Positions 1-37,899 of a DNA stretch of 37,899 bases are shown here, piece after piece; position 1 is the first letter of the stretch; each line of letters opens with the position of its first letter. This stretch comes from Pseudomonadales bacterium (GTDB lineage Bacteria; Pseudomonadota; Gammaproteobacteria; Pseudomonadales; Azotimanducaceae): the NCBI GenBank assembly GCA_029248675.1, contig JAQWIX010000084.1, positions 1 to 37,899 of the forward strand, read 5' to 3'. The translations under genes and the position numbers were made by a program. The notes under the pieces are model-generated. The model saw only the letters and a list, made by a program, of their open reading frames with translations. It was not told the DNA's origin and did not search any database.

Positions 1-101
1 CCTCCTCGATCGAACAAACGGCAAAGCTGCTTATTCCGCCCCAGCCCGATCGTAGATTTGAAAACTCCCTGATACATATGTTCACACAAAGGTTTTCGCA
101 T
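1..101 (-). other. possible 5' end of a divergent gene, cut by the window edge
   Basis: An open frame runs on the minus strand from an ATG at 101 (with a second in-frame ATG at 77) to the window edge. A GGAATTG lies just upstream of the first ATG and could act as a ribosome binding site. The roughly 33 visible residues match no family I recognise. It would be divergent from the fmdB gene, leaving about 145 bases between them. A frame on the plus strand is also open across the same bases, so length alone proves nothing. It could simply be intergenic DNA. The rest of 102-246 shows only a run of nine T at 188-196 and no clear promoter. Confidence 0.2.
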
Positions 102-246
102 CAATTCCAAGGAATCGACGGCGGATTTATAACGGATCAAATACTGACTCGCAACAAAAAAGGCGCTAAATCACTGTATTTTTGCTGTTTTTTTTTAGAT
201 CATGCGCGGCCTCGAACGCTCGACAACAACGCCAAAAGAAAGTCAC

Positions 247-507
247 ATGCCCATATACGAATATCGTTGCACCAATTGCGGTCATGAAATGGAAGCCGTA
301 CAAAAAATCAGCGAGGATCCTTTACTCAATTGCCCGGCCTGTTCTCAGGATGCCCTAAAGAAGCGCATATCGGCTGCTGGGTTCCGCTTGAAGGGCGGAG
401 GCTGGTATGAGACTGACTTCAAGTCCGGTAAAAAGAAAAATGTGTCCGGCGGCGATAGCAGCTCAGGCGGTTCCAGCAGTGGCGCGAGCGGTGACTCCAG
501 CGGTTAG
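247..507 (+). CDS. FmdB-family zinc ribbon protein
   Basis: This is a small (86 aa) putative regulatory protein of the FmdB/CxxC-CxxC zinc ribbon family. The start MPIYEYRC is the family's typical N-terminus. The first cysteine pair is at CTNC near residues 8-11 and the second at CPAC about 24 residues later, giving a four-cysteine zinc site. A GGGWYETD segment follows. The C-terminal 25 or so residues are a low-complexity Ser/Gly tail, common in this family. I chose the ATG at 247 over an in-frame ATG at 202 because an AAAGAAAG sequence sits just upstream and the conserved motif begins there. It precedes aspS in the same orientation, an arrangement common in gammaproteobacteria. Its molecular role is not established. 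Confidence 0.88.
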   Translation: MPIYEYRCTNCGHEMEAVQKISEDPLLNCPACSQDALKKRISAAGFRLKGGGWYETDFKSGKKKNVSGGDSSSGGSSSGASGDSSG

Positions 508-626
508 CGCGGGGTATCGCGGTTAACGCGTAACGCTCGCTTGGGCGAGAAGAGCCTGTCGCCTTAGGTGACCTGGCGGACGAATAGCATCAACACATCA
601 CGATTAACAAAGAACAAGGTAACGCC

Positions 627-2426
627 ATGCGCAGCCACTATTGCGGCGAAGTAAGAGCTACAGATTCCGGCGAAGAAGTAGAAATATACGGTTGGGTTCA
701 TCGCCGACGGGATCATGGGGGGGTCATTTTTCTCGACATTCGCGACCGGACTGGGGTCTTGCAGGTGGTTTTCGACCCCGACGAGGAAAAAAGCTTCGCC
801 TTGGCAGATTCGGTTCGTAATGAGTATGTGCTCCGAGCCAAGGGCAAAGTAAGGGCCCGTCCAGAGGGCACGGTCAACGCCGATATGCCCACTGGCGAAA
901 TAGAAGTGTTAGGTAAAGAGTTGGTGATTCTAAATGCCGCCAAAACCCCACCATTTCAGTTGGATGAGCATTCGGATGCCGGGGAAGACGTTCGACTGCG
1001 ATATCGCTACATGGATTTACGCCGACCTGAAATGCAGCAGCGGCTGCAGGCCCGGGCGAAAATTACCAGCGCTGTGCGGGGTTACTTGGAAGAACACGGA
1101 TTTTGGGATGTTGAAACGCCGACTCTGAGCCGGGCGACTCCGGAAGGTGCTCGGGACTATCTGGTGCCCAGCCGAACCCATCCGGGCGAGTTCTTTGCCT
1201 TACCCCAGTCACCCCAGGTTTATAAACAGCTGCTGATGATGTCTGGGCTGGATAAGTACTATCAAATTGCGCGCTGTTACCGAGACGAGGACTTACGCGC
1301 AGACAGACAGCCGGAGTTTACTCAGATCGACATAGAGGCCTCCTTTGTCAGTCAAGCCGACATCATGGCCCTGACCGAGGGCATGCTTCGGCACCTGTTC
1401 TCCACGGTACTCGATGTGGCACTGCCGGAGTTTCCGGTGCTCAGCTGGGCCGAGGCTATGAAGGACTTTGGCAGTGACCGCCCAGATTTGCGTAACCCAC
1501 TGCGATTAGTTGACGTAGCCGACTTGTTTACTGGCGTGGAGTTCAAGGTCTTCAACGGCCCTGCAAATGATCCTAAGGGTCGTGTGGTCGCCCTGCGCGC
1601 TCCCGGTGCGGCGTCCCTGTCTCGTAAAGTCATAGACGACTACACCGGCTTTGTTGGTCGTTACGGCGCCAAGGGTTTGGCTTACATCAAAGTCAATGAC
1701 CTGAGTGCCGGAGCAGAGGGTTTGCAGTCGCCGATCCTCAAGTTCATTCCAGAAGACGTGGTCACCGCTGTGCTGGAGCGAGTGGGTGCCCAGAGCGGCG
1801 ATCTGGTGTTCTTCGGAGCTGACAGTGCCAAAGTTGTTAACGATGCCATGGGTGCCCTTCGCGGCGAGCTCGGCAGCGATCTCGGTTTGTTAGAAGACCA
1901 ATATCGTCCTTGCTGGGTAGTGGACTGGCCCATGTTTGCCGAGGATCGAGATGGTTCCTTCAGTGCCGAGCATCACCCCTTTACCCGACCGACGTGCACC
2001 CCGGAAGAGCTGCTAGCGAATCCGGCCAGTGCTCAAGCGGCAGCCTATGACGTGGTGCTTAACGGCTACGAGCTGGGTGGTGGTTCCCTACGAATTCATG
2101 ACAACGACATGCAAAAAGCGGTATTCGATGTTCTGCGCATGGACGAAACCGGGCAATCCAAGTTCAGTTTCTTGTTAGACGCCCTGCAGTACGGTTGCCC
2201 GCCCCATGGCGGTATCGCTCTCGGTTTGGATCGTTTGGTCATGCTAATGACCAACACCCAGGCCATTCGTGATGTGATTGCCTTCCCCAAAACCCAAAGC
2301 GCCGCCTGCGTCATGATGGCAGCTCCCGGCGGAGTGGAAGATCAGCAGCTCAAGGATTTGCATATCCGGCTGCGCGGCCCTGTTAGCGTCAGCGCAGAGC
2401 CACCAGCGGAACAGGCAAGCGAGTAA
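627..2426 (+). CDS. aspS: aspartyl-tRNA synthetase
   Basis: This 599-aa class IIb synthetase charges tRNA with aspartate in the cytoplasm. The N-terminal OB-fold anticodon-binding domain covers about residues 1-110. The class II catalytic core follows, including motif 2 around [14 protein letters not shown]-like residues (here [19 protein letters not shown]) and motif 3 GLDRL near the C-terminus. A bacterial GAD insert domain lies in between. Length is normal for the bacterial type. Residues His30 (in RRRDHGG) and Gly81 (in RPEGT) match the pair reported for the non-discriminating Pseudomonas aeruginosa enzyme, which also aspartylates tRNA-Asn. That predicts, but does not prove, a non-discriminating enzyme needing GatCAB elsewhere in the genome. 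It lies 119 bases after the zinc ribbon gene. Confidence 0.97.
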
Positions 2427-2457
2427 CGTAAGCACCAACAGACGGATTAAAAAAGCG

Positions 2458-2484
2458 CGCGGCTCAGCAGTGGCCGGCCGCGCC
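2458..2484. other. GC-rich hairpin between aspS and yebC
   Basis: The perfect 7-bp arms GCGCGGC and GCCGCGC enclose a 13-base loop just upstream of the yebC ribosome binding site. There is no T-run on the plus strand, so it is not a standard terminator in that direction. A run of A at 2450-2455 would act as a T-run for minus-strand transcription. It may affect the aspS-yebC readthrough ratio or simply be a structured leader. Confidence 0.35.
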
Positions 2485-2503
2485 AATAGACGCGGAGACA
2501 GGT

Positions 2504-3241
2504 ATGGCAGGACACAGTAAGTGGGCCAACATCAAGCACCGAAAGGCGGCCCAAGATAAAAAGCGCGGCAAGCTTTATACCAAGCTAATTCGTGAAATTA
2601 CCGTGGCGGCCCGTCTGGGCGGCGGCGTGGTGGACGATAATCCCCGTCTTCGGGCAGCTGTAGACAAAGCCCTTGGCGCCAACATGCCTAAGGACACCAT
2701 CGAGCGGGCAGTGGCGCGGGGTGCCGGTGGCGGTGAAGGCAACGACGTTGAAGAGCTGGTGTATGAGGGCTACGCCAACGGTGGTGTGGCCGTGCTGGTG
2801 GAAGCCATGACAGATAACCGCAACCGAACCGTTGCCGAAGTTCGGCATGCCTTCAACAAATATGGCGGCAATTTAGGAACAGATGGCTCCGTGGCCTACC
2901 TATTCACGCGCCAAGGCGTCATTAACTTTGCGCCGGGTGCCGACGAAGAAGCCCTGATGGATGTGGCCTTGGAAGCTGGCGCCGAAGATATCGAAGGCGA
3001 TGATGAAGGGGCGATCACGGTGACTACGCCATGGGAGACCTTGAATCAGGTGGTGAGTCAGCTCACCGAGGCTGGCTTCGAGCCGGATCACTCGGAAGTG
3101 ACCATGCTGGCCTCGACAACCAGTCCCTGCGATACCGAACAGGCTCGCAAAGTTCTGACCCTGATTGACGCCTTGGAAGATCTAGACGATGTGCAAGAGG
3201 TCTACAGCAATGGCGAATTCCCTGACGATGCATATGAATAG
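2504..3241 (+). CDS. yebC: YebC/TACO1 family protein
   Basis: This 245-aa cytoplasmic protein belongs to the YebC/PmpR/TACO1 family. Members have been described both as DNA-binding regulators and, more recently, as ribosome-associated factors easing translation of difficult motifs such as polyprolines. The signature N-terminus [21 protein letters not shown] is intact, followed by the conserved LPKDTIERA-type segment (here [13 protein letters not shown]). The acidic middle domain around residues 150-170 is also normal, and the length matches E. coli YebC (246 aa). It sits between aspS and ruvC, its usual place in Pseudomonas and relatives, and is probably co-transcribed with the ruv genes 27 bases downstream. 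Confidence 0.96.
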
Positions 3242-3268
3242 TTTCCTCCCAAGCTGGGGCTGAGCTAA

Positions 3269-3760
3269 GTGGATCGGCCCGCCTATCGGATTCTTGGTAT
3301 CGACCCGGGGTCTCGCCTAACTGGTTACGGGGTCATCGAAATCGCCAACCGTAAAGTCCACTACGTGGCCAGCGGCTGCATTAACGCCAAGGACGGGGAG
3401 CTGCCTGAACGCTTAGGCACCATCTATCGGGGCGTCAGCCAAATTATTACCGAGTTTCAACCGGAGCAGTTCGCCGTGGAGTCGGTCTTCATGGCAAAGA
3501 ATGCGGCTTCCGCGTTAAAGCTGGGTCAAGCGCGAGGGGTTGCCATCGCAGCGGCGGTGGCCCAAGAGCTGCCGGTCTATGAATACGCGGCGCGGCAGGT
3601 TAAGCAGGCGACGGTAGGCACGGGCCGGGCAAACAAAGAGCAAGTAGCCCACATGGTGCGTGTTTTACTGAACTTGCCCGGGATTCCTCAGGCCGATGCG
3701 GCGGATGCCCTTGCGATTGCCCTGTGCCACGTCAATACTGCTTCGCTTAGCGAAACCTAA
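3269..3760 (+). CDS. ruvC: Holliday junction resolvase RuvC
   Basis: RuvC (163 aa) is the dimeric endonuclease that cuts Holliday junctions in the RuvABC complex during recombinational repair. The RNase H-like fold begins with [18 protein letters not shown], whose Asp12 is the first catalytic acidic residue. The VESVF strand supplies a catalytic glutamate, and the C-terminal [12 protein letters not shown] provides the last acidic pair. The start is GTG at 3269. No better ATG exists, and the conserved strand begins eight residues in. It is followed 11 bases later by ruvA, so ruvC-ruvA-ruvB form one operon behind yebC. Confidence 0.96.
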
Positions 3761-3771
3761 AGGCGCAGATA

Positions 3772-4392
3772 TTGATTGGTAGGCTCACAGGGCACCTGAT
3801 TCTCATCGAAGGCAACCAACTTTTGCTTGATGTAGCTGGCGTCGGCTACGAAGTGGAGGTCAGTGCCGGTGTTCTGGCGCAAAGCCCTCAGTCTGGCGAG
3901 CCGCTGACGTTATTTACTCACTTTGTCGTACGAGAAGAAGCCCAACTGCTGTTTGGCTTTACCGACCAGCGGGAACGTGACTTGTTTCGTGCATTTATTC
4001 GCATTAATGGCGTGGGCCCGAAAATGGCCTTGGCGTTGATTTCATCCATTGCGCCGGCGACCTTGTTTAGGGCCGTGCAGGCGAACGAGGTCGGCATTCT
4101 GACAAAGGTGCCCGGCGTGGGTAAAAAAACTGCCGAACGACTGATGGTGGAGTTAAAGTCTCGGCTAGAGACGCTGCTACCTGACGGCATGGCTGCGGCC
4201 GCGGCGTTACCATCCTCAGCGGATCCTGCTGCGAGTCGTGAGGCTGAGGATGCGTTGATCGCCCTAGGTTACAAGCCCAATCAAGCAGTCGAAGCAGTGC
4301 AACAGGCCCAGAACGCGCTCAGCGACAAAGGCAGTGTGGATACTGAGCAGTTGGTGACTTGGGTACTGCGCAGCATGGCAAGAGGAACATAA
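3772..4392 (+). CDS. ruvA: Holliday junction helicase subunit RuvA
   Basis: RuvA (206 aa) forms tetramers that bind the four-way junction and load the RuvB motor. The protein begins MIGRLTGHL, the standard RuvA N-terminus (OB fold, about residues 1-62). Two helix-hairpin-helix motifs follow ([10 protein letters not shown] and [12 protein letters not shown]). A short linker rich in Ala/Pro leads to the C-terminal domain that touches RuvB. The start is TTG at 3772, supported by AAAGG eight bases upstream. Its stop codon TAA at 4390-4392 overlaps the first base of the ruvB ATG, so the two are translationally coupled. Confidence 0.96.
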
Positions 4393-5489
4393 TGGCTATC
4401 GAACCCGATCGATTTATTTCCCCAACTCAAGACAGCAGCGAAGCTGGTTTCGATCGTGCCCTGCGTCCGGCTCTTTTAGCCGAGTATATCGGCCAGTCGG
4501 CGGTAAAAGAGCAAATGGCCATCTTCGTGGAAGCCGCGAAAAAACGTGGCGAAGCGCTAGACCATACCCTGATCTTTGGGCCACCGGGTTTGGGGAAAAC
4601 AACGTTGGCCAATATTCTTGCCCGAGAGATGGGGGCTTCATTGAAGTCCACTTCCGGACCTGTGCTGGAAAAAGCTGGTGATCTGGCCGCCATGCTGTCA
4701 AATCTTGACGCTGGGGACGTGCTGTTTATCGATGAGATCCACCGGCTCAGCCCGGTAGTTGAGGAAATTCTGTATCCAGCGATGGAAGACTTTCAGCTGG
4801 ATATCATGATCGGCGAAGGCCCTGCGGCTCGATCGTTAAAGCTGGAACTTCAGCCTTTCACCTTGGTTGGAGCAACCACCCGTGCAGGCTTGCTCACCAG
4901 CCCGCTGAGGGACCGGTTTGGAATTGTTCAAAGGCTGGAGTTTTACAGCGTAGACGAGCTATCTGAAATTGTGACCCGCTCTGCCAACAAGCTGTCGCTG
5001 CCGATTCAACCCGAGGGCGCGGTAGAGATATCACGACGTTCACGGGGTACGCCACGCATCAGCAATCGTCTGCTGAGACGGGTGCGGGATGTTGCCGAGG
5101 TAAGGGGTGACGGCGTGGTAACAGCGGACCTGGCCGATGAGGCGCTGAATTTACTGAACGTCGATAAGCAGGGCTTCGACGCCATGGACCGGCGTTTGCT
5201 GCTGGCCATCTTGGATCGTTTTGACGGCGGCCCGGTAGGCCTTGATGCGTTGGCGGCGTCGATAAGCGAAGAACGCGGTACCATCGAAGATGTGCTGGAG
5301 CCCTATCTGATTCAGCAGGGTTATTTGATGCGCACCCCGAGGGGGCGCGTGGCTACGGCGAAAACCTACTTACACTTTGGCTTGGCCGTGCCTGAGCAAA
5401 GCACCCAACTCGCAGATCAAAAATCGCCATCCGCTCAAGGCGCGATAAGCTTTGCTGATCCAAGTGAACCGGGCTCGCCAGCGGATTGA
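4392..5489 (+). CDS. ruvB: Holliday junction branch migration ATPase RuvB
   Basis: RuvB (365 aa) is the AAA+ hexameric motor that pulls DNA through the RuvA-bound junction. The Walker A motif GPPGLGKTT is at about residues 63-71 and Walker B is LFIDEIHRL. Sensor 1 is in VGATTRAG, and the arginine finger region is around SPLRDRFG. A winged-helix domain ends near RTPRGRVAT. The C-terminal 30 residues are a poorly conserved tail, making it somewhat longer than E. coli RuvB (336 aa). I use the ATG at 4392, which overlaps the ruvA stop as TAATG. An earlier in-frame ATG at 4359 lies inside ruvA and adds unconserved residues. Confidence 0.97.
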
Positions 5490-5536
5490 TAATAGGCCGC
5501 CACCTCTGGGTACGGGGCCATGTATAGGGACTGACC

Positions 5537-6223
5537 ATGAATGAACCATTATCCGTCTATGAACTGATCGCCAACGCCAGTGCGCTGGTGCAGGGGGTTA
5601 TGGGGCTGCTCGTTCTCGCCTCGGTGGTGAGTTGGATGATGATTTTCCAGCGCTGGAGCGTCTTACGCCGAGCCAAGCAAGAGATCGATCAATTTGAGGA
5701 TCACTTTTGGTCTGGCATAGATCTGCGTGGTTTATATCAAGAGTTGTCTGAAGAAGAGCATCTCAACGGTATCGAGGGTATTTTTGTTGCCGGGTTTCGA
5801 GAATTTAACCGTCTCTCCGAGCAACCTGGGGTGGATGCTGAAGCCATCATGCAAGGCGCCCAGCGGGCCATGCGTGTGGCCCTGCTGCGAGAAGAGGCGC
5901 GTTTAGAAACCCACCTGCCTTTTCTAGCCACAGTAGGTTCTACCAGCCCCTACGTGGGTCTGTTTGGAACCGTCTGGGGCATCATGAACTCCTTTCGCTC
6001 ACTGGCGAACATGACTCAGGCAACCCTCGCCTCGGTGGCGCCGGGTATCTCCGAAGCGCTAATTGCCACGGCCATGGGCCTGTTTGCGGCCATTCCTGCA
6101 GTGATCGGGTATAACCGCTTTTCTGCCAATGTAGATGGTCTGATGAAACGCTACGAAGGCTTTTGCGACGAGGTTACGGCGATTTTGCACCGGGCCGCTC
6201 ATGCCCGCAGAGACGTTGATTAA
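5537..6223 (+). CDS. tolQ: Tol-Pal system proton channel subunit TolQ
   Basis: TolQ (228 aa) is the inner-membrane stator protein that forms a proton-driven complex with TolR and drives TolA. It belongs to the MotA/TolQ/ExbB family. Membrane segment 1 is near residues 15-37 (VMGLLVLASVVSWMMIF). The cytoplasmic loop follows, then segments 2 and 3 around residues 133-195, including the conserved GLFGTVWGIM and the ALIATAMGLFAAIPAV helix. Length matches E. coli TolQ (230 aa). It starts 47 bases after ruvB. The thioesterase gene ybgC normally found just before tolQ is absent. Confidence 0.96.
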   Translation: MNEPLSVYELIANASALVQGVMGLLVLASVVSWMMIFQRWSVLRRAKQEIDQFEDHFWSGIDLRGLYQELSEEEHLNGIEGIFVAGFREFNRLSEQPGVDAEAIMQGAQRAMRVALLREEARLETHLPFLATVGSTSPYVGLFGTVWGIMNSFRSLANMTQATLASVAPGISEALIATAMGLFAAIPAVIGYNRFSANVDGLMKRYEGFCDEVTAILHRAAHARRDVD

Positions 6224-6286
6224 CGTCATGACCATGTTAAACCATCAATATCAAGCCAGAGTCGATGCGCAAAACAGGGGGTCGGG

Positions 6287-6730
6287 ATGAGCCAGCGCCG
6301 CAAGCCCATGTCAGAGATCAATGTGGTGCCCTACATCGACGTGATGTTGGTCTTGTTGGTGATTTTTATGGCCACCGCGCCCTTGCTCACCCAAGGAGTG
6401 CAAGTGGAGCTTCCCAAGGCACCCTCCAAGGCCATTGATACTCAAGAACCCGATCCGTTGGTGGTTTCCATTCGCAAGGACGGGGCGTTGTTCTTGAACA
6501 TCGGTTTGGCCAGTCGCACAAAGAACGAAGAAGACGGTACCCGAGTGACAATTTTTTCCTTGGGCGAACAGGCAGGTAAGGTGCTGCGTGCGCGCAGCGA
6601 CGTTCCGGTTTATGTCAAGGCAGATGCCTCGCTACCCTATGGTGATGTGGTGCGGGTGATGACCGTGCTGCAGCAGGCTGGCGCTAGCGGCGTGGGCCTT
6701 ATTACCGACCCGCCGGATCTTGAAGGGTAG
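6287..6730 (+). CDS. tolR: Tol-Pal system protein TolR
   Basis: TolR (147 aa) is an ExbD/TolR-family protein with one N-terminal transmembrane helix and a periplasmic domain. It partners TolQ in the proton-driven motor. The sequence opens with a basic stretch and PMSEINVVPYIDVMLVLLVI. The Asp in that helix corresponds to the essential channel aspartate (Asp23 in E. coli). The periplasmic part ends with VMTVLQQAGASGVGLIT, the usual TolR C-terminal motif. It lies 63 bases after tolQ, with tolA following six bases after its stop. Confidence 0.95.
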   Translation: MSQRRKPMSEINVVPYIDVMLVLLVIFMATAPLLTQGVQVELPKAPSKAIDTQEPDPLVVSIRKDGALFLNIGLASRTKNEEDGTRVTIFSLGEQAGKVLRARSDVPVYVKADASLPYGDVVRVMTVLQQAGASGVGLITDPPDLEG

Positions 6731-6736
6731 CGCTTC

Positions 6737-7492
6737 GTGGCCTTGATTCGCTCTTACGCCCTGCCGTTGTTCGCCGCGCTGGCGTTCCACGCTGGGGTAG
6801 GCCTTGTCTTCGTCAGAGGATTTACCGCCAGTGAAGACATTGCTCAGGTCATTACCCCCAAGGTGGTGAATGCCACGCTCATGGTGGTGGAGCCACCGGC
6901 GCAAAACAAACGCCCACCAGCACCGGCGAAACCGGCGCCGGCAGCTCCGGTGGCGAACAAGCCCAGCGCCGCTGAGAGAAAGCGATTGGTCGAAGAACAG
7001 CTGGCGGCAGAACAAGCTAAACGAGCGGAGCAGGTGGCCAAAGATCGGGCCGAGGCCCAGCGTCAAAAGCAGCGCCAAAAAGAGCTGGAGGCTCAGCGTC
7101 GGCGTGAGCGTCTCGCGGCCCTGGGAGATTTGGCCGACGACTCTTTGCAGCAGTCCTTGGAGGCTGAGGCAGAGCAGATTCAAGACAACGACGTTCAGCA
7201 GCAAGTGCAAACCTTTCAGGCCGGCATCTACGATCTTGTGCGCAAGAACTGGAGCCGACCGCCCAGTGCGCGCAACGGTATGCAGGTGCGTTTTTTGGTG
7301 GAGCTGATTCCCACCGGTGAACTGCTGTCCGTCACCCTAGTCGACAGCTCAGGCAGCGCGGCTTTTGATCGCTCAGCAGAACAGGCGATACGGCGGGCGA
7401 GGCGATTTGATGTGCCGCAAGACAATTCGGTTTTCGAAGCGAATTTCCGACGTTTCTACTTTCTCTTCCGCCCAGAGGATCTGTTACGGTAG
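6737..7492 (+). CDS. tolA: Tol-Pal system protein TolA
   Basis: TolA (251 aa) spans the periplasm from TolQR in the inner membrane to Pal and TolB at the outer membrane. Residues about 9-30 form the N-terminal membrane anchor. A Pro/Ala-rich stretch follows, then a highly charged coiled-coil domain (residues about 75-130, rich in Ala, Glu, Gln, Lys and Arg). The C-terminal globular domain contains YDLVRKNWSRPPSARNG and FDRSAEQAIRRA, motifs of TolA domain III. It is shorter than E. coli TolA (421 aa), mostly through a shorter helical domain. The start is GTG at 6737 with GAAGGG about ten bases upstream. Confidence 0.93.
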   Translation: MALIRSYALPLFAALAFHAGVGLVFVRGFTASEDIAQVITPKVVNATLMVVEPPAQNKRPPAPAKPAPAAPVANKPSAAERKRLVEEQLAAEQAKRAEQVAKDRAEAQRQKQRQKELEAQRRRERLAALGDLADDSLQQSLEAEAEQIQDNDVQQQVQTFQAGIYDLVRKNWSRPPSARNGMQVRFLVELIPTGELLSVTLVDSSGSAAFDRSAEQAIRRARRFDVPQDNSVFEANFRRFYFLFRPEDLLR

Positions 7493-7529
7493 CGGCACGA
7501 AACAAGCAGCAGAGTAAAAAAGTTCGCTT

Positions 7530-8888
7530 ATGCCAACATTGTTAAATACACGCTTTTTTAGGAAATGTGCCGCCTTGCCGAGCATCATGTGTTTGATGGC
7601 GTTGGTTCTCGCTGGCCCCGTACAAGCAGATCTGGACACCATCATTATCGACCAAGGCGTTGATAACCCCATTCGGATAGCCGTGGTGCCGTTTGCGCTG
7701 AGTGAAGATCTTGCCCAGCAACAAAATCCAGCCAAGCTGATTGGTTTTGACTTGGCCCGCAGTGGCCAGTTTGATCCGGTGGCGTCGGAAAACATGTTGT
7801 CCTATCCCAGCAGTCGGAATGAGGTGTTTTTCCGGGACTGGCGGATTTTGCAAACGGCCTATCTGGTCATCGGCAGTGCCAACGCCGACGCACAAGGGCG
7901 GGTTCAGATTCGTTATCAGCTTTTCGATGTGGCCACTCAGGCAGAGCTGCAAACCGCCAATTTTTCTGTGAGCTTGGACCAGTGGCGCGACGTTGGTCAC
8001 AAAATTGCCGATCTGATTTACGCTGAAGTAACCGGTGTGCGGGGCGCGTTTAGCACCAAAATACTGTACGTGCTGGCCGAAGGCACCGGCACGGCTCAGG
8101 CTCGCTATCGACTGCAGATTGCGGATGTGGATGGTCAGCGGCCGCGAACCTTGTACAGTTCAAGTCAGCCCATCCTATCGGCCAGTTGGTCACCGGATGG
8201 AACTCGGGTTGCCTACGTGTCCTTCGAAACTGGCCGCCCGAGCATTATTTTGCAAGACGTCGGCGGCCCCAATCGTGAGCGGCTGACGAATTTTCGCGGT
8301 ATTAACGGCTCGCCGGTTTTCTCGCCGGATGGCAAACAACTGGCCATGGTGCTGTCCCGCAGCGGCGATCCCGAGATATTTGTCATGGACTTAGAAACCC
8401 GCAAGCTGCGGCGTATCACTCGGCATCCGGCCATTGATACCGAGCCATCCTGGTCACCCGACGGTCAGTACCTTATTTTCACCTCAGACCGGGGTGGTCG
8501 TCCCCAAATCTACCAGGTTGAACTAGCCACAAATTTTTTAGAGCGACTGACCTTCGTGGGTGATTACAATGCCCGGGCCCGGCTGCTACCCGATGGCCGG
8601 CATTTGGTCTTTGTACATCGGCGCAACGGTGTCTTTCACATCGCCTGGCAGGACCTTCAAGAGGACCGCTTACTGGTTTTAACCCAGTCTCAGTTGGACG
8701 AGTCGCCGTCACTGGCACCCAATGGCGCCATGCTGATCTACGCAACTCAAGATCAGGATAAAGGCATTCTAGCCGCGGTCTCGGTGGATGGGCGGGTGAA
8801 GTACCGCCTGCCGTCCTCGGCAGGCGACGTGCGAGAGCCAGCTTGGTCGCCGTTTTTGCCGGATGTGGTCATGGCCATGGACCCATAG
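7530..8888 (+). CDS. tolB: Tol-Pal system periplasmic protein TolB
   Basis: TolB (452 aa) is a periplasmic beta-propeller protein that binds Pal and TolA and helps envelope constriction during division. A signal peptide occupies about residues 1-34, ending at PVQA before DLDTIIID. The N-terminal alpha/beta domain follows to about residue 165. The propeller repeats are marked by [23 protein letters not shown] and [14 protein letters not shown]. Length and architecture are normal for the family. Thirty-seven bases separate it from tolA, consistent with one tolQRAB transcript. A terminator-like hairpin follows before pal. Confidence 0.96.
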
Positions 8889-8916
8889 GCCAAGCAACGC
8901 TGAGATTGCTCAAAAG

Positions 8917-8963
8917 AACGGTGATTTTTTCCTCGCATGGACGCAGGCATGCGCCGTTTTTTT
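8917..8963 (+). terminator. terminator-like hairpin between tolB and pal
   Basis: A perfect 6-bp stem, CGCATG (8934-8939) and CATGCG (8948-8953), is followed after three bases by seven T (8957-8963). The right arm can extend through CCGTT to pair with AACGG at 8917-8921 if a 12-base bulge is allowed. This suggests partial termination after tolB. A possible weak promoter for pal, TTGAAC (8972-8977), 17 bases, TGTTAC (8995-9000), follows it. Confidence 0.5.
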
Positions 8964-9019
8964 GGTTAGACTTGAACAACTAAGAATTTTGCTTTGTTAC
9001 AACACATTAGGAGTTAGGG

Positions 9020-9559
9020 ATGCACATGCAAGAAAAACTAAAAAACCTGCTGGGCGTGCTAGTAAGCGCAGTGATCATTGCAGGGTGTGCCAGTACCGCC
9101 ACAGAGCCGGTTGAACAACAACCAGCTGAAGATGTCGTGGAAGTGGTTGAAGTAGTCGAGGTTGAGGTAGAAGAAGCTGTTGCTGGCTTTGCTGCGGATA
9201 ACCGCACCCCACTAGATGCTGCGGGCAATCCGGTTTCCAGAACGTTTTATTTTGATTTCGATCAGTCCGTGGTCAGCCCTGCAGATTTCGCAGCACTCGA
9301 GGTGCATGCCCAAATCCTGGCTGCGAACCCTGGTCGTCGCGTGGTCATAGCCGGACACTGCGATCAGCGCGGTACCCGGGAATACAACTTGGCTCTAGGC
9401 GAGCGTCGTGCTCAGTCCATCAGCGCCATTTTAATCGCCGCTGGCGTTAACGCGCGTCAGATTGAAGAAGTAAGCTACGGTGAAGAGCAATTGGCGGATC
9501 CTGCCAATACCAGCCGTGCATGGGCATTGAATCGTCGAGCCGTGGTTTCCTACCGTTAA
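9020..9559 (+). CDS. pal: peptidoglycan-associated lipoprotein Pal
   Basis: Pal (179 aa) is an outer-membrane lipoprotein that grips peptidoglycan and is moved by Tol. The lipoprotein signal peptide ends in the lipobox IIAGC, and the Cys near residue 23 would be acylated. An unusual acidic linker of alternating Val and Glu covers about residues 36-55. The OmpA-like domain then begins at TFYFDFDQSVV and includes GHCDQRGTREYNLALGERRA, the peptidoglycan-binding region. TAGGAG at 9008-9013 supports the ATG at 9020; a second ATG at 9026 is also possible. It is probably transcribed both from the tol operon and from its own promoter. Confidence 0.96.
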   Translation: MHMQEKLKNLLGVLVSAVIIAGCASTATEPVEQQPAEDVVEVVEVVEVEVEEAVAGFAADNRTPLDAAGNPVSRTFYFDFDQSVVSPADFAALEVHAQILAANPGRRVVIAGHCDQRGTREYNLALGERRAQSISAILIAAGVNARQIEEVSYGEEQLADPANTSRAWALNRRAVVSYR

Positions 9560-9583
9560 GCGGCTCGGACTAGTTGGATAGCG

Positions 9584-10504
9584 ATGATTAGAAAGCAGGC
9601 CAAGGAGCGCAAAGCGAGCAACACCCCCGGGATTATGTCGTTAAAGCAGGCAGCCCGGGCCGCTGGTTTTTCTTTGGTCTTCGCTGCCAGCGCCAGTTTT
9701 GCAGCCATACCAGTAGAGGACTCGCTCTTGCGCGCTGCGGCGGAACTGGATACCCGAACATACAGCGAAGCAGAGGAAGCTGATTTGTGGGCCAGTGCAG
9801 GCCAAGGTTCTGGGAGTGCTAGCGCCCAAGCAAGTGACGCTCCTTTACTCTATCAGGTTCAGGTGTTTCAGCAGCAGCTCCGTGAACTCAGCGGTTTGGT
9901 AGAAGAGCAGGCCTACATCATCAAAAAACTGCAAAGGGATCAGCGTGAGCAATACGTTGATCTGGATCGTCGCATTCAAGCCTTGAGTCCAAATCGTCCT
10001 TCGCCCGGGCCAACGGCGGTCCCCGATGATGGCCCAGCAATGTCGGATCCAAGCGGTGCGAGCGTTGCTGAGTCCTCGGTGCCGGCGGTGACGCTGCCCC
10101 AACAAAGCCAAGTCACTGAAACCAAACCTTCCAATGAACGTGAAGCCTATGGTCAGGCCATCCAGTGGATGCGTGATAAGCGCTTTGAAGACTCCACGCG
10201 AGCTTTACAGGATTTGATTGTTGATTACCCCAACGGCCAGTTCACACCCAATGCGTTCTATTGGCTGGGCGAGTTACAGTTGGCCACTGGCGAGCGAGAG
10301 ACGGCTCGTCAGAATTTTGTACAGGTGGTGCGGCTGTATCCTGACCATCAAAAGGTGCCCGATGCGCTTTATAAACTAGGGGTAATTTACTACCAGCTGG
10401 GCGATGACCAAGAAGCGCGCCGATATCTAGAGCAGGTACAAAAAGAGCACCCTCAAAGCTCCGCTGGCACATTGGCAGCGCGATACTTGGCTGAGATGGA
10501 GTGA
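9584..10504 (+). CDS. cpoB: cell division coordinator CpoB (YbgF)
   Basis: CpoB (306 aa) is a periplasmic protein that links Tol-Pal with peptidoglycan synthesis at the septum. The start at 9584 gives a long basic N-terminus before the signal sequence (SLVFAASASFA), so an in-frame ATG at 9635 is a possible alternative, although only the first has a GGA upstream. A trimerising coiled coil covers about residues 85-130 (QVFQQQLRELSGLVEEQ). A Pro/Ser-rich linker follows, then three TPR repeats from about residue 185 (AYGQAIQWMRDKRFEDS, NAFYWLGELQLATGE, ALYKLGVIYYQLGDD). This is the standard family architecture in the standard place after pal. Confidence 0.95.
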   Translation: MIRKQAKERKASNTPGIMSLKQAARAAGFSLVFAASASFAAIPVEDSLLRAAAELDTRTYSEAEEADLWASAGQGSGSASAQASDAPLLYQVQVFQQQLRELSGLVEEQAYIIKKLQRDQREQYVDLDRRIQALSPNRPSPGPTAVPDDGPAMSDPSGASVAESSVPAVTLPQQSQVTETKPSNEREAYGQAIQWMRDKRFEDSTRALQDLIVDYPNGQFTPNAFYWLGELQLATGERETARQNFVQVVRLYPDHQKVPDALYKLGVIYYQLGDDQEARRYLEQVQKEHPQSSAGTLAARYLAEME

Positions 10505-10534
10505 ACTTGCCCGCCGCTTCTCGGCTATAGCACC

Positions 10535-11179
10535 ATGTCGACGCTTCGAATTACTGAAATCTTTTTGTCCTTGCAGGGCGAGGCGAACACCGTTGGCCGC
10601 CCGACGATCTTCGTGCGCCTTACGGGTTGCCCGCTGCGCTGCCAGTATTGTGACAGCGAGTATGCCTTTTCAGGCGGCACCATGATGGGCCTGGACACAA
10701 TTCTTGGCGAAGTGGAGGAACTGGGCGTCCCCCACGTCACCGTTACGGGCGGTGAGCCCCTTGCCCAACCCAATGCCATCGCTCTTATGCAGAAGTTGGT
10801 GGATGCGGGCAAATCGGTTTCTCTCGAGACCAGCGGTGCTCTGAGCGTCGCCGATGTGCCTGCTGGTGTGGTGAAAGTGCTGGACCTTAAAACTCCGGGA
10901 TCTAACGAGTCTCACCGCAACCTTTGGGAAAATCTTGGTCACTTGAATCCCCGGGATCAAATCAAATTCGTGCTCTGCAGCCGAGCTGACTACGACTGGG
11001 CGCGTATGCGCTGTGATGAACACGGTCTCTATGATCGGGTTGGCGATGTACTGTTCTCTCCCAGTCACCACGAGTTAGCGCCTCGGGAACTTGCAGACTG
11101 GATTGTGGCTGACCGCCTGCCGGTGCGCATGCAAATGCAAATGCATAAATTACTCTGGGGCGATGTACCCGGTTATTAG
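10535..11179 (+). CDS. queE: 7-carboxy-7-deazaguanine synthase
   Basis: QueE (214 aa) is a radical SAM enzyme that converts 6-carboxytetrahydropterin to 7-carboxy-7-deazaguanine, a step of queuosine precursor synthesis. The cluster-binding cysteines are Cys32, Cys36 and Cys39 in the CPLRCQYC motif. This CX3CX2C spacing is the classical radical SAM motif. The LRITEIFLSLQGE start and the VTVTGGEPL SAM-binding segment are typical of QueE. It lies between cpoB and queC, in the order seen in pseudomonads. The start ATG at 10535 comes 30 bases after cpoB. Confidence 0.96.
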   Translation: MSTLRITEIFLSLQGEANTVGRPTIFVRLTGCPLRCQYCDSEYAFSGGTMMGLDTILGEVEELGVPHVTVTGGEPLAQPNAIALMQKLVDAGKSVSLETSGALSVADVPAGVVKVLDLKTPGSNESHRNLWENLGHLNPRDQIKFVLCSRADYDWARMRCDEHGLYDRVGDVLFSPSHHELAPRELADWIVADRLPVRMQMQMHKLLWGDVPGY

Positions 11180-11240
11180 GCAGTTTTGATCATTTCACTA
11201 ATGACGAGATTTGCGGCCCTCACCTGACGAATAAGGAATT

Positions 11241-11921
11241 ATGAAAAAAGCAGTTGTTTTGGTTTCGGGTGGTTTGGATTCCGCAACGGTACTGGCCATT
11301 GCCAAGGCCGCAGGCTATGCCTGCTACGCCGTGAGTTTTGACTATGGTCAGCGTCACAGTGCTGAGCTAAATGCGGCGCGACTAGTAGCCGCAAAAGCCG
11401 GCGTTGCCGAACACCGAATCGTCACCATTGATTTGAGTCAGTTTGGCGGCTCAGCTCTAACAGACGAAAACATTGATGTTCCGGAGGCGAATCAGGAGTC
11501 GGTTGAAAGCGACATCCCTATTACCTATGTTCCGGCTCGCAACACAGTGTTCTTATCCTTGGCATTGGCTTGGAGCGAAGTGCTGGATGCTCAAGATATT
11601 TTTCTTGGCGTTAACGCCGTGGACTACTCGGGCTACCCGGACTGTCGCCCTGCTTTTATCGAGTCCTTTGAAACCATGGCGAATCTTGCCACCCGGGCTG
11701 GCGTTGAGGATTATCGACTGACAATCCACGCACCGCTAATCGACCTAACCAAGGCGGAGATCATTCAGCGAGGCGTGGAGTTGGGCGTGGACTATTCGTT
11801 GACGGTTTCCTGCTATCAGGCAGACGACTCAGGCGCGGCCTGCGGCCTGTGCGACTCTTGTTTTTTGCGGCAACAAGGGTTTATCAGCGCCAAAGTGCCA
11901 GATCCCACCCGCTATAAGTGA
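11241..11921 (+). CDS. queC: 7-cyano-7-deazaguanine synthase
   Basis: QueC (226 aa) uses ATP and ammonia to turn 7-carboxy-7-deazaguanine into preQ0, following QueE. The PP-loop motif [13 protein letters not shown] is at residues about 6-18. Four cysteines near the C-terminus (Cys191, Cys201, Cys204 and Cys207) form the zinc site typical of the family. Length agrees with E. coli QueC (231 aa). AAGGAATT precedes the ATG. No preQ1 riboswitch-like structure is obvious in the 61-base gap after queE. Confidence 0.97.
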
Positions 11922-11951
11922 CACTTCTGCGCAAACCGTCCGCATAAACTC

Positions 11952-11980
11952 TTGTTTCACCCTACGCAGGTGACTACAAT
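11952..11980 (+). promoter_or_regulatory. sigma70 promoter of tRNA-Lys
   Basis: TTGTTT (11952-11957) and TACAAT (11975-11980) are separated by exactly 17 bases. Transcription should start near 11987, about 14 bases before the tRNA. The bases after the -10 box are GC-rich (GCGCACC), the discriminator type linked to stringent control of stable RNA genes. Confidence 0.72.
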
Positions 11981-12000
11981 GCGCACCGCTTTAAAGCTAT

Positions 12001-12076
12001 GGGTCGTTAGCTCAGTTGGTAGAGCACCGGTCTTTTAACCTGTTGGTCCTGGGTTCGAGTCCCAGACGACCCACCA
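12001..12076 (+). tRNA. tRNA-Lys (anticodon UUU)
   Basis: The 76-base gene has a perfect 7-bp acceptor stem (GGGTCGT with ACGACCC), a GCTC/GAGC D-stem, a 5-bp T-stem (CTGGG/CCCAG) with TTCGAGT loop, and an encoded CCA end. The loop CTTTTAA places anticodon TTT at 12034-12036, giving tRNA-Lys. The anticodon stem is odd: CCGGT against CCTGT in normal register leaves positions 27-43 and 31-39 unpaired and 29-41 as G-U. A register shifted by one base pairs better but leaves a six-base loop. A weak hairpin (GCCCAC 12093-12098, GTGGGC 12122-12127) follows and might help termination. Confidence 0.93.
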
Positions 12077-12131
12077 TTTCTATTAAAGCGCTGCCCACAA
12101 ACGCGTAAACACTTGGCAATGGTGGGCTTTG

Positions 12132-12179
12132 CTGTCTAGGCACTGCACGACAGGCCACTGTCTAGGAACTGCAAGACAG
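12132..12179. repeat. tandem duplicate of the selO 3' end
   Basis: Two copies of a 22-base unit, 12132-12153 and 12158-12179, begin CTGTCTAGG and end GACAG. They match at 20 of 22 positions with an offset of 26 bases. The second copy holds the last codons and stop of selO; the first lies just beyond it. Each unit is also a small inverted repeat (CTGTC and GACAG), so the pair may form two hairpins between the tRNA and selO. Confidence 0.75.
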
Positions 12180-13721
12180 CATCGAGCAGCCGCTCCGGTT
12201 CCTTGCCCACTCCGGTCGCTTGGCGGCAAACGCCTCCATACCCTCTTGCCACTGATATGGCCGTTCCAACACCTGCATCCATTGGCTTAGGCGTTGAAAG
12301 TTCCCGCTTTCGGCATCGTCGATGGCAAGTTGGGCAAGATAGTTGCGGGGCACATACAGCGGATTAGTGGCATTCATTGCATCTGCACGCTGCTGATGGC
12401 TTCGTCCCTGTTGCTGAGCGAGGTTCAAATAGTCCCTAAGCCACTGCTGGGTTTGCTGATGAGTATCCAGCGAGATTTGGTCGGGTGCGTAGTAGGCATT
12501 ACTTAATCGATCCGCATCGGATTCGGCGTTTTGCACATCCGCTAGATGCCGGAAAAACAGGATCATATCGGTTTCTGTTTCTGTTAGTAGTTTAAGTAAG
12601 CGGTTGGTCAGTGCCTCATCAAACTCACTCAGCCCAAGTTTGCTGGCCATCATCTGCTGCCACTGTTGTTCATAGGTGGTAGCGAACCCTCCGAGAATGT
12701 CTTCAAGAGGCTTGGTCTCTTCAATCAACGGATATAAAGCATTGGCCAGCTGCAGAAGATTCCACTGAGCGACGGCGGGTTGTTGACCGTAACGGTAGCG
12801 GCGCTGGCCGGCGTCAGTGGTGTTGGGTGTCCAGTCCGGGTCGAAGCCTTCCAGCCAGCCGTAGGGGCCGTAGTCTATGGTCTCGCCGAGGATGGACAAG
12901 TTGTCGGTATTCATCACGCCATGCACAAAGCCCACCCGCATCCAATGCACCATTAATGCGGCGGTACGCTGGCAAACCTCATCAAAGAACGCTAAGTAGC
13001 GACTCTTGGCATCCTGATGGGCTGCTGCAATGGTGGGAAACTCACGGCGGATGACAAAGTCGGTAAAGGTCGCCAACAAATCGGTTTCCTGTCGGGCGGT
13101 GAGCATTTGAAAGTGACCAAAACGCACGAATGAAGAGCTGACTCGACAGACCACGGCGCCGGGCTCGAGGGCCGGATGACCGTCGTAAAGCATGTCTCGC
13201 ATCACTTGTTCGCCAGTGCCCATCAGCGATAGGGCGCGGGTTGTGGGCACCCCAAGGTGATACATGGCCTCAGAGCAGACATATTCGCGCAGTGACGAGC
13301 GCAGTACCGCCAGGCCATCAGCGGTTCGTGAATAAGGCGTTTCGCCAGCGCCCTTGAGTTGCAGCATCAGATGACCGCTGTCGGTTTTTACCTCGCCTAG
13401 ATTAATGGCACGACCATCCCCAAGCTGTCCAGCCCAGTTGCCGAACTGATGGCCGCCATAACAGGTAGCGTGTGGATCCATGCCCGGTAGCAGACGGTTT
13501 CCGGCGAAGGTCTGCACAAAGTCTTCGCTCTGGCATTGTGCTTTGGAAAGCCCCAGCCCGGCCGCGACGGACTCGGAAAAATGCATCAAATAGGGCCCTT
13601 GAACCGGAGTCGGTTCCACCCGAGAAAACAGCGCATTGCGAAGTTGCCGCCGGGCACTGCCTACTTGCGCATCGCCTGGCAGGTCGTTGGTAAAGGCATT
13701 ATCAAAAACTAGGTGCTGCAT
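12162..13721 (-). CDS. selO: protein adenylyltransferase SelO (YdiU)
   Basis: SelO (519 aa) is a pseudokinase-fold enzyme that transfers AMP from ATP to protein hydroxyl groups and is linked to redox stress responses. Family hallmarks include the YGGHQFGNWAGQLGDGRAINLGE region near residue 93, LQLKGAGETPYSR, and HGVMNTDNLSILGETIDYGP, which holds the metal-binding Asn and Asp. The protein ends in SCSS, where the family keeps a conserved Cys (selenocysteine in some homologues). Length is slightly above E. coli YdiU (478 aa). The ATG at 13721 begins the conserved FDNAFTNDLPGD segment. It is convergent with the tRNA and divergent from the P450 gene. Confidence 0.95.
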   Translation of the reverse strand: MQHLVFDNAFTNDLPGDAQVGSARRQLRNALFSRVEPTPVQGPYLMHFSESVAAGLGLSKAQCQSEDFVQTFAGNRLLPGMDPHATCYGGHQFGNWAGQLGDGRAINLGEVKTDSGHLMLQLKGAGETPYSRTADGLAVLRSSLREYVCSEAMYHLGVPTTRALSLMGTGEQVMRDMLYDGHPALEPGAVVCRVSSSFVRFGHFQMLTARQETDLLATFTDFVIRREFPTIAAAHQDAKSRYLAFFDEVCQRTAALMVHWMRVGFVHGVMNTDNLSILGETIDYGPYGWLEGFDPDWTPNTTDAGQRRYRYGQQPAVAQWNLLQLANALYPLIEETKPLEDILGGFATTYEQQWQQMMASKLGLSEFDEALTNRLLKLLTETETDMILFFRHLADVQNAESDADRLSNAYYAPDQISLDTHQQTQQWLRDYLNLAQQQGRSHQQRADAMNATNPLYVPRNYLAQLAIDDAESGNFQRLSQWMQVLERPYQWQEGMEAFAAKRPEWARNRSGCSMLSCSS

Positions 13722-13781
13722 TGGTCGCCATTTGAATGGTTTGAGGGGGTTAAGAGTAATGTGCTTGATCGCGCAACACGA

Positions 13782-13799
13782 ACAAAAATCGACTTTTGT
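13782..13799. promoter_or_regulatory. inverted repeat in the selO/CYP153 divergent region
   Basis: The 6-bp arms ACAAAA and TTTTGT flank a six-base spacer, between the divergent selO and P450 starts. It could be an operator for either gene. The remaining bases of 13722-13866 show no clear -35/-10 pair. Confidence 0.25.
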
Positions 13800-13866
13800 C
13801 CACTCGCTCAGGCGCTGAACTCAGTGTATGTTTTTTCCCGAGGGATGCAGAACAGGAGGAGACAAC

Positions 13867-15105
13867 ATGTCACAAGCCACTGCCACACAGGCATACGATG
13901 CCCACAATACCGCCATTGAAGATTTTGATGTCAGCAGCGCCGGGCTGATGCAAAGCAACCAGCATTGGGAGTTTTTCGCCCGCATGCGTGACGAAGCGCC
14001 AGTGCACTACTGCAAAGACAGCATGTTCGGGCCTTACTGGTCGATTACCCGCTTTGCCGACATCATGGAAATTGAAAAGAACTGGCAGGATTTTTCGTCA
14101 GACTTAGGTATCACCCTGACCGACCGGCCAGAAGACTTTTCTACCCCAAACTTTATCGGTATGGATCCGCCAAAACACGACCAGCAACGTCAGACTGTGC
14201 AAGGCGTGGTGGCGCCGATGAACCTGAAACAGATGGAATCGCTGATACGCCGGCGCGCGGCAGCGATTTTAGATTCCTTGCCCGTTGGCGAGACGTTTAA
14301 CTGGGTGGACTTAGTCTCTATAGAACTCACGACCCAGATGCTTGCGACGATTTTCGACTTTCCGTTCGAGGATCGTTACAAACTGACCTATTGGTCGGAT
14401 ATGGCAACCTCGGGTGAGTTAGCCGGCGGGCCAACACCGGAAGCCGATCGGCGGGCCGCGTTGATGGAGTGTTTGGAGTACTTCACCGACCTGCGCCAAA
14501 AGCGCAGCAACGAGCCGCCGAAGATTGACCTGCTGTCCATGCTGGCTCATGGCAAAGATACCCAGAACATGCCGCCGATGGAGTTTTTGGGCAACTTGAT
14601 TTTGCTGATTGTGGGCGGCAACGACACCACTCGAAATTCCATCTCCGGAGGAGTGCTGGCGCTGAATCAAAACCCAGACGAGTACGAAAAGCTGCGAGCC
14701 GATCACGGCTTAATTCCCAACATGGTCTCAGAAATAATTCGCTGGCAGACGCCGCTAGCATTTATGCGCCGAACGGTGACCCGGGATTTGGAATTTCGCG
14801 GTCAGCAAATGCGCGCTGGCGACAAGGTCGCCATGTGGTATGTCTCGGGCAATCGCGACGAGCGAGTGATACCAGATCCGAACCGTTTTTGGATAGACCG
14901 GCCAAATGCGCGCCACCATTTGTCCTTTGGGTTTGGTCTGCATCGCTGCATGGGTAACCGACTGGCCGAGATGCAGCTTCGGGTGCTGTGGGAAGAGATC
15001 ATGCAGCGCTTTCGTTTTGTAGAAGTCGTCGGCGAGGTAGAGCGAGTTCAATCCAGCTTTGTGCGTGGTTATGCAACCATGCCCGTAACCCTCCATCCTT
15101 GGTAA
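13867..15105 (+). CDS. cytochrome P450, CYP153 family
   Basis: This 412-aa soluble P450 closely follows the pattern of CYP153 enzymes, which hydroxylate the terminal carbon of medium-chain alkanes and related molecules. The I-helix oxygen-activation motif is GGNDTT (250-255), the K-helix ExxR is EIIR (289-292), and the heme ligand is Cys361 in FGFGLHRCMGNRLAE. The family-typical MDPPKHDQQR and NMVSEIIRWQTPLAFMRR segments are present. I prefer the ATG at 13867, with AGGAGGAG just upstream, over an in-frame ATG at 13828. No ferredoxin or ferredoxin reductase gene lies beside it, although many CYP153 operons carry both. The exact substrate cannot be read from the sequence. Confidence 0.93.
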   Translation: MSQATATQAYDAHNTAIEDFDVSSAGLMQSNQHWEFFARMRDEAPVHYCKDSMFGPYWSITRFADIMEIEKNWQDFSSDLGITLTDRPEDFSTPNFIGMDPPKHDQQRQTVQGVVAPMNLKQMESLIRRRAAAILDSLPVGETFNWVDLVSIELTTQMLATIFDFPFEDRYKLTYWSDMATSGELAGGPTPEADRRAALMECLEYFTDLRQKRSNEPPKIDLLSMLAHGKDTQNMPPMEFLGNLILLIVGGNDTTRNSISGGVLALNQNPDEYEKLRADHGLIPNMVSEIIRWQTPLAFMRRTVTRDLEFRGQQMRAGDKVAMWYVSGNRDERVIPDPNRFWIDRPNARHHLSFGFGLHRCMGNRLAEMQLRVLWEEIMQRFRFVEVVGEVERVQSSFVRGYATMPVTLHPW

Positions 15106-15279
15106 GCTCGGGACCTAGAGGGGTTGGTTTAGCGGAACCGTTGGCCGCGATCGATAGAAGAACGCACTGACGGAACCGATGAATTACAAAAATAAAGGCA
15201 ACAAGCCAAAATAATAATGGCAGGGTCGTCTCGGCTAATTCGAGTCGCCCCCAGCCGATAACAATACAGGGGAAGGGAT

Positions 15280-16056
15280 ATGTCGCTGACGCAGTTAAGC
15301 CGGTCGATTGAAGGCTTGGTGGCCATCGTTACTGGAGCGGGTAGTGGCATGGGCGCGGCAACAGCTAAGTTGTTTGCCGATCAAGGCGCCAAGGTTGCCG
15401 CCTTGGACATCAACGAGGTCGGCGTCAACGAGGCGGTGGCAGAGATAACCACCGCTGGCAAAACGGCTAAGGCATGGACGCTGGATTTAGCCGATGGCGA
15501 CGCCATCGCTCGAGTTTTTGGCGATATCGCCGACCACTTTGGCGGCATTGACCTACTTATCAACAACGCCGGTATTTCCATTCCGGCGCCCATCGACCGA
15601 GATGGTTACGACGACGCCTGGGATAAATCGTTAGCAGTGCTGCTCACCGCTCAGCAGCGCGCCATTCGAATCGCGCTACCCTATCTGCGTCAGTCTGCGA
15701 ATCCCCGCATCGTCAACATCGCGTCCACTGAAGGGTTGGGGGCAACCAAGGGCGGTAGTCCATACACAGCAGCTAAACATGGGGTGATTGGTTTAACCCG
15801 TTCATTGGCCGTGGAGCTGGGCGGCGAGGGGATCACCGTTAACTGCATTTGCCCCGGACCCATCAAAACCGGGATGACCGCTGGGATCCCTGACGAGCAG
15901 AAGCAAGTTTTTGCTCGTCGCCGGGTGGCTTTGAAGCGTTATGCAGAGCCAGAGGAAGTGGCTCACGGCACCCTGAACTTTTGCCTGCCTTCGGCAAGCT
16001 TTATGACTGGCGCGGCGTTACCCGTGGATGGTGGATTGACCATTAAAAATGCGTAG
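15280..16056 (+). CDS. short-chain dehydrogenase/reductase
   Basis: This 258-aa classical SDR has the nucleotide-binding motif TGAGSGMG near residue 20, followed by an Asp in ALDIN that favours NAD. The LLINNAG motif and catalytic Ser (NIASTEG) and Tyr-Lys (YTAAKH) are in place. The C-terminal GAALPVDGG motif is typical. A purine-rich AGGGGAAGGG precedes the ATG at 15280. It follows the CYP153 gene by 174 bases in the same direction, so oxidation of an alcohol product is a reasonable guess, not a demonstrated role. Confidence 0.9.
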   Translation: MSLTQLSRSIEGLVAIVTGAGSGMGAATAKLFADQGAKVAALDINEVGVNEAVAEITTAGKTAKAWTLDLADGDAIARVFGDIADHFGGIDLLINNAGISIPAPIDRDGYDDAWDKSLAVLLTAQQRAIRIALPYLRQSANPRIVNIASTEGLGATKGGSPYTAAKHGVIGLTRSLAVELGGEGITVNCICPGPIKTGMTAGIPDEQKQVFARRRVALKRYAEPEEVAHGTLNFCLPSASFMTGAALPVDGGLTIKNA

Positions 16057-16107
16057 GTCTTCAGGTCGCGGCCCGCGTCTCACTATGTCATCTAAGCGGC
16101 AATCCTC

Positions 16108-17499
16108 TTGAGTGGCTCCACAGACAGAGTGCCTTGGTCTACCACCCTGGCCTTCGGTGCTCCGGCCATAGGGGCAGGGTATATGTATTTGATACTCAGC
16201 CTTTATGTGATGAAGTTCTCCACAGATGTGCTGCTCATTGCCCCAGCTGTGATGGGTGCCATATTCAGTTTGTCACGCATCTGGGATGCCATATCGGACC
16301 CCTTGGCGGGCTATCTCAGTGACCGCACGACTTTCCGTTTAGGCCGTCGTCGTACATGGATTTTGGCCAGTTGCCTGCCCATATCCCTTGGTTTTTATGC
16401 GGTATTTGCGCCGCCTTTTTCCATGGAAGGAACCAGCCTGACAATTTGGATGACCATTGCCATTATCGGGTTCTATTCCGCCATGACGCTGTTTTTTGTA
16501 CCCCATATGGCCTTGGGTGCGGAATTGTCTACGGACTACCATGAACGCAGCCGCCTGTTTGGGGTGCGCCACATTTTTTACATTCTTGGCTCAATTTTGT
16601 CTCTGGGCGCCATGTATTTGCTCATCAACGAGGAGTTTTCCCCGGATGGCAATGTGCGACTGCTGGCCCGAGACCTAGCCTTTGTGGCTATCGCCATTAT
16701 GGTGGTGCTAGTGATTTACGCTGTCGTAGTGCTGCGCGAGCGGCCAGAGTTTCAGAACCGCCAGCAGGGTGGACCCTTGCAGGCGTTCCGAGACATTTGG
16801 GGCAACCCTCATGCTCGGCTGCTGATCACCGTGACTTTTATTGAAAACGTCGGCAGCGCCGCCATTGCCGCGCTGACCCTTTACATATCCCAATATGTGG
16901 TCGGTGCTCCAGCCATGGCGCCGCTGATTATTTTGGCCTACATGATCCCATCGTCCCTGTTTGTGCCTATGTGGATTCCACTGTCCAAGCGCTACGGCAA
17001 AATCAAAGTATGGATGGCAGGCATGGTCATGACCGGAGTGTCTTTTGGCGGCATGTTTGTGCTGCCGTTTTTGGATACTCTGGATGAGCGGCTGATGGTA
17101 ATCATCGTGCTCGCGTTTTTTGCCGGCCTAGCTAATGGCTGCGGCGGTACCCTAGGGCCGTCGGTGCAGGGCGATGTGATTGATTTCGATGAGTACCAAA
17201 CCGGTGAGCGCAAAGAAGGCTCCTACTTCGCCGCATGGAACTTTGTGTACAAGAGCGCCCTGGGCGTGATGCTGCTATTAACTGGCTTTGTGCTGGATTT
17301 TGCTGGCTTTGTGCCCAACCAAGAACAAACCATGCAGGTAAAGTTGGCCATGGTCAGCCTGTATGGGCTTTTCCCGCTGGTGTGCTACACCATCGGCGCG
17401 ATTTTATTTAGCCGTTTCAAACTCGATGAAGAGGCTTACGAGGTGATACGCACCGAACTGGATGCCCGGCGCGCCAAAGAGGCGGCTAGCGCCCAGTAA
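16108..17499 (+). CDS. GPH-family (MFS_2) symporter
   Basis: This 463-aa inner-membrane protein has about 12 hydrophobic segments and belongs to the glycoside-pentoside-hexuronide:cation symporter group of the major facilitator superfamily. Supporting motifs are SRIWDAISDPLAGYLSDRT near residue 55, with the conserved DxxxDPxxG-like pattern, FRLGRRRTWI just after it, and GDVIDFDEYQTGERKEGSYFA in the second half. The start is taken as TTG at 16108 because no in-frame ATG precedes the conserved N-terminus. Family members move sugars, but some marine homologues accompany lipid-degradation loci, so the substrate is unknown. Its 3' end overlaps the convergent crotonase gene by 14 bases. Confidence 0.88.
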   Translation: MSGSTDRVPWSTTLAFGAPAIGAGYMYLILSLYVMKFSTDVLLIAPAVMGAIFSLSRIWDAISDPLAGYLSDRTTFRLGRRRTWILASCLPISLGFYAVFAPPFSMEGTSLTIWMTIAIIGFYSAMTLFFVPHMALGAELSTDYHERSRLFGVRHIFYILGSILSLGAMYLLINEEFSPDGNVRLLARDLAFVAIAIMVVLVIYAVVVLRERPEFQNRQQGGPLQAFRDIWGNPHARLLITVTFIENVGSAAIAALTLYISQYVVGAPAMAPLIILAYMIPSSLFVPMWIPLSKRYGKIKVWMAGMVMTGVSFGGMFVLPFLDTLDERLMVIIVLAFFAGLANGCGGTLGPSVQGDVIDFDEYQTGERKEGSYFAAWNFVYKSALGVMLLLTGFVLDFAGFVPNQEQTMQVKLAMVSLYGLFPLVCYTIGAILFSRFKLDEEAYEVIRTELDARRAKEAASAQ

Positions 17500-18277
17500 A
17501 GTTACCCGGGCGTCGCTCGGCCACAGACTTGATGCCTTCCCGAAAGTCGGCGGTTTGCTGCAGCCGATGCTGCTCTAAAAACTCGTGATCTGTTTGGGTC
17601 TTTACCGCCTCGGATAAGCCCGCGCGCATGGTGGCGCGAACCGACGCTACGGCTAGCGGCGCGTTTTCAGCGATTTCTGCCGCCAGTTTAATGGCCTCTG
17701 CTCGCAAATTTTCTTTGTCGGTCAGCACGTCTGCAAGACCCATTTCATAGGCCTCGGTGCCGGTGATACGGCGGCCGGTGAGGAACAGTAGGTGGGCTTT
17801 CTGCTGGCCGATCAGTCGCGCCAATGTGTGAGTCAGACCAAAGCCTGGGTGAAATCCCAGTTTGACGAAATTGGCGGTAAGCCGGGTTTCTGGGCTGACC
17901 ACTCGAAAGTCCGGCATAACAGCCAGACCAAAACCACCACCCACTGCGGCGCCCTGCACTGCAGCGACAACGGGGATGTTGGTATCGAATAGTTTGACCG
18001 CCTCGGCATAAAGCGGGTTGCCGTCACTGGCTTTGCGTTCGGCACGTTCGTCGTTACCGGAAGCGCTGCCGAAGTTATTGCCGGCACAAAAATGCTTGCC
18101 TTCGCTGCACAGCACTACGGCCCGGACCTCATCGCTGGCCTCGAACTTGCCGAAGGCATCGGCTAGGTCGCGAATCATTTGAGTGTCGAAAAAGTTGTTG
18201 GGTCCACGCTGGATTTCCACCACGGCGACGTAGTTCTCAATGGTGATGCCAAGTCCGTCGTAATTCAGATCCTGCAT
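17486..18277 (-). CDS. enoyl-CoA hydratase/isomerase (crotonase) family protein, atypical
   Basis: This 263-aa protein has the crotonase fold used on acyl-CoA thioesters. Oxyanion-hole segments are visible at HFCAGNNF and AAVGGGFGLA. In ordinary enoyl-CoA hydratases two glutamates (144 and 164, rat numbering) do the chemistry. By eye, Gly (in GGGFGLA) and Phe (in ANFVKLG) stand at those places here, so simple hydratase activity is doubtful; isomerase, hydrolase or ring-opening roles are possible. The start ATG at 18277 is preceded by GGAGAG. It is convergent with the MFS_2 gene and overlaps it by 14 bases. Confidence 0.9.
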   Translation of the reverse strand: MQDLNYDGLGITIENYVAVVEIQRGPNNFFDTQMIRDLADAFGKFEASDEVRAVVLCSEGKHFCAGNNFGSASGNDERAERKASDGNPLYAEAVKLFDTNIPVVAAVQGAAVGGGFGLAVMPDFRVVSPETRLTANFVKLGFHPGFGLTHTLARLIGQQKAHLLFLTGRRITGTEAYEMGLADVLTDKENLRAEAIKLAAEIAENAPLAVASVRATMRAGLSEAVKTQTDHEFLEQHRLQQTADFREGIKSVAERRPGNFTGR

Positions 18278-18304
18278 GTGTCTCTCCTGTCACACGGTTG
18301 TTAA

Positions 18305-18372
18305 TCAGTTAGGCACAGGTGCCCAACGCCGAAGCATCAACCATAAGCCGCGGATGCTGCTGAAGGCAACGG
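18305..18372 (-). pseudogene. displaced 3' end of a DUF6580-like gene (direct repeat copy 1)
   Basis: These 68 bases match 19359-19426 at 66 positions. They encode the last 22 residues and stop codon of the DUF6580-like protein. The two differences (18308 and in the Arg codon near 18328) are both synonymous. Beyond 18372 the nucleotide match drops, although the next codons still resemble the intact gene weakly (N-L and V at matching places). No longer gene body is attached, so this is a remnant. It lies 28 bases upstream of the crotonase start. Confidence 0.9.
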
Positions 18373-18414
18373 TCCGGAGCGACAGGTTGGTCTTGCTATT
18401 ACAAGCTTTGTTTA

Positions 18415-18460
18415 ACCTAACGCAAAAGCCCAACTCAAAGATTGAGCGCAAGGGCTAGGC
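18415..18460 (-). terminator. hairpin at the hicB stop: terminator or attC-like structure
   Basis: On the minus strand the end of hicB reads AGCCC (18456-18452), a second stem CTCAA/TTGAG (18446-18442 and 18438-18434) with loop TCT, then GGGCT (18431-18427) followed by T's. This nested stem could be an intrinsic terminator. The outermost bases, GCCTAGC and GTTAGGT, also pair if G-T pairs are allowed. GTTAGGT fits the integron R' consensus GTTRRRY, while GCCTAGC misses RYYYAAC by one base. At 46 bases it is shorter than usual attC sites. Confidence 0.45.
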
Positions 18461-18883
18461 AACCTTAGATACGTGCATAATTAGTTCGTAACCAAGCAAC
18501 CGCAAGCCGTGCTCAATTGGGCGAATGTGCGATTGGTGATCAAGATCCAGCATCCGTCTTATTTGGTTTTCGCGTAGGCCCATCATAGATGCCAACCTAA
18601 CATTGCTGATTTTTGATTCGATCAATGCGTTATGCAGTGCGACCTTTGCCGCGACAAGAGGGCTTAAACAGACCAAAGGCTGGCCACGTCTTGGTTTTGA
18701 TCCACTGGGAATTACCTGACGGTCATCAATATACATCGCCAGAGCGACGACCAGTGCATCCTGCGCTTCATGCAGAGCATGTTCTTCGTCGTCACCGAAA
18801 GTGATGGCCTCAGGGACATCAACAAAGCGAGCAATTACACCGTCTTCATTTTGTTCAAGTGCTACCGGGTATTGAAATAGCAT
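18455..18883 (-). CDS. hicB: HicB-family antitoxin
   Basis: HicB (142 aa) is the antitoxin of a type II HicAB pair; it neutralises HicA and represses its own operon. The N-terminal partially degraded RNase H-like domain starts with FQYPVALEQNEDGVIARFVDVPEAITFGDDEEHA, the family's typical pattern. The C-terminal part (about 85-135, NVRLASMMGLRENQIRRMLD) is a helix-turn-helix DNA-binding domain. Its ATG overlaps the hicA stop as TAATG on the minus strand, so the two are coupled. It lies inside the unit bounded by the 68-bp direct repeats. Confidence 0.92.
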   Translation of the reverse strand: MLFQYPVALEQNEDGVIARFVDVPEAITFGDDEEHALHEAQDALVVALAMYIDDRQVIPSGSKPRRGQPLVCLSPLVAAKVALHNALIESKISNVRLASMMGLRENQIRRMLDLDHQSHIRPIEHGLRLLGYELIMHVSKVA

Positions 18884-19080
18884 TACAAGTCCTCTTGGTT
18901 AATGCCCAATTGTTTACAAACAAGGTTTACGTAGTTTTTGCTCAAGTCTTTCCCGCCGTGGGTCTTGATCACGGTTTTTCTGCCGTTGAATCGCGCTTGC
19001 ACGTGCCCACCTTTGCCTCGCCCTGTTTCGATTTCGACACCTAGCGCTTGAAGTTTCTTGATTAGCTGTCTGCCTTTCAT
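18883..19080 (-). CDS. hicA: HicA-family mRNA interferase toxin
   Basis: HicA (65 aa) is a small double-stranded-RNA-binding-fold ribonuclease that cuts mRNA when HicB is lost. It starts MKGRQLIKKLQALGVE, and the conserved catalytic His26 is in the GGHVQARF motif. The following RKTVIKTHGGKDLSKNYV strand-helix is standard. I use the ATG at 19080. An in-frame upstream ATG at 19113 would place the operator inside the coding region and adds residues foreign to the family. The predicted -10 box ends only four bases before the ATG, so the message may be leaderless. Confidence 0.92.
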   Translation of the reverse strand: MKGRQLIKKLQALGVEIETGRGKGGHVQARFNGRKTVIKTHGGKDLSKNYVNLVCKQLGINQEDL

Positions 19081-19084
19081 GGCT

Positions 19085-19113
19085 ATAATATTCGCACATA
19101 TTTGTGCGATCAA
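19085..19113 (-). promoter_or_regulatory. hicAB promoter with operator palindrome
   Basis: On the minus strand TTGATC (19113-19108), 17 bases, TATTAT (19090-19085) make a good sigma70 promoter. The spacer holds most of a perfect inverted repeat, TCGCACA (19092-19098), TATT, TGTGCGA (19103-19109). This is the expected place for HicB autorepression. The start of transcription would fall at or next to the hicA ATG at 19080. Confidence 0.68.
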
Positions 19114-19358
19114 GAGGGCAAAAGGCTACCGGTCGTCTCTAAAAACAACCGGTTATCGGAGAAAACCGCATCCAAAGAGGTGGCCCATGACTGTGGTCGC
19201 TCCGCAGCGGCTAGAGCAGACCTGTCGGCGCTTTAGTGAAGGGCATTGATTATCGGGTCAACGGCGGTAGGGCGTCTCTTAGCCTCCATTTTCTTAAAAT
19301 GGATCCCATGTAGCCGTACTTTCTAGGAAGGTGGAGTAGGTTTTTTCTTAGCAACCTC
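19114..19358. other. non-coding part of the hicAB unit
   Basis: No convincing gene is seen here. It holds a short AT-rich perfect inverted repeat (TCCATTTT 19285-19292, AAAATGGA 19296-19303, three-base loop), possibly a weak terminator for the DUF6580-like gene, and a repeat of ACCGGT separated by 14 bases near 19127-19152. It joins the hicAB promoter to the second copy of the 68-bp repeat. Confidence 0.5.
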
Positions 19359-19426
19359 TCAATTAGGCACAGGTGCCCAACGTCGAAGCATCAACCATAA
19401 GCCGCGGATGCTGCTGAAGGCAACGG
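19359..19426. repeat. 68-bp direct repeat copy 2, within the DUF6580-like gene
   Basis: This copy forms the functional 3' end and TGA stop of the DUF6580-like gene. It matches 18305-18372 at 66 of 68 positions at a fixed offset of 1054 bases with no gap. The repeats bracket hicAB and its flanking non-coding DNA. Confidence 0.93.
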
Positions 19427-19898
19427 CCCCAAAGATCAGATTGGCGGCAATGCTTCGCAGCAAAAAGGGGATCCCTGCCGCATAGCAGCTGAGCCAGCCT
19501 GCCAAGGTGTTCGGGTAAAACCCCGTCGCCATGGGGGCAGCGTTGCTGATTAAGTAAAAAATAACGGCGCTGACAACGGCGGCACCGCCAACCTGCAGCG
19601 GGCCAATCTTTCGCAGCAACGGCGTAACCCCAGCGGCACAGGCAATGTGTGCGATATAAACCAGCGCCATGGCCGCAGTGCTGTAGGCGCCGATCACCGC
19701 ATCGGCTGCGGCAACGCTGACAATAACCGGCAGGGGTAACAGGTGCCGAGGCAGGTAGGCAGCGGCCAGTAAACCAACAGCGCCGATGGTGGACATGCCC
19801 GCTGGGTGAGGCATCAGGTGTGATGCGGCGCCAACGACGCAGAGTGTCAGGGCGATGAACCAAGGCTTTAGCCCTTGGGAAGGTGCGTTAAACAGCAT
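19359..19898 (-). CDS. DUF6580-like integral membrane protein
   Basis: This 179-aa hydrophobic protein has about five membrane segments. The pattern HLMPHPAGMSTIGAVGLLAAAY near the N-terminus and FYPNTLAGWLSCYAAGIPFLLRS near residue 135 fit the DUF6580 family, small membrane proteins of unknown function that resemble ECF-type vitamin transporters. Its last 22 codons are the 68-bp direct repeat, copied again beyond hicAB. The ATG at 19898 has a weak AGGTC-like sequence upstream, and a 14-bp perfect palindrome lies 27 bases further up. The gene appears intact. Confidence 0.78.
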   Translation of the reverse strand: MLFNAPSQGLKPWFIALTLCVVGAASHLMPHPAGMSTIGAVGLLAAAYLPRHLLPLPVIVSVAAADAVIGAYSTAAMALVYIAHIACAAGVTPLLRKIGPLQVGGAAVVSAVIFYLISNAAPMATGFYPNTLAGWLSCYAAGIPFLLRSIAANLIFGAVAFSSIRGLWLMLRRWAPVPN

Positions 19899-19924
19899 GT
19901 CGGCAGGTCTTTTAATTGAGATGA

Positions 19925-19938
19925 CCCACTATAGTGGG
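19925..19938. promoter_or_regulatory. 14-bp palindrome upstream of the DUF6580-like gene
   Basis: CCCACTATAGTGGG is a perfect palindrome whose centre TATAGT could be the -10 box of the minus-strand gene starting at 19898. With a 17-base spacer the -35 would be a poor ACGACA. An operator covering the -10 is one reading. On the plus strand, TATAGT near 20033 may serve the MFS gene, but its nearest TTGACC is 21 bases away. Confidence 0.35.
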
Positions 19939-20066
19939 CCGCAGCTAAATTGTCGTTGCATCTTCGGCAGCGCGGCATGAGCGAAATTAATACGACCTAT
20001 CACCTTGACCGGTTCGCGACATGGCATGGGGTATAGTCAGGTCTTTACCCAAGGAAGTTGGCGAAG

Positions 20067-21341
20067 ATGGCAAGTCGAGACATCTACTCCGTGTTGGCGG
20101 TGCCAAACTTCCGTTGGTTGTGGATCGGCAGTCTTGGGTCGTCCTTCGCCATGAACATGCAGATCATCGCCCGCGGCTGGTTTGTTTATGACCTCACCTC
20201 GTCGGCCATGGATCTAGCATGGGTGACCCTGTCCTTTATGCTGCCATCGGTATTGTTCTCTCTGTACGGTGGGGTGTTGGCTGACCGGCTACCCAAGCGC
20301 AGCCTCATTGTGTTCGCTCAAACCCTAAACGCCGCTGCAACTTTAGTCATGGCTTGGATCATTTTTTCTGGCAACGTGGTCTTTTGGGACTTTATCTGGT
20401 TCGGTTTTTTTAACGGCACAGTGCTAGCTCTGTCCATGCCGGCGCGGCAGGCTTTCGTACCTGAACTAATCCCCCAGCCCCTTATCTTTACTGCCATGGC
20501 ATTGAACACCACGGGCTGGAATCTCTCTCGAATTGTCGGGCCGGCGTTGGCTGGACTGCTGATCGCTTGGTTAGCCGGTGGTGATAAGCAGTCGGCTTTT
20601 GGTGTGGGCATCGTCTATACCGTAATCGCTAGCTTGTATCTGGCATCGGCTCTAACCACCTTGTTTGTGGATCGTCCTGGCATCTCAACTCAAGAACAGC
20701 GCAATGGCACCTATCAAGAAATGCGCGAGGGACTTGCCTACGTATTTGCCCACCCGCGTATTTTCGCCCTGTTGCTGCTATCGATTATTCCGTTTTTATT
20801 CGGAATGCCGCTGAACACCTTGCTACCGGCTTTCAATCAGGATGTGTTGGGCGGACATGCGGACAGTTTGGGTATTTTGGTATCCGCCATGGGGGGCGGG
20901 GCCATTATTGGCTCCATGACCATGGCCGCCATGGGCGATATGCAGCGCAAAGGGTTTTGGCTGCTTATCAGCAGTTTAGGTTGGGCTCTCGCTACTGCCT
21001 TTTTCGGTTTCAGTGTGAACCTCACGGCGGCGCTGGTGGCGATAGCACTAATTGGCCTGATAAGCGCGTGGAATATGTCGCTTAATCGTGGACTCATTCA
21101 ACACGCGGTGGACTCACATATGCGGGGGCGTATTATGAGTATCGACATGATGTTTCATGGGCTTATGCCCCTCGGCGTGTTCCCCATCAGTTGGATTGCT
21201 GAAGGTTACGGTGTTGGTACGGCCCTTGTGGTGAGCGGCAGCGCCTTCGCTGCGTTAATTGGACTGAGCATGATGTGGTCGCCAGCGGTAAGAGATATGG
21301 CGCAGGATAAAGCAGCAAAGCCAGAAGCCTCAGCAAACTAG
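20067..21341 (+). CDS. major facilitator superfamily transporter (DHA3-like)
   Basis: This 424-aa inner-membrane protein has about 12 hydrophobic segments. NFRWLWIGSLGSSFA near the N-terminus, the ARGWFVYDLTSSAMDLAWV segment, and GGVLADRLPKRSL (motif A) are typical of the DHA3/EntS-like branch, which exports small molecules such as siderophores or drugs. I prefer the ATG at 20067, about 11 bases after AAGGA, over a TTG at 20058 directly touching that site. It is followed 30 bases later by the amidohydrolase in the same direction, so the two are probably co-transcribed. The substrate is unknown. Confidence 0.88.
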   Translation: MASRDIYSVLAVPNFRWLWIGSLGSSFAMNMQIIARGWFVYDLTSSAMDLAWVTLSFMLPSVLFSLYGGVLADRLPKRSLIVFAQTLNAAATLVMAWIIFSGNVVFWDFIWFGFFNGTVLALSMPARQAFVPELIPQPLIFTAMALNTTGWNLSRIVGPALAGLLIAWLAGGDKQSAFGVGIVYTVIASLYLASALTTLFVDRPGISTQEQRNGTYQEMREGLAYVFAHPRIFALLLLSIIPFLFGMPLNTLLPAFNQDVLGGHADSLGILVSAMGGGAIIGSMTMAAMGDMQRKGFWLLISSLGWALATAFFGFSVNLTAALVAIALIGLISAWNMSLNRGLIQHAVDSHMRGRIMSIDMMFHGLMPLGVFPISWIAEGYGVGTALVVSGSAFAALIGLSMMWSPAVRDMAQDKAAKPEASAN

Positions 21342-21371
21342 TTCGCTGGGTTGAATAGACAGGTGAAAGAT

Positions 21372-23246
21372 ATGCAGTGGGATCTGATTGTTCGTAACGC
21401 CAAAGTCTTCGACGGTCACGGTGAAGCCGGTCGGGTCGGCGACGTGGCGGTAAAGGACGGCAAAATAGCCGCTCTAGGGGGCCGCCTACCATCCAAGGAA
21501 AGCAAAGAGATCCGCGACGCTGAGGGTCAGTGGTTGGTGCCAGGGCTGCTGGACATACACACCCACGAAGACCTAGAAGCCGAATTGGACCCGGGTTTGC
21601 CCGAAGTGGTGCGCCATGGCACCACCAGTGTGGTGGTGGGAAATTGCAGTATTGGCCTAGCCTTCGGCAATCAGCGCCAATCCGCGTTGGACGCCAATCA
21701 AGACCCCATCGTTGACTGTTTTGCCCGGGTGGAGAACATACCCAAAACGGTGTTGTCTAAGGCCGCAGATAAGGCAACGTGGTCCAAACCCGCCGATTAT
21801 CTCAACCACCTGGACGAGCTTCCTCTAGCCGCCAACATGGCCCCGTTCCTGCCTCACTCTATGCTGCGAATCGAGGTGATGGGTCTGCAAGACAGCGTCA
21901 GCCGTCAGCCAACGCCGGCGGAACTGGATCGTATGGCGGGGATTCTGGATGAAGCCATGCAGGAGGGATATCTGGGTTTGTCGACAGACGGTTTGCCTCT
22001 GCACTTTTTGGCCAATGAGCCAAATTTGAGCAAACGGATTCCCACTCAATATGCGCAGTTTGCCGAATACAAGCGCCTTACCGACGTGGTACGCAAGCAC
22101 GATCGGGTATGGCAAATGACGCCAGCCACCGACGACGGCAGGCTAACGGCGCGTCTATTTATGCTCAGTAGTGGCCGTTTGTACGGCAAGCCCTTGAAGG
22201 TAACCGCCCTAGCCGCCATCGACAGCGTGAACAACCGCAGCAACCTGTCGCGAGGCTTGTTGTTCAGCAACCTGCTCAACAGCAATGCCCTTCAGGGAAA
22301 ATTCCGACTGCAGTGCCTGAGTGCACCGTTCAAGGTCTATTCCGAAGGCGCTGTTAGCCCACTTGCCGAAGCTGATCCGCTGATGCGGCGATTAATCGAG
22401 ACGGAATTGGAGGATGTCGAGGGCCGGCGCAAGATATTGTCGGATCCGGAATTCGTAGAAGCCTTTCGAGCCATGTGGTCTCGGGGAAAGAGCGGATTCA
22501 ACATGGGTCACCTGCGACGCATGCTGCGTCTGGAAAAAGAGTTCCTGACCCGAGACTTAAATGACATGCAGATATATCGGTCCAGCGTCGCTGCTTGGCC
22601 GGGTCAGACCATGGCTTGGATTTATCATCGCTACAAAAGCTGGTGTATGAACGCCGACATGATCGACGACGCTGATGAAAAAGCGGCTTTCGAGGCTCTG
22701 GGGAACGCGGTTCGCGACGATGGTGAGTTCTTTCTTGGACTGCTTCGCCACTTCGATACAGACCTGCACTGGTGTTACGTGGCTGCCAACAAAGACCCAG
22801 AGGTCATCAAGCGCTTGCTGTTGCACCCCAAGCTGATTCCCGGGTTCAACGACAGCGGCGCCCACGTCACCAACATGGCGTTTTTCGACGGCAACCTGCG
22901 GGCGCTGAAGATTGGCCTTGAAGACTCCGAAGCCTGCTTCAGTCACATGCTATCGCGGCTTACCAGCGAGCCAGCGGACTTTTTCGGACTTTCCGGTGTG
23001 GGCAGCCTGCGGGTGGGCAGCCGTGCGGACATGGTGCTGCTGAATCCGCAGCAGTTGGCCAGCTACGATGGCGAAGCCAGCGTGCAATACCAGTATCGGG
23101 ATGTTTTTGACTGTCATCAGTTGGTGAATCGGTCAGATGGCGTGGTCGATGGTGTGTTCGTGGGTGGCCAGCAGGTTTGGCAGGGGGATGACTTCTGCGG
23201 GGAGCATGGTAGGCGGGCGCTAGGCGGCGCTTTGCGAGCTGTTTGA
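21372..23246 (+). CDS. D-aminoacylase-like amidohydrolase
   Basis: This 624-aa protein belongs to the amidohydrolase superfamily, in the N-acyl-D-amino-acid deacylase branch. The N-terminal beta strand DLIVRNAKVFDGHG and the PGLLDIHTHED motif provide metal ligands His63 and His65. Cys92 in VGNCSIG matches the extra zinc ligand of D-aminoacylases. A later GFNDSGAHVTNM carries the expected catalytic Asp, and GVGSLRVGSRADMVLL is the usual C-terminal strand motif. AGGTGA lies six bases before the ATG at 21372. Many marine bacteria encode this branch beside acyl-CoA genes; an amide or cyclic-amide substrate is possible but unproven. Confidence 0.87.
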   Translation: MQWDLIVRNAKVFDGHGEAGRVGDVAVKDGKIAALGGRLPSKESKEIRDAEGQWLVPGLLDIHTHEDLEAELDPGLPEVVRHGTTSVVVGNCSIGLAFGNQRQSALDANQDPIVDCFARVENIPKTVLSKAADKATWSKPADYLNHLDELPLAANMAPFLPHSMLRIEVMGLQDSVSRQPTPAELDRMAGILDEAMQEGYLGLSTDGLPLHFLANEPNLSKRIPTQYAQFAEYKRLTDVVRKHDRVWQMTPATDDGRLTARLFMLSSGRLYGKPLKVTALAAIDSVNNRSNLSRGLLFSNLLNSNALQGKFRLQCLSAPFKVYSEGAVSPLAEADPLMRRLIETELEDVEGRRKILSDPEFVEAFRAMWSRGKSGFNMGHLRRMLRLEKEFLTRDLNDMQIYRSSVAAWPGQTMAWIYHRYKSWCMNADMIDDADEKAAFEALGNAVRDDGEFFLGLLRHFDTDLHWCYVAANKDPEVIKRLLLHPKLIPGFNDSGAHVTNMAFFDGNLRALKIGLEDSEACFSHMLSRLTSEPADFFGLSGVGSLRVGSRADMVLLNPQQLASYDGEASVQYQYRDVFDCHQLVNRSDGVVDGVFVGGQQVWQGDDFCGEHGRRALGGALRAV

Positions 23247-23259
23247 TAGCAATGCGGGT

Positions 23260-23290
23260 TGCCGCTATCCGGAAGAACCAGATAGCGGCA
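23260..23290. terminator. strong hairpin between convergent genes
   Basis: The perfect 10-bp arms TGCCGCTATC (23260-23269) and GATAGCGGCA (23281-23290) enclose an 11-base loop in the 55-base gap between the convergent amidohydrolase and acyl-CoA dehydrogenase genes. Only a short T-run (CTTT) follows on the plus strand. A two-way transcription stop is the simplest reading. Confidence 0.68.
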
Positions 23291-23301
23291 GTCTTTCAAC
23301 G

Positions 23302-24462
23302 CTAATCCTTAGGTTGCCCTAGGATGCGCTCTGCAATAATGTTGCGCTGAATGTTCGGCGTGCCGCCCCCAATCACCACATTCGGCCAGTTCAGTGCGCC
23401 CTTGGACCAGGTGCCGTTGTCTACGGCTTCTTCGCCGCCCTTAAGCTGCAGTCCGGCCTGCCCCGACAGCTCAATGGCGAAGTCGTCCATCTCGATTTCT
23501 AAGCTGGCGCGATGCAGCTTGTTCACTGAGGTTTCGGAGGTCAGCGGCTCGCCCTTGATCTGCTTCGTCAGGTAGCGCAGGCCGTTGTACTTCATAGCGG
23601 AAATTTTCATCTCAAATCTCGCTACCGTTCGTCGAACCTTGGGATCTTCGCTGGCGGGCTTGCCTTGGCGTGAGCTGTTTTTAACCAATGTTTTCAGGTC
23701 ATCCAGCTTGGCTTGAAGTTGCGTGACTTCACCGATGCTGGAGCGTTCGTTGGCAAGGGCGGATACCGTCACCTTCCAGCCTTCGCCCTCAGCACCTAAA
23801 CGGTTTTCCACTGGTACTTGAACATCGGTAAAGAAGATTTCGGCAAAGTGCTTGTCCCCGGCCATGTTTTGAATGGGTCGAACCTCCACCCCTGGCGCAT
23901 CCATTGGCACCAAGAAGCAGGTAATGCCATCGTGCTTTGAGGTCACATTGAAGTCGGTGCGGGTCAGCAGAATGATCCACTGGGACCATGGTGCGCCGGT
24001 GGTCCAGATCTTTTGACCGTTAACCACATAGTGGTCGCCGTTGAGTTCGGCTTTACATTGGATAGCAGCCAAGTCAGAGCCGTGGTTTGGCTCGGAATAA
24101 CCCGTGCACCAAGTCACCTTGCTGTCCAAGATGTCCGGTATGAACTTCTTTTTCTGCTCTTCGGTACCGTACTCCATGATGCCGGGGCCAACCCAAGCCA
24201 GACCCATCATCGAGGTGCCCAGTGGTGGGGCCTTAGCAAGAGACATCTCTTCTTTCAAAATGGCCTGCTCTATAAGACCGCCGTCGCTGCCGCCAAATTC
24301 CTTGGGCCATGCGAAACCAACCCAGCCCTTGGCGCGCACTTTTTCTAGCCATGTGCCTAGGAAATTTTTGTCACGCTTTTCTTTCGGCGGCAGATTGTCT
24401 GCAAGAAAATCGCGTACCTCTTGTCGAAACGACTGTTCCTGTGGGGTGTAGTCAAAGTCCAT
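23302..24462 (-). CDS. acyl-CoA dehydrogenase, large-subunit type
   Basis: This 386-aa flavoenzyme introduces a double bond in an acyl-CoA and passes electrons to ETF. The N-terminal helical domain, the middle domain (WCTGYSEPNHGSDLA, VNGQKIWTTGA) and the C-terminal domain ending GGGTPNIQRNIIAERILG are all recognisable. Its ATG at 24462 shares one base with the stop of the upstream acyl-CoA dehydrogenase (TAATG), and AGGAGGT sits inside that gene's end. I rejected a longer frame starting at 24531. The pairing of two different dehydrogenases resembles the alpha2-beta2 enzymes of steroid side-chain breakdown. Confidence 0.93.
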   Translation of the reverse strand: MDFDYTPQEQSFRQEVRDFLADNLPPKEKRDKNFLGTWLEKVRAKGWVGFAWPKEFGGSDGGLIEQAILKEEMSLAKAPPLGTSMMGLAWVGPGIMEYGTEEQKKKFIPDILDSKVTWCTGYSEPNHGSDLAAIQCKAELNGDHYVVNGQKIWTTGAPWSQWIILLTRTDFNVTSKHDGITCFLVPMDAPGVEVRPIQNMAGDKHFAEIFFTDVQVPVENRLGAEGEGWKVTVSALANERSSIGEVTQLQAKLDDLKTLVKNSSRQGKPASEDPKVRRTVARFEMKISAMKYNGLRYLTKQIKGEPLTSETSVNKLHRASLEIEMDDFAIELSGQAGLQLKGGEEAVDNGTWSKGALNWPNVVIGGGTPNIQRNIIAERILGQPKD

Positions 24463-25565
24463 TAAAGACCTCCTAAAGTTGCAATTCTGTCCATGTGGTA
24501 ATCCGAGTCGCCGTACATTGGCCGCGCCCATTTCGAGCGTTTGAGATAAAGCTGGGCGTCATAGTCAGCGGTAAAGCCGATAGCGCCGTGCAGGCCGACG
24601 CCGTCGATGCCGATTTGTGCGAAGGCGTCGGACGCATAGCCCTTGGCCATGGAGACTGCCTTGGCCAGTTCTGCCGGATCATCGTCTACGGTCCATGCTG
24701 CGAAGTAACACAGTGAGCGATAGCTTTCCAAGTCTACAAACATATCGGCTAAGCGGTGTTTAACGCCTTGGTACTGACCAATGGGTTTGCCAAATTGAAT
24801 GCGTTCCTTGGCATAGCCACTGGTCATTTCCAGTATCGCCGCGCCAGCGCCTACCATCTCGGCGGTGGTAGCCACGGCGCCGCAGTCGGTTAAGAAGGCT
24901 AGTTGCTCAGGGCTCAGGGGTAGCAAGTCCTCTTCACCAATTTCAACTCCGTCGATGTCCACGCTGGCCATGGGCTTGGTGGTGTCGATGGTGGGTTGAG
25001 GTGTAACAGTGACCTGCTCTTTGCCCAATGCCGCCAGAGCTAGGCCGTTAGGGCCTTGCACAGCCAGCAACATGTAGTGGGCCGCCGCGGCGTCGTTCAC
25101 AAATGGTTTTTTGCCGTGCAGGGTATAGCCGCCCGTTCTTGCCGTAGCGGTAGCCGTGATGGCTTTAGGGTCAATCCAGTTTGCCTCGTCGTACAGGCCA
25201 AGGGTCACCACGGCTTCGCCAGAGGCCATAGCTGGTAGCCAGCTGGCTTTCTGTTGCTCTGAGGCACAAGTCAGTATCGCTGCGCTTGCCAGTGCCTGAG
25301 AGGCCATGGGCAGTGGGCACAGCCCTTCGGCGGCGGCTTCTAAAACCACGGTCTGATCAATCCATTTGAGCCCCAGCCCTCCGTGAGCTTCAGGAATCGT
25401 CAGACCCAGCCAACCCAGTTCGGCCGCTTGCTGCCACAGGGCTTGGTCAAAAGGGGTGCTTTCGTTGGCGATCTCTCTAACCCGTGTTAGCGGACAAGCC
25501 TCTTTCATAAACCGTTGAACCTGCTCTTTCAGCAAGTTCTGTTCTTCTGTAAATCCAAAGTTCAT
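24462..25565 (-). CDS. acyl-CoA dehydrogenase, second subunit type
   Basis: This 367-aa protein is a divergent acyl-CoA dehydrogenase. It starts MNFGFTEEQNLLKEQVQRFM and has LGWLGLTIPEAHGGLGL. The C-terminal half includes RIQFGKPIGQYQGVKHRLADM and VGLHGAIGFTADYDAQLYLKR, in which an ADYD replaces the more common WE. The middle domain is less conserved than in its neighbour. It is translationally coupled to the next gene and comes 33 bases after an SDR, so the three form one minus-strand operon. A heteromeric enzyme with its partner is inferred from this layout. Confidence 0.92.
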   Translation of the reverse strand: MNFGFTEEQNLLKEQVQRFMKEACPLTRVREIANESTPFDQALWQQAAELGWLGLTIPEAHGGLGLKWIDQTVVLEAAAEGLCPLPMASQALASAAILTCASEQQKASWLPAMASGEAVVTLGLYDEANWIDPKAITATATARTGGYTLHGKKPFVNDAAAAHYMLLAVQGPNGLALAALGKEQVTVTPQPTIDTTKPMASVDIDGVEIGEEDLLPLSPEQLAFLTDCGAVATTAEMVGAGAAILEMTSGYAKERIQFGKPIGQYQGVKHRLADMFVDLESYRSLCYFAAWTVDDDPAELAKAVSMAKGYASDAFAQIGIDGVGLHGAIGFTADYDAQLYLKRSKWARPMYGDSDYHMDRIATLGGL

Positions 25566-25598
25566 TTCAATCCTCTCACTCAGATATTAGTAACGAGG

Positions 25599-26474
25599 CT
25601 AGCCACCACGTAGTGGGTTAACCGGTGGCCAAGCTTCTTTGCTGGCCAGTATTTTCTCGCCAATATCTGCCACCGCCCAAGGTTCCGCGTCGGCGCTGGC
25701 CTGTGCGATAGGGGTTACCTGCCAGCTCAACAGCGATACGTTGTTACCGGCAACCAGCCATTGGCGACCGCTGATGTCCTTGGCCTCGTCGGTGCACAGC
25801 CAAACCACTGGGGGTGATACCGCCTCGGGTGGAAAACTGTCTTGGACCTCTTCCGGAAGAATGTCCGTGGTCAAGCGCGAGGTGGCGGTGGGTGCCAGCA
25901 CATTGACGGTGATGCCGTATTTGACGCCTTCGAGCCACAAGCAGCGCATAAAGCCGGCGATGCCAGCTTTAGCTGCGCCGTAGTTTGTTTGTCCAAAGTT
26001 GCCCAGCAGCCCTGAGGTAGAACTGGTCATAATAATACGGCCGCCTGTGCCTTGTTCCAGCATACGGTCAAAGGCAACCTTGGTGGTTAGATAGGTGCCG
26101 CGCAAGTGCACGTCCATCACCACATCCCACATGTCGTCAGTCATGTTCTTGAAGGACTTGTCACGCAGAATGCCGGCGTTGGCAATAAGGATATCCAGCT
26201 TGCCAAAGGCGGTTACCGCCGCATCGACCATACCTTGGGCATCGTCTCGATTGGTGACAGACCCGTAGTGGGCTACGGCCTCGCCGCCGGAGGCTTTGAT
26301 TTCGTCAACAACACCGTCTGCCATTGAGGTGCTCGCGCCGGTACCGTCCCGGGCGCCGCCCAAATCATTGACAACAACCTTGGCTCCCTCGGCTGCTAAC
26401 AACAGTGCGTGAGCACGGCCTAAGCCACCGCCTGCACCAGTAACTATTGCAACCTTGCCTTCAAGCATTCCCAT
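25599..26474 (-). CDS. short-chain dehydrogenase, MFE-2-like
   Basis: This 291-aa SDR resembles the (3R)-hydroxyacyl-CoA dehydrogenase domain of peroxisomal multifunctional enzyme 2. It begins LEGKVAIVTGAGGGLGRAHALLLA, then VVVNDLGGARDGTG with the Asp that selects NAD. LIANAGILRDKSF and catalytic Ser (TSSTSG) and Tyr-Lys (YGAAKAGIAG) follow, and the C-terminus is longer than in ordinary SDRs. The first ATG (26474) has GGGAGAGGG upstream; a second lies two codons later. It heads the operon with the two acyl-CoA dehydrogenases, fitting a beta-oxidation-like sequence. Confidence 0.92.
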   Translation of the reverse strand: MGMLEGKVAIVTGAGGGLGRAHALLLAAEGAKVVVNDLGGARDGTGASTSMADGVVDEIKASGGEAVAHYGSVTNRDDAQGMVDAAVTAFGKLDILIANAGILRDKSFKNMTDDMWDVVMDVHLRGTYLTTKVAFDRMLEQGTGGRIIMTSSTSGLLGNFGQTNYGAAKAGIAGFMRCLWLEGVKYGITVNVLAPTATSRLTTDILPEEVQDSFPPEAVSPPVVWLCTDEAKDISGRQWLVAGNNVSLLSWQVTPIAQASADAEPWAVADIGEKILASKEAWPPVNPLRGG

Positions 26475-26621
26475 AACCCTCTCCCCTGTATATGTGATTT
26501 ACGACCGCTGTCGATGTTGCACTGATACTACCATCGGGCATTGCCACGGAACATTAGTTACCGGTGCTTTATGCTCGGCGCTTGCGAACACTTTTTATGG
26601 CTTAAACCCAGCGTTGTGGGG

Positions 26622-26638
26622 TGCTAGTGTATCTAGCA
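26622..26638. promoter_or_regulatory. inverted repeat upstream of an SDR
   Basis: TGCTAG and CTAGCA flank a five-base spacer (TGTAT) about 26 bases before the GTG start at 26664. It lies where a repressor or activator of this gene, or of the divergent operon starting at 26474, could bind. No clear promoter boxes were found around it. Confidence 0.3.
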
Positions 26639-26663
26639 GTTGCGAAGGATTGAGGGGACAGAC

Positions 26664-27416
26664 GTGGACAAATTATTGGACTTTACTGGCAAGGTCGCCT
26701 TGGTGACCGGCGGCAGCCGGGGACTAGGGCGTGAAATGGCGCTGGCACTGGCGGAACGGGGTGCCGACGTCATCATCACCAGCCGCAAGGCCGATGCTTG
26801 CGAGGCCGTGGCTGCTGAGATTCAGGCCCTTGGGCGCCAGGCCATGGCCTACGGGTGTCATGTAGGTCATTGGGGCGAAATTGACGCCTTGGTGGATGCC
26901 GCTTATGAACGGTTTGGAAAAATCGACATCTTGATCAACAACGCGGGTATGTCACCCCTGTATGAATCCTTGTCATCCATTACCGAGGAGCTTTTCGACA
27001 AAGTGGTCGGTGTTAACTTGAAAGGCCCTTTCCGACTGATGGCCCTGGTGGGCGAGCGTATGGCAGCAGGCGAGGGGGGTAGCATCGTCAATATAAGCAG
27101 CATTGCCTCACTGCAGCCGTCGCCAAACTCGGAACCCTATGGCGCAGCCAAGTCCGGTCTCAACGCGTTAACGCGCTCATTCGCCTTTGCCTTTGGCTCC
27201 AACGTGCGGGTGAACGGTATCGCGGCAGGGCCGTTTTTAACGGACATATCCAAGGCCTGGGACATGCAGGCATTTGAAAAACAGGCCAAGGCCCAGCACG
27301 CGCTGAAGCGTGGGGGCGAGCCGGACGAAATTGTCGGCGCGGCTCTGTATTTGGCTGGGCCCGGTGCCAGCTTCACCACGGGCACGGTGATTCGTGTTGA
27401 TGGCGGGACCCGCTAA
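26664..27416 (+). CDS. short-chain dehydrogenase/reductase
   Basis: This 250-aa classical SDR has TGGSRGLG near residue 15 with TSRKAD following, a pattern favouring NADP. The LINNAG motif, catalytic Ser (NISSIAS) and Tyr-Lys (YGAAKSGLNAL) are intact. The C-terminal TTGTVIRVDGG is typical. I use the GTG at 26664 with AGGGGA five bases upstream, not the TTG at 26640. It is divergent from the SDR/acyl-CoA dehydrogenase operon and overlaps the convergent ATP-grasp gene by four bases. A role with the same catabolic set is inferred from position only. Confidence 0.9.
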   Translation: MDKLLDFTGKVALVTGGSRGLGREMALALAERGADVIITSRKADACEAVAAEIQALGRQAMAYGCHVGHWGEIDALVDAAYERFGKIDILINNAGMSPLYESLSSITEELFDKVVGVNLKGPFRLMALVGERMAAGEGGSIVNISSIASLQPSPNSEPYGAAKSGLNALTRSFAFAFGSNVRVNGIAAGPFLTDISKAWDMQAFEKQAKAQHALKRGGEPDEIVGAALYLAGPGASFTTGTVIRVDGGTR

Positions 27417-28303
27417 GAACCCGTTTGCTGCTGGATGAATTGGGTGACAGCACGAACCAGTGCCGGCCCAAAGTCTTTATCATAGAGCTTATTCAGGGTG
27501 CCTAAGCCCCCTGGATTGGCCACATTGACCTCCATCAGGACGTCATCTACTAAGTCGATGGCGGCAAAGCCGATATGTTCCGCCATCAGGTCTTTGGCAA
27601 TTTCTCCAATAATTTGCTTTTGTCGTTCACTGAGCGTGGTGGGCTGGGCTGAACCATGCTGTGCAAGGTTTGCATGCAGTTGGTCCGTGGGAAGGCGCAA
27701 GTAGCTGCCAAGTATCTGTCCTCCGGCGACTAGGGTTCGGGTTTCGCCCTCTGCGATGTTGGGCAGAAACCGCTGCAGTACAAAGTACGCCCCCGGGCGC
27801 TGGGCCATCCTTGTTGTGAGTGTGTCCGTGTCGTCGCTGTGCAGGCGTGAGACGTCCTGTCCAAAACTGCCAGCGAGAGGTTTGAGCACCCAATCGCCGG
27901 GTTCCTTGGCCATTGCCGCCTTCAGCGTTTCTGGCTCCGAAGCGATATGGCTCTGTGGCCCAAGGTCCAACCACGCGGCTTTGCCGTGTCGCAGGATCAT
28001 TGTGGCTGGCGCGTTGATCACCCGTCGGCTGGGCAACTCATCCAGCAGTTGCAGCCAGTCTAGAAAGCCGCTGCGGGGTCCAAATCCTAAGGGCCAAACC
28101 AGATCAAAGGCTTCTAATGGCGTGGTGTCGACAAATAGCCCTTGTGGGCGCCGGTGCAGGGAGTGGTGTGGTCCGTGACTGACCTGCCAACCTTGGGTTG
28201 CAAAGGCTGCTGGCAACGTTTGGACGTTGTCATTGCCGGCATGGTTCGGTGCCGTTGGGTTGGAATGAGGCGAGAGCAAAAAAAGAACGCTGGGTTTGGG
28301 CAT
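27413..28303 (-). CDS. ATP-grasp protein, glutathione synthetase-like
   Basis: This 296-aa protein looks like a short relative of glutathione synthetase (GshB). It has RHGKAAWL, the ATP-binding WVLKPLAGSFGQDVSRL, FVLQRFLPNIAEGETRTLVAGG with lid residues, and metal-binding LMEVNVANPGGLGTL near the C-terminus. E. coli GshB is 316 aa and carries DP and YATYMLE segments near its N-terminal third that I do not see here. It may therefore join a different pair of substrates. The ATG at 28303 starts the first recognisable strand; a frame extending to 28441 adds unconserved residues and enters the nadA promoter. Confidence 0.75.
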   Translation of the reverse strand: MPKPSVLFLLSPHSNPTAPNHAGNDNVQTLPAAFATQGWQVSHGPHHSLHRRPQGLFVDTTPLEAFDLVWPLGFGPRSGFLDWLQLLDELPSRRVINAPATMILRHGKAAWLDLGPQSHIASEPETLKAAMAKEPGDWVLKPLAGSFGQDVSRLHSDDTDTLTTRMAQRPGAYFVLQRFLPNIAEGETRTLVAGGQILGSYLRLPTDQLHANLAQHGSAQPTTLSERQKQIIGEIAKDLMAEHIGFAAIDLVDDVLMEVNVANPGGLGTLNKLYDKDFGPALVRAVTQFIQQQTGS

Positions 28304-28358
28304 AGATGAAGCTCGCGAGTGGCGATAGCGGTGTAGATTCCCTTGGGGTAAATCAGGC

Positions 28359-28401
28359 CACAAATAGTAGATTTGTGACAGCCCAAGGTTGGACTTATGA
28401 T
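28359..28401 (+). promoter_or_regulatory. nadA promoter with overlapping palindrome
   Basis: TTGTGA (28373-28378), 17 bases, TATGAT (28396-28401) form a good sigma70 promoter pointing at nadA. The perfect inverted repeat CACAAAT, AGTAG, ATTTGTG (28359-28377) covers the -35 box, the right place for a repressor. No NAD-responsive operator consensus is claimed. Confidence 0.62.
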
Positions 28402-28421
28402 CGGCAACTAAATCCACAACG

Positions 28422-29486
28422 GTGATTACAGTGAGCAGCAATTCGACCAGTCTTCCCGATTACTCCCTCGCCCCCGAGCAGGTGCCGTTGGTGGGCAGTC
28501 TGACATTGGACGATGGGGAGCGAGAACGTTTGAAATCTCGCATCGCCGACACGTTGCAAAGCAGAGGTATGGCCTTGGTGGCCCACTACTATGTGGATGG
28601 CGACATTCAGGATTTGGCGGAACAAACCGGCGGTTGTGTTTCTGATTCTCTGGAAATGGCCCGTTTTGGTCGCGATCACCAAGCGTCTAATCTGGTGGTT
28701 GCCGGTGTGCGTTTTATGGGCGAAACAGCCAAGATTCTGTCGCCAGAGAAGCGCGTTTTTATGCCCACGTTAGAAGCGGAATGTTCCCTAGATCTGGGCT
28801 GCCCACCGGATGCCTTCGCCCAGTTTACCGCCGAGCACCCAGATCGAACGGTTGTGGTTTACGCCAATACCTCAGCTCGCGTTAAGGCGTTAGCGGATTG
28901 GGTGGTCACCAGTAGCTGTGCATTGGACATCGTCAGCAGCTTAAAGGCTCGCGGTGAAAAAATACTGTGGGCCCCGGACAAGCACTTGGGAGCCTACATT
29001 CAGAAGCAAACCCAAGCGGACATGCTGCTTTGGAGCGGGGCTTGCGTGGTGCATGAAGAATTTAAGTCCAAGGCCTTGGATGATTTGCGCAAGGTTTATC
29101 CAGATGCCGGCGTGCTGGTGCACCCAGAGTCCCCGGCATCGGTGATTCAAGGCGCCGACGTGGTTGGCTCCACCAAGGCCATCGTGGACGCGGCTCAGCG
29201 TATGCCCAATGATACGTTTATCGTCGCCACAGACCGTGGAATTTTTCACAAACTGCGTCAGCAAAACCCGGGTAAGACGTTTATAGAGGCACCAACTGCC
29301 GGAGACGGTGCTACCTGCCGATCATGTGCCCACTGTCCTTGGATGGCGATGAACGAGCTGCGCGCATTGGATCGGGTGCTGCATGACGATGCGTACATGG
29401 CGAGTTGCGAGATTTTGGTTGATCCAGAGTTAGGGCTGCGGGCTAAGCAGCCACTGGATCGTATGCTGGCATTTCAGGCGGGCTGA
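28422..29486 (+). CDS. nadA: quinolinate synthase
   Basis: NadA (354 aa) condenses iminoaspartate with dihydroxyacetone phosphate to quinolinate in NAD synthesis, using a [4Fe-4S] cluster. The three cluster cysteines line up at Cys121, Cys208 and Cys305, each eight residues beyond E. coli Cys113, Cys200 and Cys297. Cys305 is the last of the CRSCAHC triad. [18 protein letters not shown] is the family's typical N-terminal motif. The start is GTG at 28422, although GTG at 28431 is possible; neither has a clear ribosome binding site. Its promoter lies just upstream. Confidence 0.96.
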
Positions 29487-29502
29487 CGGCTCGCCAAGAC
29501 CT

Positions 29503-30993
29503 TTAGCCCTGTTGGGCTCTTATTTCGGTTCGAAGATCTTGAATGCGCTGGGTCAACTTGGCGTGGAGTTGGCGATTGCCCCCGGCGACCAAGTTCTTGG
29601 CGTATTCCAGATGCTGGATGGCTCGGTGGGATGCGCCATTGAGATAAAAGTACTCGGCCCGGGCCAAGTGGACTTCCGTTACGTTACCGGCCAACCCCGC
29701 TGTCTCGGCCAGCTCAAACCAGATCAGCGTGTCGTTAGGGCGCAACTTCGACATTCGCTTATATAAGGTTTCTGCCTCGGTGTACCGCTGGTTTTTGGCC
29801 TTTGCTTGAGCGAGTAGCATGGTCAATGGATAACTGTCTGGGTAAAGGGCTAGGGCCTTTAAGAGGTGTTCTTCGGCTTCTTGTACTTGATCTGCCGCCG
29901 TCAGAGTTTCAGCCAGAGCGCTAGTGAACAGTACGTTGCCCTTATCGCTTTGGTAAATTTTTCGCACTCTTTCTATGGCTTCTTCGTGGTCGCCTTTGCG
30001 GCTCAACGCCAAGGCAAGACCGTACTCGCTGGCTAAATCCTTGGGCTGGTCCTGAAGCGCCTTGCGATAGGTCACTACATCCAGCCCGGGGTTTGTGCTG
30101 TAGCTTTGCTGGGCTCTGATACGCACGATTTGGTAGGCAAGGGCCGAGCGGGGGTCTATTGGTTGTGTTGTGCCTGCGCTCCGGGCTTGGTCTCGGGCAT
30201 CGCTGATGCGGGTTTCTGATAGCGGGTGAGTGAGTAAAAACTCCGGGGGTCGGCGGGTGAAACGGTAGGCTTGCTGCATGCGTTCAAACATTCGAGCCAT
30301 AGCATTCGGGTCAATGTCGGCCCTAACCAGTGTGCTTAAGCCGATGCGGTCCGCCTCTTGTTCTCTGGCTCGGCTGAAACGTAGTTGATTGGATTGGCTC
30401 ACCGCTTGAGCGGTGGTCAGTGCGGCCAGGCCCGCGTCGCCTCCGCCGGCGGCTGCGATTAGGACAGCGCTTAGCAGGCCGATGAGCGCGGGTACTGAGT
30501 TTGCTTGTTGGGCTTGAATGCCTCGGGCGAAATGACGTTGGCTGAGGTGGGCCATTTCGTGGGCAATAACCGAAGAATATTCGGCCACATCTCTGGCATA
30601 AATGAGTAACCCTAGATTAATGCCAATAATGCCCCCGGGCGCGGCAAAGGCATTGATTTCTGGGTTGTCGACCACGGCGACTGCTTGCATCGGTTGCCGC
30701 ATTTCTGAGAACTGGGCCAAATAGCTGATGTGTTGCTCGACGTAGTACTGGATCAAGACATCGTCAGATAGCGGTAGCGACGCATTGAGCTGCTTCAAAA
30801 AGATGGATCCAATTTGGGCCTCCATCTGAGGCGAGACGATGCTGGATGCACCATCACCTAGGCTGGGTAGGTCTCTTGGGTTGGACGCTTTGGCGCTGCC
30901 GCTGAGGCCAACCAACACGAGAACCATCACGCTGAAAGCGGCAGCGATTGGGGCAAGCCGTGGGTTGGATCTGAGTGGTTTGGCGTAGGACAT
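29503..30993 (-). CDS. bepA: M48 metalloprotease BepA with TPR repeats
   Basis: BepA (496 aa) is a periplasmic zinc metalloprotease and chaperone that helps or degrades LptD and BamA during outer-membrane assembly. A signal peptide covers about residues 1-36. The HEMAH motif is at 145-149, and the third zinc ligand is expected in the REQEAD motif at about 210-215. LTHPLSETRISDAR holds the His that plugs the active site in E. coli. The C-terminal third is a chain of TPR repeats. I use the ATG at 30993, because the frame reading back to 31407 runs across the divergent tusA-like gene. It converges with nadA. Confidence 0.93.
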   Translation of the reverse strand: MSYAKPLRSNPRLAPIAAAFSVMVLVLVGLSGSAKASNPRDLPSLGDGASSIVSPQMEAQIGSIFLKQLNASLPLSDDVLIQYYVEQHISYLAQFSEMRQPMQAVAVVDNPEINAFAAPGGIIGINLGLLIYARDVAEYSSVIAHEMAHLSQRHFARGIQAQQANSVPALIGLLSAVLIAAAGGGDAGLAALTTAQAVSQSNQLRFSRAREQEADRIGLSTLVRADIDPNAMARMFERMQQAYRFTRRPPEFLLTHPLSETRISDARDQARSAGTTQPIDPRSALAYQIVRIRAQQSYSTNPGLDVVTYRKALQDQPKDLASEYGLALALSRKGDHEEAIERVRKIYQSDKGNVLFTSALAETLTAADQVQEAEEHLLKALALYPDSYPLTMLLAQAKAKNQRYTEAETLYKRMSKLRPNDTLIWFELAETAGLAGNVTEVHLARAEYFYLNGASHRAIQHLEYAKNLVAGGNRQLHAKLTQRIQDLRTEIRAQQG

Positions 30994-31130
30994 GGCTAGA
31001 TAGTAACCGAATGATGCCCGGATGGAACATGCGCTCGCCAGCCGATCCGGCAGCCCTCGAATGTCTTTCAACACAACCTCTTTGACTCGGCGAGCGAACA
31101 AGCTTTGGGGGCCTGTGATACATTTGGCCC

Positions 31131-31376
31131 ATGAAAAACTTAGAGCAACAGGTCGATCATTTTTTGGATTTGCAGGGTCTGATGTGCCCAATGCCGCTGT
31201 TGAAGGCCAAGCAGGCCTTAAACCGGATGGATCCGGCTCAAACCTTAGGCGTGCTGGCGACGGATCCGGGTTCCGAACGGGATTTTCAAGTGTTTGCCCA
31301 GCAAAGTGGCCATGAGCTGCTGGACTGTTCCGTCCATGGTGATGTGTACGCTTACACGATTCGGAAAAAAACATGA
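31131..31376 (+). CDS. TusA-family sulfurtransferase
   Basis: This 81-aa protein has the TusA signature LDLQGLMCPMPLLKAKQALN, with the sulfur-carrying Cys in CPMP. TusA proteins relay persulfide sulfur for tRNA thiolation and other uses. It is divergent from bepA with about 137 bases between. Its stop overlaps the next gene's ATG (ATGA), so they are coupled. A tusA-like gene between bepA and perM is also the Pseudomonas order, and it may be a paralogue rather than TusA itself. Confidence 0.9.
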   Translation: MKNLEQQVDHFLDLQGLMCPMPLLKAKQALNRMDPAQTLGVLATDPGSERDFQVFAQQSGHELLDCSVHGDVYAYTIRKKT

Positions 31377-32470
31377 GTTTTCTCGATGTGATAGGTGGCT
31401 GGTTCAACCGTTATTTTTCTCGCCCCGACGCCATTTTTTTGATCGCCGCGCTGCTGGTAAGCATGGTTGTGCTCTACAGCTTAGCCGGAGCGCTGGCGCC
31501 GGTACTTACGGGGCTTGTGATCGCTTTTTTGCTGCAAGGCTTGGTTGAGCGGTTGGAGGGGCTGGGTTGTCCTCGACTGCTGGCGATTTGCATCGCCATG
31601 ATCGTGTTAATTGGCTCGGTGTTTGCGATCGTGCTGTTGGTGGTGCCCCTGATTTGGCAGCAGGCGGCCAGTCTGCTGGCGTTGGCGCCGTCCTTTGTCG
31701 GGATTTTGCGTGATGGCCTGTCCAGTCTCGCGGAGCGTTTTCCCGAGTTCATTACCGAAGAGCAGATTCTAGGCGTCGTCAATGAGAGCTCCAAAGAGCT
31801 GGGCAACTTAAGCGCGTTTTTGTTGGAGAGTGCCTTTTCTCAGGTCTTCTCGCTTTTCGGCCTGCTCATTTATCTGGTGCTGGTTCCTATTTCCGTGTTT
31901 TTCCTGTTGAAAGACAAAGAAGCTTTAATTGGTCACCTTCTGTCGCTGCTGCCATCCGACCGCCCCTTGCTGGATGCAGTGGGGGTCGAGATGAATGCTC
32001 AGCTTGGTAATTACGTGCGCGGCAAGGTCGTCGAGATACTTTTGGTGGGCAGCGTGAGCTTCATCACCTTTTTGTTTTTTGGTCTGAACTATGCGGCCTT
32101 GCTGGGTGTTTTGGTCGGTATATCGGTGCTGATACCCTTTATTGGCGCGGCCATTGTGACCTTGCCGGTTTTTGTTATCGCGGTCTTGCAGTTTGGTTGG
32201 TCTCTAGAACTGGGCTGGGTCATGCTGGCTTACGCGGTGATCCAATTTCTCGACGGCAATGTGCTTGTGCCTCTGCTGTTCTCAGAGGCCGTGGATCTGC
32301 ACCCAATTACGATCATTGTCTCGGTGCTGGCCTTTGGTGGTTTGTGGGGTCTTTGGGGCGTCTTTTTCGCCATTCCTTTGGCGACTTTGATCAAGGCAAT
32401 TTATGTGGCTTGGCCTAGGGGTCAAATCAACTCAGCGCCATCGGAACCCGAGCCGGCTCAGGAATCTTAA
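31373..32470 (+). CDS. PerM/AI-2E-family transporter
   Basis: This 365-aa protein has about seven or eight membrane segments and belongs to the AI-2E/PerM permease family. Characteristic parts are LVERLEGLGCPRLLAICIAM near residue 60 and the C-terminal FAVIQFLDGNVLVPLLFSEAVDLHP-like pattern (here VIQFLDGNVLVPLLFSE and VDLHPITIIVSVLAFG). Members export signals, sodium or unknown solutes. Its ATG overlaps the tusA-like stop by four bases. The specific substrate is not visible in the sequence. Confidence 0.9.
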   Translation: MSFLDVIGGWFNRYFSRPDAIFLIAALLVSMVVLYSLAGALAPVLTGLVIAFLLQGLVERLEGLGCPRLLAICIAMIVLIGSVFAIVLLVVPLIWQQAASLLALAPSFVGILRDGLSSLAERFPEFITEEQILGVVNESSKELGNLSAFLLESAFSQVFSLFGLLIYLVLVPISVFFLLKDKEALIGHLLSLLPSDRPLLDAVGVEMNAQLGNYVRGKVVEILLVGSVSFITFLFFGLNYAALLGVLVGISVLIPFIGAAIVTLPVFVIAVLQFGWSLELGWVMLAYAVIQFLDGNVLVPLLFSEAVDLHPITIIVSVLAFGGLWGLWGVFFAIPLATLIKAIYVAWPRGQINSAPSEPEPAQES

Positions 32471-32587
32471 CCCCGGGCCGCTCTACTCAAGGTTCCACGG
32501 GTGCCCGACAGTACTGGCTCGATCCTTCTGCAGCGGCGAACCAGCGGTTGGTGGCTGGATTGGGATCCTACATTTGGAGTTTATGTT

Positions 32588-35254
32588 TTGCGTTTAAAGA
32601 TCAACGTGCTGATGTGGTGTTTGGGAACGTTGTCGGTTGTCTCGCTGTCTGGATGCGCTAACTTCACGGCAGTTTCAAGCGCTGGGACGTCTGGCTCGGG
32701 ACAGACCCCGGCAGCTGCAGGAGAGCAGTCCGGTCAGTCGGCATCTCAGCAATCAGCGGAGGCGAGCGAGGCGAAAAACACCAAGGGTGCCAAGCAAGGG
32801 CCCGACGAACCGCCGCTGCCGAGTATTGCGTCCTTTACCGAAGACAGCACCCGTCACGCCGGCTTCTTCGATTTATACCAAGGGCGTCGCGATGGTGCGG
32901 TTTATCTGCGGGTACCACCAAGTCTGCTGGATACCGAGTTCGTCTATACCGCGACGGTGACGGATGGCGTGGTTGAAACGGGGTTGTTTCGGGGCCAGTA
33001 CCGTGACAAAAAAGTGCTACTCCTTAGGCGTCACTTTGACCGGGTAGAAGTTGTGCAGCCCAATACGAGGTTTTATTACGACCCAGACAGCCCCTTGAGT
33101 CGAGCGGCCGGAGCCAATGCGCCGGATGCGGTGCTCGCCGTGATGGATATTGTTGCCCACGACAGCGTCGACGAAGGCGGCGATGGCGCGGTGCTGGTGG
33201 ATTTCGGTTCGGTTTTGTTGAGCGAAGACTTGGTGCAAATTAAGCCGCCAAAGTCCCCTGAAAGTGGCTCTAAGAAGGCGCTAACTCTAGGCAAGTTCAG
33301 CGCAGAACGCTCCAAGGTGTCGCGGCTGGCAAGTTATCCAGAAAATGCGCTTGTTCGCTCAGACCTTGTTTACGAGGTGTCGGCGCCGTTGGTGACCGGC
33401 GGCGATGATGTGACGGATGCTCGGGCAATTACGGCCAGCGTTCAGCACAGCTTTATCAAAATGCCGGAAAACGATTATCAACCCAGGCGAGATGACTATC
33501 GGGTAGGTTTCTTCAGCGACCGCATTACGGATCTCACCAGTCGCGACCCTGCCCCCTACCGGGACGTGATAAACCGGTGGCTTCTGGTCAAAAAGAATCC
33601 AGATCAGGCGGTGTCGGATCCTGTGGAGCCGATCACATGGTGGCTGGAAAATACCACCCCCCTTGAGTTCCGTGCGCTGATCACTGAGGCCGCACTGAGC
33701 TGGAATACGGCTTTCGAGGCGGCGGGTTTTAGCAACGCCATTGTGGTCAAACAACAGCCCGACGATGCCCAGTGGGATGCCGGCGACATTCGCTACAACG
33801 TGCTGCGTTGGACCGCGTCTGCACGGCCGCCGTTTGGTGGCTATGGTCCGTCCTTCACCAACCCTCGTACGGGACAGATTCTCGGGGCGGACATCATGCT
33901 GGAGTTCGCCTTCTTGACCAATCGCCTGCGCGTCCAGGATTTGCTGCAGCCCGACGATGCATCACCGTACCTGGCTGGTGCCAAATATTGCTCCGCGGCT
34001 CAAGGCATGCAGGCGGATGCTATCTTCGCCCAGCAGGCCATGCTCAACGGTGCCAACCCACAGACCCAGCAGAAACTTTCAGAACAGCTAACTCGGGACA
34101 GCATTTACTTTCTGATTCTCCACGAAATTGGTCACACTCTGGGACTGACTCACAACATGCGGGCCAGCCAGCTGCAGCCTGATGTCTTCGATCTGGCGGC
34201 GGTGGAGGCTAAGGGGCTGTCAGCGTCGGTAATGGACTACGAGGCCGTCAATGTGGCCCCGGACGGCAAGACCCAAACCTGGTTCTATCAAAAGCGGCCG
34301 GGGCTTTACGACGAGTGGGCCCTGCAATTCGGTTACGGCCACTACACGGCAGAGGCCCTTAATACGCTGCTGCAACGCTCCACAGAACCTCAGCTCGCCT
34401 ACGGCAACGACGCCGACGATATGCGCCGCTCAACAAATGGCATTGACCCGGACATTAACATTTACGATTTAAGCAGCGACGCTATTGGCTACGCGCAAAT
34501 GCGCTTCGATCAATTGCGTTTGGTGCAGGCCCGACTCCCAGAGCAGTATCAAGGTGAGACATACCAAGGGTTGGTCAATGCCTTTGCCGCACTGATGAGC
34601 CAGTACCAGCGCTCGGGCCGGGTGGTGTCTCGTTATGTAGGCGGCATTCATTTGAATCGGCAGCCCGTCAATGATCAGCATGTTCCCTACAAACCCGTGC
34701 CGGCAGACCTACAGCGGCGAGCAATGTCGACCTTGAATGACTATCTATTTGCACCGGACGTACTGGCTGATGGGGAAGACCTGTTTGCGCGCTTGCAGCC
34801 CCAGCGGCGAGGTTTCGACTTCTACGGCAAAACCGAGGATCCAAAGATCCACAAAGCTCTGCTTCGCGCCCAGAAGAGTGTGCTGGATCATCTGCTCCAC
34901 CCCAATACCTTGCAGCGCCTGACTGACAGCCAAGTCTATGGTGGCCAGTTCACGACCTACGAAATGCTGCAAACCCTCACCGATGGGATTTTTGCCGCAG
35001 ACTTGGCCGGCGAGGTGAACAGTTACCGACAAAATCTTCAAACCGAGTACGTCCAGGCGTTGATTGCCGCCCTGACTAAAAATGAGATCAGCCACCCAGT
35101 TAAGGCGCTTGTATACGCCCAGGTAAAGGCTTTGGGCGATAAGTTATCTGCCAAGATGGTCGCCCCAAGATTTCGCGATTTCAGCGGAGTGACTCAAGCA
35201 CACACAGCATACTTAGATTTTGTTTTGCGTAAGGCGCTAACGATTCAAGATTAG
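32588..35254 (+). CDS. Met-zincin-type zinc metalloprotease lipoprotein
   Basis: This large (888 aa) predicted lipoprotein starts MRLKINVLMWCLGT and has the lipobox SLSGC with Cys23. A Ser/Gln/Gly-rich spacer to about residue 75 follows, then a domain of the DUF5117 type. The zinc site HEIGHTLGLTH is at residues 512-522, with the Met-turn SVMDY about 35 residues later, giving the metzincin pattern HExxHxxGxxH. The remaining C-terminal half resembles the DUF4953-type region. I chose TTG at 32588 with GGAG eight bases upstream; a GTG at 32501 would bury the signal peptide. Function and substrates are uncharacterised. Confidence 0.88.
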   Translation: MRLKINVLMWCLGTLSVVSLSGCANFTAVSSAGTSGSGQTPAAAGEQSGQSASQQSAEASEAKNTKGAKQGPDEPPLPSIASFTEDSTRHAGFFDLYQGRRDGAVYLRVPPSLLDTEFVYTATVTDGVVETGLFRGQYRDKKVLLLRRHFDRVEVVQPNTRFYYDPDSPLSRAAGANAPDAVLAVMDIVAHDSVDEGGDGAVLVDFGSVLLSEDLVQIKPPKSPESGSKKALTLGKFSAERSKVSRLASYPENALVRSDLVYEVSAPLVTGGDDVTDARAITASVQHSFIKMPENDYQPRRDDYRVGFFSDRITDLTSRDPAPYRDVINRWLLVKKNPDQAVSDPVEPITWWLENTTPLEFRALITEAALSWNTAFEAAGFSNAIVVKQQPDDAQWDAGDIRYNVLRWTASARPPFGGYGPSFTNPRTGQILGADIMLEFAFLTNRLRVQDLLQPDDASPYLAGAKYCSAAQGMQADAIFAQQAMLNGANPQTQQKLSEQLTRDSIYFLILHEIGHTLGLTHNMRASQLQPDVFDLAAVEAKGLSASVMDYEAVNVAPDGKTQTWFYQKRPGLYDEWALQFGYGHYTAEALNTLLQRSTEPQLAYGNDADDMRRSTNGIDPDINIYDLSSDAIGYAQMRFDQLRLVQARLPEQYQGETYQGLVNAFAALMSQYQRSGRVVSRYVGGIHLNRQPVNDQHVPYKPVPADLQRRAMSTLNDYLFAPDVLADGEDLFARLQPQRRGFDFYGKTEDPKIHKALLRAQKSVLDHLLHPNTLQRLTDSQVYGGQFTTYEMLQTLTDGIFAADLAGEVNSYRQNLQTEYVQALIAALTKNEISHPVKALVYAQVKALGDKLSAKMVAPRFRDFSGVTQAHTAYLDFVLRKALTIQD

Positions 35255-35285
35255 CGATGAATCACGTAACACGAGCAGACTGTGC

Positions 35286-35314
35286 TTGTGACCTGACAGA
35301 GGCCTGCGTAACAT
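35286..35314 (+). promoter_or_regulatory. probable sigma70 promoter of dapA-bamC
   Basis: TTGTGA (35286-35291) and TAACAT (35309-35314) are 17 bases apart, placing the start of transcription about 25 bases before the dapA ATG. The fit to consensus is moderate. Confidence 0.5.
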
Positions 35315-35345
35315 TTCGCCCTTAGTAAATAGGCAGGTCATTGAT

Positions 35346-36236
35346 ATGTTGACAGGGAGCATTGTCGCTCTGGTTACACCCATGCACGAAAGTGGCGAGG
35401 TGGCCTGGGATGCGCTGGATGAGCTGATCGAGTGGCATGTCAGCAGCGGCACCCACGGTATCGTGCCCATGGGTACCACCGGCGAGTCCGCCACACTGGA
35501 TACTGAAGAACATTTACAGGTCATCAAGCGCACTGTGGATCGGGTCAATGGCCGCATTCCGGTTATTGCCGGTACCGGCAGTAACGCCACTGCCGAAGCC
35601 ATACACCAGACACAGGAAGCAGAAGCCGCCGGTGCTGACGCCTGTTTGCTGGTTACGCCCTACTACAACCGACCAACCCAAGAGGGATTGTTTCGGCATT
35701 TTCAGGCCATTGCCGACGCAACATCTGTCCCCATCGTTTTATACAACGTGCCACCTCGCACAGGCTGTGACTTAGCACCAGCTACCGTTGGTCGATTAGC
35801 CTCGGTTGAGGGGGTTGTGGGAATTAAAGAAGCTTGCGGTGATGCAAATCGAGTCAGCGAAATTTTTCAGGCCATCGCGGGTCAGGGCAATGACAATTTT
35901 TTCGTCCTTTCCGGCGAAGATGCCCAGACGTTACAGATGATGGAACTGGGGGCGGTTGGCACGATTTCAGTGACCGCCAACGTATTGCCGGCTCAGATGT
36001 CGGCGTTCTGCGCCGCGCACTTGAATGGCGATAAAGAGCGAGCGGTGGCGCTGGATCAGCAGCTTCAGCCTGTTCACGAAATCGTCTTTGTCGAATCCAG
36101 CCCAACACCTGCCAAGTGGGCCTTGGCGGACATGGGCCGGATGCCGGGTGGTATTCGCTTACCCTTGATTCCGCTCAGCCCCGAGCATCATCAAGAAGTT
36201 CGTCAACGTATCCAGATCGCGGGAAGCAGCTCATGA
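35346..36236 (+). CDS. dapA: 4-hydroxy-tetrahydrodipicolinate synthase
   Basis: DapA (296 aa) condenses pyruvate with aspartate semialdehyde, the first step toward diaminopimelate and lysine. The Schiff-base lysine is Lys161 in VGIKEA, and Tyr133 in LYNVPPRTG is the catalytic tyrosine; both match E. coli numbering. GTTGESATL holds the Thr residues of the active site. Length is normal for the family. The stop overlaps the bamC ATG by four bases (ATGA), so BamC translation probably depends on DapA. Confidence 0.97.
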   Translation: MLTGSIVALVTPMHESGEVAWDALDELIEWHVSSGTHGIVPMGTTGESATLDTEEHLQVIKRTVDRVNGRIPVIAGTGSNATAEAIHQTQEAEAAGADACLLVTPYYNRPTQEGLFRHFQAIADATSVPIVLYNVPPRTGCDLAPATVGRLASVEGVVGIKEACGDANRVSEIFQAIAGQGNDNFFVLSGEDAQTLQMMELGAVGTISVTANVLPAQMSAFCAAHLNGDKERAVALDQQLQPVHEIVFVESSPTPAKWALADMGRMPGGIRLPLIPLSPEHHQEVRQRIQIAGSSS

Positions 36237-37360
36237 AAAAGATCGCCGTGATTTTGTCAGCGTTGAGCCTTGGTGCTTGCGGCATTTTATCGTCCATGCC
36301 ATTTATGGGCGGCTCGGATAAACCCGAAGAAACTTACGTGGATTTGCGTCCCCAACCACCACTGCAAGTACCCGAAGATATGCGCGCCATCGATTTAGAA
36401 CATGTGGTGCCAGATCTCGATACCAGTAACCTGCAAAATGCCTCCTTTTACCCAGAACGACCGCCCCTGCCCGATGCCCTTTATTCCGCCGACAACCGGG
36501 ATGAGGTGCGTATGCAGCGCCTAGGTGAGCGGAACTGGCTGGTGATTCCAGAACCGCCGACAACGGCATGGCCAAAGATGAAGCAGTTTTTTGCAGATAA
36601 TGGCGTGATATTGGTCGATGACCGTCCTGGCATAGGGCGCCTGAATACTGCTTGGTTGGAAACCTCCGATCGTCCAGCGCGAGATGTGGTTAGGACCCTC
36701 CTGAACACCGCGCGAGAAGAGGCTGGTTTGAGCACCGGTAAAGACCGTTTCCTGATCCGTGTCGAACAGGGCTTGCAGCCAGCATCCACAGAAGTGCATT
36801 TGCGCCATGATAACGACACCTTAGGCAACGACCTATCCGCGGATCTGGTTCGGGTACAAGAGGCGAGCTCTGACCTGCTAGCAGCGGAAAAAGCCTTGCT
36901 TCAGCAGATTGGCGCCTTCGTCGCGGCGAGGGTGTCCGAAAGCACGGTTTCAAAGGTTGCCCTGCAGATTGGCAGTCAGCCTAAGACAGAGCTGTTGCGA
37001 AACGACAATGGTATTCCTGAACTGAGTTTTTATCTGGATAAAGCCCGGGCAGTCGCTTCGGTGACACAGTCCTTAAACAACGCCGGTATCCTTATCGACG
37101 ACCAAGACAGCGACGCGGGACGATTCGATATCACCGTTCCAAGAGAAGTGCTGACTGGCGGGAAAGGCGGGATTCTTTGTCGCATAACATTTAGCTGTGG
37201 TAGCCGCAGCGAACGAGAGTACACCTTGCTGATGAGCGAGCCGGTGGCGACGGACAAGGGTCAGGCAATCAAGGTTTACGTCCTGCAAAACGGTCAACTG
37301 CTAGCAGATCCAGACCGAGCCCAAGAGTTATTGGTCGTCATTCGCGAGTTCGCTACCTAG
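36233..37360 (+). CDS. bamC: outer-membrane assembly lipoprotein BamC
   Basis: BamC (NlpB, 375 aa) is a lipoprotein of the Bam complex that inserts beta-barrel proteins. The signal peptide ends in the lipobox SLGAC, and Cys15 or so is acylated. An unstructured N-terminal stretch follows (PPLQVPEDM, matching the BamD-binding type). Two helix-grip domains, about 85-200 and 265-375, come next, the first starting near MQRLGERNWLVIPEPP. The ATG at 36233 overlaps the dapA stop; a longer frame reaching back to 36116 lies inside dapA. This pairing with dapA is widely conserved. Confidence 0.93.
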   Translation: MKKIAVILSALSLGACGILSSMPFMGGSDKPEETYVDLRPQPPLQVPEDMRAIDLEHVVPDLDTSNLQNASFYPERPPLPDALYSADNRDEVRMQRLGERNWLVIPEPPTTAWPKMKQFFADNGVILVDDRPGIGRLNTAWLETSDRPARDVVRTLLNTAREEAGLSTGKDRFLIRVEQGLQPASTEVHLRHDNDTLGNDLSADLVRVQEASSDLLAAEKALLQQIGAFVAARVSESTVSKVALQIGSQPKTELLRNDNGIPELSFYLDKARAVASVTQSLNNAGILIDDQDSDAGRFDITVPREVLTGGKGGILCRITFSCGSRSEREYTLLMSEPVATDKGQAIKVYVLQNGQLLADPDRAQELLVVIREFAT

Positions 37361-37394
37361 TGCGGACCCCAACAGGAACCCTACGGTAACCCCG

Positions 37395-37899
37395 GTGGCA
37401 GTAGCATCACTGGGTAGCGGAAGTCGCGGTAATGGCACCCTAGTGTCTATTGGCGGCGCCGTGTTTTTAGTCGATTGCGGCTTCAATTTAAAGCAAACAG
37501 AGCAGCGACTTGCCCGCCTCCAGCTAAGTCCCGGAGATTTGACCGCGATTTTGGTCAGCCACGAGCACAGTGATCACATTGCCGGTGTCACGGCCCTGTC
37601 GCATCGCTATGGCATTCCTGTTTACGCGTCCTACGGCACCCTAAAAAACGGTCCCAAGGATTTCAGTTGCCAAACCTTTGATGGCGACGTGCCCTTTGAT
37701 ATCGCCGGCGTAACGATTAATCCCGTGGTGGTACCCCACGATGCTCGGGAGCCTACCCAGTTTGTGCTTGAGCACAACCAGACAAAGGTTGGTGTGCTGT
37801 CGGACTTAGGTAGCGTAACCCAGCATGTAGTAGCTCAGTTTACAGGCTGCGATTATCTGCTGCTTGAAGCCAATCACGATCGAGCCATGTTGCAACGTG
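37395..37899 (+). CDS. metallo-beta-lactamase-fold hydrolase, partial at the 3' end
   Basis: The first 168 codons of a metallo-beta-lactamase-fold protein run to the window edge. The start LGSGSRGNGTLVS and VFLVDCGF, the metal-binding SHEHSDH near residue 57, and the VLSDLG and LLEANHD segments place it in the YycJ-like MBL group. A GTG at 37395 is the best start seen. AGGAA lies 16 bases upstream, which is long, so the exact start is uncertain. An MBL gene after bamC is the order in pseudomonads. The protein must continue beyond the window. Confidence 0.85.
   Translation, partial: MAVASLGSGSRGNGTLVSIGGAVFLVDCGFNLKQTEQRLARLQLSPGDLTAILVSHEHSDHIAGVTALSHRYGIPVYASYGTLKNGPKDFSCQTFDGDVPFDIAGVTINPVVVPHDAREPTQFVLEHNQTKVGVLSDLGSVTQHVVAQFTGCDYLLLEANHDRAMLQR

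What the first reader, a model, noticed from the sequence alone, without database searches (positions are those of the whole stretch)
18305..19426. hicAB on a 1,054-bp unit bounded by 68-bp repeats of a neighbouring gene's 3' end
The sequence shows two 68-bp direct repeats, 66/68 identical and exactly 1,054 bases apart. Each ends precisely at the stop codon of the DUF6580-like gene, and both mismatches are synonymous. The unit carries only hicA, hicB, a promoter and non-coding DNA. This resembles integration at a gene 3' end, in which the incoming element supplies a replacement end and displaces the original. No recombinase is present, so the unit may be a non-autonomous integrating element carrying a toxin-antitoxin pair. 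A simple partial duplication is the alternative. Synonymous-only change implies that both ends once encoded protein.
Basis: partly seen in the sequence, partly recalled or inferred. Interest (0 to 1): 0.78.

Follow-up and report, generated by a model that had tools for sequence, protein, structure and literature searches.

The report
Toxin-antitoxin pair inserted, target duplicated
A two-gene toxin-antitoxin module has landed between two ordinary bacterial genes and left a 68-base copy of its landing site on either side; a distantly related module elsewhere did much the same with a 48-base copy, which gives a trace of how such selfish gene pairs may enter chromosomes.

Summary
Copies at 18305-18372 and 19359-19426 match at 66 of 68 bases, lie 1,054 bases apart, and both end at the DUF6580 stop codon with two synonymous differences. 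They flank hicA-hicB. In 7 of 7 genus mates with the crotonase/DUF6580 adjacency the site is empty, with one gene end. The only close hicAB relative in 40 genus genomes (81% HicB) sits at another locus in one of those 7, G029. So hicAB is an insertion.

[quoted passage not shown] In G099 a hicAB is flanked by 47/48-bp copies of a GST/phosphoesterase junction; G097 has that junction empty, and G102 keeps a decayed copy.

Against generality: flanking repeats are not enriched at hicB loci (3 of 67 versus 16 of 560 control positions, p = 0.33), and K-12 hicAB has none. The insertion step itself is inferred.

The parts
18305..18372 (-). Repeat copy 1: detached copy of the last 21 codons and stop of the DUF6580 gene, next to the crotonase start; its outer flank shows a short resemblance, judged by eye, to the native junction of two relatives
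18373..18454 (-). Interior non-coding DNA after hicB, with a terminator-like hairpin at 18428-18447
   Evidence: folding of the stretch is no better than shuffles (z -0.04)
18455..18883 (-). hicB antitoxin gene (HicB-like, 142 aa)
   Evidence: PF15919 E 2.9e-4, below the Pfam cutoff
18883..19080 (-). hicA toxin gene (HicA, 65 aa from the ATG)
   Evidence: PF07927 39.1 bits, cutoff 27
19092..19109 (.). Palindromic operator-like sequence (CGCACA-4-TGTGCG) upstream of hicA, kept in the G029 relative and, changed, in G147
   Evidence: sequence, alignments; role as HicB operator inferred
19114..19358 (-). Interior non-coding DNA upstream of hicA; no relative reported in 206 family genomes (two best candidates per genome scored)
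19359..19426 (-). Repeat copy 2: working 3' end of the DUF6580 gene
19359..19898 (-). DUF6580 gene, intact, host gene of the insertion site
17486..18277 (-). Crotonase (enoyl-CoA hydratase family) gene, other neighbour of the insertion site

Best explanation
A bare hicAB module, travelling with its own operator but no recombinase, inserted into a tight junction between two co-directional chromosomal genes, and the insertion duplicated 68 bp of the target. Shown: the site is empty in relatives, the insert is confined to hicAB and about 360 bp of flanking DNA, both neighbours are intact, and a copy of the gene end lies on either side. Inferred: the duplication arose with the insertion, through a break-repair or template-switch step (copying runs to one point, jumps onto hicAB DNA, and returns to a point 68 bp back), and duplication is what lets both neighbours survive an insertion into a junction whose gap is only 12-15 bp in relatives. 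The addictive toxin-antitoxin pair may then keep the insert from being lost by recombination between the repeats.
For: Empty junction with one gene end in 7 of 7 genus mates with the crotonase/DUF6580 adjacency, out of 17 relatives with DUF6580. Close hicB in 2 of 40 genus genomes, at different loci. Copy 1 runs on into DNA with a short resemblance to the native junction of L004/L005, while copy 2 runs into DNA without it. Separate case, with a HicB only about 42% identical: G099 hicAB flanked by 47/48-bp copies of a GST stop/phosphoesterase start junction; G097 has the junction once and empty; G102 shares the insertion and keeps a decayed copy 1 that ends at what looks like the same inner border. 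In both cases both neighbours stay intact. Insert GC 48.4% versus 55.3%. R-M systems are described as inserting with long, variable target duplications (passages of PMC3874152; of PMC1643837).
Against: Flanking repeats are not enriched at hicB loci (3 of 67 versus 16 of 560 control positions at score 40, p 0.33; 4 or 5 of 67 if borderline L034 and L098 are added, p 0.16 or 0.06); the 16 control positions are overlapping windows from 5 of 20 stretches. Excluding the index case, short near-identical repeats are 1 of 66 versus 0 of 560, p 0.11, a class defined after seeing the data. K-12 hicAB has no such repeats. No same-species empty site was available, and the window's assembly is in 192 contigs. 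The repeat ending exactly at the stop codon is not predicted by random breakpoints, only made plausible by survival of the gene.
Confidence: 0.6

Rival explanations
1. One-sided homologous transfer: a donor strain already had hicAB behind DUF6580. Its hicAB plus gene end recombined into the gene by homology on one side and joined illegitimately on the other, so the old gene end was displaced rather than duplicated.
For: The two copies differ at 2 bases and copy 2 carries at least one derived change. The weak similarity continuing past copy 1 (10 of 18) could be a diverged donor edge (p 0.02-0.12). L122 shows a hicAB with a 188-bp, 79% identical fragment of the neighbouring HAD gene on its far side, next to threonine synthase.
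Against: None of the 17 relatives with DUF6580 (97 genomes searched) shows a hicAB hit in the fetched stretch. Both copies share a C-terminus one residue shorter than in the 7 relatives read, so both are close to this species. It pushes the original insertion one step back.
Confidence: 0.2
2. Site-specific non-autonomous element: an integrase in trans recognises a gene 3' end; the element carries an identical end, restoring the gene and displacing the old end.
For: Repeat ends exactly at the stop codon. In G147 (L029) an 18/19-bp repeat on both sides of hicAB includes the last codons and stop of a DUF7694 gene; 1 of 560 control positions had an equally strong repeat within 100 bp of both ends.
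Against: No integrase or transposase family above cutoff in 34 window proteins, no other copy of repeat or interior in the 92% complete assembly, no attC or XerD-like signal; the G099 case duplicates a junction extending 27 bp into the next gene. The rest of the genome was not searched for integrases.
Confidence: 0.12
3. Simple tandem duplication or a metagenome assembly artefact.
For: The assembly has 192 contigs; tandem duplications occur in control stretches.
Against: The interior is absent at the site in 7 relatives. The copies differ at two bases, so they are not one sequence assembled twice. The flanking genes are in the order seen in those relatives.
Confidence: 0.06

Closest known systems
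Insertion with long target duplication of restriction-modification systems (Nobusato et al. 2000 and Furuta et al. 2010, seen only as citations; reviewed in PMC3874152)
   Same: A small addictive gene system inserted without a linked mobile element and flanked by a duplication of target DNA; the review gives long and variable, of the order of 100 bp (passage). Found by comparing two genomes (passage of PMC1643837).
   Different: Here the cargo is a toxin-antitoxin pair, not R-M; the duplications are 68 and 48 bp and lie at gene junctions. I did not read the two primary papers (Furuta 2010 not held; Nobusato 2000 not looked up).
Chromosomal toxin-antitoxin islets such as ccd between folA and apaH in E. 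coli (passages of PMC2654758, and PMC7167474)
   Same: TA modules sitting between genes that are adjacent in other strains.
   Different: In the passages seen no target duplication is described for TA modules; PMC7167474 states that the mechanisms of integration remain unelucidated.
Integron gene cassettes with TA modules
   Same: Small TA units with their own promoter (passage of PMC2654758).
   Different: No attC-like pair in 18201-19600 on either strand and no integrase among the proteins scanned.
pdif (Xer) modules carrying TA genes (recalled)
   Same: TA modules bounded by short recombination sites and moved without an own recombinase (recalled).
   Different: The XerD half-site (recalled letters) is not above chance in the locus, 8 matches with up to 3 mismatches against 7.1 expected; the repeat is 68 bp of coding sequence.

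Membership tests
HicAB type II toxin-antitoxin module | HicA-family toxin gene | tested here: met
   PF07927 E 8.2e-10, 39.1 bits over cutoff 27; no NCBIfam hit
HicAB type II toxin-antitoxin module | HicB-type antitoxin gene directly after it | tested here: inconclusive
   PF15919 E 2.9e-4 but 21.4 bits, below cutoff 27; no NCBIfam hit; tblastn relatives in 69 plasmid records, all under 60% identity, several annotated HicB
HicAB type II toxin-antitoxin module | Toxin activity neutralised by antitoxin | not testable with these tools
   needs an expression assay
Insertion with long target duplication | Direct repeat of target DNA on both sides of the insert | tested here: met
   66/68; second case 47/48
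Insertion with long target duplication | Empty site with one copy in a close relative | tested here: met
   7 of 7 genus mates with the adjacency; G097 for the second case. All are other species, not strains of the same one
Insertion with long target duplication | No linked mobile-element recombinase and no terminal inverted repeats | tested here: met
   Pfam scan of 34 window proteins, which are 33 of the 42 ORFs of at least 130 aa plus hicA; the 9 left out are overlapping-frame ORFs and one cut by the window end. The only transposase match is a below-cutoff helix-hairpin-helix hit in RuvA. Inverted repeats in 17000-20500 are 12-16 nt and none joins the two ends of the unit
Gene 3'-end site-specific integrative element | Recombinase in cis or a detectable family of elements with the same ends | tested here: not met
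   an integrase elsewhere in the genome was not searched for
Integron cassette | attC site | tested here: not met
   simple consensus test on 18201-19600

The most novel reading that the evidence does not exclude
Toxin-antitoxin modules have a recombinase-free route into chromosomes: they insert at tight gene junctions by a copying reaction that duplicates tens of bases of the target, which keeps both neighbours working and leaves a reversible, addiction-protected insertion; the same route serves R-M systems, so it may be a general entry path for addictive gene pairs.
Probability: 0.25. Interest if true: 0.75.

Novelty: new variant of a known kind. Interest (0 to 1): 0.5.

Why it matters
[quoted passage not shown] Two hicAB insertions with empty sites in relatives and target duplications of 68 and 48 bp give defined junctions that can be tested, and link TA modules to the insertion pattern known for R-M systems. 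I saw no paper reporting this for TA modules in the listings of searches of the held library and in passages of five papers; most listed papers were not opened, and subscription journals are mostly missing.

Tried and rejected
Integron cassette: no attC-like pair. Xer/pdif module: XerD-like half sites at chance level. Multi-copy element in the same genome: none found. Phage origin: no match of the unit in 50,697 phage records at distant blastn; a viral-contig scan gave 3 loci with 35-45% HicB relatives. Plasmid origin: 69 plasmid records carry HicB relatives, all below 60% identity. A genome-contig scan with a two-sequence profile returned one locus, 81% identical, with the same coordinates as the G029 copy. 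An order-level search of 390 genomes added HicB relatives of 27-46%. A search for the G147 case's empty site found the DUF7694 gene in no other of 3 genus genomes.

General enrichment of flanking repeats at hicB loci: tested and not found. In one search, 77 loci were put in, 10 were dropped (a flank under 300 bp, or no hit) and 67 tested; L029, which has the 19-bp repeat, is among the dropped. L034 scored 39 there because the hicB match swallowed part of its repeat. L105 (about 290 bp, 83%, includes a hicB 3' fragment) and L122 are older or different structures and not counted as clean cases. L086 and L094 (33 and 26 bp) were not followed. The 20 control stretches (400 kb) come from genomes that only partly overlap those of the hicB loci; their 16 positive positions are overlapping windows from 5 stretches with tandem duplications or repeat-rich genes.

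The idea that similarity continues past copy 1 as a decayed gene remnant: p 0.02-0.12, not accepted. The E. coli K-12 locus showed only a 12-nt chance-like repeat; the locus matched in 5367 of 5426 E. coli genomes, and those with partial cover were not examined.

Full report
What is there. Two 68-bp direct repeats, 18305-18372 and 19359-19426, match at 66 of 68 bases and lie 1,054 bp apart. Both encode the last 21 residues and stop codon of the DUF6580 protein on the minus strand; the two differences are synonymous. Copy 2 is the working end of the gene (19359-19898); copy 1 stands alone, 27 bp from the start of the crotonase gene. Between them lie hicA, hicB and non-coding DNA. Nothing else in the 2.55-Mb assembly matches the repeat or the interior beyond chance-level hits. 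The rest of the window looks like ordinary chromosome (a class II tRNA synthetase, YebC, RuvCAB, Tol-Pal-type proteins, QueC, a tRNA, SelO, P450, dehydrogenases and others); none of the 34 proteins scanned is an integrase, transposase or phage protein above cutoff.

It is an insertion. DUF6580 was found in 18 of 97 genomes, the own one included. Of the 17 others, 7 have crotonase and DUF6580 directly adjacent with no hicAB and a single gene end; 4 have a metallo-beta-lactamase-fold gene in between (family shown for one of them; the others by eye); 1 has a run of N there; 5 show no crotonase in the fetched stretch. Among 40 genus genomes only the window's own and G029 have a HicB match (81% identity), and in G029 it lies beside an M19 dipeptidase gene while its crotonase/DUF6580 site is empty. 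In G000, G001 and G038 the sequence upstream of the related dipeptidase gene gives no match to the hicAB side of G029. The G029 contig begins at the hicA operator, so its left border cannot be read. The DNA shared between the window unit and G029 runs from the operator-like palindrome to just after the hicB stop (77%), so operator, hicA and hicB form the conserved core.

How it probably entered. Read along the minus strand, copy 1 runs on into sequence with a short resemblance, judged by eye, to the native junction of relatives L004 and L005, while copy 2 runs into unrelated DNA right after the stop codon. This is what a target duplication gives. At one mismatch all 7 relatives carry copy 1's base; at the other they split 4 to 3. 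The changes therefore do not show that copy 1 was under protein-level selection after the event.

A second case. A survey of hicB loci turned up G099 (L034), where a hicAB with HicB about 42% identical to the window's lies between a GST gene and a calcineurin-like phosphoesterase gene, flanked by 47/48-bp repeats that span the GST stop codon and the first 27 bases of the phosphoesterase. Of 9 genomes of that genus searched with the phosphoesterase, G097 has the same two genes directly adjacent with one copy of this junction. G102 carries a hicB at the same place, gives no hit for hicA, and keeps a decayed first copy that ends at what looks like the same inner border. The simplest reading is one ancestral insertion with a 48-bp target duplication, after which the unneeded copy decayed in G102. 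That G099's own copies remain 47/48 identical in spite of this age suggests gene conversion or constraint, or a second event at the same place, and means that repeat identity does not date such events.

Weaker cases. In G147 (L029) an 18/19-bp repeat, which in one copy is the end and stop codon of a DUF7694 gene, lies within 100 bp of both ends of the assumed hicAB span; 1 of 560 control positions did as well; no empty site could be found. Its hicA has an in-frame stop (my reading of the sequence). L105 and L122 have longer, more diverged repeats.

Limits. The general survey is negative: 3 of 67 hicB loci versus 16 of 560 control positions carry a flanking repeat of score 40 or more (p 0.33; with one or two borderline loci added p 0.16 or 0.06). 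The control positions are overlapping windows and cluster in 5 of 20 stretches, so this is a rough comparison. Many hicB loci, K-12's among them, have no repeats, so target duplication is either occasional or soon erased. The mechanism (template switching or other repair with short homologies) is inferred.

Relation to known systems. R-M systems are described as inserting with long, variable target duplications of the order of 100 bp and without a linked mobile element (PMC3874152, passages). The present case works like that with a TA module as cargo. It meets the repeat, empty-site and no-recombinase criteria as far as tested, but the empty sites are from other species. It does not meet the tested criteria for an integron cassette or for a gene-end integrative element family. 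A 2020 review calls the integration mechanism of TA systems unelucidated (PMC7167474, passage). I therefore rate this a new variant of a known kind.

Noticed in passing
L009, L011, L012, L014 (between crotonase and DUF6580): In four genus mates a metallo-beta-lactamase-fold gene sits in the same junction, so this site differs in content between relatives; no flanking repeat of score 30 or more was found in these loci.
   Followed up: partly
L030/L077 (G102): hicB persists while hicA gives no hit, and the GST reading frame now appears to end in a stop formed by the duplicated start of the next gene after a small deletion.
   Followed up: partly
L105:1043-2636 (G219): A unit made of a hicB 3' fragment and a gene end on the other strand (DUF1501-like by recall; no Pfam hit for the piece scanned) is repeated at about 83% identity around hicAB, period 1306.
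   Followed up: partly
L098:1401-2148 (G241): A hicB without a clear hicA, next to a CoA-transferase family III gene, is flanked by a 59-bp, 86% repeat that contains a palindrome.
   Followed up: no
window 18308-18327 and 19362-19381: The stop-codon end of the repeat is a near-perfect hairpin (GTTAGGC...GCCCAAC in copy 1), probably forced by the conserved coding sequence around it.
   Followed up: partly
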